Shown piece after piece: positions 1 to 64,000 of a stretch of 64,000 nucleotides of DNA. The position numbers were made by a program, and so were the translations under genes. This DNA comes from a virus. The stretch's first letter is position 1; each line of letters starts with the position of its first letter. Under the pieces are notes generated by a model that saw nothing but the letters and a program-made list of their open reading frames with translations, was not told the DNA's origin and searched no databases. The stretch covers positions 1-64,000 of IMG/VR virus record IMGVR_UViG_3300030117_005585. One strand, 5' to 3'.

Positions 1-3000
1 CAACACCAACATTCCCAATAAATCTACCATCACCAAACGAACCAGTTGAGGTTGCTGAACCACTTACATTACCAACCAACATCTCCAAACCAGCAGTAGA
101 TGAAAATCTGGCAGTTGCTGCTCCATTTGTAGCAACACCTATTTCGTTACTTGCATACTTATAAAGTCCATTTCCACCTTGTGGTATAACATTTATTGAT
201 GGTGAACTGGCACTACCATCTTTATTAACATAAACTTGATTGTTAAATAAACTGAAACCAAGTGTTGACATAGACTTAATTACACCAAATGAACCTGTTG
301 AAGTTGCTGAACCACTTATGTTTCCTGTGGCGAATATGTTACCACCAACATGAAGTCTCTCGGTTGGAACAAGATTAGAACCAATTGCAAAGTTTCCGTT
401 AGTATCAATTGTTACTCTATCTGCACTATTTCTTCTAAAAACAAAATTATTTGAACTTCGAGCCAAAAGAAACCATTTTTCATTCCCACCAATCTTGTAT
501 CTTAAAACCGCCTCACTATTGCCATCTAAAACAATATCAGCAGTTCCACTACCATCACCTATTATTACATCTTGATAAGCACCACCACCAAGTGTTATCG
601 GGCCACCACTAGGTTGAGCTGGAACTACTACTCTACCAAACGAACCAGTTGAGGCAGCTGAACCACTTATTTTATTACCTGTTAACTCTAAAACATAAGA
701 ACTTGCTCCTGTATAGCCAGTCGCAAATTGCATTTTATCTTCACCGTGAAGATAATATATTTGTCCAGAAAATCTACCATTTCCACTAGTAGAGTCCGCA
801 AAGAAAAGTCCAGAGGGATTAGTACCCCCAGCATATAAAGTTAAGTTTTCCTCTGTAGCACCAGTTCCAACAACCAATGATGAATTATGAAAACTACCGG
901 GCGTAGTGTTTCCTATGGCGACTTTATCAGCAATATGAAGTTCGCCAAACGAACCAGTTGAGGTTGCTGAACCACTTATACTACCAGTTATGAAAGCATC
1001 ACCATGTACTTCAAGATGAAAATCAGGTGTTTTATTTGTAAAACCTACTCCGAATTTCTTTTCAACATGACCAAATCCACGCACATCTAATTGTACATTG
1101 GGATTATCTGTTCCTACACCAATTCTTGCTGTAGAACCCTCTAGAGCTAATACACCTGTGGAACCATAGCTTAAATGAATAGTACCACTACTAATATCTG
1201 ATACTCCTGGTGTAATTCTAAATGCATCGGATTGGGAATTATCGATTCCCATGATATATCTTTTCGTACCAGTGAGTAAGAATTGTAGCACAGCATCACC
1301 AGTACCATCTTGTTCGATTAATATCCCATTTGTCGTATCTGTTGTAGAATCATCTCTGAATAAATGGAGTTGAGCAGTTGGATTTGATGTGCCTAAACCA
1401 ATCTTATCTGGTACATGAACCGAACCAAACGAACCAGTTGAAGTTATTGAGCCGCTTATGTCTGAATCTGAATATATTGTTCCTTCAGCTTTTATTCCAT
1501 GATCAATTAATGTGGCAGTTTCTAAAGCATAACTACCTCCAAGACCTATACCACCACTTGCACCAAACATTACTCTTTTATTTTCACCCGCAGAACCAAG
1601 TTTAAGCATAAGTGGTTTGTTACCAGATACAGAAATCAAACCTTCTCTGTAAGTTCCGCTGTGACCATCAGCTCCAATTTTAACTGTCATGCCATCTGTA
1701 TCAAATTGAGCAAAAGCATCGCCATTGGTAGTTGTTGTTTTAACTTTTAGTATACTACCATTTGTTGAACTACTTATTATCAAATCACCTTGAACTTTAT
1801 CCGATACTACTAATGAACCAAACGAACCAGTTGATGTTGATGAACCACTTATCGTATCACCAATAAACTCATGAACATCATCAGCAGTATCTCCAAATAT
1901 TGTACTACCACTACTGAATGATTGAGTTAGATGAACTACTGAAGAAGATACGATATAGTTTTCAGCTATAATATCACCAGTAGCTTTTATATCACCGACT
2001 ACATCAAGAGCACGTGTCGGATTTGAAGTTCCGATGCCGACATTACCATCTGACTTTACTGTTAGTCTATTTGCTACACCGCCCGTTTGAATATCAAAAT
2101 CATTTCCAGTTGCGAGTAAAAATACATTGGCACTCGTAGAATTATCCTTTAAGGCTATTCCACCTTGTGCGTCACCTGACTCAAACAATGCAACTGCATT
2201 TGTTGTACCGTTATAAACATGAAGTGGATTCTGTGGACTTTGATTCCCGATGCCGATATTTTTACTAGAATCTATTGTCATCGCTGGAGATGCATTTGCG
2301 TAAGTAGCATCTTCATTCAGCAACAAACCAATACCTAACTTATCTGCAGTTCCTGTATCTGAACCATGCATAACAATACCATATCTAATTGAACTATTAG
2401 AATTACTAAACATAACACGAGTACCACCACCGTTATGTTCCCCATGAAAACGGGCTACTCCGTAAGTTCCAGCGGGTGTCCAAGATGTACCTACACTAAA
2501 ATTTTTGCTAATTCTACCAAGACCAGACGAAACAGTTGAAGTTGCTGAACCGCTTATGTTACCACTCGCTATTATTCCCCCAAGAACATCTAGTTTATCA
2601 TTAGGATTTTCGTGTCCAATTGCGACATTACTATTACTATGAACTACAATGCCGTATGCACTTCCACCACCAGCTGCTAAACCTAAGTAATCACCAGCAC
2701 CAGCTCTAAATTGCACTCCGACATCACCACTTGGTGCTGAATCATTTAGTATTAAAGATAAGGTTCTGTTACCAGATTGAAAGTTGGCAACATTATCATT
2801 AGGCCCACGTATATTTAGATGACCAAACGAACCAGTTGAGGTTGATGAGCCACTTATAACTCCATTTGCCCCACCACTTAATTGTAAACTAACATCACCA
2901 TTACCAGTTACAAAATTTATAATACCACTAGCTCTAGTAGTTCCAATAGTCATCTTATTGTCACTTGTGCTACTATATGAAATTACGGCATCCCTATTAC

Positions 3001-3655
3001 TATTAGCTCCACCAAAATTTATACTCTTAAAATAACTATCGCTTCCTAATATACTGATACCAACACCATCAGTAGTGGAATTGTTAATAACTAAATCGTC
3101 AGCGTTAGTTCGAGCAGTCTGTGAGACACCACCCGCTCCTACTATTCCTGTAGTAGTCGAGACGCGACCAAACGAACCTGTTGAGGTTGATGAGCCACTT
3201 ATTAATGTGGCAGTTCCATCAGAAAAACTTGTTAATCTTGTTGATATAGAGGAACTAGCAGCAGTTCCCTCAAAAACCCTTGTTAATCCACTACCATCTC
3301 CAGTAAAGTGTCCGAATGAAGCAGTTGAAGTTGAAGAACCACTGACATCACCACTTACTGTCAAACTGCCTGTAATACTTGTATTATTTGTTAGATTTAG
3401 TCCAGCAAATGTCGGAGTAGCAGTAGTGTTTAAATCTTGTGCCCCTACATTACCTTCTATAATTGATATTCTGCCCGCTAAACCACCACTGACAGCAGTT
3501 GTAGAGCCAGATATTTCAGATTCAATTTGAGCACTGCTACTCAACATCCCTACAAATGTTGTAGCAGTCAACGGTCCTGTTATACCAAACGAACCACTTA
3601 CATTAAACGAACCCGTAAAGTTAGGATTTAATTGTTGGGATCTAATCTTTGCCAA
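1..3655 (-). CDS. Long repetitive tail fibre protein, C-terminus beyond window
   Basis: One minus-strand reading frame is open from about 3,670 to base 1 and continues off the left edge, so the C-terminus is missing. At least 1,218 residues are present. Ten copies of a short motif, SGSATSTGSFG and variants, recur at plus positions near 32, 284, 635, 944, 1424, 1817, 2522, 2822, 3167 and 3311, all in one frame, with a shorter copy near 3584. The segments between them are Ser/Thr/Gly/Asn-rich beta-type sequence, as in trimeric phage fibres. No ATG lies near the start. I chose TTG at 3655, which gives MAKIRSQQLNP and has a GAGAG element about 7 bases upstream. The next in-frame ATG is about 110 bases further in. 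The role is inferred as receptor-binding or long tail fibre. A C-terminal chaperone domain may lie outside the window. Confidence 0.75.
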   Translation of the reverse strand, partial: MAKIRSQQLNPNFTGSFNVSGSFGITGPLTATTFVGMLSSSAQIESEISGSTTAVSGGLAGRISIIEGNVGAQDLNTTATPTFAGLNLTNNTSITGSLTVSGDVSGSSTSTASFGHFTGDGSGLTRVFEGTAASSSISTRLTSFSDGTATLISGSSTSTGSFGRVSTTTGIVGAGGVSQTARTNADDLVINNSTTDGVGISILGSDSYFKSINFGGANSNRDAVISYSSTSDNKMTIGTTRASGIINFVTGNGDVSLQLSGGANGVISGSSTSTGSFGHLNIRGPNDNVANFQSGNRTLSLILNDSAPSGDVGVQFRAGAGDYLGLAAGGGSAYGIVVHSNSNVAIGHENPNDKLDVLGGIIASGNISGSATSTVSSGLGRISKNFSVGTSWTPAGTYGVARFHGEHNGGGTRVMFSNSNSSIRYGIVMHGSDTGTADKLGIGLLLNEDATYANASPAMTIDSSKNIGIGNQSPQNPLHVYNGTTNAVALFESGDAQGGIALKDNSTSANVFLLATGNDFDIQTGGVANRLTVKSDGNVGIGTSNPTRALDVVGDIKATGDIIAENYIVSSSVVHLTQSFSSGSTIFGDTADDVHEFIGDTISGSSTSTGSFGSLVVSDKVQGDLIISSSTNGSILKVKTTTTNGDAFAQFDTDGMTVKIGADGHSGTYREGLISVSGNKPLMLKLGSAGENKRVMFGASGGIGLGGSYALETATLIDHGIKAEGTIYSDSDISGSITSTGSFGSVHVPDKIGLGTSNPTAQLHLFRDDSTTDTTNGILIEQDGTGDAVLQFLLTGTKRYIMGIDNSQSDAFRITPGVSDISSGTIHLSYGSTGVLALEGSTARIGVGTDNPNVQLDVRGFGHVEKKFGVGFTNKTPDFHLEVHGDAFITGSISGSATSTGSFGELHIADKVAIGNTTPGSFHNSSLVVGTGATEENLTLYAGGTNPSGLFFADSTSGNGRFSGQIYYLHGEDKMQFATGYTGASSYVLELTGNKISGSAASTGSFGRVVVPAQPSGGPITLGGGAYQDVIIGDGSGTADIVLDGNSEAVLRYKIGGNEKWFLLARSSNNFVFRRNSADRVTIDTNGNFAIGSNLVPTERLHVGGNIFATGNISGSATSTGSFGVIKSMSTLGFSLFNNQVYVNKDGSASSPSINVIPQGGNGLYKYASNEIGVATNGAATARFSSTAGLEMLVGNVSGSATSTGSFGDGRFIGNVGV

Positions 3656-3906
3656 TCTATTTCTCTCTTACCATCCCACCACTTTTGTACACTGTAAGAT
3701 ATTTTTCTTTTATGTTCAACAGTTTTAGGTTGTTTCATTTTTTCAATTGTTTCCATAGTTACCTTTCTGTCTGTCTGTGCGCATGATTTACAAACAGAAT
3801 TATTACCTACGGCTCTATCAAAGGAATCTTTTCTTGTATAGTAAATCACCCTTCTACAGTCGGGACATTTCCTATTCTTTCTATCTTTCCAATGTCTTTT
3901 TCTCAT
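3628..3906 (-). CDS. Small Zn-ribbon/NUMOD3-like protein, possible homing-endonuclease remnant
   Basis: This 92-residue basic protein has a zinc-ribbon pair, CPDC near residues 14-17 and CKSC near 39-42. It is followed by a helix with a KMKQ...EHKRKIS pattern resembling NUMOD3 DNA-binding modules of phage homing endonucleases. No GIY-YIG or HNH catalytic core is visible, so it may be a truncated endonuclease or a stand-alone DNA-binding module. It sits between the gp15-like gene and the tail fibre gene, and its last 28 bases overlap the inferred TTG start of the fibre. It lacks a good ribosome binding site: an AT-rich TATTTATTA element lies only four bases upstream. Expression is uncertain. 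Confidence 0.5.
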   Translation of the reverse strand: MRKRHWKDRKNRKCPDCRRVIYYTRKDSFDRAVGNNSVCKSCAQTDRKVTMETIEKMKQPKTVEHKRKISYSVQKWWDGKREIDWQRLDPNN

Positions 3907-3909
3907 AGT

Positions 3910-3919
3910 AATAAATATA
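3910..3919 (-). promoter_or_regulatory. AT-rich recurring element (late-promoter candidate)
   Basis: On the coding strand this reads TATATTTATT. It is one of about eleven near-identical elements (consensus WATATTTATW on the coding strand, TATAAATAT on the other) that sit in gaps just upstream of minus-strand genes. Here it lies between the gp15-like gene and the small zinc-ribbon ORF. The reverse complement matches the T4 late promoter core TATAAATA, so the direction of any transcription is uncertain. Confidence 0.35.
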
Positions 3920-3945
3920 AAGAAATGGTAAAAGAAAAGTGGTAT

Positions 3946-5496
3946 CTACGAATTAAATTTACCTGTAGCGATTATTTCATCATCAGATTCTAACTGATAA
4001 CCTATACTATCTGTATTAACTTTAAGAAGCAGTGCAGAGCCAGCTTGTTGTATCTCTACAGCATCATGTTCCATATACTGTCCATTTATAAAGAAAACAA
4101 AATCCTGTTCATTTGTTGCATCCATACTAGTCGGTGAAGATGCTGTTACAGCGTTAAAACTAGCAGTTGCACCAGCTGTAATGGATGTTGATTTCTTAAC
4201 AAACTGTTTTCTGAGGTATGCAAATTTTTCAGATTGTGCAATTCCGTCTTCAGTTATACCGCCAGTAACAACTAATGAACCTGTTACCGTCACAGAGCCC
4301 GTCAACTGATGAGTATCATCTGTAGTATCACCAAATATAGTTGAACCACTTAGTGACTGATATGTAATATCTGTTACGGATGAGGATACAACGTAGTTTT
4401 CTGCAATTATATCACCTAATACCACCCAATCTGTATTCACTTGAGCTTTACCATCACCTCTTTGTGTTATTTCAAATGATGTGTCTCCAATATGTAGTGC
4501 ATTTGACATACTTACACTAGCAAATTGGACAGTGCTAGTCGTTTCTACAGGTTGTCCTATACTGAATGTGAAGTTTGTTGGAGAGGTTCCGTCAAAAGTA
4601 TCACCGCCTGCGATTGACATACCTGTTCCTGCAATAACCTGAAGAGGTTTTACTTCAGGTCTTAAATCTGCTTGCTGTACACTTATTCTCACATCCTTTT
4701 TATCGCCAGTCAAATCAGCTATATCAATACCTATACCGTCATTGATTACAATTCTCTTTGGAGTCAATTGCTTTTGTGTTGTTACTACTTTACTAAATTC
4801 TTCGGGTATAAGATAACCATTGAGAGTTACAGTAAAATTTGTTCTAATCAATCTTTCTGTATTTACTGATACCTCACTGGCATCGGTATAGTTATCTATT
4901 TGTGTTCTAAACTTAAACTTTCCATCTTCTCCCCAATACGAACCTTCTGAATATATTATGTGTTCAACAATTTTATTCATTTGCTCTATGTAAGTTGTCC
5001 ATACTATAAATTCATATTGTAATGTTATGTAATCAGGCACAGCCACACTGTATAACTCTTTTTGTTCATTCAATCCTTGCTGTACTGCAAATTTATCATA
5101 CCTATTCCTATCAGAATATTGTTTTTGAAAAGTATAATGTAGTTTTGGGTCTAAGGGATTCAGCTTATCTACTGCTAAATTTTGGTCTTTTTCAATCGAA
5201 GTTCTTTTAAATGCTATTAAAGGAGTTATAACTTGTTTTTTATTATCTACTAAGAAACCTCTTTTTTGAACCATACTCCACCTTTGTGGATTGGAATACA
5301 TTATCGGTACTTTTACCTGCTCACCGTTTTCCTCAACTGTGGGTTTAATAACATTATTGAAATAAAACATTATGGTTGAATCTATATCCATCAACCCTAT
5401 AGAAAAGTTTTTTACATCGTCATTGTTTCTAGACCTTAAAAGGCCCCTATTTAGTAACTTTCTTTTACTTCTTGGTATTGGTTTTTCACGAGCCAT
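3946..5496 (-). CDS. gp15: gp15-like tail terminator/sheath stabiliser with fibre-like C-terminus
   Basis: This 516-residue protein follows the gp13 and gp14 neck genes. In residues about 30-260 it has the layout of T4 gp15, the protein that caps the tail and stabilises the sheath. A block IMFYFNNVIKP is followed by a 'KVPIMYSNPQRW' segment, then by a conserved 'YITLQYEFIVWTTYIEQMN' region. The remaining ~250 residues are unlike T4 gp15. They are Thr/Ser/Gly-rich fibre-like sequence ending in a compact domain (FVFFINGQYMEHDAV...). The stretch around GDIIAENYVVSSSV is nearly repeated inside the adjacent fibre gene. Its start overlaps the end of the preceding gene by one base (TAATG type). The gp15 assignment is by position and pattern. 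The C-terminal half could instead make it a fibre-attachment protein. Confidence 0.55.
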   Translation of the reverse strand: MAREKPIPRSKRKLLNRGLLRSRNNDDVKNFSIGLMDIDSTIMFYFNNVIKPTVEENGEQVKVPIMYSNPQRWSMVQKRGFLVDNKKQVITPLIAFKRTSIEKDQNLAVDKLNPLDPKLHYTFQKQYSDRNRYDKFAVQQGLNEQKELYSVAVPDYITLQYEFIVWTTYIEQMNKIVEHIIYSEGSYWGEDGKFKFRTQIDNYTDASEVSVNTERLIRTNFTVTLNGYLIPEEFSKVVTTQKQLTPKRIVINDGIGIDIADLTGDKKDVRISVQQADLRPEVKPLQVIAGTGMSIAGGDTFDGTSPTNFTFSIGQPVETTSTVQFASVSMSNALHIGDTSFEITQRGDGKAQVNTDWVVLGDIIAENYVVSSSVTDITYQSLSGSTIFGDTTDDTHQLTGSVTVTGSLVVTGGITEDGIAQSEKFAYLRKQFVKKSTSITAGATASFNAVTASSPTSMDATNEQDFVFFINGQYMEHDAVEIQQAGSALLLKVNTDSIGYQLESDDEIIATGKFNS

Positions 5497-5984
5497 TATA
5501 TACTCCTAACTCTCTCTATTTGTACCGAGCTCTTTCTTACTAAAAATGCGGTTGCAACAACTGAATAGTTTTGGTCAAACATCCCACCAATTAACTGATT
5601 TTCATTTATTGAGCCCACTTCAAAATATCCATAGTTCCAATCTATTAAATCTCCCAACTCCAAAACCATACTAGCATCGATAAAAGATTGTCGTAAAAAT
5701 GAAAATGTTGCATTCTGATTATTACTCGCACCGAATTCGTCTTCATTGTAATCAAAGTCTTCTGCAGCAACGATACAATTCATTTGAACTCCATTTTTGT
5801 AAATCCTATTACCATTAGAAGCCTCACCATACATATTGGTTGCTGACTCCTGTAATGATGGTTTATAAATAACAACTTCTTGATTTATTAATCCATCCTT
5901 ATTATTTTGTTTGTCACCAACCAATTCTTTGGTTACTCTGGTTATAAGATTGATGTCTTTTTGAGGTAAAAATCTACCAGCCAT
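5496..5984 (-). CDS. gp14: gp14-like neck protein (head completion)
   Basis: This 162-residue protein has the features of T4 gp14-type neck proteins. It has an early INLITRVTKELVGD segment, a 'VVIYKP...MYGEAS' strand pair and a C-terminal 'LGDLIDWNYGYFEVGSINEN' block typical of head-closure connectors. It lies between gp13-like and gp15-like genes, the canonical order. It probably joins the portal to the tail after DNA packaging. It is shorter than T4 gp14 (256 residues), as is common in marine T4-like phages. Its stop overlaps the next start by one base, so it is likely translated in coupling with its neighbours. Confidence 0.6.
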   Translation of the reverse strand: MAGRFLPQKDINLITRVTKELVGDKQNNKDGLINQEVVIYKPSLQESATNMYGEASNGNRIYKNGVQMNCIVAAEDFDYNEDEFGASNNQNATFSFLRQSFIDASMVLELGDLIDWNYGYFEVGSINENQLIGGMFDQNYSVVATAFLVRKSSVQIERVRSI

Positions 5985-5988
5985 TTTA

Positions 5989-7155
5989 TTATCCTATGTA
6001 AATTGGGTATGGAACTTTAGCCAATTTTTCGTTCAAAAATTGTGCTTCATCTTTGTCAGCTTCTAATAAGGCTTTTCTACTTGTCTGTTCTAACATTTCT
6101 CTAAGTTGAGTCATAAGAATTTCCTTTTCAGATGCTGCTTCAGTCCTAAGTGTATCACCATCCAAAGTTGTTTCTGCGTTGGGTATAGGAAGTGAAGCAT
6201 ATTTACTTCGTATAGTGCCTAATAACTCTTTACAAAGAGCTAGAGCATATTTCTTAATCCACTGTTTTCCAACATCATTGATTTCTAAAAACTCCATATT
6301 ATTATATGGTGCGTTAGATACATCTGTTATGACTCCTGTCGATGTTCCTTGCAAAGTCGTATCTCTATCCTTCTTAACTAAATATTGAAAATGAAGATTG
6401 TAAGTTGACGTAGGATTAGGAAAGATTCTTAATTTGTTATTTCTTAATTCAAAAGAATATGCTGATTTTCTGATTTGGTCGTTAAATTCTATTGCTTGAA
6501 TTTTAAGTATGTCTGCATACATTGGCATCAACATAAATTGAACGGCAGGTGAATAATTTCCCCACCCAAAAGAATCCATCATATTGTAACTTCCATCGCC
6601 TGTTCCAGCGTAAGGGTCGAAATATCTAGTTATTGCTGGTGAGGCTTCATAAAATACTTTTCTAACCTCTATAGCATCCCCACTTTCTGAAACATCAGCC
6701 CATAGTGCATTTAAATCATATTCTTGAGAACCACTTGATACTTCTATTGAACCAGTTTTCCAATTTACGGTTCCACCAACTCCAGCTTCCGTACCATACT
6801 GTTCTGCGAGTTGTATATTTCTACCTATAGTTGGAGTTACTTTTCTATGAGTTAAGTTTTCTTTAGTCGCACCAGAACCCGTTTCTTGTCCTTGTAAAGA
6901 AAGTATATTGTCTTTTATGTTAAACTGATTAACTTGTGCAGAATATTCTGTAATAGCCTCTTCGTAACAGGCATAAAACTGAACATCTTGTAGTTCAACA
7001 GCAATTATTGGATATCCTAACCTCTTAGCTGCCCAATCTGAAAATTTATCTACTGAGTGTTGTCCTGAACCTGAAAATTCTGTATCACTGTCGTAAAATC
7101 CATATGGAGTATTACCAGCCTCAAACGAACTACTACCTGGCCATATTGCTTCCAT
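5989..7155 (-). CDS. gp13: gp13-like neck protein
   Basis: This 388-residue protein is immediately downstream of the major capsid gene. Residues about 35-90 contain the gp13 signature: SVDKFSDWAAKRLGYPI, followed by 'VQFYACYEEAITEYSAQVN' and a 'NILSLQG' element. T4 gp13 forms the neck collar connecting portal and tail with gp14. The middle has a jelly-roll-like Ser/Thr-rich stretch (residues ~120-220). The C-terminus is helical, with many Lys/Glu. The start is ATG preceded by AAGGAG. An AT-rich TATATTTATTATTGA element lies about 33 bases upstream, after the terminator that follows the capsid gene, so it may have its own late transcript. Confidence 0.7.
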   Translation of the reverse strand: MEAIWPGSSSFEAGNTPYGFYDSDTEFSGSGQHSVDKFSDWAAKRLGYPIIAVELQDVQFYACYEEAITEYSAQVNQFNIKDNILSLQGQETGSGATKENLTHRKVTPTIGRNIQLAEQYGTEAGVGGTVNWKTGSIEVSSGSQEYDLNALWADVSESGDAIEVRKVFYEASPAITRYFDPYAGTGDGSYNMMDSFGWGNYSPAVQFMLMPMYADILKIQAIEFNDQIRKSAYSFELRNNKLRIFPNPTSTYNLHFQYLVKKDRDTTLQGTSTGVITDVSNAPYNNMEFLEINDVGKQWIKKYALALCKELLGTIRSKYASLPIPNAETTLDGDTLRTEAASEKEILMTQLREMLEQTSRKALLEADKDEAQFLNEKLAKVPYPIYIG

Positions 7156-7187
7156 TATATTCTCCTTAAAAGATGTAATTATTCAAT

Positions 7188-7197
7188 AATAAATATA
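7188..7197 (-). promoter_or_regulatory. AT-rich recurring element upstream of gp13
   Basis: The coding strand reads TATATTTATTATTGAATAA from here, 33 bases before the gp13-like start and just beyond the capsid-gene terminator. The same 19 bases recur upstream of the 1000-residue NMNAT/ligase gene near 23,136. Its place between a terminator and a gene supports promoter function. Confidence 0.4.
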
Positions 7198-7204
7198 CAA
7201 GGCA

Positions 7205-7239
7205 CAAAAAAAGGGTGAGAAAACTCCCACCCTTTTTAA
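7205..7239 (-). terminator. Rho-independent terminator after major capsid gene
   Basis: Read on the minus strand there is an A-run, a GGGTG/CACCC stem extended by a GAG-type inner pairing, a short loop and then a run of T. It begins about 20 bases past the capsid stop. The plus strand also ends in T's, so it could act in both directions. Its plus-strand text shares GTGA-AAACTCCC with hairpins at 51,908 and 52,186. Confidence 0.75.
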
Positions 7240-7259
7240 GTAGATTAATTGATATTCAA

Positions 7260-8894
7260 TTAAACTTGGTTGATATGTGTTACGATCACCTTACCATAGA
7301 ATTCAGGTCTTACCATCTTCTTAGCATAGCGAGTCATTACACCTTTTCTTGGTGTAAAGTTCTTAGGATCGTATACCAATGGTGTCATAATCATCGGTAC
7401 ATATGGAGCATATACAGCACCAGTTTCTAAGAAATTACTTCCTCTGAAACCAACAAGTATAGAATTATCCAACATGTAAGGATTCTTATAAACAGTGTAT
7501 CGGTTATTAATCGAACCAACAGCTTCAACACCCATAGCATAGGTTTTGCCAGAAGCATCACCTGTGTTTGCTATGTAACCACTAACTGATTCTAAGATTG
7601 TAGCAGTTTCAGGTGAAACAACAACAAAATTAGCACCACCACGTAGTGTTTTCTGATGTATTGCATTAGATACAGATTGTATCTTAATTCCAAGTGTTTG
7701 GAACCAAGATGGTTTAGTGTAAGCATTAGACTGTCCACTAATTTCTGTAAAAGCAGGTTCGCCGGTACCTGAACCATCGTACTCAAATCCAACTTTTGCT
7801 GACCAGTATTCTGTCTTTGCAGCAGCGTCTAGTTTCAACATATCGAGGATTTCAAGATCTATTTCCATAGCGATATACTCACTTAACATAGCAGTAAGTT
7901 CAGCTTCGGCATCAACAGAATGATAAGCGTTAAGGTCTTGAGCAAGCTCAGGAGTCCATACAGCTTTTAACTTTCTGGTTTTAGCAACGATAGCTTCACT
8001 TTTTAGAGCGATGTCTATTTCAGGAATATCGATATCTGTTTCAGGATTAGCATCAATCTGAGCTGCACTAGCTTCAAAATCACCACGTTGTGTAGCAGTT
8101 GGAGCTTCATGATACAATACAGATGCTGTAGCAGCAGTTCCTGTAGCATTACCATTTTCTTTAATAAGGAAAATTACATCACCATCACTATTAACAGTTG
8201 TATATGCTGGGAATGTATCAGATACATAAGAACCAGTAATTTCAAATGCCCTAGCACCTTTTTGGTCATGTCTGGTAAAACTACCTTGATCGACTGTTAC
8301 TTTTTGGATTTGTCCTAAAGCAACAGAAGCACTAAGATCTGGCTCAAACTCAACATCTTTCCAAGAAGCTGAAGCAACAGCCATACCACTATCTGTAGTT
8401 AGATTAAGTGGAACTGTGATCTTATCGTTAATTGAATATCCGAATTTGCCTGCACCATAAAGTCCACCACTTGCGTCAGCATTAGATGCTGAAGTGTTAC
8501 CAAATACATCTGAATTTTCAGCATGATTTGGTACATTAGCGGAACCATATTTGAAGTCCAAGAAGAAAATCAGACCAGAGGGTAGGTTCATTGGCTGAAC
8601 AGAAACGAATTCCTGAGCAGCTAATTCACCAAAGATTCTACGAACCAATGGTAAAGCAACACCTGACCACTCTTCTTTAGAACCACCAGTACCTGTTTGT
8701 GAAGCCTCTTTAAGAAGCTGCGTTGCCTGGTTTTCTAAAAGAACAGCCATACCTGTTTTCTTAGTGGAATCATCAATGCCATCTAGCAATCCGGTTGGCT
8801 CCCATTTGCCGACTAACTTACGAGTCTGCTTTAGAAGCTCTTGATGAGGGTTATGACCCGTCATCACATCACTTAGATTTTCAAAATTTGACAT
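7260..8894 (-). CDS. gp23: Major capsid protein, gp23-like
   Basis: This protein of about 544 residues has clear gp23 features. The N-terminus is a pre-sequence rich in Glu/Lys/Leu that ends near the 'KKTGMAVLLENQ' helix. Next comes 'PLVRRIFGELAAQEFVSVQPM' and PSGLIFFLDFKYG, all hallmarks of T4-type capsid proteins. The C-terminus has 'TRYAKKMVRPEFYGK', the usual gp23 ending. The hexameric shell is built from it after prohead protease trimming. I chose ATG at 8894, preceded by GGGAGACAATAAA. An in-frame TTG 15 bases upstream gives a longer reading but precedes the ribosome binding site. It is directly downstream of the scaffold gene and is followed by a strong terminator, consistent with very high late expression. 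Confidence 0.93.
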   Translation of the reverse strand: MSNFENLSDVMTGHNPHQELLKQTRKLVGKWEPTGLLDGIDDSTKKTGMAVLLENQATQLLKEASQTGTGGSKEEWSGVALPLVRRIFGELAAQEFVSVQPMNLPSGLIFFLDFKYGSANVPNHAENSDVFGNTSASNADASGGLYGAGKFGYSINDKITVPLNLTTDSGMAVASASWKDVEFEPDLSASVALGQIQKVTVDQGSFTRHDQKGARAFEITGSYVSDTFPAYTTVNSDGDVIFLIKENGNATGTAATASVLYHEAPTATQRGDFEASAAQIDANPETDIDIPEIDIALKSEAIVAKTRKLKAVWTPELAQDLNAYHSVDAEAELTAMLSEYIAMEIDLEILDMLKLDAAAKTEYWSAKVGFEYDGSGTGEPAFTEISGQSNAYTKPSWFQTLGIKIQSVSNAIHQKTLRGGANFVVVSPETATILESVSGYIANTGDASGKTYAMGVEAVGSINNRYTVYKNPYMLDNSILVGFRGSNFLETGAVYAPYVPMIMTPLVYDPKNFTPRKGVMTRYAKKMVRPEFYGKVIVTHINQV

Positions 8895-8910
8895 TTTATT
8901 GTCTCCCAAT

Positions 8911-9978
8911 TTAAAGGATGTTAGCCAACTTCTTAAACCTATCTTTCAACTCATTTCCTTCAGAAATTACTTCCTTTTCAGATTTGGTTGAAGCGATTGG
9001 TTTTGAAGCTGCACCCTTAGATTCATTAATATTATTTCTAGCAGCACCAAAAGATTCACCAAGTGTAGAGTAAACTAACTTGACTTCTCTAAGGTTACTA
9101 GCTCTGTCGAATTGCTCAACGACTTTCATCTTCTGTTCATTATTCAAACCATACTTTCTGAATAGTTTGTTTGTAAACAAAAGTTTAGCATTTAACAAAT
9201 TGACTTCGTTTAGCTTTCCACGCAGTTCTTCGATTACGGAACGATGTTCTTTGAGATTAGATTTAAGTTCTGCAACTTCATCTTTTTTCTCATCTTCATC
9301 TTCTTCCTCAGAAAGAGCTTTAAGAACTTCATCAAGATCGATATCTTCATCAACATCTTCTTTTTCTTCACCCTCTTTGAGTTTTCCCTTACCTGGATCT
9401 TCTTCATCATTAGGACTTGGCTGTACAACTTTATTGTCACCAGCACCTATGCCAGATGACTTAGATTGTTCATCCATTTTGTCTTCATCATCATCTTCTT
9501 CTTCATTAAGTTCTTCCTCGAGTTCTTTGATTACAGCTTCTAAATCAAGATCTTCTTCCATATCTTCATCTTCATGCTCACCCTCTTCGACTTCATCGTC
9601 TTCTTCTTCAGATACCACTGGTGCGTATTTGACTCCATCAATTTCAATGATACCTTCATCAACATCATCGTCTTTTTCAATTTCATCCATATCATCGTCT
9701 TTTTCAATTTCGTCAACTTCATCTTCTTCACCAGCTTTCATCATTGATCTTTCTTCCATATCGTCATCATCATGTGCCCGTTCTTCCATATCATCATCAT
9801 CTTTGGCGATTTCATCTTTCTTTTCATCATCATCTTCCATTTCAGTTTGGATTTTTTGAGAAAGCATAGACTGTAATCTAGGTGTGAAAGCCTCTTCTAA
9901 AGCCATCTTTGCATTTTCTAAAGCTGTTTCACGAACTGCTTTAGCGTCAGCAATTGCTTCTTTTAAGAGATCATCCAT
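8911..9978 (-). CDS. gp22: Prohead core scaffolding protein, gp22-like, with acidic repeats
   Basis: This 355-residue protein is extremely acidic from residue ~48 to ~240. It has long D/E runs including tandem units such as DDDMEER and DEIEKDD. The last ~100 residues carry the gp22-like helical motif (FTNKLFRKYGLNNEQKMKVV followed by 'EQFDRA...EVKLVYSTLGE'). It lies just upstream of the capsid gene, as in T4. gp22 forms the inner prohead core and is degraded by the gp21 protease. The acidic tract is much longer than in T4 gp22 and may act as a charge-balancing internal polymer or give many protease sites. A good AGGAG precedes the ATG, and a hairpin and an AT-rich element lie in the 122-base leader. 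Confidence 0.8.
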   Translation of the reverse strand: MDDLLKEAIADAKAVRETALENAKMALEEAFTPRLQSMLSQKIQTEMEDDDEKKDEIAKDDDDMEERAHDDDDMEERSMMKAGEEDEVDEIEKDDDMDEIEKDDDVDEGIIEIDGVKYAPVVSEEEDDEVEEGEHEDEDMEEDLDLEAVIKELEEELNEEEDDDEDKMDEQSKSSGIGAGDNKVVQPSPNDEEDPGKGKLKEGEEKEDVDEDIDLDEVLKALSEEEDEDEKKDEVAELKSNLKEHRSVIEELRGKLNEVNLLNAKLLFTNKLFRKYGLNNEQKMKVVEQFDRASNLREVKLVYSTLGESFGAARNNINESKGAASKPIASTKSEKEVISEGNELKDRFKKLANIL

Positions 9979-10045
9979 TATTATTCTCCTATTTAGGATT
10001 TAGTATAGTTATTGGGAACTATAATAGAATTATTATATTTCGGTT

Positions 10046-10069
10046 ACACCGTATAGATAAGAACGGTGT
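10046..10069 (-). promoter_or_regulatory. Leader hairpin between bS21 and scaffold genes
   Basis: ACACCGT and ACGGTGT form a perfect 7-bp stem with a 10-base loop. On the minus strand no T-run follows, so it is not a standard terminator. It lies in the scaffold leader, downstream of an AT-rich element, and could be an mRNA-stability or processing structure. Confidence 0.5.
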
Positions 10070-10085
10070 ATTTAGTTTTGATATA

Positions 10086-10095
10086 TATAAATATA
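10086..10095 (-). promoter_or_regulatory. AT-rich recurring element in scaffold leader
   Basis: The coding strand reads TATATTTATATATATC just past the bS21 stop, 108 bases before the scaffold ATG. It would place the 10,046 hairpin inside the 5' leader of a gp22-gp23 transcript. Confidence 0.4.
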
Positions 10096-10100
10096 AGAAA

Positions 10101-10328
10101 CTAAAATTTTCTTCCTCTTTTGCGAGAATCTTCTTCCAAAAGCTTAATTTTTTTCCAATGATTTCTAGCTTTCGCTTTGTTTTGAGTTTCTTTTTTTACC
10201 ATTGATGGTTTTTTGTAGAACTCTCTTTCTCTGAGTTCATACATTAGATTTGAATCTTTAACTTTTCTCTTAAATATACTAAGAGCCTTTTCGTAATTAT
10301 TATTTTTTACAACAACCTTTATTGCCAT
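10101..10328 (-). CDS. rpsU: Phage-encoded ribosomal protein bS21
   Basis: This 75-residue very basic protein matches bacterial bS21. It starts MAIKVVVKNNNYEKALSIFK, has the characteristic 'ELREREFYKKPSMVKK' core, and ends in a Lys/Arg-rich helix. It is of normal family length. bS21 binds the 30S platform next to the anti-Shine-Dalgarno sequence of 16S rRNA and exchanges readily. Phage copies are known in some aquatic phages and are thought to favour phage mRNA initiation. It sits inside the capsid-assembly operon between a small prohead-type gene and the scaffold gene, so expression is probably late. The C-terminal tail (RKRGRKF) differs from typical host tails and may affect mRNA choice. 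Confidence 0.85.
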   Translation of the reverse strand: MAIKVVVKNNNYEKALSIFKRKVKDSNLMYELREREFYKKPSMVKKETQNKAKARNHWKKIKLLEEDSRKRGRKF

Positions 10329-10342
10329 ATTTACCTCTTTTT

Positions 10343-10663
10343 TTAATAATCTATTATTTTTCCGTCTCTATCTCTTTTCATTCCACCTTCGGCTGGATAG
10401 TTTCTCTTATCATATAGCGCTTGTTCTAAATCGTTGACTGCTCTTTTGAGACCTGTTATAACATATCTGATATTGACAGCATCGTCATTTGCGGTTAGAT
10501 CTTTTATAAAGCTTGATTTAAGAATTTTACTTTGAAAGAGCTGTATCATACCTTTAGCAGCAGAATCTTTTAATTGATAATACCCTTTAGGGTCTTTCAA
10601 ATGTTTTTTTGGGTCAAACGCCCCACCTGGATGTTTTTCTAGTAGTAAATCTTTAAGTTTCAT
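10343..10663 (-). CDS. Unrecognised small prohead-operon protein
   Basis: This 106-residue protein is of no family I recognise. It begins MKLKDLLLEKHPGGAFDPKK, and the opening KLKDLL is shared with the next gene upstream (IKLKDLIKE). This suggests a common N-terminal tag in the prohead operon, perhaps a core-targeting peptide. The rest is charged and helical. It overlaps the upstream gene by one base. By position it may be an internal prohead or core protein. Confidence 0.65.
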   Translation of the reverse strand: MKLKDLLLEKHPGGAFDPKKHLKDPKGYYQLKDSAAKGMIQLFQSKILKSSFIKDLTANDDAVNIRYVITGLKRAVNDLEQALYDKRNYPAEGGMKRDRDGKIIDY

Positions 10664-11301
10664 TAATCAGTTTCCTTTTTCGCCTTATAGTTTCTATCTA
10701 CATAATTAAAGAAATCTTTTTTATCAGAATCACTCATATCTCCAATATCAGAAACATTAAATTTTTTCATAGCTTTTTGAAAGAAAGCTTTATAGTCATC
10801 TTCCTCTCTAAACATCATTTTGTCAGCTTCGTTCACATCATCTCTACTAACATCTCTGTCATCATCATCATGACCAGCTATATGTTTTTCACCTATTGAG
10901 TAATATCTACTCAAAATATTTCCCATATCTTCATATAGTCCACTCATTCTTTCCTGTAATGAATTAGCTTCCATAGCAACTTTACCGAACTGTTTTGATA
11001 AACCTGTAAGTTCTTTCATGTTACGGCTAACTGTAACTTTATCAAACATATCATCTACTTCTGAAAGTGTGTGTTGTGCTGCGCCCTCTGCTATTTTTGA
11101 AAGAGATTCGGCAACCTCTCTTAGATTACCCTTACCATAGATAGATTCACCTATAGAGTTAAAGTCACTAATTTTAGAGACAAGCTCTTTCACATTTATC
11201 TGTGGTTCGTCTTTTTCTTCCTTTACCCAAGGACTATGAGATACAATGCCACCGGCAACTCTCATTTCTTTTATTAAATCTTTTAATTTTATGTTAGCCA
11301 T
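10663..11301 (-). CDS. Unrecognised prohead-operon protein with KLKDLIKE start
   Basis: This 212-residue mostly helical protein begins MANIKLKDLIKEM. It has a probable coiled-coil middle (residues ~50-140) and an acidic His-Asp tract (GHDDDDRDVSRDD) near 145-160. The C-terminus is 'SDSDKKDFFNYVDRNYKAKK'. It lies between the DUF3008-like gene and a small gene that shares its opening peptide. A strong AAGGAG ribosome site and an AT-rich element are just upstream. It is likely an internal head protein. No enzymatic motif was seen. Confidence 0.7.
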   Translation of the reverse strand: MANIKLKDLIKEMRVAGGIVSHSPWVKEEKDEPQINVKELVSKISDFNSIGESIYGKGNLREVAESLSKIAEGAAQHTLSEVDDMFDKVTVSRNMKELTGLSKQFGKVAMEANSLQERMSGLYEDMGNILSRYYSIGEKHIAGHDDDDRDVSRDDVNEADKMMFREEDDYKAFFQKAMKKFNVSDIGDMSDSDKKDFFNYVDRNYKAKKETD

Positions 11302-11317
11302 ATATTTTCTCCTTAGA

Positions 11318-11327
11318 TATAAATATA
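11318..11327 (-). promoter_or_regulatory. AT-rich recurring element, near-palindromic
   Basis: AGATATATTTATATCT occurs 17 bases before the start of the 212-residue gene, directly in front of its AAGGAG. A transcript starting here would have almost no leader. Confidence 0.35.
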
Positions 11328-11328
11328 T

Positions 11329-12699
11329 CTATTTTACAAATTTCATCGCAAGTTGTTGCATTTTTGGTAGTGAGAGATTAGAAAATTTCTTTTTGTTTGC
11401 GTTATTAATAGCATCATACACTTTAACAATGGCATTTGCAGTGTAGCCATCCATTCTCATTTTTCTTTTACTGACAGGATCGGTAAGAACTTTGTTCTGT
11501 CTGTTTTTAACCACATCTCTGATTTTAGCTATAATCGGTGGGTCTTTTACTTCCCTCAGGTTTTCTCTTACAAAATATTTTTTAACATCAGCGGATTCAT
11601 CTAGATCAGATTTCTTAAAATCCTTTAAATTCTTTAACACTTGAGGACTACCAGCTTTACCTAAGTGAAAACCACCAGCACTAACTCCTAACTCAACTTG
11701 ACCTATTCTACTAATATATACTGGTATAACAGCAGAACTTCTTTTTACTTTACCTTGGCCAGGCATATCTACCATATTACTTGACGCAACTGTATAGAAT
11801 CCACCCCAAGCACCATTATAAAAATTCTTTTTCATAGGGTCATATTTTATTACTCTAATTCCAGCTTGTTTAAAAACTTTATCCATATATTTTCTAAATT
11901 TACCTTTAGCATCAAAAAATTGTTCATTTACAGATTCTTTTTTAGAAAATCTATCTTTGATTCTTTGAAAAATACTTTTAGCTTTTTTATGTGCCGAAGG
12001 GTCTTTTTTCGCATATTTGGATTGACGAGCTGTATTTACAGATACTTTATTACCGGCTTTACTTTGAACAACCATACGTTGAGCAGCAGCGATAGCGGCT
12101 GGGTTCTCATTTAGTTTAGCTTCTGTAGTCACCTTCTTTAATAGTTTTTTCTTAAAAGCTTTTACTTTTTTGGAATCCATAGTTGCTAAAGCCCCACCAG
12201 TTAATACATCAGCTAACATATCTAATGCTTTTTTAGCACCGTGGTCTTTAACCAAATCTTTAAATGCATCTTTGATAGACATTTCTCTTTCATTCAAAGA
12301 TTCTTTTTTCAATCTACTTTTTTCAGCTCTTCCTCTGTTTTTAGATTGTGACTCAAAACCCACTATCTTTCCCCCTTTATGTGATGCATCTTTGCCATCA
12401 CCATTTCCATAAGTACCTTTCTTTCTGTTGTACTTATTTAATTCTGCTCTATATTTCTTCATCTTTGGAGATGATTGAAATTTTTTGTACTCAGCTTTAT
12501 AATCTCTCTTCTTTTCCTCTTTTACTTTTTTAGGTAAGTCATCATGCTTTGTTTTAGCATACTTTCTTACACTACTTTTTTTCATAGACTTAGCAGCCTT
12601 TTGAGCTGCTTTTGAAAATTTACCAGCAGGTGCCTCGCCTTTTTGTATAGCCCTAACAATGCCCATAAACTTCTGTTGTTGTTTGGACTTTGCTGGCAT
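11329..12699 (-). CDS. Basic prohead protein with DUF3008-like N-terminus
   Basis: This 456-residue lysine-rich protein begins MPAKSKQQQKFMGIVRAIQK followed by 'SKAAQKAAKSMKKSSVRKYAKTKHDDLPKKV'. That is the DUF3008 pattern of small bacterial and phage proteins. The centre (residues ~60-260) is very basic and low in complexity, with recurring ESLNE/ESVNE-type motifs that look like gp21 prohead protease sites. The C-terminus has a compact region around 'MRMDGYTANAIVKVYDAINN'. Its start overlaps the protease stop by one base. It is probably an internal head protein cut by the protease and packaged with DNA. The cleavage sites are an inference. Confidence 0.65.
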   Translation of the reverse strand: MPAKSKQQQKFMGIVRAIQKGEAPAGKFSKAAQKAAKSMKKSSVRKYAKTKHDDLPKKVKEEKKRDYKAEYKKFQSSPKMKKYRAELNKYNRKKGTYGNGDGKDASHKGGKIVGFESQSKNRGRAEKSRLKKESLNEREMSIKDAFKDLVKDHGAKKALDMLADVLTGGALATMDSKKVKAFKKKLLKKVTTEAKLNENPAAIAAAQRMVVQSKAGNKVSVNTARQSKYAKKDPSAHKKAKSIFQRIKDRFSKKESVNEQFFDAKGKFRKYMDKVFKQAGIRVIKYDPMKKNFYNGAWGGFYTVASSNMVDMPGQGKVKRSSAVIPVYISRIGQVELGVSAGGFHLGKAGSPQVLKNLKDFKKSDLDESADVKKYFVRENLREVKDPPIIAKIRDVVKNRQNKVLTDPVSKRKMRMDGYTANAIVKVYDAINNANKKKFSNLSLPKMQQLAMKFVK

Positions 12700-13301
12700 T
12701 ATCCTCTCAATATATCATTGATTACTGCTTCAACCCTACCATACTTAGTGTCACGTATCACAGTTTCACCTTCAACACTTTCATTCATCGGGTGAAGAAA
12801 AGCACCATGCGTAGATGGATTAGAAACAAAATCAAAAGCGATGAGTTCAAAATCATCCTGCACTTCGCTTGCGCCATTCTCATTCATAGGTTCAACCGAA
12901 CCCATACCACGCGAAGATATACCTAATTTAATACCATTTTTGAACAACTCCTTTAAGATATTACCACTGGGTGTAGTAAGAACTTCAACTGTACCAACTA
13001 AATCATCGCCGTTAAAATTCATCTCAGTTACATTATGAGATACATTCTGTAAGTTTACAACAGATGATTCAGGATGGTCTAGTTCACCCATAGCTCTTTT
13101 TTGTTGAACAAAATTTTGAGAATACTTTTTTGCTTCTCGTACTAAAATTTCTTTAGGGTATACCCTACCATTTTGATTTTTGGTATCAGCTCTTTGTAAA
13201 ATTCCTTTAACAACAAGCTTCCCATTATTTTCTTTCATAGACTCATTGATTTGATTTGCTTGTATTTCAAATGGTAAGTAATCTACTATTAATTGTTTCA
13301 T
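12699..13301 (-). CDS. gp21: Prohead core protease, gp21-like
   Basis: This 200-residue protein has the gp21 protease core: 'VKGILQRADTKNQNGRVYPKE', the catalytic His in GELDHPESS, and the catalytic Ser in LGISSRGMGSVE. A 'FELIAFDFVSNPSTHGAFLHP' block follows. It cleaves scaffold and capsid N-termini during head maturation. It is a little shorter than T4 gp21 (212 residues). Its ATG overlaps the upstream stop as ATGA, so the two are translationally coupled. It lies in canonical order between portal and scaffold, with phage-specific internal proteins in between. Confidence 0.9.
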   Translation of the reverse strand: MKQLIVDYLPFEIQANQINESMKENNGKLVVKGILQRADTKNQNGRVYPKEILVREAKKYSQNFVQQKRAMGELDHPESSVVNLQNVSHNVTEMNFNGDDLVGTVEVLTTPSGNILKELFKNGIKLGISSRGMGSVEPMNENGASEVQDDFELIAFDFVSNPSTHGAFLHPMNESVEGETVIRDTKYGRVEAVINDILRG

Positions 13302-13927
13302 TTCAAACTCCTAAATGTTCTATCATAAATTTCTTTCAATACACTGGGATTAGATTCTTTTAATTCTTTTATTGGTTTGTACTTAACTCCGTTTATTATT
13401 TTAGTCTCATCCATATCTTCTTCGTAATCCATAATTTGTTTTTTCAAATCGCCGAGAGTCATATTAGCGTTATTAGGTATAGATGCGATTGTATCATCGT
13501 CAAATTTTGAACTAACCAAATCCATACCATCCCAATATAAATCATCGTCATCACCTGTGCCTATCTTATCCATTATTTCAGAATCGTTCTTCAACATATC
13601 CATAATATCATCTGTATCAATAGGTCCGGAGTTAGCATCAGATATTTCTACATCATCACTTTCTGCATTGTCATCTGACTTATCTGAGTCACCACCATCT
13701 CTATCAAAATCACCACTACCTAATTTACCACCGGCATCCTTTTCACTATCATCACCACCTTTGTCAGCCATCTTATTGTAAGCAGTTTTTGCCGGATGGT
13801 CATCTGGCTGCTTTTTAGCAGCACCTGCAGTCATCTCCTGAGACTCACCCTCTTTGTCTTTATACTTAATGATTTCGTCATCATCAACCTCATTGATACT
13901 TTGTGCAATTTCTAATAGTGAAATCAT
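13298..13927 (-). CDS. Acidic prohead core protein
   Basis: This 209-residue protein is highly acidic in the middle, with Asp/Ser/Gly-rich tracts at residues ~60-170. Flanking segments (MISLLEIAQSINEVDDDEI and 'IINGVKYKPIKELKESNP') look ordered. It is coupled to the prohead protease through an ATGA overlap. It resembles a second scaffold or core component by composition and location. No specific family was recognised. Confidence 0.65.
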   Translation of the reverse strand: MISLLEIAQSINEVDDDEIIKYKDKEGESQEMTAGAAKKQPDDHPAKTAYNKMADKGGDDSEKDAGGKLGSGDFDRDGGDSDKSDDNAESDDVEISDANSGPIDTDDIMDMLKNDSEIMDKIGTGDDDDLYWDGMDLVSSKFDDDTIASIPNNANMTLGDLKKQIMDYEEDMDETKIINGVKYKPIKELKESNPSVLKEIYDRTFRSLK

Positions 13928-14112
13928 TAATCTTTCTCCATCATAATTTCTGTTTTAAGACTTTCCAACTGTTCTATCCATTGGTTAAGTCTTCTAATCA
14001 TGTAATTTTTATCTACATCTTTTTTCTGTATCTCAACCTGCCATCTTTTTAACAAAGTTGATATACTAAAAAGAGTGTCCATATAGGACTTCTTTTTATC
14101 TTCAAACGGCAT
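13927..14112 (-). CDS. Small helical prohead-operon protein
   Basis: This 61-residue all-helical charged protein (MPFEDKKKSYMDTLFSISTL...) has a long amphipathic helix ('RRLNQWIEQLESLKTEIMME'). Its stop shares a base with the start of the acidic core protein. Size and place recall T4 gp67/gp68-type head minor proteins, but the sequence does not prove this. Confidence 0.6.
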   Translation of the reverse strand: MPFEDKKKSYMDTLFSISTLLKRWQVEIQKKDVDKNYMIRRLNQWIEQLESLKTEIMMEKD

Positions 14113-14123
14113 AGTGACTCCGA

Positions 14124-14549
14124 TTATTGTAACTGCCCTACTTTATTCGCTAGCTTTACTAACCTCTCACTTATTTTGTTTAAAGCCTTATGTGTATTCT
14201 TCCAATAAGATTGTGAATTCACATTTAATTCATTTTTAAGACGAACATTCATCTTAACTAGTTTATCTAAATTATTGAGACTATCTCTAATCTCTCTCAT
14301 AGAACGACCAATTTTTTGTTTAGGAGTCATTGACTCATCATTTCTATAATCGTGATATCTACCTTCATTGACATAATCGTAGCCAGTTGAACCTAAATCT
14401 CTTTTCTTTTTCTTCTTTTTATCTTTCTTTGGGTCTGAAAAGGCATAAGGAGTTTGATATCCTGGCACATTAGCCGAAGTAGAAGCTTCCTCTAACTCTT
14501 TTTTGATTAACTCTCTGATAATCTCTTTGAGTTTATCCATTTTTGACAT
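14124..14549 (-). CDS. Unrecognised prohead-operon protein, Lys-rich linker
   Basis: This protein of about 141 residues starts MSKMDKLKEIIRELIKKELE. An earlier in-frame TTG lies two codons upstream, but AAGGAG with 7-base spacing supports ATG at 14549. A motif 'SANVPGYQTPYAFSDPKK' and a run of lysines (residues ~45-52) are followed by a long helical C-terminus. Comparable proteins lie between portal and protease in marine T4-like phages. The role is unknown, presumably in the head. It overlaps the preceding gene by 17 bases. Confidence 0.65.
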   Translation of the reverse strand: MSKMDKLKEIIRELIKKELEEASTSANVPGYQTPYAFSDPKKDKKKKKKRDLGSTGYDYVNEGRYHDYRNDESMTPKQKIGRSMREIRDSLNNLDKLVKMNVRLKNELNVNSQSYWKNTHKALNKISERLVKLANKVGQLQ

Positions 14550-15396
14550 TTTCAAGCTCCTTAACTAATTGATAGTATCTCATTAGCGTAACTACTTGTT
14601 TGTCTTCCACAATTCTTCCTTTCATAAGAGTTTCTGCTTGATTAACTGCTTCATTAAGCTTTATCTTAGTAACTTTATCATTAACTTTAGGTAAAAGTGA
14701 TTGGAGTTTTGATTTTACCCTAATAGTTTCTGATTCTATAAACTCTTTAAGTGAATTTGTGTTCGAAATGTTGTTTATGTACTCTTTAAGTAGTTTTTTC
14801 TGCTGTTTACTCAAAGAACTGTACTTTTTATTGAATTTTTCAACTAAAATACCATAAGCAAGCAATCTTAAATCTTTTTCTTGCTTTTTGTAACCCTCAA
14901 CAAGTTCTTTATCCTTCTTTTTATTTGTAATTTGTTTTCTTGTGACGTGCTCAACAATAGTGTAGCGACTTTCTGTTTCACCAGCTGGATTTGAGTCATA
15001 ATCGACATCAAATATTTTATATATCGAAGCATTTACTTTATAATTAGGAATTCTTGACATAAAAAAATCACTCACATTGTAATTCTTTTTGATTTCTTTA
15101 ATTAAATTGTATTTTTCCCTTTTTAATTGAGAACTATTTAATTTTTGACGAGCTTTTACGACAGCATCTACTAAATGATTGGCTTTTATTTCAGATGTGT
15201 AGTTTTCTGTTGTTAACACTCTATATAATTCGTATTCTTTTCCTAATTGTGTTTTTTTATTGAAAAATTCTTTTAATATTTTAGCAGCGGCTGCTTTTTC
15301 ATCGTTATTAAGGACATCAACTGTTATCTGTCTTGTTAACAACTCAAATAAAATTCCTGTATTACGAATTTTTGAGTGCTTTGTATTTGAACTCAT
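14533..15396 (-). CDS. Unrecognised helical protein downstream of portal
   Basis: This 287-residue Lys/Glu-rich protein is predicted almost wholly helical, with conserved-looking openings 'KHSKIRNTGILFELLTRQ' and 'SRYTIVEHVTRKQI'. ATG at 15396 has GGAG six bases upstream. A TTG 12 bases earlier is less likely. It follows the portal gene, where marine T4-like phages often have one conserved protein of unknown function. A portal-associated or core role is possible. Confidence 0.7.
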   Translation of the reverse strand: MSSNTKHSKIRNTGILFELLTRQITVDVLNNDEKAAAAKILKEFFNKKTQLGKEYELYRVLTTENYTSEIKANHLVDAVVKARQKLNSSQLKREKYNLIKEIKKNYNVSDFFMSRIPNYKVNASIYKIFDVDYDSNPAGETESRYTIVEHVTRKQITNKKKDKELVEGYKKQEKDLRLLAYGILVEKFNKKYSSLSKQQKKLLKEYINNISNTNSLKEFIESETIRVKSKLQSLLPKVNDKVTKIKLNEAVNQAETLMKGRIVEDKQVVTLMRYYQLVKELENVKNG

Positions 15397-15429
15397 ATTT
15401 AACTCCAATCATTTATGTAATTCTTCATA

Positions 15430-15439
15430 TATAAATATA
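15430..15439 (-). promoter_or_regulatory. AT-rich recurring element after portal gene
   Basis: CATATATTTATATATGAA on the coding strand lies in the 50-base gap between the portal stop and the next gene, 34 bases before its ATG. Confidence 0.4.
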
Positions 15440-15446
15440 TGATTAC

Positions 15447-17264
15447 TTAATTTTTGTTAGTATTAAGAGAAGAAACTTCTTCTTTATATTCTTTCTCAAC
15501 TTCTTTTGACTCAGATAGTAATGTTTTTGCTTTACTACCTAAGTGTTTGAACAGATTTTCGTAGTGATGTGTGGCAGTTGCACCATATGCTGTACTTTTA
15601 TCATTTGCACCTAGCGGGTCTCTACCTCTGGCACCACTATCTTGTCCATACTTATTAGCCTCTTTAGGTCTTCCAGCGCCTGGCTGCCCACCTTCCTCTG
15701 AACCACCTTTATCATCTAGCTCATGACCAGTTCTACCCATAGCTAAATCAGAGGGAGTGCCTTGAGATTGTCCACTTTTTGCGGGGTCATTACCTTCGGC
15801 TTCAATCTGTTGCCTTCTAAATTTGTTTTTGTAATCAAAAATTATCTGTTCATCATTTTCTTTAATATCATCATCTGTAAAATTAAAGATATTCTTATAT
15901 ATCCATTCAGATGATAATAATCCATCTCTTGTCATAGACTCTGCCAAAGAAGTTTTTTGATTCCATAGTTCTATTTTTTCTTGTTCATAGATTGTAGATG
16001 GATTAGTTAGTTTTAAATCGAAGTTAACAAGTTCTTGATCTCTGTATCCTTGAGCATACAAATGAACTACAGCAATTTTAGTCAATTCACTAACTACAAT
16101 TCTCTGTATTCTTTCAATTGTTCTGGCAAATCTAACATCCTCAGCCGCTAGTGTAGCTTTAGAACCCAATCCTTCTTCATATCCTAAGAAAGCTTTCGGA
16201 ACACGAAGAGATGCTAACATCTTATTTTTTAAATACTCAATATCATCTACAGCATCATAATTTAAACCACTTAGGGATTCAATAGAAGTTCCACTATCTC
16301 CACCTCTAACTGGTAAGAAGAAATCCTCTGTAAGATTTTGAATGTTATATCTTAAATTATAATCACCAGTCTTTTCATCAATGATAGGAGCCTTTTTCAT
16401 TTTATTAACCACTTGCTGCATGTAGTTATCAACTTCAGCTGGTGGTATATTACCAATATCTAATTTAAATATTCTCTTTTCAGGTGCTCTCATAATTCTG
16501 TGAATTAACATAGCATCTTCCATAAGCGTCATTTGTTTCCAAACCTTTCTACCAGCCTCTAACATTGAACGACCATAAGGAACATAATTAGCATCTGACA
16601 ATAATCTAAAGTGAGCTACCTCATAATTCTCATAAGTTACTTGTTCAGGATTTGTTGAAGAGTGTCTAGCAGCATCTTGATGAGGAGTCAACATAAACTG
16701 AACATTTTGTGAGTTTTCAACATCATGTCCTTCAAGTCTAGCAACATCATAGGCAGATAATGGTGTAACATTAACCACACCATATTTTTCAGCAACCTCT
16801 AATTGTAAAAAGAAATCACCATACTTGTTCATATTACGAATCCAAGGCCATAGATTGAATTCTATATTAATAACATCGTAAAACAAATTATGGAGTATGT
16901 CATATACATTGTCATTTGTAGTTTCTATAGAAAGAACTTCACCATACTCATTTTTCATTGTGGATTCATCTGAGTAGATGTCAAGCGCAGAAGCAATTAT
17001 AGCATCAGAATCCATTGATTCGTAGTCTCTGAATAGTCCTAGCCTTAGTTGCTGTTGATACAGTTGGTCATTGTATCCAAATTGTTGAGCAGTGCCAATA
17101 CCACCATATAATTTTTGATATCTGTCTACTAAATTAGTTTGCACATATCCTTGTAATTTTCCAGTATCTACTACTTTAAGTTTTCTACCACCTATGTTTC
17201 TAACAATAGTATTAGTAGAAAACAATCTTTTTAATCTTGAAAATATGTCTTTATTATCAGCCAT
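15447..17264 (-). CDS. gp20: Portal protein, gp20-like
   Basis: This 605-residue protein has the T4 portal layout: 'GLFRDYESMDSDAIIASALDIYSDE', then 'LFYDVINIEFNLWPWIRNMNKYGDFF', and 'YVPYGRSMLEAGRKVWKQM', all gp20 hallmarks. The clip and crown region has 'MLASLRVPKAFLGYEEG'. The last ~110 residues are Gly/Asp/Lys-rich and longer than in T4 (524 residues), suggesting an added internal tail. The dodecamer forms the DNA entry channel and binds the terminase encoded just upstream. The start is ATG after AGAGGTAAA. Confidence 0.92.
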   Translation of the reverse strand: MADNKDIFSRLKRLFSTNTIVRNIGGRKLKVVDTGKLQGYVQTNLVDRYQKLYGGIGTAQQFGYNDQLYQQQLRLGLFRDYESMDSDAIIASALDIYSDESTMKNEYGEVLSIETTNDNVYDILHNLFYDVINIEFNLWPWIRNMNKYGDFFLQLEVAEKYGVVNVTPLSAYDVARLEGHDVENSQNVQFMLTPHQDAARHSSTNPEQVTYENYEVAHFRLLSDANYVPYGRSMLEAGRKVWKQMTLMEDAMLIHRIMRAPEKRIFKLDIGNIPPAEVDNYMQQVVNKMKKAPIIDEKTGDYNLRYNIQNLTEDFFLPVRGGDSGTSIESLSGLNYDAVDDIEYLKNKMLASLRVPKAFLGYEEGLGSKATLAAEDVRFARTIERIQRIVVSELTKIAVVHLYAQGYRDQELVNFDLKLTNPSTIYEQEKIELWNQKTSLAESMTRDGLLSSEWIYKNIFNFTDDDIKENDEQIIFDYKNKFRRQQIEAEGNDPAKSGQSQGTPSDLAMGRTGHELDDKGGSEEGGQPGAGRPKEANKYGQDSGARGRDPLGANDKSTAYGATATHHYENLFKHLGSKAKTLLSESKEVEKEYKEEVSSLNTNKN

Positions 17265-17275
17265 TTTTTTACCTC

Positions 17276-18853
17276 TTAGTTAATTAACCAATCTAAACTT
17301 TCTTTCTCTCTATTGGGTCCTACTTCCATCTCCCAAGAGTTAGTCTTATTGGTTGGTTTTTGTGGTATCATCTGTGATGCTACACCACTTAAAGTTCTTT
17401 TAGTTAGTTGTATTCCTTCATTTCTCAACCTTAATGCAGTATCTCTTACCCAAAGAGTCAAAGCAAAACTCATAACTAAGTCATCATTATATCCCTGCAT
17501 AGCTTCAGCTTTATTATTGTTATATATAAATACAAACAACTCATCAATTAATCGATTTGAACGAACAATTACCGACTTCTCTCTGAAATATTCCTCTAAT
17601 TTAGATACAACTAATGGTCTTGTTTTCATTGTCATACTAAATCCTGCAACCATATTCCTATCTGATACTCTGTACTTATTAGACATTTGATGTTCTGTAT
17701 CAACATACTTCAAATCTTTGCTCATATAAAATAAATTCTCATAACCTCTATCAATACATTGTTGTAGAGCAGCCCAACCAATATTGTTATTTTCAACTAC
17801 TAATAAAGCGTTATTGTATTCTGTGGCAACATTAACACACAAATTACCGAAATCTTTTGTAGACATTCTTCCTTTGTACTCTGCTACCTGTTCCATAGAC
17901 TCTACTTCCATAACGTGAAAAGCAGAGTAATCTGAACCATCACCTCTACTAACATCAGCACTTAGTACATAATCCTTAGTATAGTTTGCTGGTTGCCAAA
18001 TCCAAAGGTTGCTGTCTATTCCTCTTTTTTCTAAGGGGTCTTGTACTTGTCTTTCTCTATACTCTTCTAGTATCACACCATCAATTACAGATTGTCCTGA
18101 AGTTATAAAGTCACAATCACATTCTTGTGCTGCTAGTGAAGGACCTAAAAGACTATTTTGTTCTTCTCTCCATTCATCATTTCTCTCAGGATGTAAATTC
18201 CAATGTAATCTTATAAAGTTCCAATCGTTTGTTCCATTTTCAGCACCTTCCCAAGTTTTATGAAACCAATTTCCAACACCATTAGGTGTAGAGAGTGCAA
18301 TACATTGTCCACCAGTAGATAACGTCTGTGAAGCAGCAGCCCATATTGGTTCAATTTTATCAATAAAAGCAGCCTCATCTAATATTAATAATGATAGAGC
18401 TTCTGACCTACCAGCTTCCTCACCACTCGCAACAGCTTTTACCTGAGAACCATTTATGTATCTCAACGACAGCTTGTTATCCTCAACACATTTCTGTTTT
18501 AACCAACTTGGTAAGTTAGCGTGCATCACTCTTACCTTAGTCACTAAGTTCTTAGCAGTATCTTGTTTGGTAGCAATCACCAATATGTTTTTGTCACTAT
18601 GAAAAGTCATCATCCATAAAGAATATCCAGCAGTAAGTGTAGATAATCCTAACTGTCTAGCCTTCAATATAATATTGAATCTATGCTCTTCAAATGTTTG
18701 TAAAGACTTTTCCTGATATTCATACAAATGAAAAGGAACTTTACCTTTCATTGGATGCTGTACCACACAATACTTTTTCATAAAGTATACGGGATCTTTA
18801 GCACATTTTACATATTCTTTTTTGATGACTTCTTTTAGTGGTGCAGGTTTCAT
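17276..18853 (-). CDS. gp17: Terminase large subunit, gp17-like
   Basis: This 525-residue packaging motor carries an ATPase and a nuclease. The Walker A region is ARQLGLST near residues 65-72, and Walker B is SLLILDEAAF with DE near 159-160. The coupling motif is ALSTPNG. The C-terminal RNase H-like nuclease has acidic residues at SADVSRGDGSDY (Asp ~300), in the VVENNNIGW strand, and in 'GYNDDLVMSFAL'. ATG at 18853 overlaps the upstream stop (TAATG) and follows AGGAAAG. A longer in-frame reading from 18889 lacks a ribosome site. No gp18 sheath or gp19 tube gene separates it from the portal, unlike T4. Confidence 0.95.
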   Translation of the reverse strand: MKPAPLKEVIKKEYVKCAKDPVYFMKKYCVVQHPMKGKVPFHLYEYQEKSLQTFEEHRFNIILKARQLGLSTLTAGYSLWMMTFHSDKNILVIATKQDTAKNLVTKVRVMHANLPSWLKQKCVEDNKLSLRYINGSQVKAVASGEEAGRSEALSLLILDEAAFIDKIEPIWAAASQTLSTGGQCIALSTPNGVGNWFHKTWEGAENGTNDWNFIRLHWNLHPERNDEWREEQNSLLGPSLAAQECDCDFITSGQSVIDGVILEEYRERQVQDPLEKRGIDSNLWIWQPANYTKDYVLSADVSRGDGSDYSAFHVMEVESMEQVAEYKGRMSTKDFGNLCVNVATEYNNALLVVENNNIGWAALQQCIDRGYENLFYMSKDLKYVDTEHQMSNKYRVSDRNMVAGFSMTMKTRPLVVSKLEEYFREKSVIVRSNRLIDELFVFIYNNNKAEAMQGYNDDLVMSFALTLWVRDTALRLRNEGIQLTKRTLSGVASQMIPQKPTNKTNSWEMEVGPNREKESLDWLIN

Positions 18854-19251
18854 TATATCTTTCCTAAAATAAATCCTATTCCCAACCAAAGGTATTGATT
18901 CTCATACCATTTAGGTTGAAGTGTTTTTATAAGTTCTTCATTTGCCTTATCACGTGATTGTAGTAACTGAATCTGTTTACTTTTAGCCGCTGATAAAACA
19001 GAATCTACCTTAGAATATTCCTCTAATTCTGTTATTAACTTTTCACCATCGGCAATAACATTTTTTTGTGACTCTATTAGTGAATCTGCTTTTGCTAATT
19101 TACCTTCCCATTGAGCATCACGTGCTTTTAACATTTCTAATGCTTCATCGTATGTAAATGAAGTTGGTTTTTCTCCACCCTTTTTAATCTCTTGACTTTC
19201 TGCTATTGACATAGCAAAAAATAATATCAAAAAATATTTCAAAATCTTCAT
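18853..19251 (-). CDS. Exported/membrane coiled-coil protein, spanin-like candidate
   Basis: This protein of about 132 residues has an N-terminal hydrophobic segment (KILKYFLILFFAMSIAESQE) that looks like a signal peptide with an AES/Q cut. A coiled coil spans ~40-110, and a short hydrophobic C-terminus reads 'YLWLGIGFILGKI'. No lipobox Cys is present. ATG at 19251 follows GAGG with 7-base spacing. An alternative ATG at 19263 overlaps the previous stop. It sits directly before the terminase gene, where a small terminase might be expected, but the signal peptide argues against that. With the next gene it resembles a two-part envelope-spanning lysis pair. This is inference. Confidence 0.6.
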   Translation of the reverse strand: MKILKYFLILFFAMSIAESQEIKKGGEKPTSFTYDEALEMLKARDAQWEGKLAKADSLIESQKNVIADGEKLITELEEYSKVDSVLSAAKSKQIQLLQSRDKANEELIKTLQPKWYENQYLWLGIGFILGKI

Positions 19252-19259
19252 AGCAATCC

Positions 19260-19571
19260 TCATTTATTTTTTGCAAAATTTCTCAGAAAATCTTCAGCTG
19301 ATTCAACTTCATCATTATCATATGCTTCTTGCATTTTCTGTGTTTTCTTTTTACTATTGGTAAGTTTTCTTTTTAAATTACCAACTTCTTTCTTTGAAGC
19401 AGTTTTGGCTTCTTCTAATTCTTTAATTTTCTTTTCTACTTTCTTTTCTTCTTTTTTGTTTTCCTTAATAACCTTTTTAAGTTCTTTTACTTTTTTACTT
19501 TTAGTAGCATTAACTGCAAAAAGACCACCAACTAAACCTAAGAATCCAAGTATGATTTTCCAAATCTTCAT
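19260..19571 (-). CDS. N-anchored membrane protein with long coiled coil
   Basis: This 103-residue protein has one N-terminal membrane segment (IWKIILGFLGLVGGLFAV). It is followed by an unbroken lysine/glutamate coiled coil from ~25 to ~90, the architecture of an inner-membrane spanin such as Rz. It overlaps both neighbours by 4 bases. The partner candidate is the downstream signal-peptide protein. No sequence match to known spanins can be claimed. Confidence 0.6.
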   Translation of the reverse strand: MKIWKIILGFLGLVGGLFAVNATKSKKVKELKKVIKENKKEEKKVEKKIKELEEAKTASKKEVGNLKRKLTNSKKKTQKMQEAYDNDEVESAEDFLRNFAKNK

Positions 19572-20098
19572 TCTTCTTTCTCCAATTGTTCTAAAACTTC
19601 TTTGTACTTTTTTAAAGCTTCATCCGCATCATCTTTAAATTTATCCATATCTATAGTCCATTTTTCTTTTTCCAATTCAGGATAATTTACACCAACATTA
19701 TTCAACCACTCAGGTGCTTTAGTTTCTCTCCATTCCTCGATAGCCTGAATTTGGTCTTTAACAAAAGCTATTTTATTTTCTTTTATTTTGTTTCTTTGCC
19801 ACTCATCATATGTTCCGGCAATACGCATTTTGTTTTCAATCTCTATCTGACAATCAAAACAATGATTGAATTTCATCCAAAATTTGTTATCGAGTCTCTG
19901 TTTCATAACTTTCTTACAACTTGGACAAAACCAAGGCATTCTAGCTTCTTTCATTACTTCACTTAAATGACTAATCTTATCACCACCCTCTGGATTTTTC
20001 CCTTCGTAACCTACCATTACTCTTTTCTCTGGTGTTTCTCCTTTTAACAGTGATTTCAATACTTCATTTTGTCTTTCTGATTCTTTACTATATCCCAT
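19568..20098 (-). CDS. Zn-ribbon protein near terminase, function unknown
   Basis: This 176-residue protein has a four-Cys zinc ribbon, CPSC (~residues 58-61) and CFDC (~80-83), within 'PWFCPSCKKVMKQRLDNKFW'. An Arg-rich N-terminal segment (KESERQNEVLKSLLKGETP) and a charged helical C-terminus flank it. This type of protein is seen near the terminase in marine T4-like phages. A packaging or DNA-binding role, perhaps in place of a small terminase, is an inference only. Confidence 0.65.
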   Translation of the reverse strand: MGYSKESERQNEVLKSLLKGETPEKRVMVGYEGKNPEGGDKISHLSEVMKEARMPWFCPSCKKVMKQRLDNKFWMKFNHCFDCQIEIENKMRIAGTYDEWQRNKIKENKIAFVKDQIQAIEEWRETKAPEWLNNVGVNYPELEKEKWTIDMDKFKDDADEALKKYKEVLEQLEKEE

Positions 20099-20107
20099 AA
20101 CCTACTC

Positions 20108-23100
20108 CTATACGAACTTTAACATTCCTAATATTTGATTTGCCGGTGCAAATGCACCTGTATATTTATACAACTTTCCTTTAAACATAAAAGTTACACC
20201 CTCTGTTGGAACCACAGCCTTTAACCCACCTATGGCGTTTAATCTGTCCAACTGAGTTTTTAGTGTATACAATACTTTTGGGTCTTTAGAAGTTCTTACT
20301 TTTGAAATAGCCTTAGCTAAATCACTACGAATTTTTTGAACTGCTTGATTGGGATTAGCAGCAATAAAGTCGGATATATTTGACAGAACTTCAGCACCCA
20401 ACTCAAAGAAAAGAACTTCCCAATCTCTGATATGTTTCTTTTGTAACTTTGCATGGTCTAGTTTATCGGTTTTCAAAACCCAATTTAAAAACTTTGGATA
20501 CTTTTCTAAATCTTTTCTTATCTGTGGAATCTTATATGACTTATCGAAAAATGCCCACCTTTTTGTAAGTTTAACAAGCACATTGTTTACTGGATTCGGA
20601 TAATCTGTTTGCTTAGCACCATTGAAGATGTATTCCATCCAATACGCTTGATGATAATCGGCTAATGTATCACTGTCATTTAAATCGTACTGACTTTGTA
20701 ACTTTTTTAATTTATTTAAAAAATAACTTTGTTTATTACTGAAATCTTTTACTTTAGGTAATTTAGTCAAAAAAGGTCCTGTTACACTGAATGTCTTTTG
20801 TACATTTTGATTGATTTGTTTTATCATACCAGCTAAAACTCTGGCACTACCACTATCTGAACCAATTGGTGTACCGTTAGCATCGTATTCTATTGTTCCA
20901 TGAAACTGAAGTAGTGACTTATCATATGGTATTACATTTGATGTCGCTGGATAGATTATCTCTAATGACATAAACTTCTTACCATTACCAAATATTTTGT
21001 CTTTCTGTTTTTCATTCAATCCGCCTATAGCTTTCTGTAAATCAGTCATAGCATAAACAAATGCTTTTTCAATATCACCTCTACCACTGAACATACTTTT
21101 CACACCATTGATATCTAATGAAGCTGCTCCAAAGTTTTTCAAATGTCCTTTGTTTCTAGCAGCTCTTAGTTTACCATTCTTCCAAGTAACCATAATGTTT
21201 TGCCCATCTGTTTTTTCTGCAACTTGTCCTTCATTGTTTAGTTTACCTTGAAGTGTATTAATAATTAGTGTTTTAAAATCCCCAAATGTCAAATTTCTGT
21301 TATCAAAGGGATGATTTAGGTGTCCATAAGCTCCACCCATAAGTAATAACTCCTTTTCTTTACTTCTTTGTTTTAATAAACTTTTTGGATTAATTTGTTC
21401 AAATAAATCTACATCGTAAGAATCTCCATCAGCACCAGCTGCAAATAGTGTACCGATTATATTATCAATAGCAGATTCTGTTCCCATCCAACTAACTACT
21501 TCCCAACCTAATGGCTCCACAACACTACTCATCCAAGTTTTGTAATTATTGACGGCTTTGTTTGAACCCTTCGCCTGTCCATGATCTAAGTAAGAAAGAG
21601 GTACGGATGTGTAGTGTTTTTCGCCTGTCTTTCTTCTTTTATGTACATCATCTGCTTTTGCAACATTATCTTCGGGTTTGATAATCCCATCTCTGTACAT
21701 ATAATCTATGACTGTCCATCCTGTATCTGAGTATAGGGAATCCAACCACTCTTTTGATACCTTTTCGTAAGCACCTAAACTTTGATAATATGTAGAAGGC
21801 CCATCATCTAAGTTACCAGCAGGTGTGCCTGTTGATTCAATTAAAAATTCTTTGATTAATTCATCTGACAATGTGTAGGTTTCGAATAACTTTTTAAATT
21901 TGTTAGTCATCATATTATAAATGCCCCTATCGAAGTAACCGAAAACATCTCTAAATCTTTTCTGTCTTTCACTATCATCAACCATTGGACTACCCAATAA
22001 CTCTCTGGCTTTTGTACCACTAATACTTCCCTGCTGTGGTGCAGTAAGAATGTACCCATGTTCATCAAATCCTTTCATATCTGTTGTATACGGTTTGAAA
22101 TATTTACCACCTAATCTACCCGCATCTTTTTCTCCAACAACATATACAACTGCCGTAGTCTCAGGGTCATATTTTTTCAATAAGTTTTTTGCTACATACG
22201 GAGACTTCTCCATCACAATACGATTTTTCGGTACACCCATTTTAGTCATATGTCGTACCTTTTCTTTGAAACCCATTGGATGTCTTGGTGGTTGTTTAAT
22301 ATCTGATGTAGTTATAAAAGCATCATCCACTCTACCCTTAAGCCATTTGAATGTTGCTAGATGACCTTTATGAAATGGTTGGAAACGACCACCATATATA
22401 CCAATAACTTTTTTTATTTTTTGTTCTTTCAAATTAGACGCACTACTCTCATTTTCTATAATAGAAGCTACGAAATTTTTACTATACAAGTCAAGTACTT
22501 CTTTTATTTTTTTATATCCACTACCATAAGGAACTGAGGTGTTACCTTTTCTCTTCATCTTCTTTACCATCTTACGACTTGGTGATGGTAGTGTACCGGC
22601 AGGTGCTCCAAACTCTTCGTTCTTCTTTTTGGTTTTCTTTTTCATCTTATTGATGTATGCTCTATAGACAGCTGCTTGCGAACTTTTACCCATCTCTCTA
22701 GCTCTCTGTTCCATAGCGACAGCAGCTTGTATCTTATGTGCGTGTGATTTACCACTGCTCTTTATCTTATTTACAGAAGCTCGAGCATCTTTTACTGTGG
22801 CAAACTTCAACCCTTTGATAGTACCTTTAGGATTTTCATCTGTGTATAAATCTGAATGAGATTTTGAACCTCTGTGTTGTCCTTTTTTACGAGGTACGCG
22901 TGGAGCTTCATTTACTTTTTTCACCACTCTGAATTTCAATGCAGGTCTGCCATTGATAAGTAAGTCACCATTGTCATTGAAATTAATGGTTTTAACCACT
23001 ACTTTTTTATTCTTAAATCTACCCATAAGAATAGTATCACCTATTTCTACAGGTATTTTTATATCTTCTACCAGAAAAGGTTTTGTAAGGTATTTAGTGA

Positions 23101-23110
23101 GTTTTTTCAT
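20108..23110 (-). CDS. NMN adenylyltransferase fused to ligase-like nucleotidyltransferase
   Basis: This 1,000-residue multidomain protein has several parts. Residues ~90-170 resemble small phage helical modules (GKSHAHKIQAAVAMEQRARE). Residues ~235-390 form a nucleotidylyltransferase with GRFQPFHKGHLATF (HxGH) and ISGTKARELL (the ISxTxxR-type motif), as in NadM/NMNAT. From ~600 a covalent nucleotidyltransferase-like domain follows: 'AEKTDGQNIMVTW' (motif I Lys), FMSLEIIYP (motif III-like), EGVTFMFKG (motif IV-like) and GKLYKYTGAF (motif V-like). That is the layout of DUF6267-type proteins in marine phages, related to RNA/DNA ligases. It would make NAD from NMN and perhaps adenylylate a nucleic acid end. 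It is the largest gene upstream of the packaging block and has a good AT-rich element before it. Confidence 0.65.
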   Translation of the reverse strand: MKKLTKYLTKPFLVEDIKIPVEIGDTILMGRFKNKKVVVKTINFNDNGDLLINGRPALKFRVVKKVNEAPRVPRKKGQHRGSKSHSDLYTDENPKGTIKGLKFATVKDARASVNKIKSSGKSHAHKIQAAVAMEQRAREMGKSSQAAVYRAYINKMKKKTKKKNEEFGAPAGTLPSPSRKMVKKMKRKGNTSVPYGSGYKKIKEVLDLYSKNFVASIIENESSASNLKEQKIKKVIGIYGGRFQPFHKGHLATFKWLKGRVDDAFITTSDIKQPPRHPMGFKEKVRHMTKMGVPKNRIVMEKSPYVAKNLLKKYDPETTAVVYVVGEKDAGRLGGKYFKPYTTDMKGFDEHGYILTAPQQGSISGTKARELLGSPMVDDSERQKRFRDVFGYFDRGIYNMMTNKFKKLFETYTLSDELIKEFLIESTGTPAGNLDDGPSTYYQSLGAYEKVSKEWLDSLYSDTGWTVIDYMYRDGIIKPEDNVAKADDVHKRRKTGEKHYTSVPLSYLDHGQAKGSNKAVNNYKTWMSSVVEPLGWEVVSWMGTESAIDNIIGTLFAAGADGDSYDVDLFEQINPKSLLKQRSKEKELLLMGGAYGHLNHPFDNRNLTFGDFKTLIINTLQGKLNNEGQVAEKTDGQNIMVTWKNGKLRAARNKGHLKNFGAASLDINGVKSMFSGRGDIEKAFVYAMTDLQKAIGGLNEKQKDKIFGNGKKFMSLEIIYPATSNVIPYDKSLLQFHGTIEYDANGTPIGSDSGSARVLAGMIKQINQNVQKTFSVTGPFLTKLPKVKDFSNKQSYFLNKLKKLQSQYDLNDSDTLADYHQAYWMEYIFNGAKQTDYPNPVNNVLVKLTKRWAFFDKSYKIPQIRKDLEKYPKFLNWVLKTDKLDHAKLQKKHIRDWEVLFFELGAEVLSNISDFIAANPNQAVQKIRSDLAKAISKVRTSKDPKVLYTLKTQLDRLNAIGGLKAVVPTEGVTFMFKGKLYKYTGAFAPANQILGMLKFV

Positions 23111-23135
23111 ATAATCCTAAATCTATTTATTCAAT

Positions 23136-23145
23136 AATAAATATA
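23136..23145 (-). promoter_or_regulatory. AT-rich recurring element before NMNAT/ligase gene
   Basis: The coding strand reads TATATTTATTATTGAATAA, identical over 19 bases to the element upstream of the gp13 gene, 26 bases before this ATG. Confidence 0.4.
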
Positions 23146-23158
23146 AAAAAGTTATGTT

Positions 23159-23449
23159 TTAGATTGAACCTGATACTTCTCTTTGATATCTACTTTGATA
23201 TGAGGAATGATTTACAACCTGTTGAACAAAATCGTCTCTACTCGCGGATATTGCGGCAATAGAAGAATCATCCATAAGAATGCTTACCCATTCATTTCTC
23301 ATTCTACTGTAGCAACTCTCAATTTTACCTGTTACTGCGCTTTCCGCCCAATTCTGTGCGGGATTATTCTCATTGTTGACATCCCATAAATCATATTTTA
23401 ATATCTCCATATCGGTATCTGATATAGATTGTGATACTATTGTTGCCAT
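23159..23449 (-). CDS. Small fibre-associated protein, function unknown
   Basis: This 96-residue protein (MATIVSQSISDTDMEILKYD...) has conserved-looking Trp residues and a 'SRDDFVQQVVNHSSYQSRYQ' C-terminal helix. Similar small proteins often follow tail fibre genes in marine T4-like phages. It lies 16 bases after the 1,890-residue fibre gene. It may be a chaperone or fibre-assembly factor, but no motif proves that. Confidence 0.65.
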   Translation of the reverse strand: MATIVSQSISDTDMEILKYDLWDVNNENNPAQNWAESAVTGKIESCYSRMRNEWVSILMDDSSIAAISASRDDFVQQVVNHSSYQSRYQREVSGSI

Positions 23450-23465
23450 TTTTTTCTCCTTTGAA

Positions 23466-26400
23466 TTAACCTAAAAAATATCCACCAAAATAAGTCATTA
23501 AAACTGAAGAGTCTCCTTTGACATCAGAGGTGTCTCCTGCGCCACTTTGTGGTGCAACATGCACTTCAGCAGTATCACTAGCATCCATATCAGCTACTAT
23601 TGTGCCATGAAGTGTTATTCCTGATGTGGTGTTACCACTAACCTGACCTACCCTATAGGTTCTGTTACTTGTTACAAATTTCAATGTATAATGTTTACTA
23701 GTATCTAAACCACTTCCCTGAAATCTTATTACAGAGTAAAGAACATACTTACCAGTGCGAGCTGCCGAAAATGTACTTGATGCAAAATTACTCAGTACAT
23801 CATATACTTCAGTAGTGAATGTAATCTTATTATCTGAACCCGCAGTTAAATTATTTTGGTTTGAAGTTTTTCGGGCAAGAAAAGCAGGTTGACGGTCTAG
23901 CTTAATTCCCGAAGAGGTTAAATCTATTACCTTTTGGTTATTTGCATAGAACCGAAGTTGGTTACTATTTGAGGTATCAAAATATGTATCTGAATCACTG
24001 CCACGAAACATTGGTGCTTGAAACCTTTCGACAGCCTTATGAACGCCCCTTGTTGTAATTGCGTCATTAGGGGCCCGTGCATATAAATCAGCTATCACAG
24101 CATTCTCAGTCTCTAATACTGCAAGGTATGGTGCTCTTCTCATTCTCATTTCTGTTATGATGAACCCATCTAAGGTTCCACCACCACCACTGACATTAGC
24201 ATTCAGCTCACCCTTGCCTTGGTATGTACTCATCACATCTGATGTAAAGAAACCAACCTTTAACTCAATTTTGATAGCTGTAGTTAAGGTAAAGGCTTCA
24301 CCTTGAATAGCTGTTCCGGCCGATTTAATCAATTCTGCCTTAGTACACATTGGGATACTCCATATACTCCAATCACCAGTTCCGTTGTGTTTTTGTGCAT
24401 CACCATACATGACAGAATCATCAGAAGCCTTTAAGATTTTGACTTGTGACAGTTGCTGATATCCAGCAAAGTTTCCCGCATCTCTTATTGCGAATTCAAG
24501 AAAACATTCAAATAAATCGCTTTGTGTCAATGGTATGTTGATTTCTGCGCTTGTCAATGTAGTGAAGAGTGAGCCCTGAGTACGAGCAAAACCTGCGGTG
24601 GTTATATCACTTCCATTACCATCGGATAAGTCCACACCCATCTTTGGAATACCACCATGTGTACCAAACGTGCTACCGTAATCATTATGATAAACATTAG
24701 CATCGTATAAATATTTGGATTCTCTGCTATCTGCACTACCTTTTGCTCTACCTTCAGCCTGACCAACAGACTTGAAGACTGATGGTGGAGGATCCGCAGC
24801 CGCATCGCTCCTCGTATCCTCTGGAGTCAATTCCATCTGTGCTACGGTTGGGCTAATTCCATCACCATCAGAGAACTTTATAACGATATTTCTTGGATTT
24901 CCACTACTCAGAGTTGGAGTCCAGCCCCAAGATGAAGCAGATAAATCTGAAAGATGTGCAGATAGGAAACGATTGCTCACAAATGCACTTGTGGTTGTAG
25001 TTTCGTCTATCCAAGTCTCAACAACTTTAAATCCATCATTTGAGCCTGTTGCATTTGCATTAGGAACTAAAGAACCCATCACACTTATATCTTGAAATGT
25101 ACCTTCTTGTGCGCTCAAATCACCGCTCATTGTAACATTACCTTCAGGCGTTAAATGAAAGTTATCTGATTTCATTTCAATATTTCCATTTGAACCACTG
25201 ACGAATTGACTACCACCACCTAAGAGAAAATTAGATGAACTCATAATCAAATCAGTTCCATCAAATAATATTCTACTACCTGTTGGTTGTCCTACACTAA
25301 AAAATTCATTTTTACTATCGATATGAAATTTAGACGAACTGATTTCTATATTACTATTTGAACCACTGACAAAATTTTGATTCAAATCACCAAGTAAAAA
25401 TGTTGGAGCTTCTAATTTGATTTGTGAGCCTGATAGGAAAGCAACTTCACTCATCAATCCAAAGCCTGTAAAGCCTGATGGTACATTTCTACTGCCAGCC
25501 ACACCACTTAAATCTCCAAGTCTAACTTTTAATTCAGTATCATAAATAGCAGAACCAGTTCTTTCAACAATATCCATATAAGGTGTGGCAGTATCATTTG
25601 GATTAGCATTTATTCTTACAAAGCCTGTTCCTATTTTACCAGTAGAAACGATTACTTGACTGCCGGAATAAAATGTTGCAGCACTAGCAGTATCACCTAA
25701 TGATGAACTGTCTTGTCCAGTGGGTTGTGAACCTGAATAACCTCTGATTAAATAAAGTTGTCCCGATAAATCCGTATCACTGCCGGGTGCAGCTAACGAA
25801 GATGATTCAACCCTTACATATTCTGTGGAAAACCCTGTATCCGTTACTTTCTTTAGTACAAGTATTTCACCTACTGAAAAACCTGAAACATTTGCCACAG
25901 ACATTGTTGTTTCGTTTGCTGGATAATTACCTTCTGTTCTTCCGCCTGATGCTAATGTGGTTGGAAATGCAGAAGAGGTTAGTGTAGTGGAATTAGCAAC
26001 ATACAATTGTCCACCTACAGCATTGACACTCTCTTTTTCAAAAGTAGTGGTAGCCATCGTACCACGAATCTTCGCATTCTCTACCTCTAAGAAACCACCT
26101 TGTGCTGCTGTTAGTATAAAACCAGAACCGGCTACATCTTGTTGGAATCCGGCAGATTTAATCGTTCCATTTCTATCCAATACTAATTCACCACCTGTGA
26201 TTTGGTCAGCAGTAATTTCGAACCCACCAATTGTATTACCACCTTGTCCTAATTCTACAAGTATGTCACTATCGGCAACGCCCGTTCCATCAAAAATTTT
26301 CATACCGAATTCACCCGGCGCAGTTTGTCCAAGATGAACTCTGTCATTACTACCGTCACTTACTCTGAATTGCCTACCAGCAGGATCTAAAACCAAACTA

Positions 26401-29138
26401 CCACCAGCACTTTCTATAGAGCCTGTTCCAACAGTCCAACCACCTATTGATGCTGAAACAAATCTAGCTAATCCTTGTGAATTGATACTTGATGAAGCAT
26501 TTAAATCAGTAGATTGTGCAGGACTTCCACCACCATCAACTCCTATAAAAGCAGGTGTTCTGATTGTATTAGCAGTCAAGTCAGCATTAATTGTCGTACC
26601 CGCACCTATAATTAAACTGTCATTTGCAGGATCTAAATGAAATAAAGAAGAACTTATTTCTATGTCTCCACCACTACCACTAATAAACTGTCCAATACCA
26701 CTAGGAGAATTTTCGTGCCTTCTTCCAACAAAAAATGCATCTGCTCTCACATCAAACAGAGACGGATTAGTTCTGAATTTAAATGAACCACTAGCACCTA
26801 CTAATTCTAAACCAACACCAGAATAGTTATCCCCACTATCTGGCAAAACCGAACCACTATAAATCATAAATCCATATGAGCCTGACTGAGCTGATGCTGA
26901 TATAAATCCTTCATATCCAACTGACCTCATAAAGCCTGAACCCTCTGCACCTGCACCACCTGTTTCAGGTAAGGTTGATGTAACACCGCCTAAGTGCATA
27001 CCACCACCTATTGTATCTCCACCGATGAACAAACTACTTTCTAGTACATTATCGTTTCCAGTAATTGTCATATTGGTTCCTTGAAAGATTATATCTTTTT
27101 CATATATGACTGTATCGGAAATATTATTATTTACATCGTAAAATTCAACTAAAAACTCAAACTTATCAGGTCTTTTATGACTTAGAGCAGCAGGCAATTC
27201 TTGTTGAAACTGAAAGAATGATGGTGAAAAACCTGTATCATCTGAGGGTGTTATGGATAAATCAGATACATTCCATTCCCCATGCAAAGCCCTAAGTTGT
27301 AGAACACCACTACCACTAATATTAGGAGTAAAGTTATGAGTTAGTAATCCAAAATCTTTTTTCAAATCATCATCAGAATTTATCTCTAAGGCACCAAGTC
27401 TTTGTCCGTAATCTGATGATTCTTTTATATCTCTACGAGTGTTTGGATAATTATATAAAGACTTTTTTTGTTTCATAGATGAGCCTGAAACATACATTAA
27501 TAGAACGGCAGTTTTATTGTGTTTTCTCTCTCCAACTATTCTACCACTCAATGTGTAATCTATGCCAGGTTTTAATTGAAACGAATATTCGTCTTTTAGC
27601 TGAAATCTGATCTGATGTTCGTCATTGTTCAAGCTACCCGAAATTAGTATTGAGTCCAACATTTTTTCATTAGAATATGAAGCAGACAAATCTGCAGCTG
27701 CCGCCGGCATTTCAAATAAACCATCAGTTCCACCGTAAACATCCCAATAGTCTGATATGTCTTTTTGTTTGATTGGATAGCCTGTTCTTTCTCCCTGTCC
27801 AACTGATGCATCATCAACTAATAACTCACGACCCTCTAATGGAACTTCGGCTAGTAATTTAAAATCATCAAAACCACCTTCACTTTTTACATATACTTTG
27901 ACTTTAAAAATATCACCTGAGAATGTTCTCATAGTGTTTAATTGAATATCAGCATAAGAAACTAAATTTGCTTCAGCATAAGAGCCAGTAGGCATAGATT
28001 CAAAAAGTATCTGTCCTTTTGCAAAAATAGGTAGAACAATATTTTCACCATTATTATTTTTGTTTGTGAATGGAAATTCAACCATAGCAGTTCTGTCATT
28101 CACCAAATCAACTATCGATGCAGTATATGGTGTTGGTGTGACATTTGTGAGAGTGGGTACTTTTGAGGTATCGTATGTTGGAGTTTCTAAATTTAGTCCG
28201 ACATTATCTAGTACATCGGTTGGATAAAATTCTGAGTTTGTGAATAAGTTGCCTAAGGATGAATCAGAGAATTGAACTGTTCCACCAATATGTTTTGTAT
28301 TAAATCTGAATGTTTCATCCCCATCAAAATCACCAATTCTCAGTAAGTAAGGAAATTTAACAGGTGAATTTCTTTTTGCACTAAATCCCGACCTTTTACC
28401 CGCACTATTTTTTCTTAACCCTTTTCTGAACTTTAATTTTCTAGTTTCTACAAAGGCTTTAGAACCTTTTTGTTTTGATGGAGCAGTAGCATCGACTTCG
28501 GATAAAATTCCTTGTGAAATCTCTTCATCTACGGCACCGAATGGTTTAAATAGTAAATCTCTATCGGTTGGAGAACCTTCGATATTAAATAAAGAACTTG
28601 TTATCGAACCAGTAATTTCACTTCTCACCATAGTACCTAACTGAGTTTCAACTACTCTTATTGTTGGTTGATTAAAAAATTTGATTGGTTGAGTGTTTAC
28701 TGCTGTTGGATTGATAATAACTTCTTTTGTCAATCTCACATTGTAAAAACCATCAAACTCTGGCGGAATAGCAGTAGCATTACTGAAAATAGTACCGTCT
28801 TCAGGCACAGTCTCTAATTCACCGACTATAATCAATGTTGCTATTCCCGCAGCAGTATCCGAATATACTTCCATAGAAACTCTACGTGATGTTCCTTCCA
28901 AATAGTCAGCGACAGGTTCAGTGTATATACTATTACCTTCAGAGTCAATAAAATCTATTTGTAATTCTACACCATCCCTCATAAATGGTGAAGTTTCTAT
29001 GAGAAAGGAACTTCTACCTTGAGGTAAACTCTCTGGCATATCTGAGATGATTATATGTTTCGACTTATCTACATCATCAATCAGTACATCTATTTCATCA
29101 AGATCTAAAAGTTCTTTGAATCTTTTTACTATTGCCAT
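23466..29138 (-). CDS. Giant modular tail fibre/structural protein
   Basis: This 1,890-residue protein starts MAIVKRFKELLDLDEIDVLI. The first ~700 residues form beta-rich modules with several 'FNT/LPxG' tail-protein patterns. From ~800 on there are fibre-like repeats: a module FISGSGGDIEISSSLFHL near residue 827 recurs as FVSGSNSNIEISSSKFHI (~1264) and FVSGSNGNIEMKSDNFHL (~1318). The C-terminal ~300 residues have a different, globular beta composition ending in 'GDSSVLMTYFGGYFLG', a likely receptor-binding or trimerisation head. A TATAAATA box lies on its coding strand about 45 bases upstream. It is divergent from the small plus-strand gene at 29,226. It is probably a long fibre or whisker. 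No enzyme motif was seen. Confidence 0.75.
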   Translation of the reverse strand: MAIVKRFKELLDLDEIDVLIDDVDKSKHIIISDMPESLPQGRSSFLIETSPFMRDGVELQIDFIDSEGNSIYTEPVADYLEGTSRRVSMEVYSDTAAGIATLIIVGELETVPEDGTIFSNATAIPPEFDGFYNVRLTKEVIINPTAVNTQPIKFFNQPTIRVVETQLGTMVRSEITGSITSSLFNIEGSPTDRDLLFKPFGAVDEEISQGILSEVDATAPSKQKGSKAFVETRKLKFRKGLRKNSAGKRSGFSAKRNSPVKFPYLLRIGDFDGDETFRFNTKHIGGTVQFSDSSLGNLFTNSEFYPTDVLDNVGLNLETPTYDTSKVPTLTNVTPTPYTASIVDLVNDRTAMVEFPFTNKNNNGENIVLPIFAKGQILFESMPTGSYAEANLVSYADIQLNTMRTFSGDIFKVKVYVKSEGGFDDFKLLAEVPLEGRELLVDDASVGQGERTGYPIKQKDISDYWDVYGGTDGLFEMPAAAADLSASYSNEKMLDSILISGSLNNDEHQIRFQLKDEYSFQLKPGIDYTLSGRIVGERKHNKTAVLLMYVSGSSMKQKKSLYNYPNTRRDIKESSDYGQRLGALEINSDDDLKKDFGLLTHNFTPNISGSGVLQLRALHGEWNVSDLSITPSDDTGFSPSFFQFQQELPAALSHKRPDKFEFLVEFYDVNNNISDTVIYEKDIIFQGTNMTITGNDNVLESSLFIGGDTIGGGMHLGGVTSTLPETGGAGAEGSGFMRSVGYEGFISASAQSGSYGFMIYSGSVLPDSGDNYSGVGLELVGASGSFKFRTNPSLFDVRADAFFVGRRHENSPSGIGQFISGSGGDIEISSSLFHLDPANDSLIIGAGTTINADLTANTIRTPAFIGVDGGGSPAQSTDLNASSSINSQGLARFVSASIGGWTVGTGSIESAGGSLVLDPAGRQFRVSDGSNDRVHLGQTAPGEFGMKIFDGTGVADSDILVELGQGGNTIGGFEITADQITGGELVLDRNGTIKSAGFQQDVAGSGFILTAAQGGFLEVENAKIRGTMATTTFEKESVNAVGGQLYVANSTTLTSSAFPTTLASGGRTEGNYPANETTMSVANVSGFSVGEILVLKKVTDTGFSTEYVRVESSSLAAPGSDTDLSGQLYLIRGYSGSQPTGQDSSSLGDTASAATFYSGSQVIVSTGKIGTGFVRINANPNDTATPYMDIVERTGSAIYDTELKVRLGDLSGVAGSRNVPSGFTGFGLMSEVAFLSGSQIKLEAPTFLLGDLNQNFVSGSNSNIEISSSKFHIDSKNEFFSVGQPTGSRILFDGTDLIMSSSNFLLGGGSQFVSGSNGNIEMKSDNFHLTPEGNVTMSGDLSAQEGTFQDISVMGSLVPNANATGSNDGFKVVETWIDETTTTSAFVSNRFLSAHLSDLSASSWGWTPTLSSGNPRNIVIKFSDGDGISPTVAQMELTPEDTRSDAAADPPPSVFKSVGQAEGRAKGSADSRESKYLYDANVYHNDYGSTFGTHGGIPKMGVDLSDGNGSDITTAGFARTQGSLFTTLTSAEINIPLTQSDLFECFLEFAIRDAGNFAGYQQLSQVKILKASDDSVMYGDAQKHNGTGDWSIWSIPMCTKAELIKSAGTAIQGEAFTLTTAIKIELKVGFFTSDVMSTYQGKGELNANVSGGGGTLDGFIITEMRMRRAPYLAVLETENAVIADLYARAPNDAITTRGVHKAVERFQAPMFRGSDSDTYFDTSNSNQLRFYANNQKVIDLTSSGIKLDRQPAFLARKTSNQNNLTAGSDNKITFTTEVYDVLSNFASSTFSAARTGKYVLYSVIRFQGSGLDTSKHYTLKFVTSNRTYRVGQVSGNTTSGITLHGTIVADMDASDTAEVHVAPQSGAGDTSDVKGDSSVLMTYFGGYFLG

Positions 29139-29161
29139 TAATTTTTCCGTGATTTATTATT

Positions 29162-29190
29162 AATAAATATTACAAAATAAAATATTTATA
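29162..29190 (-). promoter_or_regulatory. AT-rich promoter region for fibre gene
   Basis: The coding strand contains a true T4-type TATAAATA at 29,190-29,183. Closer to the ATG is one copy of the recurring AATATTTATT element (29,171-29,162). This is the only gap found where the T4-orientation box points toward the downstream gene. Confidence 0.45.
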
Positions 29191-29225
29191 TTTAATAATA
29201 TGTATAATATACGGAGATTATCGGT

Positions 29226-29396
29226 ATGAAAAAGAAATATTCTTTCACTATAGAGGAGTCGCTAATGGATTGGTTTAGAATATATGTAAGAGATGAAAGC
29301 ACTACTATGAGCGCTGTTCTGAATCAACATATACTGAGACTTAAAAGAAATGAGTCTAAGCCTAAAAATTTATTAGTTAGTCAAAAAAGACATTAG
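29226..29396 (+). CDS. Ribbon-helix-helix DNA-binding protein
   Basis: This 56-residue plus-strand gene begins MKKKYSFTIEESLMDWFRIY and continues 'VRDESTTMSAVLNQHILRLK'. A short beta strand (KYSFTI), then helix, turn with STTMS, and helix make the Arc/MetJ/CopG ribbon-helix-helix fold. Such proteins act as dimeric transcription regulators. A GGAG lies about ten bases before the ATG and a TATAAT box shortly upstream. It is divergent from the giant fibre gene, and its last 20 bases overlap the 3' end of the recombination gene on the opposite strand. As one of only two plus-strand genes in the window it is a candidate phage repressor or switch. Its target is unknown. Confidence 0.75.
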   Translation: MKKKYSFTIEESLMDWFRIYVRDESTTMSAVLNQHILRLKRNESKPKNLLVSQKRH

Positions 29397-32300
29397 AAAA
29401 AGTATCTTCTTTTTTTACTTCTAATAATGTATCGACAGCATCTCTCATAGAATCTATGTGAGATACAATTAGTGTAAACTGAAATTGTGATTTCAAATAC
29501 TGAAATAAATTATAGACAGAATTTAGATTATCAGAATCCATAGTTCCCCAACCCTCATCAATAGCTAAAAAGTTAGCAGATGGTAGATTACTTACATTTA
29601 CTAATCCCACACGCATAGCTAAAGATGATATAAATCGTTCCATACCGCTAGATAGTTCAAGCGGCCATACATTGTCATCATCATATACTATGTAGCAATT
29701 TATGTTTTTTCCATCCATTTCAAGCACCATAGAAAAGTCAACTATTTGTGCCAGTATGTCGTTGACAGCACCCTCAATAGTTGGGAGTGCCTTAGAAATT
29801 AATTCATATGGTATACCATCTCTTTTGATAGCATCCATATAGTATTGATAAGCAGCATATTTATCCTCTAACTCTTCGACTTTCTTAATATTTTGCATAA
29901 TATTTTTTCTTTGAGTTTCTAATACCTTTATCTCACCATTAACAGATTGAAGTTTTTTATCTGTATCTTCTATGTGAATTTCCAAATTATCAGAATTATT
30001 TTGTGCTTGACTTATATCTTTATGCAAACCTTTGTTGAAAATAATGTCTTTTTCCTGCTCATGATACAAATTGATTTTATCTTCTATTATTGCTAATTGA
30101 CTAATTAGATTTTTTCTCTTTTCTGTAGTTAGTTTTTTCTCACTATCTAATTTACTGATATTAGAAGTTAGTAAGCTAAGACTATTTATAGATTCATCCA
30201 TCTGTTCTTTATGAGTTGTGATATGAGATAAACCATTTATAATATCGTTCAAGTTATCAGATTGTTTTACAAAAGTATCTGCTAACATCTTATCATCGTT
30301 TAACTTTTTCTTTGTTTCCATAGCATCTAATGTAAATGGATTGCTCATACAATAATCACAATTAGAATCATATTCTAAATTACCAAGCTTATCAATCTTA
30401 TCTAATTTGTTTTTCACTTCTATTTTTAGTTTGTCAATCTCAATTTGATTATTGCTCTTATCTAATTTATATTGTTCTAATTGAGCATACTTTTTGTCTA
30501 CTTCATTTTTCTTATAGATTTTAATTTTCTCATTGAGTTCAGTTTCTTCAACAGAATATTGTTCTGATAATGTGGCAATCTCACCAACTCTATCATCAAC
30601 CTTATTTAAAGAATTGGTGAGGTTCATTTTTCTTTCTTGCAATTCGTCTAAACTTTCAGCAGTCTCATCTACTTTTCTTAATTTTTTAGTAAGTTCAATA
30701 ATCCTCTTATCTTCTTCTTTTTTCTGTTTTACTAACTTTCTTTTAGATGAACTAAACTCTTTGGAATCTTTTTTCATACCAACTAAAGAATCTTTTATTT
30801 GAGCCAAATCCCTATCGTAAGTATTGTTAGTAAATGATTTGAGAAGAGATTGTACATCACTAATTTCATCTGCAGCTAATGTATATAATTGGTCGAATAC
30901 ACCGATACCCATAAATTGTGCTAGTAAATCTTTTCTTTCTTTTTGAGTCTTATCAATAAATACTGTAGAATTGGTTTGAAGTGATAAAGCAGTCATAATA
31001 AAATCTTCATAAGTTCCAATAACCTTACGAATATTTACATCGGTTGTTCGTCTTTGGTCTCCATTCAAAGATAATTTTTCATTAGCATCATCAAATGTGT
31101 AAAACTCTACATTTACTTTTACATGACCATTTCGTTGTTTCTTACCAGTCCTTTCAATAAAGTATTCAACACCTTCAACTTCTAATGTTGCCTTACAATA
31201 AAAGTCATTCTTTTTACTATTCAAAACATTGATAGCTTTAAAAGCTCGAGAAGATGTATCAAATAAACAGAATGAAAGAGCATCTAGTAAAGATGATTTA
31301 CCACTTGCGTTCGGTGCAAACATTCCAATGATTCCATTTAGTTTTGTAAAGTCTACAACATTACCTTCACCATAACTAAACATATTATCAAACTCAAACT
31401 TTTTGACTTGCCACATTACACCTCTGTTTACATTTTCTTCTGGCAATCTACCATTAAGTTCTTCATTAATTTTTTTAATATCTATTAAAGTGGCATCATC
31501 TACAAAGTGATTCTGTTTCAAATACTCTTCAACTAACCCATACTGATAGTCAGCATCACTCACATTACCAACTGTGATTCTCTGACCTCTAACTTTTTCT
31601 GTTGAACCTAACGAATCTGTTCTAGTTACTGAAACTTCTTTGACTCCATACTCACTATGAATTAGTGTCATAGCCTTTTTTAACTCAGATGGGGATGTGT
31701 TAGATACCCTTACTCTTAATCTAGCCTTTTTGGGAATATCTGGACAGTCAGGAACCTTACCATTTTCAATATTAATGGTATAGTAGCCGTAGTCATTCGG
31801 TATCTCTATATACTCTGATTTTCTCTTCGGAACATCCCACAATAAATAACCGTGGCTCAAACCTTCTCCATGATTTTGTTGAACCAGAGAACCACAATAA
31901 GATATGGTTTCTTTTTTATTGAGATGCTGTCTTTTGTGGATGTCGCCAAGCAATCCCAAATCGTAACCTTTGAACTTAGATATTTTCACATCTGATGGTA
32001 GATGGAATCCTAAATCCGTTTCTGATTTATCGACTGTTCCATGAAAGAGAACTATCTTAGTATCACCCTCTACATCTTTAGCCTCAATATAGTCATCTTC
32101 TTTTTCCCAAACATCCCATACAACGAACTTTACATCAGCGCATTTGTAAACACCACTACGCTTTAAGTAATGTAAATTAGGGTGTTGTAGATTATTTACT
32201 ATTGGGGAAAGAACATCCATTCTAGAAAGATTATTTAAATTACAATCGTGATTTCCTGCAATTAGAATTGTAGGGCATATGTCGGATAGATTTTTAAATA

Positions 32301-32532
32301 ATCTCGAAAGCTGGTCGACTAACTCAGGCGACATTTCGGTTTTTGAGTGTGCTATATCACCACCGATATAGACTACGGCATTATCTTTATGTTTTTTTAC
32401 CTGCTCGTATGTGCGTTCAAATACTTCTTCATATTCCTTATGTCGCTTAAGGTTACGGATTTGGATATCCGAAATATGATGTATGTATTTTAATTTACGA
32501 AAAGGTACTTTAACAACATTTTCTTTAATCAA
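29377..32532 (-). CDS. gp47/gp46: Fused Mre11/Rad50-type recombination protein (gp47-gp46)
   Basis: This 1,051-residue single polypeptide joins two T4 proteins. Residues ~1-365 are the gp47/SbcD-like nuclease: motif I HISDIQIRN, motif II YIGGDIAHS, motif III AGNHDCN (~93-96), VLFHGTV, and LGLLGDIHKRQ. Residues ~371-1051 are the gp46/SbcC-like ATPase: Walker A MFAPNASGKSS (~404-414), long coiled coils, zinc hook CDYC (~727-730), signature ELSSGMERF (~958) and Walker B FLAIDEGWGTMD (~988-999). In T4 these are two genes needed for recombination-dependent replication and host DNA breakdown. Motif I has Gln where the metal-binding His usually stands. It overlaps the next gene upstream by four bases. 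Confidence 0.9.
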   Translation of the reverse strand: MIKENVVKVPFRKLKYIHHISDIQIRNLKRHKEYEEVFERTYEQVKKHKDNAVVYIGGDIAHSKTEMSPELVDQLSRLFKNLSDICPTILIAGNHDCNLNNLSRMDVLSPIVNNLQHPNLHYLKRSGVYKCADVKFVVWDVWEKEDDYIEAKDVEGDTKIVLFHGTVDKSETDLGFHLPSDVKISKFKGYDLGLLGDIHKRQHLNKKETISYCGSLVQQNHGEGLSHGYLLWDVPKRKSEYIEIPNDYGYYTINIENGKVPDCPDIPKKARLRVRVSNTSPSELKKAMTLIHSEYGVKEVSVTRTDSLGSTEKVRGQRITVGNVSDADYQYGLVEEYLKQNHFVDDATLIDIKKINEELNGRLPEENVNRGVMWQVKKFEFDNMFSYGEGNVVDFTKLNGIIGMFAPNASGKSSLLDALSFCLFDTSSRAFKAINVLNSKKNDFYCKATLEVEGVEYFIERTGKKQRNGHVKVNVEFYTFDDANEKLSLNGDQRRTTDVNIRKVIGTYEDFIMTALSLQTNSTVFIDKTQKERKDLLAQFMGIGVFDQLYTLAADEISDVQSLLKSFTNNTYDRDLAQIKDSLVGMKKDSKEFSSSKRKLVKQKKEEDKRIIELTKKLRKVDETAESLDELQERKMNLTNSLNKVDDRVGEIATLSEQYSVEETELNEKIKIYKKNEVDKKYAQLEQYKLDKSNNQIEIDKLKIEVKNKLDKIDKLGNLEYDSNCDYCMSNPFTLDAMETKKKLNDDKMLADTFVKQSDNLNDIINGLSHITTHKEQMDESINSLSLLTSNISKLDSEKKLTTEKRKNLISQLAIIEDKINLYHEQEKDIIFNKGLHKDISQAQNNSDNLEIHIEDTDKKLQSVNGEIKVLETQRKNIMQNIKKVEELEDKYAAYQYYMDAIKRDGIPYELISKALPTIEGAVNDILAQIVDFSMVLEMDGKNINCYIVYDDDNVWPLELSSGMERFISSLAMRVGLVNVSNLPSANFLAIDEGWGTMDSDNLNSVYNLFQYLKSQFQFTLIVSHIDSMRDAVDTLLEVKKEDTFSNVFFD

Positions 32533-32747
32533 GTATTATCCTTCAAGAACTTTTTAACTTTATCAATTTTACTATTTGGAACCACTACATCCCAAGATGT
32601 TTCTTCAGATAGTCTACCATTTTCATAGTATATAGTAGAACTGTCCAACTTAAAAGTGTCAATAAGTTTTTTACGAATGCTATCACTGTTGATGTGTACT
32701 TTCCACTCATCATCATTATATTTCCATATATTTTCGTTTTTTGCCAT
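32529..32747 (-). CDS. Small protein between primase and gp46/47, unknown
   Basis: This 72-residue protein (MAKNENIWKYNDDEWKVHIN...) has a simple alpha/beta look and ends in a Lys-rich helix. It overlaps the primase gene by 32 bases and the recombination gene by 4, so it is tightly coupled to both. No family was recognised. A replication accessory role is inferred from location only. Confidence 0.6.
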   Translation of the reverse strand: MAKNENIWKYNDDEWKVHINSDSIRKKLIDTFKLDSSTIYYENGRLSEETSWDVVVPNSKIDKVKKFLKDNT

Positions 32748-33648
32748 TCAATTTCATCCTAACTAAATCAGAGAAAGAAGTTAACTTCGTATCTTTGATA
32801 AGGTTTATGGTTTTATAAAATCCCATATCGGAAGGGTCATCTTCTTTAATATTTACAAAATAAACATTAATGCCATTTTTCATAAAACCATCTATCATTT
32901 TAATAGAGTCTTTTATCGCATCTCTATCTAATAATATATATATAGTGTTAGTGCATTTTTCATATATTTTTTTCATAAGTAATTTCGGAACGGTTTTTCC
33001 AAAAAGAGGTATAGAATTTCTTTTTATTGCTATCGCATCAAATACTCCCTCACATAAAACTATTGGTTCATCCCAATTTATAAACAAATCAAATCCTATG
33101 ATGTTTTTGGAAATAGGTGGATTTTTATATTTCATCCCACCTTTGTATATATCTCTACCAACAAAATAATTTAATTCACCATCAGAATTGTAGCTTGGTA
33201 TTATTACTCTATTAGAGTATAAACCTTCATCACAATATCCGATACCGTAACGTAATATATCTCCTTTTGTAATACCTCTTCTTTTCAGATAAGCCATAGC
33301 ATGTTTTTGTATAATTCCACCATCTTTAGTCCACAGTGGTTTGAATTCTTTCGGTAGGTGAACACTTTCTTTTTTTGATGCTGATGATAGTGAATGTGAT
33401 GGTTTCCCAACTAAATCACCTAATTCAGTAAATTGCTCTCTACTGGCTTTTAATTTTTTGAATAACTGAAATAAATTATGTCCACCCTGATTACTTACCC
33501 AACAATGCCATTTACCAGTCTTAACATTTATTTGTAATTTGGGTTTATGATGTGAAGTAAAAGGAGACCAATACATATACTCATCGGCTTTCTTTAATCG
33601 TCTACCGTGATTTCCTATTACTCTATTAAGAAGATTTATTATTTTCAT
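32716..33648 (-). CDS. gp61: DNA primase, gp61/DnaG-like TOPRIM
   Basis: This 310-residue primase has a DnaG-type order. The N-terminal zinc-finger-like region (~25-60) is followed by 'AYLKRRGITKGDILRYGIGY' and 'YSNRVIIPSYNSDGELNYFVGRD'. The TOPRIM domain has IVLCEGVFDAIAI (catalytic Glu ~200) and YILLDRDA (Asp ~241 and 243). It synthesises RNA primers for lagging-strand replication. The zinc region keeps the fold pattern ('WSPF...KTGKWHCW...QGG'), but three of the four usual Cys/His ligands are replaced, leaving one Cys near residue 49. It overlaps the upstream nuclease by 23 bases and the downstream small gene by 32. Confidence 0.85.
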   Translation of the reverse strand: MKIINLLNRVIGNHGRRLKKADEYMYWSPFTSHHKPKLQINVKTGKWHCWVSNQGGHNLFQLFKKLKASREQFTELGDLVGKPSHSLSSASKKESVHLPKEFKPLWTKDGGIIQKHAMAYLKRRGITKGDILRYGIGYCDEGLYSNRVIIPSYNSDGELNYFVGRDIYKGGMKYKNPPISKNIIGFDLFINWDEPIVLCEGVFDAIAIKRNSIPLFGKTVPKLLMKKIYEKCTNTIYILLDRDAIKDSIKMIDGFMKNGINVYFVNIKEDDPSDMGFYKTINLIKDTKLTSFSDLVRMKLNGKKRKYMEI

Positions 33649-33976
33649 TTATTAATTCTATAAATTTTTCGACATTAAGTACGGCGTATGTTTTACTTCT
33701 GTTTCTTTTAAATATCAACACAGGATTGTAATCACCACTATTTTCTTCTGCCTGATTCAATGAATCCCATATGTTTAGTTTTTCTTGATTTTTACATTCA
33801 AATGAGTAAGGAATAAGTTTACGAGCTGCTGGTGATAATTTGATATCTTCACCAGATTCTCCCATAATTGCTGAACGAATGTCATCAGGTTCTAACTGAT
33901 TGAATGTTTCTAACAAAAGATCTCTTACAGAGTTTTGAAGTCTTTTGCCTTTATTCTTGGCACTTCTTGATTTCAT
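33626..33976 (-). CDS. PD-(D/E)XK-type nuclease, possible Holliday junction resolvase
   Basis: This 116-residue basic protein has an early Lys/Arg-rich helix (SAKNKGKRLQNSVRDLL), then 'IMGESGEDIKLSPAARK' and 'PYSFECKNQEKLNIWDSL'. The acidic EDIK and the E-C-K triad match the PD-(D/E)XK fold of small phage resolvase-like nucleases. It heads the primase operon, fitting recombination-dependent replication. The exact substrate is not known. An R-nuclease of other type is possible. Confidence 0.6.
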   Translation of the reverse strand: MKSRSAKNKGKRLQNSVRDLLLETFNQLEPDDIRSAIMGESGEDIKLSPAARKLIPYSFECKNQEKLNIWDSLNQAEENSGDYNPVLIFKRNRSKTYAVLNVEKFIELINENNKSS

Positions 33977-34138
33977 ACTTAGTACTTGTTACTTGTTTAT
34001 TTATTAATATTTAATTGAGATTACTAATTCAGGGCAAAAAGGTATTGATAAAAAACCTAAAAGAATTTTTTTATAACCAAAATCAAATGTTAACATTAAT
34101 AATATATATATACAATTTTATTGTTATACAATTATTTT

Positions 34139-34564
34139 TTAATATATTTTGAAATTTGATGAGCCAGTCACATACCAATATTCATTTACTAAAAAAATTT
34201 TAATTTTGTAATCACCCTTTTCAAAAACCTTTAAGTGACTTTTGAATATATCTGTATTTTTTACTGAATATAAATCACGATATACTGTGTAATAGTTACC
34301 AATTAAATTCTGTTCGTGTATTGGAAAACGTATTCGTGGTGATGTTGGTCTAATAATGTAGTCAACTTGAATAATAAGTTTATTTGCGGGCCCTTCCCAT
34401 TTCACAATTAAAGGCACTTCACCATCTATTGTAATATGCTGAATATGGTAAGGTGTTTGAACTTTTTTGATTTGTATTCTAGATTGCCCTCTTTTTGTAT
34501 GTGGGGATATATGTGGTGGTTGGCATGAAAATAAAAGTATCAGTATTAGTAAAAAATTAACCAT
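34139..34564 (-). CDS. Putative lipoprotein
   Basis: This 141-residue protein has a signal-II start MVNFLLILILLFSCQPP, with lipobox LFSC and Cys ~14 as the lipidation site. The rest is a small beta-rich domain with no known motif. It is at the end of the tail operon, before a 162-base non-coding gap. Phage lipoproteins often block superinfection (Cor- or Llp-like) or form outer spanins, and either is possible here. No Asp at +2 is seen, so outer-membrane sorting would be expected in a Gram-negative host. Confidence 0.65.
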   Translation of the reverse strand: MVNFLLILILLFSCQPPHISPHTKRGQSRIQIKKVQTPYHIQHITIDGEVPLIVKWEGPANKLIIQVDYIIRPTSPRIRFPIHEQNLIGNYYTVYRDLYSVKNTDIFKSHLKVFEKGDYKIKIFLVNEYWYVTGSSNFKIY

Positions 34565-34574
34565 CTCAGGCTAC

Positions 34575-35207
34575 TCAAATCCATCTCGATATTTCTCTTT
34601 TAGCAAACTTTTCTGCCTTTTCTTCCCATTTATTATCATCATGCGGGTCTAATCCATCATAAGCAGCCATTGTACCTGCTTGTGTATATTTTTTTATATA
34701 CTTTTTTACACCAATTCTTTTGGCATCAAGTGCGTGTCCTATTTCATGCAAAATAGTCATTAAGAAATCTCTTGTTGATTTATATGATGGTCGTAATGTT
34801 ATGGTGTCTGTTTCGGGCACATATTCACCAAAGTTTTTGCCAGTGCCCATTTTTATTTTTGATTTAAGTCCGTAATGTTTTAACAATTGTTTTGCAGTAT
34901 CCATAAAATCCATTCTTTCTAAAATAACTCCTTCTTTAACCTGAATCTTTGATTTGTAATTTCTTAAAACTTTTCTTGCACCAATTCCAATACCAGCATC
35001 CATCATTCGTTGTGTTATTTCATACTTATCTTTTCCTAAGTTTTTTATAAAATAATCTGCTTTACCAACTCTACCACTATCCATTTTTCTATTCAACATT
35101 TGTTTTACTATCTTTTTGTCTTTTGCTGTTAGGTGACCTGAAAGAACTTTTATTTTCATTTCATTAACTAAGTAAGAATGTTCCATCATCTTTTTAAACT
35201 TACCCAT
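34575..35207 (-). CDS. HExxH metallopeptidase-like protein in tail operon
   Basis: This 210-residue protein has a zinc-peptidase motif ILHEIGHALDA (HEIGH ~154-158). A later Glu-rich segment 'KWEEKAEKFAKRE' (~194-204) could supply the third ligand, as in gluzincin/ImmA-type enzymes. The N-terminal ~100 residues are basic and helical. Its start overlaps the upstream tail gene's stop by one base. Within a tail operon it could be a virion or assembly protease acting on a tail protein, or an injected enzyme against a host target. Activity is not proven. Confidence 0.65.
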   Translation of the reverse strand: MGKFKKMMEHSYLVNEMKIKVLSGHLTAKDKKIVKQMLNRKMDSGRVGKADYFIKNLGKDKYEITQRMMDAGIGIGARKVLRNYKSKIQVKEGVILERMDFMDTAKQLLKHYGLKSKIKMGTGKNFGEYVPETDTITLRPSYKSTRDFLMTILHEIGHALDAKRIGVKKYIKKYTQAGTMAAYDGLDPHDDNKWEEKAEKFAKREISRWI

Positions 35208-36220
35208 TACGCATCAAACCTCACTACAAAACCTAGTGCTAAATCTTTGTCATTCTTAATAGGTGAAGATAATTGTCCTATAGCAAGTAATTCATTAAAA
35301 TCATTATATAAACCAACTTTAGTTACATATGGTCGGAATTCAGAGTGTGTGGTGAATGGTTCATATCTTGTTGCTTGTTCATAGAAGTGCTTGTAAGAAC
35401 CAGATTGATATTTTGCATCACCAGGTGGGAAAAATCTCCAAGAATCAGAGCCTGAAACACTAACACTTCCACTCTTTTCAAATGTTGCAGATATATTTGT
35501 AGTCGCATTGAATTCATTCTCTCCTATAACACAGAAGTAAGAGTATTCGTTTAAAGTGACCTGCGCTTTATATTCTAAATCAAACCCATCAGAACCTTCG
35601 CCTGTTCCAACATCTACAAATTTAGAACCTGTGTTTGTTATTACAATCACTCCTTCTTCATAAAAAACATTACCTGCAAAACTGGCAGTTGATTTAGTTA
35701 TATCGGTGTCTAAGAATCCACCAGATGCGAATGTGGCAAAACTCTGTGATAAATTTGTATCATATAAGTTACCTTCTCCATCATCAACCATTGTTACAGT
35801 GGATGCTGTACTGTCATCTTTTAAGGTTATGGATTTAGGTTTGATTCTTTCACCATATAAACTTTTTGGAACTGATATTACTGAAGCTGAAGCATGTAGT
35901 AATCTGTATTGTTTACTAGAATTGGAACCAAAATTATTGTAAGGGTTTAAAGCATTTCTGCCTGTGGTTTCTCTTTTCAAACCAGAACCCTTTTGTCTGT
36001 AGTATCTATTATTCAACATAAACCAAGCAGGTAAGTGAAAGAAAGAAGCAGATTGATATGTATCTACACCATCTGTTGTTTTGTCGTATCCACGATGACT
36101 ACCACTTACTGCTCTGAAATTGTATACAAAACTCCCACTATCCTCATTTGTTACAGTAAATTCTTTATATACTTTGAAAGGATTTCTATCAACATCACTT
36201 GGGTCTAGTCTTTTAAACAT
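35207..36220 (-). CDS. Tail/baseplate structural protein, paralogue A
   Basis: This 337-residue Ser/Thr-rich beta protein has a C-terminus 'RPYVTKVGLYNDFNELLAIG' ending VVRFDA that closely matches the next upstream gene's C-terminus. The two are therefore paralogues, likely tail surface or baseplate components. The N-terminus has 'KVYKEFTVTNEDSGSFVYNF'. It is coupled to the metallopeptidase gene downstream by a one-base overlap. No enzymatic motif. Confidence 0.7.
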   Translation of the reverse strand: MFKRLDPSDVDRNPFKVYKEFTVTNEDSGSFVYNFRAVSGSHRGYDKTTDGVDTYQSASFFHLPAWFMLNNRYYRQKGSGLKRETTGRNALNPYNNFGSNSSKQYRLLHASASVISVPKSLYGERIKPKSITLKDDSTASTVTMVDDGEGNLYDTNLSQSFATFASGGFLDTDITKSTASFAGNVFYEEGVIVITNTGSKFVDVGTGEGSDGFDLEYKAQVTLNEYSYFCVIGENEFNATTNISATFEKSGSVSVSGSDSWRFFPPGDAKYQSGSYKHFYEQATRYEPFTTHSEFRPYVTKVGLYNDFNELLAIGQLSSPIKNDKDLALGFVVRFDA

Positions 36221-36238
36221 GACCTGTATCCCCTAAAA

Positions 36239-37291
36239 TTAGAAATCTAATTTTACTTTGACAATTGCTTCTCTTGAATATGATTTCAATAATGGTTTAC
36301 TTAATTTAGCGACTGCTAACAACTCACCACCATCATTATACAAACCAACTTGAGTTATGAATGTCTTTGGATTTTTGAAGAATGTAGATTGTGTAAACGA
36401 ACCATCAGAAGAAGTTGCAAATGATGGATTAGAACTAAAGTTAAATTCTTTGTTTGGTATTCTACAAAAAAAGTGTTGTGAAGTAATTATCTCTTCTCTA
36501 CGAGCAGCAAAATAATTAGCAGCTTCTATTTTCTCAAAAAACTTACCAACATTACCACCCTCTGTGTTTGAAGCAAGAGATGCTGATAAAGAAGCTGACA
36601 TCGGTGATGCTAATACAGGACCATTCAGTATAATAATACCTAAGTCAGGATAGAATAGTCCAAGTCCACCACCAGGTTGACTAGCAGCTGTAGTGTCAAT
36701 ATCAGCAGTTCCTCCTTGTATAGAACCACTTACAACATTGAATACCCTACCACCTTGATTGACTTTAGCTTCTGTTGTTGCCCCACTATCGTCAATAAGC
36801 TTCATTATACCTTTGTTATTACTTCCACTTATATGTAATTCCCAATTGCCAGGATCCATCTTTTCACGAAGTTGTTGTCTGGCAACTGATATAGCGTAAA
36901 CGTAATCAGGTGTAATGTGAGCACCAGTTCCAGCAAATGTAAATTTGTCTTCATTAGGTCCTAAAAGAGTTTGTGATAATTGTCTATATATACCAGCAGA
37001 TGCTCTATTTCCAGCAAGACCAGTACCACCTACGGAACCACTTCCGTGAAAGTGACCATAAGCAATTGAAAATTGAACTTTGGCACTTGAATCCGATTGA
37101 GGATTTGCAGAGAAAACATCTAAGTAATGAGCAGCATTACTGCCTGATTGTACTGAAGATGTAAAAAAAGTAGTTATAGAAGCAGCACCATCTGCCCACA
37201 TACCTGAAGATACAATATCTTTTACATTAGTTATAACATCACCAGATTCTGGACTATTTGGTGGTTGAATATTAAACTCTTTATAAATCAT
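36239..37291 (-). CDS. Tail/baseplate structural protein, paralogue B
   Basis: This 350-residue protein has the shared ending 'TFITQVGLYNDGGELLAVAK' and VKVKLDF of paralogue A. The N-terminal half is Ser/Ala/Gly-rich and differs. MIYKEFNIQPPNSPESGDV opens the protein. It lies in a run of tail genes with 17-18 base gaps. Probably both bind the same baseplate partner through the C-terminal domain while presenting different outer domains. Confidence 0.7.
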   Translation of the reverse strand: MIYKEFNIQPPNSPESGDVITNVKDIVSSGMWADGAASITTFFTSSVQSGSNAAHYLDVFSANPQSDSSAKVQFSIAYGHFHGSGSVGGTGLAGNRASAGIYRQLSQTLLGPNEDKFTFAGTGAHITPDYVYAISVARQQLREKMDPGNWELHISGSNNKGIMKLIDDSGATTEAKVNQGGRVFNVVSGSIQGGTADIDTTAASQPGGGLGLFYPDLGIIILNGPVLASPMSASLSASLASNTEGGNVGKFFEKIEAANYFAARREEIITSQHFFCRIPNKEFNFSSNPSFATSSDGSFTQSTFFKNPKTFITQVGLYNDGGELLAVAKLSKPLLKSYSREAIVKVKLDF

Positions 37292-37308
37292 CTTTTACTC
37301 CTATAAAT

Positions 37309-37980
37309 TTAAAGTAATCCAACCGATAGGATAACATTGTTAGTTACAGTAATTGATTTAGTAGCACCTGTATCATTTCCTATAATAGTTAATTGTGTTG
37401 ATTTACCTGCCGATGTTGTACTATCTGGAGATAAAGGTAATACACCAATTCTTACAGTTGAAGCAACAAGAGTTTTACTATTAGGTACATCATCATCACC
37501 TAAGAAAAATGGTGTGGTAGCACCAGCTCCAGTAGCACCAGCAGCCTGTCCAACATTCATACTCACAATACTTTGGTCATGTAAAATAAATGTGTATGAT
37601 TGATCTGAAACATTAGCAGTAGTTGGTGTGACTGTAACTCTTGGTTGATTTAAACCACCACCCGCATTGAAAGACACTGCTTCTGGCTGTACATTAAGTA
37701 TTGGCATCTTTTGAGTGTTCTTCGGAAGTGTTACTAACTTGTATCTTAATACATGATTTTCATCAGGAAAAGCTTCTAACAATGGCATGTTTTCTATAGC
37801 TGCTCCATAAAAATCGGTTCCATTTGGATGTGAGGTGTCGAATAAACGATAATCAACCTCATCATCTGATAAAGCAAATTTTGTAATATTAAATGCATTT
37901 GTACCTTGTGCTAATAACTCTCGACCTTTCTTAGTTAATATAGCATCTACGGTAACTGTAGTGTTATTCAGAAATCCCAT
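37309..37980 (-). CDS. Tail structural protein, conserved in marine T4-like phages
   Basis: This 223-residue protein opens MGFLNNTTVTVDAILTKKGR and continues 'ALSDDEVDYRLFDTSHPNG', a pattern typical of small phage tail/baseplate proteins next to fibre genes. The last ~100 residues look like an Ig-like beta domain ending in 'VTNNVILSVGLL'. A ribosome binding site and an AT-rich element lie upstream. The precise role is unknown. Confidence 0.7.
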   Translation of the reverse strand: MGFLNNTTVTVDAILTKKGRELLAQGTNAFNITKFALSDDEVDYRLFDTSHPNGTDFYGAAIENMPLLEAFPDENHVLRYKLVTLPKNTQKMPILNVQPEAVSFNAGGGLNQPRVTVTPTTANVSDQSYTFILHDQSIVSMNVGQAAGATGAGATTPFFLGDDDVPNSKTLVASTVRIGVLPLSPDSTTSAGKSTQLTIIGNDTGATKSITVTNNVILSVGLL

Positions 37981-38025
37981 AAAAAACTCCTAATTTGTGT
38001 TTTGGATTGTATAATTTGATTCATA

Positions 38026-38035
38026 TATAAATATT
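38026..38035 (-). promoter_or_regulatory. AT-rich recurring element before 223-residue tail gene
   Basis: AATATTTATATATGAATC occurs in the 81-base gap after the giant tail gene, 46 bases before the start. A TTATACAAT string lies just downstream and could be an alternative -10. Confidence 0.4.
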
Positions 38036-38061
38036 ACCATTTTGATTTTTTATTAAAAAAA

Positions 38062-41000
38062 TTATCTCCTACCTCTACGACCTCTTCTTTTTTTCTTTCT
38101 AGTTTTCTTTCTTTTTCTATTTATCTTACTTCCTAAGTCACGCGCAGATGTATCACTGCGACCTGCAACACCAGGTAATATAGTTGGCGTAATTCTACCT
38201 GACATTCCTTTTACTTTTGGTTTTCTTTTCTTCTTTCTCTTTTTAATCCTTTTCTTTTTTCTGAAGTCATTGATAGTTTCTTCTAACTCACTTTGATTTA
38301 GAGGACGACCAAGAGATTCTTGAGCCTGCTTAATAGCAGCATCAGGTGAAGCTGGTACTCTTTTAATCTTATCACGTGTTCCTTTTTTACGTTTTCGTTT
38401 AAATTTAGCAACAATTCCTTCACCAGTATCTAATGTGGATTCACCTTCATCTTTTTGTACTAGTTTCGTAGGTGCTACTCTTGTTACCTCAACAGGTGGG
38501 CCGCCATCTTGTGTGGTTTTAAGTGTATTTTTAACTCCAGCGTAATATGAATTAAATCTTGCTTGACATTGTTCTACTAAATTGTCTATATCAACATTAA
38601 AGAATGAAGATGAGTTTGCTAATCCTAAAGATGCACTTGCTTGTGTACTAAAAAATTTCATTATCTTTTGATTATTACCGTAAATTCTAGACCCACTAAT
38701 AACTGGTTGTAGAACTTCTTTATAGTGTACATCATCCCCAAATGTAACCGAACCTGATACATAATCACCTGGTTGTTTCAAATTTTGCCAAAAAGGTATA
38801 TCGAGAAATCTATCTTTAATCTCAGAACCAGATGCTTCCTTTGTTAAATATTCTCCACTTGATGATAGAACAGAAGAGCCTGTCTCATAACTAAACATAT
38901 CAACTCTACCAGTCCACTGTTCGTAATCAGTAATTGATAATCCCGCATTGAAAGAAGCAGTAACAACTATTTGAGAGTCTACATCTATCGACTCACTAAA
39001 ATATGGTTGAGTAAAAACAGGATCTCTTCCAATAATTACTTTTGGTCTTTCAAAAATATTTGGTTCAACAAGAATACCCAAATTAGGTTTGGCTCTTGCC
39101 GGTATCATCTTTCTAACTTGTGGAAACAATGATTGGTCATAATACTTTAGTAGTCTTATATAATCCCAAAAATTATTTGGAGATGTATATTTTTGCCAGT
39201 AGTTATCGGCTACATTTTTTAAACCACGATAATCTTGTTCAGTTTTGTCTCTTGGGTCTCCTAAGAAATTATCAAAATTAAGATTTGCAACAGAATTTAT
39301 GATATCATTATTTATGACATCTGTTGGAGCAAAGAAAACACCAACCTTATTTGAGTCATTTGGGGCTGTATCGTAAGCACTTATTGTTGCTCTTTTGTCA
39401 GCATTTAAATTGAAACCTGGCCTTAGTTTATTAGACTCCACCCTAATTTTATTTGTAACTCTTCTCAAAGCACCAATACTTGGTATGTTTGTTTTTGTCT
39501 CATCTGTTATTGCTCTAAAAAAGTTGCCTGTAAATCCATCATGAGAACCTGAGTATGTAGTGGTTTGATTTGCACTTACATCACGAATACCATCTGTATC
39601 GGTGTTTAAATCTTTATTATCATCAAATGAATATCTCAATACTAAATTATTATAGGAAGATGATATTGTATTACCATCAAAAGCTTTAGGATTACCAATG
39701 TGATTTCTAAATGAGCCAGTATTTAATGTTTCTGTCCAATGCCTGTATTCCATTATCGAACCACTAAACTGAACACCTACTAATGGGTCATCTGCTTGAC
39801 CACCTATGTAGATTTCACCAGGTGTGGCGTAGGCACCTATGTAAGATGAAGAAGCAGCAACATTTAAATCCATTACTGAAGTGGAGAATTTGTCTATTTT
39901 ACTTCTTCCAGCATCATAATGTCCAACATGCAATTCAATCGATTGTGATATACCTAATGTCGAATCAGAACCAGACATTCTTCTTACCATTACAGAATAA
40001 AAATCACCATCATACACAGGAAAATTAGAAGAAGATATTTCCTTCAATCCATCAGAACCACTCAGTTGAAAAGCAACATGCCCAAAATTATCATCAGAAT
40101 CATTGTCTTTAAGTCTAATGTAAAAACTTGAGGACACATTAGGGCTGGTTGGTTCCTTTTCTACTAATATCTGATTTGAGCCGGTAGCAGCTCTAAATCT
40201 CAATTCAATAGTATCTGGCGTTCTATTAGAAGAATCATCAGTAGTCCAAATAGTTTTCACAAACTGACTATTTCTAAAATCTAGTGCTCTTGTAAACTTT
40301 CTGGCAATCTCAAACTGTGGTGTAGCATCGTCTGGTAAATCAGGACCACCGTATTCTTTGACTCTTAATATTGTTGATGGTATACCATAGGCACTTATCA
40401 AACCTTTTATAGCCCTTACACTTCCTTTATTCTTCAGGAAGAAAGGCATATTATTAATAATACGACTCCAAATTTCTCTTGATACGTCTCTTTCAGATGT
40501 AGTTGAATAATCGTTGTATGCTGAACCTGTCACCTCTTTACCTAAAGCATACTTTGATAAAGAAATCATATCCTTACCATCATTGAGTTCCCACCCAAGG
40601 GATTGACCAACACTTTTCAGTAAGTCTCGCGATATACCCTCTGTGAGTTTTTCCCTTCTATCAAAGACATCGGTTAAACCTTTTATATATACCCAAACAT
40701 TGTCGAAGTGGTGTGCTATCATATCAACTAAAGTTAAGTAAGTCTTATTCGAAACATCATTTCTGATATGTAATGGAATAATATTACTTAACTTATTAAA
40801 GTTTTCTAAATCGTATAATGAACCACTTTGCATCTGTTCCCCAAACCAACTTACAGCTTGAGAAGAAGTCGCGTGTGCCAAAATGTACGGATCGGTTATT
40901 GTGCCTGAACCACCTGTTTTTGGCCAAGCATTATCGTAAAACTCTCCTAAAGAACTTGTAACAAAAGAAGAACTTTTGTAATACATATAATTTTCGAAAG

Positions 41001-44000
41001 GGTCGAAATTATTCTTCACATCTTTTATTTCATTGTGATAAAAATTCAAATCGGATTGTGAACCACTTATTCCTATATAGGAGGAACTAACTATTTTTAA
41101 TGATTCAATTTGTTCTACTTTAAATTTAAAATTGGATATTCTTTTTTCAGCAGAACTAAAGTTTATAAAATTTTCGAATCTTGTAAAATCTACATTCAAT
41201 TCAACACTATCCAAACTTTGACTTAAAAATTCATTCTGTAGTTCATTTGATATAAATGCATCTTCAGATAATATATCACCTTCGGTTTTGTAATCAGTTG
41301 TTCTGACTTGAATAGGACTTTCAACATTCATCAAATCAGGATCTCTAAGAACAATATCACCCACTTCGGTGTCTATGAAATCAACGATTTCTACATTTTC
41401 AATTACAGGATCTGCCATTTCTTTCACAACTGTACATTCACTAAGCGGTGATATATCAGACGGTAATGCCTCATACATTTTATAAGTTACAGAGTAAGGA
41501 TATGGATTGCTTGTTACATCTTTTTTGAAGTTAGTCGTTAAAAAAGTTCTATTTCCAAATTTGAGATAAGTTCTTAAATCATATGGATTATACACCAAAT
41601 AAGAAATTTCAAAATTTGAATAATCTATTGGCTGATCACCTTCAACAAGATATTGCTGACCATCCTCCGTAGTTAGGGCATTTGCTGCCTCTTCATATGA
41701 ACGATTTATATCTATACGATTACCATTGTGATGAATATTTCTTATCTGTGCTGTGAACGGTTTGTAAATAGGTGTTTGTGTTTCTTGTGAATTCAATGTA
41801 ATATCGGCAAAGATATTATCAACCCAAGTAACACCATATGCTGTATCGGGTGTTAAACTGTCATCCCATACATTGTGTCCATTAATTTTCAAAAACCAAG
41901 GTGCAGAAAGATTCCAATCCTCAGGAATCTCTATTGCAGTTTCATAAGAAGCCCAGCCACCAGCAGTTGTTGCATAATAGGGTTCAACAATCGTACTATA
42001 GCTGTATACAGGTGCTCCCTCTAATGAGTTCCATTCCGCATTGTCTCCATCCCACCGCCATTGATTTTGTGGACTTAAAGCTCCATCTTTGTAAGGATCG
42101 GGATCGAAAGAAAGTATCTCAGTGCCATCGTCATATACTGCATTAGGATTATAGTTGTCAGCAGCTGGATTTCTAGGCCCAAATATTAAATCTGCTCCAC
42201 CAGTATCAACTTCACCTGCACCAAATGCGAAAGAAGTGACAGCTTTTTGACTACGCACTCCATCTTGTCTGGCATCATTGTTCATTTTGTAGTATGTATC
42301 ACCTATTATACAAGACCATACTGTAAAATGCCCACCATATATATCTCTTGAAAACGCAACATCCCATTCAGATGGTAAACCAGAAAATCCGTCTACCGCA
42401 AAATTTGCTGGGTAATCCTCATCAAAGAATGTACCACCACTACCTTCTTCAAAAAAGTCTCCATCTCCGTCACCCATTCTCCAAAACTGATTAGTACCTT
42501 TTATAGCAAAATAATGTTGAAATTTGCCTCCAGATCCACCTTTCTTTTGAAGCATAACTTCAAATTCACCACCATTACTATTTAATATATTATTAAAATC
42601 TTGATCTAGATCTATCCACTTTTTTAGTCCATCGTCATTTCCACCACCGCCTATTTCAGGAGAAAATTGTTCAACCATAAATGCTCTATTACAATCATCT
42701 TCACCTGAACCATTGGTGTAAAATACTATGAAAAAACCTACACGAATTGCGTTACTACCAGTTTTTCTTGTTCTTGTTATACTTTGTATTCTTCCATTTT
42801 CAAAAATATCATCGTAAAGTGTTTTGCCTGTGTCCTCAACTATAAAATTTCTAACAGCTGGAAAAAAATCATCAAATTTGTAAACTTCAACATCATTAGC
42901 ATTAGCAGTAAATGATTCTTTTAGTATCCAAATCAAGTCATCTTTAATCAACATAATTTTGTCTTGTGATCCTCCCGGATCCTCCTTTGATATTATCGTA
43001 CCAGTTTGCCATCCAGCATTTTCACCTGGTCTGGTGTTTCTTTGATAGATTGGCTCACCTTGTCCAGGAAACTGATACGGATGTGCATTAGCAACATTGT
43101 TATAATCATCGGGATTAACAGTACCAACAGGTGCACCTGGCGCTGAACCAGCAACAGTTGTATTCCAAGTACCAGCACCATCCCATCTCCATTCACCGCC
43201 AGGACTTAATTCACCTTGCTTTGTATATTCAGGACCTAAGTTTGGTTTCCATTGATATATTGTACCTGATTTGCTTTCGATTATCCACGCACCCTCCCCT
43301 ATTCTAGTGGTTTCAGTGGTGTCACCCACCTCACCAACAAAAAAGTCTAAATTGTATTGATTTAATATCTGAGCTTGTCTAGCTGGTGGCTGTGGTTCGA
43401 TAGTCTGTGCATTTCCACTCGTATTAGCTAAGTAGCCATTAGGTGTTGGCGGCACTGCTTCTGTTGGCTCTACAGGATTGAAGGGATCGAAGTATCCTTC
43501 AGGTGGAGCAGTTGGTTTTGGTTCATTGAATATGCCAAGTGGATATATTAACTCCATACTAACACCTTTACCGATAAGAGTGCTCTTCATATCAAATTCA
43601 ATATTTATTTCATCTCCTGCACTAGCTCCAAGCGATTGTAGTTCTAATATTTCCTGCTTGACAGATAATTCTCTATGCCCATCGGTTACAGGCCAAGACT
43701 CATAATCTACGAATACATTATTTTGGTCAATAAATTTAAGACAGTTTCCTCCTTGATTTCCTTCATTCCTAACAAACTTTGCATGATATCCTATACCAGA
43801 ACTCCCAGCATGAACGGTATCGGTTAAACCATTGTAGCCAGAAGTCCAATTTATTAATTTTATAGCATCACTGTGTAGACTTGAATCCCACGCCGCTTCT
43901 ATTATTGCAGGCTGACCAGTATTTGTATCAACCTCTATATCTTCAAAAGTATCATTTGAAATTATATTTAAATCAGTTCTTACTGTTTGTGTCTGATATC

Positions 44001-44823
44001 CCATTAGAAAAGCATCTGGTAAAGTAATCGTACCGCCAATCATATTATTAGTGAAAACAAAACCACCAGGTGCTGATGCTATTTCTAAAGTTTTAGAAGT
44101 GTTGTAATTTGTAGGTGGTGGTCCTGTTCCGGCATTGAAACCAGGTATAGAGGATGGGTCTTGATAAACTTCTTTAAATGATATACCCTCATCTATATAT
44201 TCTATTCTTGTTGATTCCTGTAATTTTTGAAAATCGGTTATATATTGATGTCCGTCAGCCCCACCAAGAAAAGAATCCTCAATGTTTTTAGCTCTTAACC
44301 TTACTTCTGTTCTAGAATTAGATACAGCATCGATTATATACTTGTAGTCGGTTATAAGTAGAGTTTCAGCAATATCAGGATTTGCGTTGTATTCTTCTTC
44401 CGTTCCTTTGAAAATTTTACCAGTATTATCGATAAATATATTTGATGCATCTTGATTCAATATGTATATTTCATCTTCAAAACCAGGCTTTGTTCTAAGT
44501 AATACAGGCTTTTCTCTACCACCTAATTCCCTTAAAAATCTGTATCTTATCTGAAATGTTCCTGTTTCAAAACCAAAATTTTCTTTTAAATTTTTTGCAG
44601 GTTTTAATTTTACAAAAACATCCTCTGTTTCTGCAAAAGCATCGGCAATACTTAAATCCTGATATTCAATAAAGTTACCACCGCTATCATACAACTCTAT
44701 CAATACTTTATCTTTTGTAGGATTAGCACCCCAATTACCATTCTCATATGGCTTATTGCCCACTCTTTTTGTGATTCCACGAAGTAATCTTTCTCTATCT
44801 GCTGGTTTTAAAGCACTGGACAT
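38062..44823 (-). CDS. Giant tail/baseplate structural protein (2,253 residues)
   Basis: This is the largest gene in the window. The N-terminal ~150 residues resemble tail proteins that interact with neighbours ('NWGANPTKDKVLIELYDSGG'). The middle (~350-1100) holds several domains with W-rich repeats such as 'GEWRWDGAGTW' and NQWRWDGDNAEW, which suggest carbohydrate-binding or lectin-like modules. Around 1550-1720 is a concanavalin/LamG-like jelly roll ('IELRFRAATGSNQILVEKEP' to 'DGDFYSVMVRRMSG'). The last ~120 residues are extremely basic, with KRKRKKGTRDK and RKKKRIKKRKKKRK runs ending RRGRRGRR. That basic tail is unusual for a tail protein. It lies between small tail genes in the baseplate operon, so a central baseplate or long-fibre role is likely. 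Confidence 0.75.
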   Translation of the reverse strand: MSSALKPADRERLLRGITKRVGNKPYENGNWGANPTKDKVLIELYDSGGNFIEYQDLSIADAFAETEDVFVKLKPAKNLKENFGFETGTFQIRYRFLRELGGREKPVLLRTKPGFEDEIYILNQDASNIFIDNTGKIFKGTEEEYNANPDIAETLLITDYKYIIDAVSNSRTEVRLRAKNIEDSFLGGADGHQYITDFQKLQESTRIEYIDEGISFKEVYQDPSSIPGFNAGTGPPPTNYNTSKTLEIASAPGGFVFTNNMIGGTITLPDAFLMGYQTQTVRTDLNIISNDTFEDIEVDTNTGQPAIIEAAWDSSLHSDAIKLINWTSGYNGLTDTVHAGSSGIGYHAKFVRNEGNQGGNCLKFIDQNNVFVDYESWPVTDGHRELSVKQEILELQSLGASAGDEINIEFDMKSTLIGKGVSMELIYPLGIFNEPKPTAPPEGYFDPFNPVEPTEAVPPTPNGYLANTSGNAQTIEPQPPARQAQILNQYNLDFFVGEVGDTTETTRIGEGAWIIESKSGTIYQWKPNLGPEYTKQGELSPGGEWRWDGAGTWNTTVAGSAPGAPVGTVNPDDYNNVANAHPYQFPGQGEPIYQRNTRPGENAGWQTGTIISKEDPGGSQDKIMLIKDDLIWILKESFTANANDVEVYKFDDFFPAVRNFIVEDTGKTLYDDIFENGRIQSITRTRKTGSNAIRVGFFIVFYTNGSGEDDCNRAFMVEQFSPEIGGGGNDDGLKKWIDLDQDFNNILNSNGGEFEVMLQKKGGSGGKFQHYFAIKGTNQFWRMGDGDGDFFEEGSGGTFFDEDYPANFAVDGFSGLPSEWDVAFSRDIYGGHFTVWSCIIGDTYYKMNNDARQDGVRSQKAVTSFAFGAGEVDTGGADLIFGPRNPAADNYNPNAVYDDGTEILSFDPDPYKDGALSPQNQWRWDGDNAEWNSLEGAPVYSYSTIVEPYYATTAGGWASYETAIEIPEDWNLSAPWFLKINGHNVWDDSLTPDTAYGVTWVDNIFADITLNSQETQTPIYKPFTAQIRNIHHNGNRIDINRSYEEAANALTTEDGQQYLVEGDQPIDYSNFEISYLVYNPYDLRTYLKFGNRTFLTTNFKKDVTSNPYPYSVTYKMYEALPSDISPLSECTVVKEMADPVIENVEIVDFIDTEVGDIVLRDPDLMNVESPIQVRTTDYKTEGDILSEDAFISNELQNEFLSQSLDSVELNVDFTRFENFINFSSAEKRISNFKFKVEQIESLKIVSSSYIGISGSQSDLNFYHNEIKDVKNNFDPFENYMYYKSSSFVTSSLGEFYDNAWPKTGGSGTITDPYILAHATSSQAVSWFGEQMQSGSLYDLENFNKLSNIIPLHIRNDVSNKTYLTLVDMIAHHFDNVWVYIKGLTDVFDRREKLTEGISRDLLKSVGQSLGWELNDGKDMISLSKYALGKEVTGSAYNDYSTTSERDVSREIWSRIINNMPFFLKNKGSVRAIKGLISAYGIPSTILRVKEYGGPDLPDDATPQFEIARKFTRALDFRNSQFVKTIWTTDDSSNRTPDTIELRFRAATGSNQILVEKEPTSPNVSSSFYIRLKDNDSDDNFGHVAFQLSGSDGLKEISSSNFPVYDGDFYSVMVRRMSGSDSTLGISQSIELHVGHYDAGRSKIDKFSTSVMDLNVAASSSYIGAYATPGEIYIGGQADDPLVGVQFSGSIMEYRHWTETLNTGSFRNHIGNPKAFDGNTISSSYNNLVLRYSFDDNKDLNTDTDGIRDVSANQTTTYSGSHDGFTGNFFRAITDETKTNIPSIGALRRVTNKIRVESNKLRPGFNLNADKRATISAYDTAPNDSNKVGVFFAPTDVINNDIINSVANLNFDNFLGDPRDKTEQDYRGLKNVADNYWQKYTSPNNFWDYIRLLKYYDQSLFPQVRKMIPARAKPNLGILVEPNIFERPKVIIGRDPVFTQPYFSESIDVDSQIVVTASFNAGLSITDYEQWTGRVDMFSYETGSSVLSSSGEYLTKEASGSEIKDRFLDIPFWQNLKQPGDYVSGSVTFGDDVHYKEVLQPVISGSRIYGNNQKIMKFFSTQASASLGLANSSSFFNVDIDNLVEQCQARFNSYYAGVKNTLKTTQDGGPPVEVTRVAPTKLVQKDEGESTLDTGEGIVAKFKRKRKKGTRDKIKRVPASPDAAIKQAQESLGRPLNQSELEETINDFRKKKRIKKRKKKRKPKVKGMSGRITPTILPGVAGRSDTSARDLGSKINRKRKKTRKKKRRGRRGRR

Positions 44824-45128
44824 TATAGCTCTCTTATATCTCTATCTATTATCTGATTTATTGTATCATCATCTTTTAATTGTTCCACAACAGTAGTGGC
44901 AAATAAAGTGGTTGTTTCATCATCATACAACTCCCCTGTGTAAGGATTTTCAAAAAGTTTTATAGTACCGCTTTCGTCTCTAGTAATTAAACTACCATCA
45001 TATGCTGAACCCGATACCGATATCTTTGTCTTTAGCCTTTCTATTTGTGTTAAATACTGCTGTTCATCTTCATCGATAAGATTTTGATAAAATGTATTGT
45101 TTTTAAGTTCTTCTTTTGTGTATGGCAT
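44823..45128 (-). CDS. Small tail-operon protein, unknown
   Basis: This 101-residue protein (MPYTKEELKNNTFYQNLIDE...) is acidic and helical at both ends, with a short beta centre ('YDGSLITRDESGTIKLFENP'). Its start overlaps the ferredoxin stop (TAATG), and its stop overlaps the start of the 2,253-residue gene, so all three are coupled. No family was recognised. A chaperone or connector for the giant tail protein is possible. Confidence 0.65.
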   Translation of the reverse strand: MPYTKEELKNNTFYQNLIDEDEQQYLTQIERLKTKISVSGSAYDGSLITRDESGTIKLFENPYTGELYDDETTTLFATTVVEQLKDDDTINQIIDRDIREL

Positions 45129-45430
45129 TAATCCATCTCCCTACCGAAAAAATCATAATTTAGTTTTATGTACTTTTCCCACTCAGCCGGAACCTCTGAT
45201 TCTTCATAAATTGCTTCTACTGGACATTCGGGTTCACAAGCAGCACAATCTATACATTCATCAGGATCAATGTAAAGTGAATCGGTTTCCTTTGGGATAA
45301 AACCATCTGCTTTTGCCTCTTCACCTGAACCCTCTTTATCATAAGGCCCGTGAATACAATCTACTGGACAAACCTCAACACAAGCAGTATCGCAAGTTCC
45401 TACACATGGTTCTACTATTATATATGGCAT
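45128..45430 (-). CDS. FdxA-type 7Fe (3Fe-4S/4Fe-4S) ferredoxin
   Basis: This 100-residue protein has nine Cys at residues 9, 13, 17, 21, 25, 59, 62, 65 and 69. CVEVCPVDC and 'DECIDCAACEPECPVEAI' match bacterial 7Fe ferredoxins such as Azotobacter FdI. Cys 9, 17 and 69 would hold the 3Fe-4S cluster and Cys 21, 59, 62 and 65 the 4Fe-4S cluster. The C-terminal 'SEVPAEWEKYIKLNYDFF' is also FdxA-like. An insertion of about 18 residues, rich in Gly/Glu/Lys, separates the two halves. The gene lies in the baseplate operon between tail genes with 1-2 base spacing, so it is co-expressed with virion parts. Electron transfer to a host or phage enzyme, or a structural role, are both open. Confidence 0.9.
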   Translation of the reverse strand: MPYIIVEPCVGTCDTACVEVCPVDCIHGPYDKEGSGEEAKADGFIPKETDSLYIDPDECIDCAACEPECPVEAIYEESEVPAEWEKYIKLNYDFFGREMD

Positions 45431-45432
45431 TT

Positions 45433-46590
45433 TTATCTCACTACTTTAAATGAAAAATCATCATCGAAGTATTGTACAGTTTCTTCATCTGTATTACTTC
45501 CACTTACAACCTTAAATTCAAATTTATAATATCTTTCTGCTTGTAATCCATCTAACCATAGATTGAAGTAATTACCTGTAGAATCACAGCTAACTAAAGA
45601 GCCAGTTCCAAATGGTATTATTACATCGCCTGTTTGGTCGTCCAATACTGAGTAATAAACACCATCACCACCAATTCTGTCTATACTACCACTTGGTAGG
45701 TATTTGACTGTGAGATATTCAGAAGAAGTATTTGAATATGATTTAGCTGGGTATCTTTCTCTACCAACCACTCTAAATCTAACTCTTGACTTTTCTTTGT
45801 ATTCAGGTCTTAAACTTTTCATATAAAATTGTAAATCTTCGATATCGGTTGATGATAGTGATTCGAGAGAGCCTGTGCTCCATTTTGTGTCAAACCATTC
45901 AACTTCTAATTTTGGTGGATATATAGTGTTTGTTTGTCTTGAGAAAAATTTGAAATTACCTAAATGGTCGGTATTTCCCTCTTCACCAGAACCACTTCTT
46001 ACTGTTACACCATTATCTGTCACTTTAATACTTCCACTTCTTCTAACTATAAATCCTTCATTGGTGTAAGTTTCATCTAACCACTTATTTACAATTGGTG
46101 TGACATCCATTCTCATATCACCAGTTGACCAAAAGAAAGACTGTGATGCGTAAACTTCATCATGCCAAGTCCCACCTTGTTCATTAGTGAAAGATGAAGA
46201 AGCCGGATCCCAAAAGTCTTCTTCTTCAATTCCTGTTTTGTAAGCCCAACTAGCACCTTGTGTTGTAGTTGGATTATCCATATCAAATCCCTCTCCCTCA
46301 ACCCAACTTTGACTTACAGGCCAAGCCCATAAAGATTGACTGTATGATAAATCAGTAGGATTAGCATCGTACATATTGAGATAAAATTTAGGATTCACAA
46401 TCTGTCCTCTAACAATTGATTGTGAAATGTAAGATAAATCGAATTTTATGAGTATACGAGAAACTTTTATATTAGTTCCATCGCTTTTCATATTTTTTTG
46501 TACTTCTAATATTTCATCCAAACCTGTATTTTTACTACTTGAGGCTTGATATAAAGTTGTATCTATGTCTGGAAAAATAAAATAATGCAT
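45433..46590 (-). CDS. Tail structural protein, DNRLRE-like
   Basis: This 385-residue beta-rich protein opens MHYFIFPDIDTTLYQASSSK. The 'ISRILIKFDLSYISQSI' and 'RMDVTPIVNKWLDETYTNEG' patterns recall DNRLRE-type surface domains in which two strands flank a conserved Trp. The C-terminal half is Ig-like. Its start overlaps the gp6 stop by one base. It likely decorates the baseplate or tail. Confidence 0.65.
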   Translation of the reverse strand: MHYFIFPDIDTTLYQASSSKNTGLDEILEVQKNMKSDGTNIKVSRILIKFDLSYISQSIVRGQIVNPKFYLNMYDANPTDLSYSQSLWAWPVSQSWVEGEGFDMDNPTTTQGASWAYKTGIEEEDFWDPASSSFTNEQGGTWHDEVYASQSFFWSTGDMRMDVTPIVNKWLDETYTNEGFIVRRSGSIKVTDNGVTVRSGSGEEGNTDHLGNFKFFSRQTNTIYPPKLEVEWFDTKWSTGSLESLSSTDIEDLQFYMKSLRPEYKEKSRVRFRVVGRERYPAKSYSNTSSEYLTVKYLPSGSIDRIGGDGVYYSVLDDQTGDVIIPFGTGSLVSCDSTGNYFNLWLDGLQAERYYKFEFKVVSGSNTDEETVQYFDDDFSFKVVR

Positions 46591-48587
46591 TAGTAACTAC
46601 CTCCGGCAGAGCCACCACTATTAGTGTCGCCTACACATTTACCTTCAATATCAATTGATGGAAATTTTAGTTCGAAACAACTCGGATCCATAGATGGGTA
46701 AACAACACCACCTTTGGTGGCACTCTTTATGTCATACAAATTTCCTGAATATCCTTCCGCACGATTGAATTTGTTTACAATCTGAACGGGTGGTCTGTCT
46801 TGTGAACTTGTTTCTTCATCAACATCATCAGGTGGAACAACTGCTGCTACACCATCAACTAAAGATATCTGATAAGCTAAATCCGATAGAACTATTGGTT
46901 GTCCTATTTGCCACTTATCAGTATCAAAGAATTCTCTAACTTTTTGTACTGACTGTAGGACAACTTGTTCCTTATTATAACCTGATTTAGCTAGTAAATT
47001 GAACTTGACACCTACATTAATAACATAGGCGTCTTTAATATTAACAGCGTCTGTAATCATTCTAAACTGTGTTAGATAAGTTTGAATGTTTTCTTTGACT
47101 GCTTGATTAACCTGAGTTAATTGTTTACCCGCATCATACCCTAAGACATATAGGTTTAATGCTAAGGGATTTTCTACTCTCACCCTGTTACCAGGCAAAG
47201 TGAATGTATTAGCAGGCCCTTGGTCTATCTGAGAGTCTTGTACGATATATGCTTTAGCAATATTACCATACTTAGGTGGTAGGGCGTAGACTCTAGTTAT
47301 ATAGTCGGCTTTAGTTACTGCTCTTGATTGTGCTTGAAAGTAAGATAGTGTATTCTGTTTTACTTCTCCAACACTTTCCGCACCTTTACCACCGGATGTT
47401 GGATTTGGATTTATGACCGCTATAGAGTCTTTTACAGTGTTTACCAATGCTGAATCTAGTCCAACCTCATTCAATGAAATGGTTTGATTAGTTATCGAAG
47501 TTATTGAATTTGAATTTACATTATGATTAACACCACCACCATATCTGTATGTAATTACAAGTGTAGTATTCGATGGTGCTTGACCATATGTTCTAGTGTT
47601 CAAAAAGTTAGAAGGGTCGAAAGCCGTTCCTAAGTATGTTGGTGAGCCTGGCAAAGTTGAACCAACTGAGTCAGGATTAGGAACTAACTCTTCATCTGGA
47701 CTATCTGATATTCCAGCTCCAAATCTCAATTCTGTTCTATTATCTGTTCTGACATAGCATGTGAATCTACGTGCAGTTTTCAAAAGTTTTAACAAATACG
47801 GTGCTTGGTCTTTGTACTGAAAGTCATCATTACCTTCTGTATTTAAATTTTCAACATCTGTATACACAGTGTCTTGTGCTAAAAAAGGAACTTCGTACCA
47901 ACTATTACCGTCATCATCTGTACAACTTATTATTTCAGTAACATTTGAGTTAGCTAAAGCAATTCTAGTATATTTTTCAGAATCACCAAATGAAAATCTT
48001 TCGGTTGCAACTTCACCACTTTCTATTTTTGCAACCTTTTTAAGTAAGTATGTTACAGGTGTATTTCCAGAACTTTCATATACTGTTTTTGACATTGGGT
48101 CATATGAGCTTGAAAATTTAAAATTAACATCGCTTGTTGTTCTAAATGTAATACCCGTTTGGGAAGCTAATTGCATACCAGCGTCAATTTTCATAGCATA
48201 ATTTAAGTTTGGAAAAACTTTGTAATCCGCACCTGTTCCCGAAGATGCTGCTGGTACAAGTTGCATGACTTCAACTTCACCAAAAGATGGAGTTGCTAAT
48301 TTAGGTTTATATCCGAAAGACTGAGCCATATTGTATACGGTTCTTTTTTCTTCTGCAAAAGCCAGTAAAGACTCTTTAAATTGATTATCTATATAGTATG
48401 AAAGAACATCACCGACATAACTAGCCATTTCAATAAACATCATACCTGGCGAAGCCTCATTAAAATCATTGTATGTATTTGGAAAGTAAACTTTCGCAAA
48501 CTCTATTAAGTTGGATTTGAATGAACTAAAGTCTTTATTTAAATATCTGACTTCTTTTTTGGATGTTTTTGGTACATTGTACGGCAT
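46590..48587 (-). CDS. gp6: Baseplate wedge protein, gp6-like
   Basis: This 665-residue protein has the N-terminal gp6/J pattern: 'YLNKDFSSFKSNLIEFAKVY' then 'SPGMMFIEMASYVGDVLSYY' and 'LLAFAEEKRTVYNMAQSFGY'. The central and C-terminal blocks have 'GKQLTQVNQAVKENIQTYLT' and 'LSDLAYQISLVDGVAAVVPP', seen in baseplate J-like proteins. In T4 gp6 forms the inner wedge ring with gp7 and gp53. It follows gp25, as expected. T4 gp6 is 660 residues, so length fits. Confidence 0.9.
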   Translation of the reverse strand: MPYNVPKTSKKEVRYLNKDFSSFKSNLIEFAKVYFPNTYNDFNEASPGMMFIEMASYVGDVLSYYIDNQFKESLLAFAEEKRTVYNMAQSFGYKPKLATPSFGEVEVMQLVPAASSGTGADYKVFPNLNYAMKIDAGMQLASQTGITFRTTSDVNFKFSSSYDPMSKTVYESSGNTPVTYLLKKVAKIESGEVATERFSFGDSEKYTRIALANSNVTEIISCTDDDGNSWYEVPFLAQDTVYTDVENLNTEGNDDFQYKDQAPYLLKLLKTARRFTCYVRTDNRTELRFGAGISDSPDEELVPNPDSVGSTLPGSPTYLGTAFDPSNFLNTRTYGQAPSNTTLVITYRYGGGVNHNVNSNSITSITNQTISLNEVGLDSALVNTVKDSIAVINPNPTSGGKGAESVGEVKQNTLSYFQAQSRAVTKADYITRVYALPPKYGNIAKAYIVQDSQIDQGPANTFTLPGNRVRVENPLALNLYVLGYDAGKQLTQVNQAVKENIQTYLTQFRMITDAVNIKDAYVINVGVKFNLLAKSGYNKEQVVLQSVQKVREFFDTDKWQIGQPIVLSDLAYQISLVDGVAAVVPPDDVDEETSSQDRPPVQIVNKFNRAEGYSGNLYDIKSATKGGVVYPSMDPSCFELKFPSIDIEGKCVGDTNSGGSAGGSY

Positions 48588-48600
48588 AGAATTTCTCCGA

Positions 48601-49116
48601 TTATAAGGTATAGAAAGGGTCTAGTGTGTCGTACTCACCATCACCAATTATTGAATCTGTTAACTCATCATACATAGACTCACCGCCTGCTTGCCCAACA
48701 GTTGCGATATCATCTTTTCTCAAATTTAAATCTAGTGTAGCAACCCTTTGGTCTATGTCAATACTGAAATTCATCTTTACATTGATTTTATTTGGGTTTC
48801 TTTCATCAGATGTTGTAACTATATCTACCACTTTGACATATGGCAACCACTCAGTCAAAGCTGCTCTTATTGCCTCTTCTACTTTTTCAGCTATACTACC
48901 ATCATCTGGCTCAAAAATAACTTTCATCAATTCGCTTCCAAACGTGGGATTACCCAACCGCTCGCCCTTCATCGTCAATAATAAATTTCTTATGTTAGAA
49001 CGTGTTTGTTGTAAAGTTGTTCTTGTTTTATTAAAGAATCCTTGACTACCATAATCTAATGGTAGAGATATTCCTATAAAAACATCTGGATTTAAATCTT
49101 TTTCTAAATTAGACAT
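48601..49116 (-). CDS. gp25: Baseplate wedge protein, gp25-like
   Basis: This 171-residue protein has the GPW_gp25 signature: 'IRNLLLTMKGERLGNPTFGS' and 'AEKVEEAIRAALTEWLPYVK'. gp25 starts the contractile sheath in T4. It is adjacent to gp6. T4 gp25 is 132 residues. The extra ~35 C-terminal residues are acidic. It supports a contractile tail although no sheath gene is in the window. Confidence 0.92.
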   Translation of the reverse strand: MSNLEKDLNPDVFIGISLPLDYGSQGFFNKTRTTLQQTRSNIRNLLLTMKGERLGNPTFGSELMKVIFEPDDGSIAEKVEEAIRAALTEWLPYVKVVDIVTTSDERNPNKINVKMNFSIDIDQRVATLDLNLRKDDIATVGQAGGESMYDELTDSIIGDGEYDTLDPFYTL

Positions 49117-49586
49117 TATTTTTTCCCATCTTTTTTATCTAATGCTGCCATCACTCCTCTATAATCTTTTGTTAAATTACTCATCACATCTTGTACTGCT
49201 GGATTGGATGTGTCAGCACCAGCTGCTTGTGCTGTTTGTATAGCAGATGCTTGTCTTTTAGTTTCGGCATTACCTAACATATTACCGTAACCTAAAGCAT
49301 CAGCCATCTTTGAAGTATCAAATGTTCCCCCACCCATCGTTGGATATTCATCCATTTCTTGTGAGTGTGCTGTTTCATTGAGTATTTTGTTTAGAACAGG
49401 ATCTTTAACATAAGTTTTTTGTTCTTTGCGTTTGGGTAATACATCGGGTACATCAAACCCACCATTGGATTTAGACATTACTGACTTTTTACCTTCGTTA
49501 ATAAATATATCCGTTATCTGTTTTTTTACTTCTTGTTTAACTACTTCTCTAATTAAACCAACAAGTGCTTTTGTTTTATTAGCCAT
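49116..49586 (-). CDS. Unrecognised tail-operon protein
   Basis: This 156-residue protein is mainly helical, with Lys-rich N-terminus 'ALVGLIREVVKQEVKKQITD'. Its stop overlaps the gp25 start by one base. Position suggests a baseplate or assembly factor. A good AGGAG and an AT-rich element lie upstream. Confidence 0.65.
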   Translation of the reverse strand: MANKTKALVGLIREVVKQEVKKQITDIFINEGKKSVMSKSNGGFDVPDVLPKRKEQKTYVKDPVLNKILNETAHSQEMDEYPTMGGGTFDTSKMADALGYGNMLGNAETKRQASAIQTAQAAGADTSNPAVQDVMSNLTKDYRGVMAALDKKDGKK

Positions 49587-49602
49587 AATAACTCCTATTT
49601 TA

Positions 49603-49612
49603 TATAAATATT
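49603..49612 (-). promoter_or_regulatory. AT-rich recurring element before 156-residue gene
   Basis: AAATATTTATATAAAATAGGAG on the coding strand lies 17 bases before the ATG, in the 40-base gap after the coiled-coil gene. Confidence 0.35.
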
Positions 49613-49626
49613 TTACTTTTAATTAT

Positions 49627-50142
49627 TTATTTAATTCCAAGCTGTTTGTTCTTTTGTTCATTAACTTTATCAGATTCTTCCTTATCTTTGACTGCTTTTT
49701 GTAATCTGTCTTTTATTTGCTTTGTACTAACTTTTAGGTTATCGACAGTTGGCTCTAAAATGTCACTTACACTACCTAAGTCTTGAATCTCACCTTTAAA
49801 TTTGTCCATAAGTTTTTCTTGAATTAAAGATATGGCAGCAGCAGCCGGATTCAATGCTGAACCAATCACATTGGCTTCTCTTAACTTTTCAGCACCACTT
49901 AGTCCTGATTTGGCAGTTCTGAGTAAACTCGATAATTGATTTTTAAAATTATCAATAGTGACTTGTGTATTTTCTAAATTAGTTATTCTATCTAATACTT
50001 TATTAACTTCACTAATAGTATCAGAACCACCTTTACCTGACCTGATTTTAGCGACTAATTTTTTCGAGTCCTTTGACAAATCGTCAATCGGATTATTAAC
50101 ACTTCGTTTGATAAAATTTCTTACATTGTCTCCTAATCCCAT
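49627..50142 (-). CDS. Coiled-coil tail-operon protein
   Basis: This 171-residue alpha-helical protein has coiled-coil stretches (~15-90 and ~115-165) and an Ala-rich centre (GSALNPAAAAISL). Its start overlaps the gp5-like gene. It is likely a hub-associated or tail-assembly protein, perhaps a tape-measure-like or chaperone helper. No family recognised. Confidence 0.65.
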   Translation of the reverse strand: MGLGDNVRNFIKRSVNNPIDDLSKDSKKLVAKIRSGKGGSDTISEVNKVLDRITNLENTQVTIDNFKNQLSSLLRTAKSGLSGAEKLREANVIGSALNPAAAAISLIQEKLMDKFKGEIQDLGSVSDILEPTVDNLKVSTKQIKDRLQKAVKDKEESDKVNEQKNKQLGIK

Positions 50143-51431
50143 TATCCTCTAACTCCTGCAGGATCAGTAATTTTTTCCACTTCGTAATTCTTACTAACAA
50201 TGTTTTCATCTAATTCAGGCCACTCTGCATTACTAAACAATTCTTCTACATCTAAATCATCTTCAGGTAGAGGTGGTGCTTTTCTATTTGGAACAAAAAC
50301 CTTATCACTGTAAAACCTAGGTACTCCTTCAAGTTCACTTCTTAAATCTTGTATTGATTTTCTAAATTTTTCTCTCGCATTTGTAATATCTGTATCTTGT
50401 TTGGCTTTTATCATTTCGTTTAGGAAAGCTAAATTTGCTAATAACATATCATCTAAAAAATCGTTCAATGCTTTTCCTATGACTGCAGGCCCGGCTTTAG
50501 AATCACCAACATATGTTCCTAAGTTTACAGTTCCATTTTCTGTTTCTAAATTAATTGAAGTCTGTGCTGATAAGTTTATATTTCTGTCAGCAAATCCGAA
50601 AATATCACCACCTGGTGAAGAAACTTCTCCGAACCCTTTGGCATTAAGAGATACGCTATCTGCGTTCAACGATATTACAGAACTTAGAGCTCCACCTAAA
50701 TTTTTAGATAACATCTGACTCGGTGAGGCGTTTCTAAGAGGTATATGTCCATTGTTAGTAATGTAGATATTTGCCTCATCTAAATTTACATCTTCGACAT
50801 GAGCTAAGTCTTCATTAAATCTTTTAGCAGTAATATTACCAGAACTTTTACTCTGACCTACAGTCAACTTCATAAAAGGTTGTACAAAATTATTATCGCT
50901 ACCAAAATGTATAGATTGTCCAAATCTACCTTGTATGACAGTATCTCCTTGTTCACAATAAATCTTTCTGTTGAATTTTGTTAATTGTTCATAAGGTTTA
51001 CCATCTCCTTTTGAAAAGGGAACTCTATTCATATTGACTTTTCCAAACAAATTCAAAGGATTAAAGTAATAGAGTTGTCCTAAATAACTAGCAACATTAA
51101 CCACTTCACCTATAATTGGATATTGAATTATATGTGGGGATAAAGGTTTTGCTAAATCATCTAAAACTTCTCCTGTGGGTTGACTATATTTTAGACTAAC
51201 GGTTACAGCACCCAACATTGATAAATCAACATTACCATCAGGACCTACTGGAAAATCTTTATCTTTTGGGTCTAAATGACATTTAACAACTTGCGCTGGT
51301 TCTATTTCATAAAACTCATCTGATGTAGACATTTGTTCTATTAAATCTACAACATTACTTTGATTCATAAAACCAGTGCTACTACCTATTGAGGCAACAG
51401 AGTTAGTAACTTTTCTATAGCCAGGTTGCAT
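50142..51431 (-). CDS. gp5: Baseplate hub/spike protein, gp5-like without lysozyme
   Basis: This 429-residue protein has a gp5-type OB-fold region (~60-200) with 'PIIGEVVNVASYLGQLYYFN' and 'IQGRFGQSIHFGSDNNF'. A 'NINLSAQTSINLETENGTVN' segment (~290-320) resembles the triple-stranded beta-helix spike. No lysozyme domain is present, unlike T4 gp5. It probably forms the hub and needle tip. The cell-wall-degrading function must be supplied elsewhere, perhaps by the 3D-domain protein at 62.5 kb. Confidence 0.75.
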   Translation of the reverse strand: MQPGYRKVTNSVASIGSSTGFMNQSNVVDLIEQMSTSDEFYEIEPAQVVKCHLDPKDKDFPVGPDGNVDLSMLGAVTVSLKYSQPTGEVLDDLAKPLSPHIIQYPIIGEVVNVASYLGQLYYFNPLNLFGKVNMNRVPFSKGDGKPYEQLTKFNRKIYCEQGDTVIQGRFGQSIHFGSDNNFVQPFMKLTVGQSKSSGNITAKRFNEDLAHVEDVNLDEANIYITNNGHIPLRNASPSQMLSKNLGGALSSVISLNADSVSLNAKGFGEVSSPGGDIFGFADRNINLSAQTSINLETENGTVNLGTYVGDSKAGPAVIGKALNDFLDDMLLANLAFLNEMIKAKQDTDITNAREKFRKSIQDLRSELEGVPRFYSDKVFVPNRKAPPLPEDDLDVEELFSNAEWPELDENIVSKNYEVEKITDPAGVRG

Positions 51432-51433
51432 AA

Positions 51434-51820
51434 TTAATTCTCCACCTTTCCTATTTCATTTATATCATCAGAGTGTTTTTGTGCATCAGCTGCTACCTCT
51501 TCTACAGCAGACATTAGTTGTTCCTTTTCCGCATCACTCAAACCAAACTCTTCTTCAGCACCACCTTTGTTTTCTGTGGATATAAGTCTTTGAACTATAC
51601 TGGCAACTTTAACTAATTGGTCGTCGTTCTTTACATTAATTTCTAAGTATTCTTTTAACATAGGAATTATTTGAACTGCTGTGTCACCGTCTTTAATAAA
51701 TCCAACAACTTCTTTCATCAGAACTTCCAATTGTTCTTTATTTCTTGCCGTATTATCGTATATATCTTTAAATAAGTCTGACAATGACTTACCATCAAAG
51801 ATTTCATAATCATTTGCCAT
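51434..51820 (-). CDS. Unrecognised acidic tail-operon protein
   Basis: This 128-residue acidic helical protein opens MANDYEIFDGKSLSDLFKDI. It lies two bases before the gp5-like gene and has its own AT-rich element, so it begins the late tail operon. Such proteins occur at this place in marine T4-like phages. Function unknown. Confidence 0.65.
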   Translation of the reverse strand: MANDYEIFDGKSLSDLFKDIYDNTARNKEQLEVLMKEVVGFIKDGDTAVQIIPMLKEYLEINVKNDDQLVKVASIVQRLISTENKGGAEEEFGLSDAEKEQLMSAVEEVAADAQKHSDDINEIGKVEN

Positions 51821-51855
51821 TTTTATCCTCTGAATTGTTATAGAATTGTATCATA

Positions 51856-51865
51856 TATAAATATT
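51856..51865 (-). promoter_or_regulatory. AT-rich recurring element heading the baseplate operon
   Basis: AAATATTTATATATGATACAA lies 36 bases before the 128-residue gene. It is the first such element of the long baseplate operon. A TGATACAAT string follows and could be an extended -10. Confidence 0.4.
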
Positions 51866-51907
51866 TAGATTTTCAACTTTTGATTAATATATATTATATT
51901 TATATAT

Positions 51908-51927
51908 AGGGTGAAACTCCCTTTTTT
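51908..51927 (+). promoter_or_regulatory. Weak hairpin plus T-run in leader of plus-strand gene
   Basis: AGGGTGAAACTCCCT forms a short stem with one T-T mismatch, followed by six T's, 21 bases before the plus-strand ATG. It could be an attenuator. It shares its loop and stem text with the terminator after the same gene. Confidence 0.45.
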
Positions 51928-51948
51928 GTTAACTAATGGAGAATAAAC

Positions 51949-52170
51949 ATGAAGGAAATAATAACAATGGTAAAAGGCTACATAGATGATTTAGCTCATC
52001 TTATGATGTCTTTTGTAGCCATAGGTGCTATATCTGAAGTAATATTCGGTACTGGCGTCTTTGGTGTCAATGTTATTGGTAACCTGACATCTATCATAAA
52101 CACATTCGGCGAATCTGGTTTCGCTGGGTTAGTCGCGTTGTTGGTGTTGGTGGGTTTGTTTCGTAAGTAG
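51949..52170 (+). CDS. Small membrane protein, holin-like candidate
   Basis: This 73-residue plus-strand gene has two hydrophobic segments, 'LMMSFVAIGAISEVIFGTGV' (~17-36) and 'GFAGLVALLVLVGLF' (~56-71), with a short loop and a basic end (RK). TGGAG precedes the ATG. A strong terminator follows at 52,186. It stands alone between two minus-strand operons. Size and topology fit a class II holin or a small phage membrane protein. No lysozyme gene is next to it, so holin function is only a suggestion. Confidence 0.65.
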   Translation: MKEIITMVKGYIDDLAHLMMSFVAIGAISEVIFGTGVFGVNVIGNLTSIINTFGESGFAGLVALLVLVGLFRK

Positions 52171-52185
52171 TTCTAAAACAAAGAA

Positions 52186-52212
52186 GGGGAGTGAAAACTC
52201 CCCTTTTTTTTT
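52186..52212 (+). terminator. Rho-independent terminator after plus-strand membrane gene
   Basis: A perfect GGGGAGT/ACTCCCC stem with GAAA tetraloop is followed by nine T's. It ends the plus-strand membrane-protein transcript 16 bases past its stop and overlaps the stop codon of the gp55 gene on the other strand. Confidence 0.9.
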
Positions 52213-52972
52213 ATTCTCTAGTTAAAGAGCCTGTATAAGATACATCAACGACACCCTCTTTTTCGAATTCAGAATATAATCTCTTATTATACTTTTTCAT
52301 AACATTAATAATACGAGTTATATGTTGTGTATTAGAACCTGTCATTTCTCGAATAAGAATATACAGTGCCTTTTTATTGAAGTTTTCTAAGTTTTGTTTT
52401 ATCCTAAAGAGATGTAGTACAGAGTCGGCAACTCTAATATCTTTATCTCTACGAAATATATTTGTTAGATTATATTCCCAAAATCTAACCAACTCTTCTG
52501 TAAATAAAGAATTAATTTCGGTTCTCTCACTTAAATTAGTTTCACCTGTTATGTTTCTTTTATAATCTAAAACATCTATTCCATCGTGTATCTTACCCAT
52601 TTTGTAATTCTTATTATTATTTAGAATAAGGTAGTTTTTAGCAACAATACTAAAGTAAGAAAATGCTTTTCCTTTACCTTCTTTAAATTTGTGCATGTTC
52701 ATCACAAGAAAAGATACCACTTCATTCTTTACTTCTTCAGATGTTGTATCGAAGTAATAAAACTTAAACGTATGAATTATGTTCTCTGCTAATTTATCAA
52801 AAGCAGCTCTTATATGTTCATTGTAAATCTTATTTCTTAAACTTGGACTGTCACTATTATTATATCTTATTATTGCTTTCTCAGTTCCCTGATGAAAATA
52901 ATAGTTCTTTGGTCTCTTCTTTCTTTTCTTTCTTTTCTTTGCTACTGAGCCTGATGTTTGCATTGATGGCAT
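52211..52972 (-). CDS. gp55: Late-transcription sigma factor, gp55-like
   Basis: This 253-residue protein has a sigma70 region-2-like core (~80-125) with 'FDKLAENIIHTFKFYYFDTT' and 'EGKGKAFSYFSIVAKNYLI', the pattern of T4-type gp55. A very basic N-terminus (KKRKKRKKRPKNYY) precedes it. gp55 directs host RNA polymerase to late promoters with the sliding clamp. Its presence implies short AT-rich late promoters. The recurring TATTTATA/TATAAATA elements in this window are the candidates. Its stop is inside the plus-strand terminator. Confidence 0.85.
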   Translation of the reverse strand: MPSMQTSGSVAKKRKKRKKRPKNYYFHQGTEKAIIRYNNSDSPSLRNKIYNEHIRAAFDKLAENIIHTFKFYYFDTTSEEVKNEVVSFLVMNMHKFKEGKGKAFSYFSIVAKNYLILNNNKNYKMGKIHDGIDVLDYKRNITGETNLSERTEINSLFTEELVRFWEYNLTNIFRRDKDIRVADSVLHLFRIKQNLENFNKKALYILIREMTGSNTQHITRIINVMKKYNKRLYSEFEKEGVVDVSYTGSLTRE

Positions 52973-53229
52973 TACTGTTGTTCTCCTCTAAAGTTATCTA
53001 ATTGTTTTATTATATTTTTTATTTCATCAAAGATTACACCTGTTTCATCATCAGATTCAAATGAACCTCTGTAATCTATTTTTTTCAAATCAAATTGAAT
53101 TTTTTCTACTGCTTCCATAAAATTTGAAACCCAATCTTCTAACATTTCTTGTTTGAGATTTAAATTCCATATCACATAACAAGATGTTAAAAACAGTAAG
53201 GTTACAATTGTAAAAGATACTTCTAACAT
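52972..53229 (-). CDS. Small N-anchored membrane protein
   Basis: This 85-residue protein has an N-terminal membrane segment (VSFTIVTLLFLTSCYVIW) and an acidic helical tail. Its stop and start overlap the gp55 and HD genes by one base each, so all are co-translated. Similar small membrane proteins lie next to gp55 in marine T4-like phages. A Cys within the hydrophobic segment is not in a clear lipobox. Function unknown. Confidence 0.65.
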   Translation of the reverse strand: MLEVSFTIVTLLFLTSCYVIWNLNLKQEMLEDWVSNFMEAVEKIQFDLKKIDYRGSFESDDETGVIFDEIKNIIKQLDNFRGEQQ

Positions 53230-54005
53230 TACTTGGTTTCTCCAAAGAGTTCATCAAAAAGGTCTTGTGACTTAGAACTCAGTTTAGGTGATGGTTCAGA
53301 TTTCTTCTCTCCGTTAACCGCTTTCTTCATATTCGTAGTAAGGTTTGTATTATAGTCTTCATCTGCTCGTTTCCATTCGTCACCTTCGATGTGTGTTGCC
53401 ATCATATCGGCTTGATGAAGTATGTATGCTATATTGGATTTCAACGCCCAATCAGGATTGTAACTAAGGTAGTAGGTTTTATTTGCTTCCTCATACAAAC
53501 CATCAGTTAAACGTAATCCGATATATTCCCATTGTGTCATTGGAATACCGAAGTGATTTAAAAGAAAAATAGCTCGGTCGGTAACAGACATATATTGAAG
53601 TTTCGGATTGTGTTTGAATATCTCACCTCTATTCTTACGATGCCATTCGGAGTCTTGTGGTATATAATAATCTTCATCTAAATCACCAACCTTACCTAAG
53701 TCGTGATGCATAGCAGCGAAGATAAGTTCCTCATCGGTGAAGTTGATGGTGGCTCCATTTTTCTCCCACAGCTCTTTGATTTGAAGAGCTGAATCAACTA
53801 CATGCAACACATGCTCTACATAACCACCTACCATAGCATTGTGATAAGCTGCCTTACCACTGGCTGGTGCTACTGACATTCTATCTTCAAAGTAGACATA
53901 CATAGTCTTAAGCTTTTTTAATCTATCTCCTTCGAATGTATCTTCTATAAGTTTCATTAACTTATTCCAATTCTCTACTATTTGTTGTTCTGAAAGTTGT
54001 TTCAT
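53229..54005 (-). CDS. HD-domain phosphohydrolase
   Basis: This 258-residue protein has HD-domain metal ligands: GGYVEHVLHV (first His), AAMHHDLGKVGD (HD ~108-109) and a late Asp in 'AYILHQADMMATHIEGDEW'. HD enzymes hydrolyse phosphate esters such as nucleotides, cyclic dinucleotides or RNA ends. The sequence alone does not reveal the substrate. A C-terminal Ser/Lys linker and the short tail 'SKSQDLFDELFGE' may be a partner-binding peptide. It overlaps neighbours by 1-4 bases in the gp55 operon. Confidence 0.75.
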   Translation of the reverse strand: MKQLSEQQIVENWNKLMKLIEDTFEGDRLKKLKTMYVYFEDRMSVAPASGKAAYHNAMVGGYVEHVLHVVDSALQIKELWEKNGATINFTDEELIFAAMHHDLGKVGDLDEDYYIPQDSEWHRKNRGEIFKHNPKLQYMSVTDRAIFLLNHFGIPMTQWEYIGLRLTDGLYEEANKTYYLSYNPDWALKSNIAYILHQADMMATHIEGDEWKRADEDYNTNLTTNMKKAVNGEKKSEPSPKLSSKSQDLFDELFGETK

Positions 54006-54322
54006 CTTATTCTCCTAAAAGTATTTTTTACTAATTTAAATGGATATCTTCCTGGCACATAGCCGTTTGTTTTTTTGTTCCAATTAAGCATTTCTTTTTT
54101 GATTTTTTTACCCCAACCAATATATTCTAGTTCTTCTTTGGGTTGAAACTCCCACCATTGTGTTTCTATATCCTTAGCATCATTTAATATATTAAGCATC
54201 GCCACAGCTTTACTACCTATCTTACTTACTAAGTAAGCAGCATCTTCTTCGTTTGAAGCATAATATACTTCTTTATCTTCCTTAAAAGCCTCAGGTGTCC
54301 AACTCACAATGTATGGTTTCAT
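54002..54322 (-). CDS. Unrecognised small protein
   Basis: This 106-residue basic alpha/beta protein (MKPYIVSWTPEAFKEDKEVY...) is coupled to the HD gene by an ATGA overlap and begins right after the glycosyltransferase stop. The segment 'YASNEEDAAYLVSKIGSKAV' resembles small nucleic-acid-related folds, but no family can be assigned. Confidence 0.6.
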   Translation of the reverse strand: MKPYIVSWTPEAFKEDKEVYYASNEEDAAYLVSKIGSKAVAMLNILNDAKDIETQWWEFQPKEELEYIGWGKKIKKEMLNWNKKTNGYVPGRYPFKLVKNTFRRIR

Positions 54323-55660
54323 TTATCTAACCTCATAACCGCTTTTTGTTAATTTAATTGTTGGTTCTTCTCTAAGTCTATTTCTATAGATGTCAAAAGG
54401 TATTCCTCTACCCCAACCAAGATAATCCATAATTTGTTCTTTAGTTACCGAGCCAACTTTGTGAATGTAATTTAATATTTTGTTATAACCATCTGTATCT
54501 TTTTTTACTTTTTTGAATTTCTCTTCCGCTCTTACAAAATGACTATTATACTTTTTTATAATATTTTCCCACGAGTTTTCTTTTCCTAATTCTATACACC
54601 TATTGGAATATTCTTCTCTTAGATTTTCGTTATCTAACATCATATTCATCTTCTTTAGAAACTCTTCATCTTTATCAAAATAAATACCAGCATTCTCAGC
54701 ATACTGTGAATAGTAGTCAGCATTGTAGAATATATAAGGTACACCAACTGCCATACCATCAGAAGCAGAGTTAGCCCAACCCGTATGGTGTGATTGTCCA
54801 CACACACCAACCCAACATTTAGATAACTCTGTAAAGTAACCTTGTCTATCAAATTTTTTATTGTAGATATACTCTCTATCTATTGAGTCTGATAAAGGAA
54901 CCCATGCCGTAAAGTCTTTTCTCTGTTCCCATAATTTATCAATCTGTTGTAGAAACCAAGGATAACTTTTATAACTATTAGCCCTATGATTCCAAACTAT
55001 TATCTTTGGTTCTTTTTGTGGTTTCTTTCGTGGGCCTTCTACATTATCCCAACCACGTGGTAGTGGTTCTATCTTATCTTTCAATATCTCCACATCACTA
55101 TCTGGCAAGCAAGTCGGTGCGTTCTCTATTATAGTATCTTTCACTGCTTGTGAGTTAACACCACAACTGTTCATAGACATCAAACCAGCATAGTGCTGTC
55201 TAAGTAAACTAGCTTCATAACCAGTAGTCTTTGGTATTTCTATATATGCATCGTAACCAAATATTACAGGTCTGCAGTTAGTCAAATTTCTAAAATGATT
55301 CTCCAACTGTAATGTATGTTCTGGCAAATATGTATATAAAAAATCCCAATCTTTAGTTTTGAAATCAGTTATTTTAGATAACTGATAAGTATCAAAATGT
55401 TGTCTCATCTCATTTGGATATGTAGGTTGTTTGTAGATAATCTGTTCAGTATTTTCATATTGAAAGCCTGGCATAATTTCAGGAGTTAATACTACAAAAA
55501 ATATATCCGGCCTTAACTTTGTTAAATGTTTTAAAATGTTAGACATTATTATGTAGTAACTATCCTTAGTAAAATCTTTTTGAAAGGTTATATTAGGATA
55601 AACTAAACATCTAAAAGGATATTCTCTATCCTCATCGGTATCTTGAAAGAAGTTGTTCAT
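54323..55660 (-). CDS. GT-B glycosyltransferase with winged-helix-like C-terminus
   Basis: This 445-residue protein has two Rossmann-like halves. The second half has a donor-site pattern: PKIIVWNHRANSYKSYPWFL, then 'FTELSKCWVGVCGQSHHTGW' and SASDGMAVGVPYIFYNADYY, as in GT4-type enzymes. The last ~55 residues (ILNYIHKVGSVTKEQIMDYL...) look like a winged helix, which suggests DNA binding. Phage GT-B enzymes often glycosylate modified bases in phage DNA. No hydroxymethylase is visible in the window. It starts one base into the ParB-like gene's stop, and the three genes to 58.1 kb look like one unit. A wall-glycan role is an alternative. Confidence 0.7.
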   Translation of the reverse strand: MNNFFQDTDEDREYPFRCLVYPNITFQKDFTKDSYYIIMSNILKHLTKLRPDIFFVVLTPEIMPGFQYENTEQIIYKQPTYPNEMRQHFDTYQLSKITDFKTKDWDFLYTYLPEHTLQLENHFRNLTNCRPVIFGYDAYIEIPKTTGYEASLLRQHYAGLMSMNSCGVNSQAVKDTIIENAPTCLPDSDVEILKDKIEPLPRGWDNVEGPRKKPQKEPKIIVWNHRANSYKSYPWFLQQIDKLWEQRKDFTAWVPLSDSIDREYIYNKKFDRQGYFTELSKCWVGVCGQSHHTGWANSASDGMAVGVPYIFYNADYYSQYAENAGIYFDKDEEFLKKMNMMLDNENLREEYSNRCIELGKENSWENIIKKYNSHFVRAEEKFKKVKKDTDGYNKILNYIHKVGSVTKEQIMDYLGWGRGIPFDIYRNRLREEPTIKLTKSGYEVR

Positions 55661-56928
55661 TATTTAATTTCGAGAGGATTTTTAGAATTTATAACTACTT
55701 TACCACTTGACTTTTCATACCATTCTCCAACTAAAATTTTAGATGTTGGATTATGATATAAAGCAGGCAAACCCATTTTACAACCTCTCCATTTTCCACC
55801 GACAGGTCTCCAATCTTCTTTTTTTACATATGCTAAAATTACTACTACTCTATCAACATTATCTTCATAACCAATAAATACTGTCCAAGCATCTCTTTCA
55901 GTATCAGCGCCTGTTGAAAATTTGGTTAGAGAGGGGTTATCAGTAATTTTACTTGCTTTAATTTCCATAGAATCGAAAAACAGAGGAAAGAACCAATCTG
56001 GATCATTTACTGATGTTGATGTTTCAACTTTTAAATTAGGGTTTACCATCTCTATACATTCCCCACCAATAATCATAAATTGGTCGGATACTAATCCACT
56101 TCTTGTTTTTGTTTCAAGTTTTGGGCCAGGTGTAATAATTTTCTTCTTACCATTGTGAGCCAATCCAATTTCTATTTTATCATGTTGATGAATATAATTT
56201 CTAACAGCAATACAAGTCATTAAAGCCATTTCTGTAGTATATATACTCTCAAAATCAGTATTTCCTTGATATTGTGGAGTATTAACTTTTTTTGGAGTTG
56301 GTGGAAATAACAAATCAAAAGCTTTTGAATATTTCATACCATCATCTATTTTTTTTAAATATGTCTGCCCCTGATTATGTTTACCAATTCTCCAAAGCTT
56401 TTTTATATAAGTCAAAGATTTATTAGAATCATCTTTCCATAAATAGTCATAAATTGATTCAATATTTATTTTATCTTTTCCTTTTACTAATCTCATTTTT
56501 TCATGTACTAACTTTATCTGATTAAAAGTTCTAACTGCACTGTCTTTACGAACTCTTGAAGCTGCTTCCAACACTTGAATTGCATTTAAAGGATCGCTTA
56601 AATCTAAGTCAGTTTCATATTCAGTAATCTTCATCCAATTATGATCTTCGCCGGTATCCTTATCAATACCATTATGAAAACTATCTCTTGTTTCTTTCTT
56701 CTCAAACCACCTAGTATGGCCAGAAACCACAGTTCCAGCAGGATAAGGACCATTTTTCTTTTTCAAAACTGATGGTGGATGTATTAAACCAACTCCATTG
56801 TCAATTGTTTCTGATATATGTTGCGTATCATACTCATTACTTTGCCAATCGTCATTCAATGCGTGTTTCTTTAGAGAATCTATATGTGCATATAAAACAC
56901 CGTCTATAACTTTTGTTTCGTATTTCAT
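55660..56928 (-). CDS. ParB-like domain protein with possible PD-(D/E)XK region
   Basis: This 422-residue protein begins with a ParB/Srx-type domain (~1-80): 'HIDSLKKHALNDDWQSNEYD', a 'IHPPSVLKK' strand, and the box VVSGHTRWFEKKE (~68-79), equivalent to the GERR motif. The centre is helical. The C-terminal ~170 residues have a nuclease-like order, with an acidic strand followed by DSMEIKAS (~316-324) and 'AWTVFIGYEDNVDRVVVILA'. That could be a PD-(D/E)XK core with E-x-K, as in restriction enzymes. If so it may read DNA and cut it. Lying between the glycosyltransferase and DUF4338-like genes, it fits a DNA-modification or discrimination unit. The nuclease call is tentative. Confidence 0.55.
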   Translation of the reverse strand: MKYETKVIDGVLYAHIDSLKKHALNDDWQSNEYDTQHISETIDNGVGLIHPPSVLKKKNGPYPAGTVVSGHTRWFEKKETRDSFHNGIDKDTGEDHNWMKITEYETDLDLSDPLNAIQVLEAASRVRKDSAVRTFNQIKLVHEKMRLVKGKDKINIESIYDYLWKDDSNKSLTYIKKLWRIGKHNQGQTYLKKIDDGMKYSKAFDLLFPPTPKKVNTPQYQGNTDFESIYTTEMALMTCIAVRNYIHQHDKIEIGLAHNGKKKIITPGPKLETKTRSGLVSDQFMIIGGECIEMVNPNLKVETSTSVNDPDWFFPLFFDSMEIKASKITDNPSLTKFSTGADTERDAWTVFIGYEDNVDRVVVILAYVKKEDWRPVGGKWRGCKMGLPALYHNPTSKILVGEWYEKSSGKVVINSKNPLEIK

Positions 56929-56949
56929 TTATTATTTCCTAATTGTTAA

Positions 56950-58143
56950 TTATCTACCTACTTCTGATAGGTACATTTCTTTAGTTTCTTCCCAAGTCTT
57001 TCCTACGATATCTCCGTAGAAAAGTTTTTCAGGCTTCAATCTATTTTCGTCAAATAATTTACTGTATCTTCTGATAGCTTTAGGTTTCCACCAATTAATA
57101 ATGTAATCGCTATCATCACTATACTTTTTCTTCATCTTCAAATCTTTTTCTTCTATCTCTCCACGCAAAAACTCTCTACCATTTTCATATATGTCAGCGT
57201 AGAAGATACCTCTTTTAAATCCATGTTGGTAATCAGAACCCTTCACACCAACTGCTTTAAAAATCATATTAATTGTTTTTTGTTTCACACCTGTAGGAGG
57301 ACCGGCAACCCCTTCTTTTTGAGTAGTTTGTCTAAGGTACTCATCTTTTTGGTTTTCTTTCAACCACTGATGCCATACATCATAAGTGGAATCATCAGGC
57401 TTCAGTGCTATTCTACCTTTAGACTCACCAAGTGTTTTCCAAAGTGGAATACTGTTATACATTGAGTGTATGCCGTATAGGGATGTGGTTGATGCTCCTA
57501 CTAAGGTCTGACCATAAGTCTCTTTCCAAGCATCTCTAACTACTGATGATGTTACGAAACAAGCCACCAACTTACCACCTAAGAAATTGAATCCCAATGG
57601 TTGAGCACAACATATCGTTGTACCTATGGAAGTATATTTAAGTTTACCATCTTTAAATTTATTTTCTTTTGTCCATCCAATATAGTTATCTCTGGCACCT
57701 AATGAAGTAACATCTGAACCCATACAAACAATTCCTAATATTTTGCCAGTTACTTTATCTTTCAAATAAAACTTTAGGTTTCTGCCAGGGTTAGCAGTAA
57801 ACTCCATAGTGTGAATCAACCTACGAACTAATGTCCACTCTTCATTGTGTTTAGCATTACCTTGTTCTGTCATTTCTAAGTAAGGTTCTAATGCTTCGAT
57901 TTCTTTTATGGTTTGTTCTTTATTATTTATATCAGTAGGTGTCCAAATAGACTTTTCTATCTTAGAGAACTGAGTTGCTTTCTGAGTCATAGAGTAAACA
58001 TCAGCATTAAACTCTTGCCATTTCTTATATAGTGTTTGTTCTTGTACAGACATAGACTTTAGAAAGTCTAAGTTATCGATAAACTTCTTGCGTTCAGCTT
58101 CGAAGTCAAATTGTGGCTCGTCAAAAAAATTGTTAAAACCCAT
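56950..58143 (-). CDS. DUF4338/DruA-like protein, possible DNA-modifying GNAT-type enzyme
   Basis: This 397-residue protein has a core (~115-245) that resembles DUF4338, the family of Druantia DruA. It includes GRNLKFYLKDKVTGKILGIV, then 'SLGARDNYIGW', a 'YTSIGTTICCAQPLGFNFLG' block and 'LVGASTTSLYGIHSMYNSIP', ending 'LWKTLGESKGR'. These match the ARDxxIGW, long helix and 'xxYxAANWxxLGxTxGR' steps of that family by eye. Related Mom-type proteins modify adenine in phage DNA. Here a role in phage DNA modification or in counter-defence is possible. It heads the three-gene block, 51 bases downstream of tRNA-Gly. Confidence 0.5.
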   Translation of the reverse strand: MGFNNFFDEPQFDFEAERKKFIDNLDFLKSMSVQEQTLYKKWQEFNADVYSMTQKATQFSKIEKSIWTPTDINNKEQTIKEIEALEPYLEMTEQGNAKHNEEWTLVRRLIHTMEFTANPGRNLKFYLKDKVTGKILGIVCMGSDVTSLGARDNYIGWTKENKFKDGKLKYTSIGTTICCAQPLGFNFLGGKLVACFVTSSVVRDAWKETYGQTLVGASTTSLYGIHSMYNSIPLWKTLGESKGRIALKPDDSTYDVWHQWLKENQKDEYLRQTTQKEGVAGPPTGVKQKTINMIFKAVGVKGSDYQHGFKRGIFYADIYENGREFLRGEIEEKDLKMKKKYSDDSDYIINWWKPKAIRRYSKLFDENRLKPEKLFYGDIVGKTWEETKEMYLSEVGR

Positions 58144-58195
58144 TTTAATTCCTGTTAATTTTCAATAGTTAAATAGCCTAGCTGGCCAAAAGTTG

Positions 58196-58267
58196 AGCGG
58201 AGGGTAGGAGTCGAACCTACATCTCTTCTTTGGAAAAGAAGTGTGTTTCCTATAACACTTCCCCCGC
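58196..58267 (-). tRNA. tRNA-Gly, anticodon UCC
   Basis: 72 bases fold as a full cloverleaf: acceptor GCGGGGG/CCTCCGC with one G-T pair, D stem GTGT/ACAC, anticodon stem CTTCT/AGAAG with loop TTTCCAA (anticodon TCC), and T arm GTAGG TTCGACT CCTAC. CCA is not encoded. It reads GGA and is wobble-capable for other Gly codons. It sits between the acidic protein gene and the DUF4338-like gene and matches the AT-rich, GGA-using coding style. Confidence 0.93.
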
Positions 58268-58320
58268 AATAATATATATATTTAAATTTCACCAAATACA
58301 AATATTTTTTCAACAACCCA

Positions 58321-58554
58321 CTAAACAAGTGGGTCGTTGAATGTATCATAGTCTTCAGAATCGAAGGAAGAACTCTCATAGTACCCAGCAGGCACATCAA
58401 GTACTTCATCCAACGAATCCATACCATCATCATAGTCTGATATCCCTGTGAGGGAATCATCAGGACCAATGACAGGTACATCAATGATTTTGTCAAGACC
58501 GAAGTCTTTGAGTTGATTATCATCTACGATGAAATCATTTACATCTATTTTCAT
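58321..58554 (-). CDS. Small acidic protein
   Basis: This 77-residue acidic protein (MKIDVNDFIVDDNQLKDFGL...) is Asp-rich and probably compact, without known motif. It has an AAAGGA ribosome site. Such DNA-mimic-like acidic proteins are common among phage early genes and may inhibit a host DNA-binding protein. That is only a composition-based idea. Confidence 0.6.
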   Translation of the reverse strand: MKIDVNDFIVDDNQLKDFGLDKIIDVPVIGPDDSLTGISDYDDGMDSLDEVLDVPAGYYESSSFDSEDYDTFNDPLV

Positions 58555-58572
58555 TTTCTGTTTTCCTTTACT

Positions 58573-58917
58573 TTAGTTGTTGTTTAAAACTTTGTTAAAA
58601 AATTCATCTTTAGTAATACCAAGTCTACCTTTGGTGTTTCTACCCCAAGCATACTCATTCTTCAGTTGTTTGTTAGCCAACACTTTAGTCCAAAACTCAG
58701 TAGTTGGATTCTCACAAATAAACTCATAGTTTTTGAGAAATCTATCAACAGCACCTTTTCTGAAAAAGTACATTCTTTCATTTCTGAGATTCAGTGTAGT
58801 AGTGCTTAATTTCAAACCAAAATAACCAATCTCAGCTCTAACCATATGGGTAGTGCCGGTTTTTTTATTTACCCAATAAGTGTAGGTATTTTCATTTTTG
58901 AATTTTCCGAAGTTCAT
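58573..58917 (-). CDS. Early small protein under conserved leader
   Basis: This 114-residue basic protein starts MNFGKFKNENTYTYWVNKKT. A longer reading from 58,938 runs through the conserved leader and has no good ribosome site. ATG at 58917 has AAAGGA at the right spacing. The C-terminal 'AWGRNTKGRLGITKDEFFNK' looks DNA- or RNA-associated. It belongs to the leader-controlled set with the genes at 59,527 and 63,496. Function unknown. Confidence 0.65.
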   Translation of the reverse strand: MNFGKFKNENTYTYWVNKKTGTTHMVRAEIGYFGLKLSTTTLNLRNERMYFFRKGAVDRFLKNYEFICENPTTEFWTKVLANKQLKNEYAWGRNTKGRLGITKDEFFNKVLNNN

Positions 58918-58974
58918 TGTTTTTCCTTTATTTCTCATATGTAAAGCTACGAAGAATTTTGCTAATATACAAGG
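58918..58974 (-). promoter_or_regulatory. Conserved leader, copy 1
   Basis: The coding strand carries CCTTGTATATTAGCAAAA, then TTCTTCGTAGCTTTA, ending in AAAGGA before the ATG. It is repeated at 59,806 and 63,853 with few changes. TATATT may be a -10 box. See the copies for the shared parts. Confidence 0.7.
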
Positions 58975-59001
58975 ATTATTTCTAGTTTTTTTGATCTTTT
59001 T

Positions 59002-59514
59002 TTAGAAATCACCTGGCGCTACCTGAAATGTATTTAGTCCTAAATCTCTCCACATTTTGACAACTTTATCTCTGTCATCTACAACAAGAAATACATCATC
59101 AATATCTACAAAAGCATCTAACATTTTTCTTTTCAAAATTTCATCAGGTGCGAATCTCCAATTTGAAACTGCGGGATTACCGGCAGCTACAGGAAAATCA
59201 TCCTTCTGATATTTGTCTGGTCTCATAACCAATAAGTCGTAAGGTACATCATTCCACTCTAACCATTCTTTTGTCCTATCAAACATTCTATCATTTCTGC
59301 CTGAAAATATAACAATCTTAAATCCATCTTGTTTGAACAACTGAGCCATTTTTATTACTGGCTCATTTGGTTCATCGAATGCTATATGGGCTGGATTGAA
59401 AAACTCATTCCAATTCATCTTACCATTTTTACCCATTTTGAGTGCATGGTCTCTTCGTCTATCTATGTTAGCCAGAGTACCATCTAAATCGAATATGACT
59501 GTATTTTTGTCCAT
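59002..59514 (-). CDS. HAD-family 3'-phosphatase-like (Pnk phosphatase domain)
   Basis: This 170-residue protein has HAD motif I FDLDGTLAN (~8-16), motif II VIFSGRND (~68-75) and motif IV VVDDRDKVVKMWRDLGL. The ending QVAPGDF matches the C-terminal phosphatase domain of T4 polynucleotide kinase. The N-terminal kinase P-loop is absent, so it would act only as a 3'-phosphatase, possibly on RNA ends in tRNA repair with a separate ligase. The ligase-like domain at 20 kb is a possible partner. It lies within the host-takeover region. Confidence 0.8.
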   Translation of the reverse strand: MDKNTVIFDLDGTLANIDRRRDHALKMGKNGKMNWNEFFNPAHIAFDEPNEPVIKMAQLFKQDGFKIVIFSGRNDRMFDRTKEWLEWNDVPYDLLVMRPDKYQKDDFPVAAGNPAVSNWRFAPDEILKRKMLDAFVDIDDVFLVVDDRDKVVKMWRDLGLNTFQVAPGDF

Positions 59515-59526
59515 TTGAATTATTCC

Positions 59527-59805
59527 CTATTTAAAAGGATTAACCATAGTTAAATCTGCTCCAACCCAACCTTTAGATTCAGAGTAAACCATTTTAAACC
59601 TACGACCTAAACCACTAACATCCTTAGATACTCTAACGACATCGTAATTTTTGTTCCATTTATCACTGAACATTCTTTTCATAACTTTGGTGATATACCA
59701 AGATTTGCTTGTATCGTCAGTAGTGACATGATCTGTAAAACTCATAGTTTTACCATTGACTTTATTTCTCATTAAAAACCTAAATGATTCCATTTTTAAT
59801 CTCAT
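59527..59805 (-). CDS. Early small protein under conserved leader
   Basis: This 92-residue basic protein begins MRLKMESFRFLMRNKVNGKT. ATG at 59805 has AAAGGA just upstream. Trp and aromatic residues are frequent. It has the second leader copy. No family was recognised, but its shared leader with two other genes suggests common early control. Confidence 0.65.
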   Translation of the reverse strand: MRLKMESFRFLMRNKVNGKTMSFTDHVTTDDTSKSWYITKVMKRMFSDKWNKNYDVVRVSKDVSGLGRRFKMVYSESKGWVGADLTMVNPFK

Positions 59806-59870
59806 TGTAATTCCTTTATTTTTCTTACCTAAAGCTACGAAGAATTTTGCTAAGATACAAGGAAAAGATC
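59806..59870 (-). promoter_or_regulatory. Conserved leader, copy 2
   Basis: The element GATCTTTTCCTTGTATCTTA, then GCAAAATTCTTCGTAGCTTT and AAAGGAATTACA lies before the ATG. A TTGACT box sits further upstream. The conserved core runs about 55 bases. Confidence 0.7.
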
Positions 59871-59883
59871 AAAAAAAGTCAAA

Positions 59884-60312
59884 TTATTTTTGTGGTTTTA
59901 CTAATAAATTTTCTATTATTTCATTTAGAGCTTTGAATGATGTAACTACGCTTTCAGTACCAGTCGTAAATGCTGGTTCTAAGGGAGCGCCAGATGCTGC
60001 TACAGATGACGTAATCGTAGATGTAATAGCAGTAGAAACACTTGTTGCTAATGTTATAGCAGCGTTCACAGATTGTATAGATATTATAAACGGTGGAGTT
60101 GTAATGGCAACCGGCGGTAAACCAATAGGCGGTGGTAGTAACATTCGAGCTAACTGAAGATTTACTTCTGTTAAGTTAGCTACCGCTGGGGCAATCTGAG
60201 TTGCATAAGCAGGTCCTGATGCTTTGACTGCATTATTATCTGCCACACTAGTTCCACTTTTAGAAGCATCTAATGCTTTTTCGGCTGATTCTAATAGTTT
60301 TGTTTTTGCCAT
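59884..60312 (-). CDS. Ala/Ser/Thr-rich small protein downstream of tmRNA
   Basis: This 142-residue protein starts MAKTKLLESAEKALDASKSG at 60,312, with AGGA before the ATG. It has an Ala/Thr/Ser/Pro-rich centre with weakly hydrophobic stretches (PPFIISIQSVNAAITLATSV). An in-frame upstream extension falls entirely in the tmRNA 3' end and is not real. The gene begins 17 bases after the tmRNA end, so it is probably co-transcribed with tmRNA. The composition suggests a virion-associated or membrane protein, but no family is clear. Confidence 0.6.
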   Translation of the reverse strand: MAKTKLLESAEKALDASKSGTSVADNNAVKASGPAYATQIAPAVANLTEVNLQLARMLLPPPIGLPPVAITTPPFIISIQSVNAAITLATSVSTAITSTITSSVAASGAPLEPAFTTGTESVVTSFKALNEIIENLLVKPQK

Positions 60313-60329
60313 TTTTTTCCTAAAGGTTG

Positions 60330-60738
60330 TGGAGCTGAGGGGAGTCGAACCCCTGTCCAAGTAGTTTTCTTCAATAAGTCATTTACAGCTTAGCTGGTTT
60401 CCATCGGTAGAAACCAGCAAACAACCATGTGGATTCCTTTTACTCAGAACATACCCTTTAACTGATATACTTTATACTCGCATATTAGAGTTGGTGTCTA
60501 ACTCATTTTATGACCGAGTGTTAGACAACTCAGTAACTTATGCAGCGTATGCGTAAGTTGGTTGGTCTTGATTATAAGCAACCATAGGTGAGTAATCATA
60601 CTCAGCTAAATGCCAATCAATTACCAACCCGTCTAGCGATTCATCGCCAATTAGGTTAGTTGAGTTTTATTTAAGAGTCTACTCAAACTCTGCTGCACTT
60701 AATTGTCAAATAACACCTGTCGAAACCATTACAGCCCC
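60330..60738 (-). ncRNA. ssrA: One-piece tmRNA
   Basis: The 5' end GGGGCTGTAATGGTTTCGAC and the 3' end 'GGACAGGGGTTCGACTCCCC' plus TCAGCTCCA are the conserved tmRNA ends. They form the acceptor stem GGGGCTG/CAGCTCC and T arm. The 409-base molecule has a PK1-like pseudoknot (GAGT/ACTC and TTGAGT/ACTCAA) near bases 50-80. A tag reading frame ends GCA TAC GCT GCA TAA, peptide ...TYAYAA, and further hairpins (TGTCTAAC/GTTAGACA and CTGGTTTC/GAAACCAG) follow. CCA is not encoded. It rescues stalled ribosomes by trans-translation and tags proteins for proteolysis. The tag frame is open for 36 codons from the PK1 end. The true resume codon is uncertain. Confidence 0.93.
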
Positions 60739-60785
60739 AAATTTTTCACTATCATCACTATCACATTTTTTTGTGTGTGTCAAGT
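60739..60785 (-). promoter_or_regulatory. Sigma70-like promoter for tmRNA
   Basis: TTGACA (60,783-60,778), a 17-base spacer and extended -10 TGATAGTGA (60,763-60,755) on the minus strand. The predicted start is about ten bases before the mature tmRNA 5' end. The same layout with 16-base spacing occurs at 63,970-63,997. Confidence 0.65.
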
Positions 60786-60792
60786 ATTTTTT

Positions 60793-60954
60793 TCAATCTT
60801 TATCGTCTGCGCCTTTCCACCAATCCTCATCTTCTCTATATTGTTCAAAAACATCATCATCGCTTAAGTAAGCTATCACTTCTCTAACTAATTCCCAATC
60901 TTCTTTTTCAATAGCTTCTTTTAACGTCTCTTTCATCCAATCTAAGTCTAACAT
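60793..60954 (-). CDS. Small acidic helical protein
   Basis: This 53-residue acidic helical protein (MLDLDWMKETLKEAIEKEDW...) ends WWKGADDKD. GGAG sits 7 bases before its ATG, and it lies between the membrane gene and the tmRNA promoter. It is short and Trp-rich. A host-inhibitor or small regulator is possible but not shown. Confidence 0.65.
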   Translation of the reverse strand: MLDLDWMKETLKEAIEKEDWELVREVIAYLSDDDVFEQYREDEDWWKGADDKD

Positions 60955-60975
60955 AATTAACTCCAAATGTTCTGA

Positions 60976-60984
60976 TATAAATAG
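60976..60984 (-). promoter_or_regulatory. AT-rich recurring element before 53-residue gene
   Basis: CTATTTATATCAGAAC on the coding strand lies 22 bases before the small acidic gene. It is the only copy found in the right-end region and the weakest match. Confidence 0.3.
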
Positions 60985-60986
60985 TG

Positions 60987-61307
60987 TTATGCGTCAAAAT
61001 GTTTCCAATTTTTTTCAAAATCATCAAATAGATTTTCTAACTTTTTATTCAACTTATTAGAGTCAATCGGATTAACTTCATTTCTTTTTAATTCAAGAGG
61101 TTTTGGATTTAACAGCGTAACTATTGCTGATAACCCTAACGCTTCCAAAATATTAATTGTAGGTAATCCAAATATATTTGGCATTAACCAATTCCAAAGT
61201 AAACATAATGGAATACTCAAAACCATACCAATCAGTAAAAATGAAATCAATGCTACCAACCCCAACTTTAGCATATCCCAATAAAATCCATACTTTAAAT
61301 TTATCAT
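60987..61307 (-). CDS. Small membrane protein
   Basis: This 106-residue protein has two or three hydrophobic segments (LKLGLVALISFLLIGMVLSI; 'IPLCLLWNWLMP'; 'ILEALGLSAIVTLL') and a charged C-terminus. ATG at 61307 has GGGAG before it and overlaps the deformylase stop (ATGA). Phage small membrane proteins often act on host envelope or lysis. No family was recognised. Confidence 0.7.
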   Translation of the reverse strand: MINLKYGFYWDMLKLGLVALISFLLIGMVLSIPLCLLWNWLMPNIFGLPTINILEALGLSAIVTLLNPKPLELKRNEVNPIDSNKLNKKLENLFDDFEKNWKHFDA

Positions 61308-61933
61308 TGTTTTATCTCCCAACCATCATTTAAAAACCTCTGTGATTTTTTGTACTTCAATACTTTTACAGCATCACCTTTTTTAATAGTAACTAATTGA
61401 TTACGACCAATCTTTTTTTCAGTTCTTTTAACTGTAGTTTCTATTCTTCTATCCATAATTAATTTACCATTTAGGTGATCTATTTCGTGTTGAACACAAA
61501 CTGCTTCTAATAGTCTTAACTCCTTATCATTCTTAGATTTCTCTTTATCTTCCCAGCTACCTGTACCAGTTTCACCTGTATCACATCCACTAAATATCCA
61601 ACCACTTTCCGATTGAGCAGTTTTAATCTCTACCGTTTCGTATCGCTTGGTATGTACTCCTTTGCCAGGAAAAGACAAACAACCCTCATAATAATTAATC
61701 TCATCCGTCTTCGATACAACCTTCGGATTGATGAGTACCAAAGGTTCACGAACATTGACAACGGCCACTTGTGCATCAATTCCCACTTGATTAGCTGCCA
61801 GCCCAATACCGTCTTTTCTTTCGTTAAGTATCGAAAATAATTTTGTTGCGATTTCCAATCCTTCTTCAACTGTAACCTCCTTGAGTTTCTTATGAATTAG
61901 AGGGTTATTATCTTTAGTACAATCTACAATCAC
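61304..61933 (-). CDS. def: Peptide deformylase
   Basis: This 209-residue enzyme removes the formyl group from nascent proteins. Motif 1 GIGLAANQVG (~42-51), motif 2 EGCLSFPG (Cys ~85) and motif 3 VQHEIDHLNG (~147-156) give the metal site Cys, His, His and catalytic Glu. A ~30-residue insertion ('SGCDTGETGTGSWEDK...') separates motifs 2 and 3. The C-terminal ~45 residues are Lys-rich beyond the usual core. Phage deformylases are known in marine T4-like phages. It overlaps the membrane gene by four bases and is next to a Lys-rich small protein. Confidence 0.92.
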   Translation of the reverse strand: MIVDCTKDNNPLIHKKLKEVTVEEGLEIATKLFSILNERKDGIGLAANQVGIDAQVAVVNVREPLVLINPKVVSKTDEINYYEGCLSFPGKGVHTKRYETVEIKTAQSESGWIFSGCDTGETGTGSWEDKEKSKNDKELRLLEAVCVQHEIDHLNGKLIMDRRIETTVKRTEKKIGRNQLVTIKKGDAVKVLKYKKSQRFLNDGWEIKQ

Positions 61934-62362
61934 TTAATCCTCAAACTTATGATTCAAAAAATCTTTTTGTTTCTGATGTGCTTTTTTAAGTGCAGCTTTT
62001 TTCTCCATCTGTCTAGCAATAAGTATCTCATCTTTGGTTCTTCTTTTAGTTTTTTTCTTAGGTGTCACTTTTGTAGGTGAAAGAGTGCCCTTTAATTTAG
62101 GTTGTTCTACACCTTTATGAAACACATTACCATCTTTATCTACGAACTCATTCATAAAATGCCATCCAGCAGGCCTACCTGTTGAAACCCTCTTAGGTTT
62201 ATCTTTTGGCATCCCCACCATACCCATCACAGCCCTACTACCCACTACGGATACTGCTTCCGTACTTACGTTAGCAACAGGGTCTCCTGTAACTTTACAA
62301 TCCATGTAAGCTACTCCATCTATAAAGTAACCACCATTTTTTTCAAATGTATTTTTATCCAT
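61934..62362 (-). CDS. Lys-rich protein of unknown function
   Basis: This 142-residue protein has an N-terminal ~70-residue globular part ('GYFIDGVAYMDCKVTGDPVA', 'VGSRAVMGMVGMPKDKP') and a basic C-terminus (KKKTKRRTKDEILIARQMEK...). It overlaps the preceding small zinc gene by eight bases and touches the deformylase gene. It may bind nucleic acid or ribosomes. No family was recognised. Confidence 0.65.
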   Translation of the reverse strand: MDKNTFEKNGGYFIDGVAYMDCKVTGDPVANVSTEAVSVVGSRAVMGMVGMPKDKPKRVSTGRPAGWHFMNEFVDKDGNVFHKGVEQPKLKGTLSPTKVTPKKKTKRRTKDEILIARQMEKKAALKKAHQKQKDFLNHKFED

Positions 62363-62531
62363 TTTTTATTTCCTTTTCTTTTTTTATATTTAAAGTTTTC
62401 ATAATACAACCCCAACAGGTTGTTGAAATAGTTGTTTTTCCAACCACTTCGTAATTTCCACAATTATTTTTACACGCCATAAAAAGTTTTCCATCTTCCA
62501 CATACTGATGATATTTCATTTCAGTTGCCAT
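62355..62531 (-). CDS. Tiny zinc-ribbon-like protein
   Basis: This 58-residue protein has CKNNC (~20-24) and CWGC (~39-42), a four-Cys zinc site, and a Lys-rich C-terminus. AAGGGG lies before its ATG, three bases after the 3D-domain gene. It overlaps the next gene's start. Similar small phage zinc proteins may bind RNA polymerase or tRNA. Function unknown. Confidence 0.7.
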   Translation of the reverse strand: MATEMKYHQYVEDGKLFMACKNNCGNYEVVGKTTISTTCWGCIMKTLNIKKEKEIKNG

Positions 62532-62534
62532 AAC

Positions 62535-63056
62535 TTACCCCTTGCTATCTGTATCCACCCAAGGTAGTTTAAAGATATGAGCATTGGTAAACTTATATGG
62601 TCTTACATCTTCTGATTCTAAAATATCTACGACATTAACCCATTTAGGATTCATAGTATCTCTTACTTGATAAACACCATCTTTATGTCCGGCATTTTTA
62701 ATTAAGATAAAGTCACCATAATCAAAAGGCCCTCCCCATCTTTTCAAAAGGTTACGAGATAGTGCAACAAATTTATACTCTGAAGCTTTGTGTATTCTGA
62801 TACGAGTACCATCAGCAGTTATATCTGGCGTCTTATCGGTTTGTGGATACACAGGCTGATACATAGTCACATCTACTATTATACCATACTCTTCATATTC
62901 AGACAATCTATGTTTTAACTTTTCATTAGTCAACCTTAGTTCAGTAATTTGATTACTGTACATATTACCATACTTTTTAAACATATTGGTTGAGAAAAAA
63001 CCATTTACTAGAGTAACTGCTATTAAAGCAGCAATTGCTGAGTTATAGGTTATCAT
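62535..63056 (-). CDS. Membrane-anchored 3D-domain (MltA/RlpA-like) protein
   Basis: This 173-residue protein has an N-terminal membrane segment ('AIAALIAVTLVNGFF'), a short coiled coil (~35-57) and a 3D domain (~62-150). The domain carries the Asp motifs 'QTDKTPDITADGT', 'VALSRNLLKRWGGPFDYGDF' and 'GVYQVRDTMNPKWVNVVDIL'. The three Asp residues lie near 74, 133 and 144. 3D domains occur in peptidoglycan lytic transglycosylases. It may be the phage cell-wall hydrolase, as the gp5-like spike lacks lysozyme. The anchor suggests it acts in the periplasm. Confidence 0.75.
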   Translation of the reverse strand: MITYNSAIAALIAVTLVNGFFSTNMFKKYGNMYSNQITELRLTNEKLKHRLSEYEEYGIIVDVTMYQPVYPQTDKTPDITADGTRIRIHKASEYKFVALSRNLLKRWGGPFDYGDFILIKNAGHKDGVYQVRDTMNPKWVNVVDILESEDVRPYKFTNAHIFKLPWVDTDSKG

Positions 63057-63496
63057 TACTTATCCCCTTTTTTATTGATATTATTTTTAATTCTGGCATA
63101 CATTTTAGAAACTGATTCCATTTGTTTCTTTGAGAGTGATTTTCTACCCTTTGCTTGTTTGATAATACTCTCCATAAAATTTACTGAGCCTGTTTTATAT
63201 TCATTACTCCAACTTGTGAAGTTAATCTGCTCTTTTACCATTACTAACTTTGGTAATACGCTCTGTAACCACTCATCTCTTTTGAACTGTTCTTGAGGCG
63301 AATTACGTTTTATTATATTATTTATAGCTTCTTCCATCTTAGGCGTAATCTTCCTACCACTAACTAAAGCCACTAACATATCAGAAGTAAACTCATCTGA
63401 TTTGCCGGCAGCTCTAATCTGATTTTCAATAATTTTTTTGAGTTCGATGATTTGTACACCGAACTCTTTTTTATTATGTTCAACCCACTTATTCAT
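63056..63496 (-). CDS. Unrecognised helical protein
   Basis: This 146-residue Lys-rich all-helical protein (MNKWVEHNKKEFGVQIIELK...) lies between the 3D-domain gene and the right-end leader gene, overlapping both by one base. 'RKSLSKKQMESVSKMYARIK' at the C-terminus recalls small DNA-binding helical bundles. No family was recognised. Confidence 0.6.
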   Translation of the reverse strand: MNKWVEHNKKEFGVQIIELKKIIENQIRAAGKSDEFTSDMLVALVSGRKITPKMEEAINNIIKRNSPQEQFKRDEWLQSVLPKLVMVKEQINFTSWSNEYKTGSVNFMESIIKQAKGRKSLSKKQMESVSKMYARIKNNINKKGDK

Positions 63497-63852
63497 TATA
63501 AGTAGTTAGGTCCTGTCCAAGTAAACCAATTAGTTTCGTTAGAAAAAATAGAACCCCTCACGTGTTTTGCCGGAGCTCTCCAACCAGCTGCTTTGAATAC
63601 ATCACCTTTGAAGTAAGGAATACCTTTTAGTACACCATCAGCATTAGCGACAAATCCCCAAACTCTATTCTTCTCAATGACTTTGGTAAATTTTCTACCT
63701 TTGTTGATTCTTAACCCATCTCTAAAGTTTTGGGTTCTTTCTTCGTTTTGAGTCCAATTGGCAAAACTATTACCAATGTTTTCTAATAATTTTTCAACAC
63801 CGTTGTTGAAATCAGTAGCTGCATCTTTATTTAGTTGAGTTTCTAAGTTCAT
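63496..63852 (-). CDS. First right-end early protein under conserved leader
   Basis: This 118-residue protein starts MNLETQLNKDAATDFNNGVE. ATG at 63852 has AAAGGA. A longer reading to 63,903 passes through the conserved leader and is unlikely. The C-terminal Trp-rich part ('VWGFVANADGVLKGIPYFKG', 'NWFTWTGPNYL') is distinctive. It is the first gene after the sigma70-like promoter at the window's right end. Function unknown. Confidence 0.65.
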   Translation of the reverse strand: MNLETQLNKDAATDFNNGVEKLLENIGNSFANWTQNEERTQNFRDGLRINKGRKFTKVIEKNRVWGFVANADGVLKGIPYFKGDVFKAAGWRAPAKHVRGSIFSNETNWFTWTGPNYL

Positions 63853-63917
63853 TGTTTTTCCTTTATTTTTCATATATAAAGCTACGAATAAATTTGCTAA
63901 CATACAAGGAAAAGATC
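63853..63917 (-). promoter_or_regulatory. Conserved leader, copy 3
   Basis: GATCTTTTCCTTGTATGTTA, then GCAAATTTATTCGTAGCTTT and AAAGGAAAAACA before the ATG. It is nearly identical to the copies at 58,918 and 59,806. Confidence 0.7.
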
Positions 63918-63969
63918 AAATTATTTCTAGTTATTTCTTGTAAAAGAGCCCTTCAACGATTTTTCACTA

Positions 63970-63997
63970 TCACTATCATCATTTTCTTGATTGTCAA
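63970..63997 (-). promoter_or_regulatory. Sigma70-like promoter at right end
   Basis: TTGACA (63,997-63,992), a 16-base spacer and extended -10 TGATAGTGA (63,978-63,970). It is followed by a second GATAGTGAAAAAT, also seen in the tmRNA promoter. It would start transcription about 110 bases upstream of the first early gene. Confidence 0.65.
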
Positions 63998-64000
63998 GTC

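What the first reader, a model, noticed from the sequence alone, without database searches (positions are those of the whole stretch)
54323..58143. Glycosyltransferase, ParB-like/nuclease-like and DUF4338-like block
Three genes in tandem: a GT-B enzyme with a winged-helix-like tail, a ParB-like protein with possible PD-(D/E)XK order, and a DruA/Mom-like DUF4338 protein. One enzyme adds sugar, one may read or cut DNA, one may modify DNA. This could be a compact phage modification and self/non-self discrimination system. I have not seen this combination described.
Basis: inference. Interest (0 to 1): 0.75.

Follow-up and report, generated by a model that had tools for sequence, protein, structure and literature searches.

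The report
Phage DNA-modification pair with swappable cargo
Marine T4-like phages carry a conserved pair of genes that probably decorate the phage's own DNA, with an exchangeable slot between them that holds a different DNA-cutting or DNA-marking enzyme in nearly every relative, which would let phages mark themselves and attack rivals.

Summary
They are not one fixed cassette. DruA and the glycosyltransferase (GT) are conserved partners; the ParB-nuclease is one occupant of a hypervariable slot between them. In 79 distinct loci the slot is empty (29) or holds genes from 32 unrelated families: ParB-nucleases, GmrSD-like and EcoRI-family restriction enzymes, DNA methyltransferases, Mom, TET-associated glycosyltransferases. 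A 96-98%-identical relative carries an unrelated gene there, with breakpoints at the DruA stop and GT start codons. Outside these phages, GT still sits beside DruA in bacterial contigs, where a ParB domain is fused to DruA, and in another phage group GT, DruA and two Mom genes lie among DNA-polymerase and clamp-loader genes. Several longer relatives carry 2-3 Mom genes; no hydroxymethylase or TET was found in a 165-kb relative. Best reading: DruA and GT (with Mom) modify the phage's own DNA; the slot carries exchangeable self/non-self weapons. The chemistry is inferred. I found no description of this arrangement in the papers searched.

The parts
56950..58143 (-). DruA/DUF4338-like protein, 397 aa (predicted GNAT-type DNA modifier)
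   Evidence: PF14236 E 3.9e-25; PADLOC DruA; LGGKL and TTS..G..S.Y core largely conserved in an alignment with two annotated bacterial DruA proteins; GNAT assignment of DUF4338 from PMC10853773
55661..56949 (.). hypervariable cargo slot between the DruA stop codon and the GT start codon
   Evidence: DNA similarity to relatives ends at 56948-56952 and resumes at 55606-55667; 32 cargo families or empty in 79 distinct loci
55660..56928 (-). slot occupant here: ParB-domain protein with C-terminal PD-(D/E)XK nuclease motif, 422 aa
   Evidence: profile hit to solved ParB E 7e-7; invariant G70, R73, D309, D311, E322, K324
55957..56004 (-). predicted PD-(D/E)XK catalytic residues D309, D311, E322, K324
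   Evidence: invariant in 7 aligned homologues at about 20% identity; in the 8-member alignment D311, E322 and K324 stay invariant
54323..55660 (-). GT-B (GT4-like) glycosyltransferase with C-terminal winged helix, 445 aa
   Evidence: AlphaFold pLDDT 89 / pTM 0.85; PDB Foldseek E 2e-12; 30-member alignment
54326..54493 (-). winged-helix tail of the GT (residues 390-445)
   Evidence: predicted H390-402, H407-414, H423-429, E435-438, E442-444 at high pLDDT; conserved in the slot-type GTs aligned, absent in the shorter 372-380 aa GTs
53229..54005 (-). HD-domain protein, conserved flank downstream of GT (used as anchor; not claimed as part of the mechanism)
   Evidence: Pfam HD E 0.001, below cut-off; conserved position in relatives

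Best explanation
DruA and the winged-helix GT form a conserved two-gene unit that modifies the phage's own DNA: a GNAT-fold enzyme (DruA, probably with the Mom enzymes encoded elsewhere in these phages) puts a small group on a base, and the GT adds a sugar to it. The slot between them is an exchange site for single- or few-gene restriction or modification modules. In this phage it holds a ParB-PD-(D/E)XK nuclease that most likely cuts DNA lacking, or carrying a different, modification: host DNA or competing phages. Shown: gene content, domains, slot swapping, DruA-GT linkage across unrelated genomes, ParB-DruA fusion, Mom co-occurrence. Inferred: all chemistry, the order of reactions, the nuclease target and the biological benefit.
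For: Slot swap: the relative L010 is collinear at 98% identity up to 56948 and at 96% from 55653 on, with an unrelated gene between; relatives L013, L014, L008 and L005 break at or close to the same edges. Census: 79 distinct loci, 50 occupied with 32 families, 29 empty; at least 30 changes of slot content on a 69-member DruA tree; pairs with DruA 97-98.5% identical can differ in cargo, and GT alleles can be exchanged too. Cargo: EcoRI family E 5e-11 plus D12 methyltransferase E 1e-21, GmrSD_N E 3e-9, ResIII, HNH; Mom E 4e-40, TAGT, GT4; PADLOC methyltransferase and restriction models. By my count 28 of the 50 occupied slots hold at least one recognised restriction or modification gene. Linkage: of 27 GT loci with 5.9 kb or more of upstream flank, 22 have DruA upstream; the other five, L110-L114, form one group, and the two I listed (L110, L114) show a DruA-like ORF downstream past a PolB-like gene (by resemblance). 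In genome contigs every complete GT homologue sits beside DruA, with ParB_N fused to DruA in L189 and L190 (E 3e-11, 2e-9) and in L187 by profile. In a second phage group two Mom genes, GT, PolB, DruA and an AAA clamp-loader-like gene are neighbours. Mom: 2-3 copies in 7 of 14 records, including the near-identical relative G002 and the 165-kb relative G001; in G001 two Mom genes lie beside polymerase-like and clamp-loader-like genes.
Against: No direct evidence that virion DNA is modified. The GT fold is generic GT4, shared with lipid, thiol and polysaccharide enzymes, and marine T4-like phages use many GTs probably on host surfaces (PMC7029224). Some loci have DruA without GT (15 of 79), and the cyanophage and pelagiphage DruA loci inspected lack GT nearby. 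22 of the 50 occupied slots hold only families I could not assign (8 of these are the F1 family, where GIY-YIG and ParB-like motifs are suggestive only). The ParB-like protein has no good structural model. G000 is a 77.8-kb fragment with no Mom in view.
Confidence: 0.58

Rival explanations
1. Slot occupants are free-standing homing-type endonuclease genes that invade the junction between two conserved genes, as GIY-YIG Seg and HNH Mob genes do in T4; the junction is a homing target with no functional link to DruA or GT.
For: HNH, GIY-YIG-like and PD-(D/E)XK domains recur; insertion at precise gene borders; sporadic presence among close relatives.
Against: Much of the cargo is not a nuclease: Mom, methyltransferases, TAGT, and an EcoRI-family enzyme with a D12 methyltransferase. 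The ParB module is fused to DruA beside GT in bacterial contigs, which homing would not predict.
Confidence: 0.13
2. A generic hypervariable region of T4-like genomes: any gene can land there and DruA and GT are only its conserved borders.
For: T4-like genomes have many plastic regions (PMC7029224); 22 of 50 occupied slots hold only unassigned families.
Against: At least 28 of 50 occupied slots carry recognised restriction or modification genes; GT-DruA proximity persists in unrelated genomes and in other orientations.
Confidence: 0.1
3. The GT acts on host or virion surface glycans (superinfection exclusion or host recognition), and DruA is an unrelated neighbour.
For: GT4-like fold; abundant surface-type GTs in marine T4-like phages (PMC7029224); GT alleles diverge quickly.
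Against: Winged-helix tail; persistent adjacency to DruA and placement beside Mom and PolB.
Confidence: 0.12
4. The ParB-like protein is a regulator or sequence-recognition partner of the DruA/Mom enzymes (DndB-like) rather than a weapon; its PD-(D/E)XK part only controls modification.
For: ParB fused to DruA; an annotated ParB-like gene overlaps a Mom-family gene in cultured Microbacterium phage MenE; DndB precedent (PMC10853773).
Against: Intact conserved nuclease residues; the slot is usually filled with unrelated genes or empty, so the ParB-like protein is dispensable for DruA-GT.
Confidence: 0.2

Closest known systems
Druantia defence system (DruA, PF14236)
   Same: DruA protein with core columns conserved
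   Different: no other Druantia component recognised among the neighbours scanned; carried by a phage beside a GT, and by replication genes in other phages
Mom-family DNA modification of phages (Mu Mom; jumbo-phage Mom fused to REase-fold domains, PMC7824862)
   Same: GNAT-type DNA modifiers paired with REase-fold nucleases; Mom occurs in longer relatives and as slot cargo
   Different: DruA belongs to a different Pfam family from Mom; a GT is added; nuclease and modifier are separate genes, the nuclease exchangeable
T4/RB69-type DNA glycosylation (hydroxymethylase plus GT)
   Same: T4-like phages with a GT-B enzyme plausibly acting on DNA
   Different: no PF00303 hydroxymethylase or Tet_JBP found in the 165-kb relative
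GmrSD/BrxU type IV restriction (ParB/Srx-fold domain plus HNH; PMC4619093)
   Same: ParB-superfamily domain fused to a nuclease; GmrSD_N relatives occupy the same slot in other phages
   Different: the window protein does not match PF03235 and carries a PD-(D/E)XK motif instead of HNH
DruA-like proteins of Synechococcus phages (Phold, PMC12774648)
   Same: same phage DruA family
   Different: the passage found reports structural similarity only; no GT, slot or Mom linkage in it

Membership tests
DruA (PF14236) | match above gathering score | tested here: met
   89 bits against 27
Druantia type I system | DruA together with DruB-DruE including a large helicase | tested here: not met
   Pfam/PHROG scans of neighbouring ORFs show GT, HD, PNKP and PDF matches and unassigned proteins, no helicase; more distant ORFs were not all scanned
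ParB N-terminal domain | profile similarity and GHxR box | tested here: met
   E 7e-7 to solved ParB; G70 and R73 invariant; the window protein alone has no Pfam ParB hit
PD-(D/E)XK nuclease | D and E-x-K on a helix/strand core | tested here: inconclusive
   residues invariant and predicted strand at 322-329, but low-confidence fold and no profile hit to a solved nuclease
GT-B glycosyltransferase (GT4-like) | two Rossmann-like domains matching GT4 structures | tested here: met
DNA glycosyltransferase | transfers sugar to DNA | not testable with these tools
   only a winged-helix tail and context
hmC-based glucosylation pathway | dCMP hydroxymethylase or TET in the genome | tested here: not met
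   no PF00303 or PF12851 in G000 or the 165-kb relative G001; for PF12851 no control genome matched, so that absence is weakly supported; G000 is incomplete
GmrSD type IV restriction enzyme | PF03235 domain plus HNH | tested here: not met
   window ParB-like protein: no match
Type II restriction-modification system | nuclease with cognate methyltransferase | tested here: not met
   no methyltransferase match among the neighbouring ORFs scanned; met in relative L017
Mom (PF25680) | match to the Mom profile | tested here: not met
   window DruA matches PF14236 only; Mom absent from G000 as held

The most novel reading that the evidence does not exclude
DruA, ParB and GT are components of an undescribed DNA hypermodification and discrimination system in which a GNAT enzyme (DruA, with Mom) primes a base for a winged-helix GT, and a ParB module, fused to DruA in bacterial contigs or to a nuclease in phages, reads the mark. 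This would also assign a DNA-modifying role to the DruA protein of Druantia.
Probability: 0.35. Interest if true: 0.87.

Novelty: new variant of a known kind. Interest (0 to 1): 0.72.

Why it matters
It gives a testable function for DruA, links it to Mom and glycosyltransferases, and shows T4-like marine phages exchanging restriction and modification genes at a codon-precise slot: a natural catalogue of candidate phage-on-phage weapons and possibly new DNA bases.

Tried and rejected
Fixed three-gene cassette: rejected by cargo swapping. hmC glucosylation: no hydroxymethylase or TET found. AlphaFold of the ParB-like protein failed (pLDDT 47), so no fold search was run on it. F1 cargo as ParB: not established (hhalign probability 8%; Noc E 0.1). 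Window ParB-like and GT proteins find nothing in cultured phages by tblastn. Pfam and PADLOC on the large unknown cargo families F6, F7, F9, F11 and F28: no usable hits. ParB-DruA fusions looked for in viral contigs: close-relative scan none; alignment scan gave DruA loci, none showing a fusion. They are rare in bacteria: 2 of 395 genomes of one phylum matched, one being the query genome. HY126 glycosyltransferase literature: nothing relevant.

Full report
Observation. Three minus-strand genes occupy 54323-58143: DruA-like (56950-58143), ParB-like (55660-56928) and GT (54323-55660), nearly without gaps. The record is a 77,753-base virus record, classed linear, of a T4-like phage (capsid, portal and terminase PHROGs); the best-scoring annotated isolates for capsid and terminase are Microcystis phage Mel-JY01 and Flavobacterium phages immuto, at 50-55% identity. 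The host is unknown.

Domains. DruA matches PF14236 and keeps core columns in common with annotated bacterial DruA proteins; DUF4338 is described as a GNAT domain in PMC10853773. The GT is a confident GT-B model with a C-terminal winged helix. The ParB-like protein has no family hit alone, but a profile of seven homologues finds solved ParB structures at E 7e-7, even without the one member that matches Pfam ParB_N. G70/R73 of the ParB box and D309/D311/E322/K324 are invariant among the seven. Its own predicted structure is poor, so the nuclease assignment rests on motif and order.

The slot. Viral relatives found through DruA and GT show the order DruA - cargo - GT - HD. Against the near-identical relative L010, DNA similarity (98%) ends at 56948, at the DruA stop codon, and returns (96%) at 55653, at the GT start, with an unrelated gene between; other relatives break at or near the same borders. 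Among 79 distinct loci, 50 are occupied by 32 families and 29 are empty; 64 have GT and 15 do not. Slot content changes at least 30 times on a tree of 69 DruA proteins. Pairs with nearly identical DruA can differ in cargo, and GT can change allele with it: L061 and L062 have DruA 98.5%, HD 86% and GT 52% identical.

Cargo. Recognised occupants are ParB-nucleases like the window's, GmrSD_N proteins with C-terminal HNH-type motifs (motifs read from the sequences; Pfam), an EcoRI-family enzyme with a D12 methyltransferase, other methyltransferases (and DPPY motifs), HNH and ResIII proteins, Mom (PF25680 E 4e-40), TAGT and a GT4 enzyme. By my count 28 of 50 occupied slots contain at least one of these. 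F1 cargo shows an invariant Y..Y.G..E..N pattern suggestive of GIY-YIG, unconfirmed.

Linkage of GT and DruA. Of 27 GT loci with at least 5.9 kb upstream, 22 have DruA upstream; the other five form one group, and the two I listed show a DruA-like ORF downstream past a PolB-like gene, with Mom-like ORFs upstream of GT (both by resemblance to the L034 arrangement). In genome contigs every complete GT homologue lies next to a DruA homologue, in different orientations. In L189 and L190 that DruA carries a fused ParB_N domain, and in L187 the window-type ParB profile matches the N-terminus; integrase or invertase matches lie nearby in L189 and L190. L186 is a short contig that may be a phage. In another phage group Mom, Mom, a 610-aa protein, GT, PolB, a 231-aa protein, DruA and an AAA clamp-loader-like gene are consecutive.

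Acceptor chemistry. No thymidylate-synthase-type hydroxymethylase and no TET were found in G000 or the 165-kb relative G001. Mom-family genes are present in 2-3 copies in seven of fourteen records, including G002, the near-identical relative of the window, and G001, where two lie among polymerase-like and clamp-loader-like genes. They are absent from the held part of G000. I therefore infer a GNAT-primed, GT-extended base modification, probably coupled to replication. This is inference; I found no assay of it.

Comparison. The arrangement resembles jumbo-phage Mom-REase fusions (PMC7824862) in logic, and GmrSD enzymes (PMC4619093) in the use of a ParB-superfamily domain with a nuclease. DruA-like proteins in cyanophages were noted in PMC12774648. 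I found no paper describing DruA with a GT or the slot; only the open library was searched, so this is a limited negative.

Noticed in passing
window 60327-60738 (-): A tmRNA gene in a T4-like phage, with tag peptide EYDYSPMVAYNQDQPTYAYAA (ARAGORN; Rfam E 4e-41).
   Followed up: partly
window 58195-58267 (-): tRNA-Gly (TCC) just upstream of the DruA gene.
   Followed up: no
window 61304-61933 (-) and 59002-59514 (-): Peptide deformylase and a polynucleotide-kinase-type phosphatase.
   Followed up: no
window 20108-23110 (-): 1000-aa protein with a weak cytidylyltransferase match, a possible sugar-nucleotide enzyme.
   Followed up: no
L017:9329-12783: EcoRI-family restriction enzyme plus D12 methyltransferase and a 518-aa protein in the slot of a T4-like phage.
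   Followed up: partly
L220 (Microbacterium phage MenE) 4484-5636: An annotated ParB-like gene overlaps a Mom-family gene in a cultured phage: a second ParB-GNAT pairing.
   Followed up: partly
L189, L190, L187: ParB-DruA fusion proteins next to a GT in bacterial contigs, with integrase or invertase matches near L189 and L190.
   Followed up: yes
L100:3599-6337 (165-kb relative): 912-aa protein whose start resembles carboxypeptidase-regulatory-like/outer-membrane proteins, beside the polymerase-like gene.
   Followed up: no
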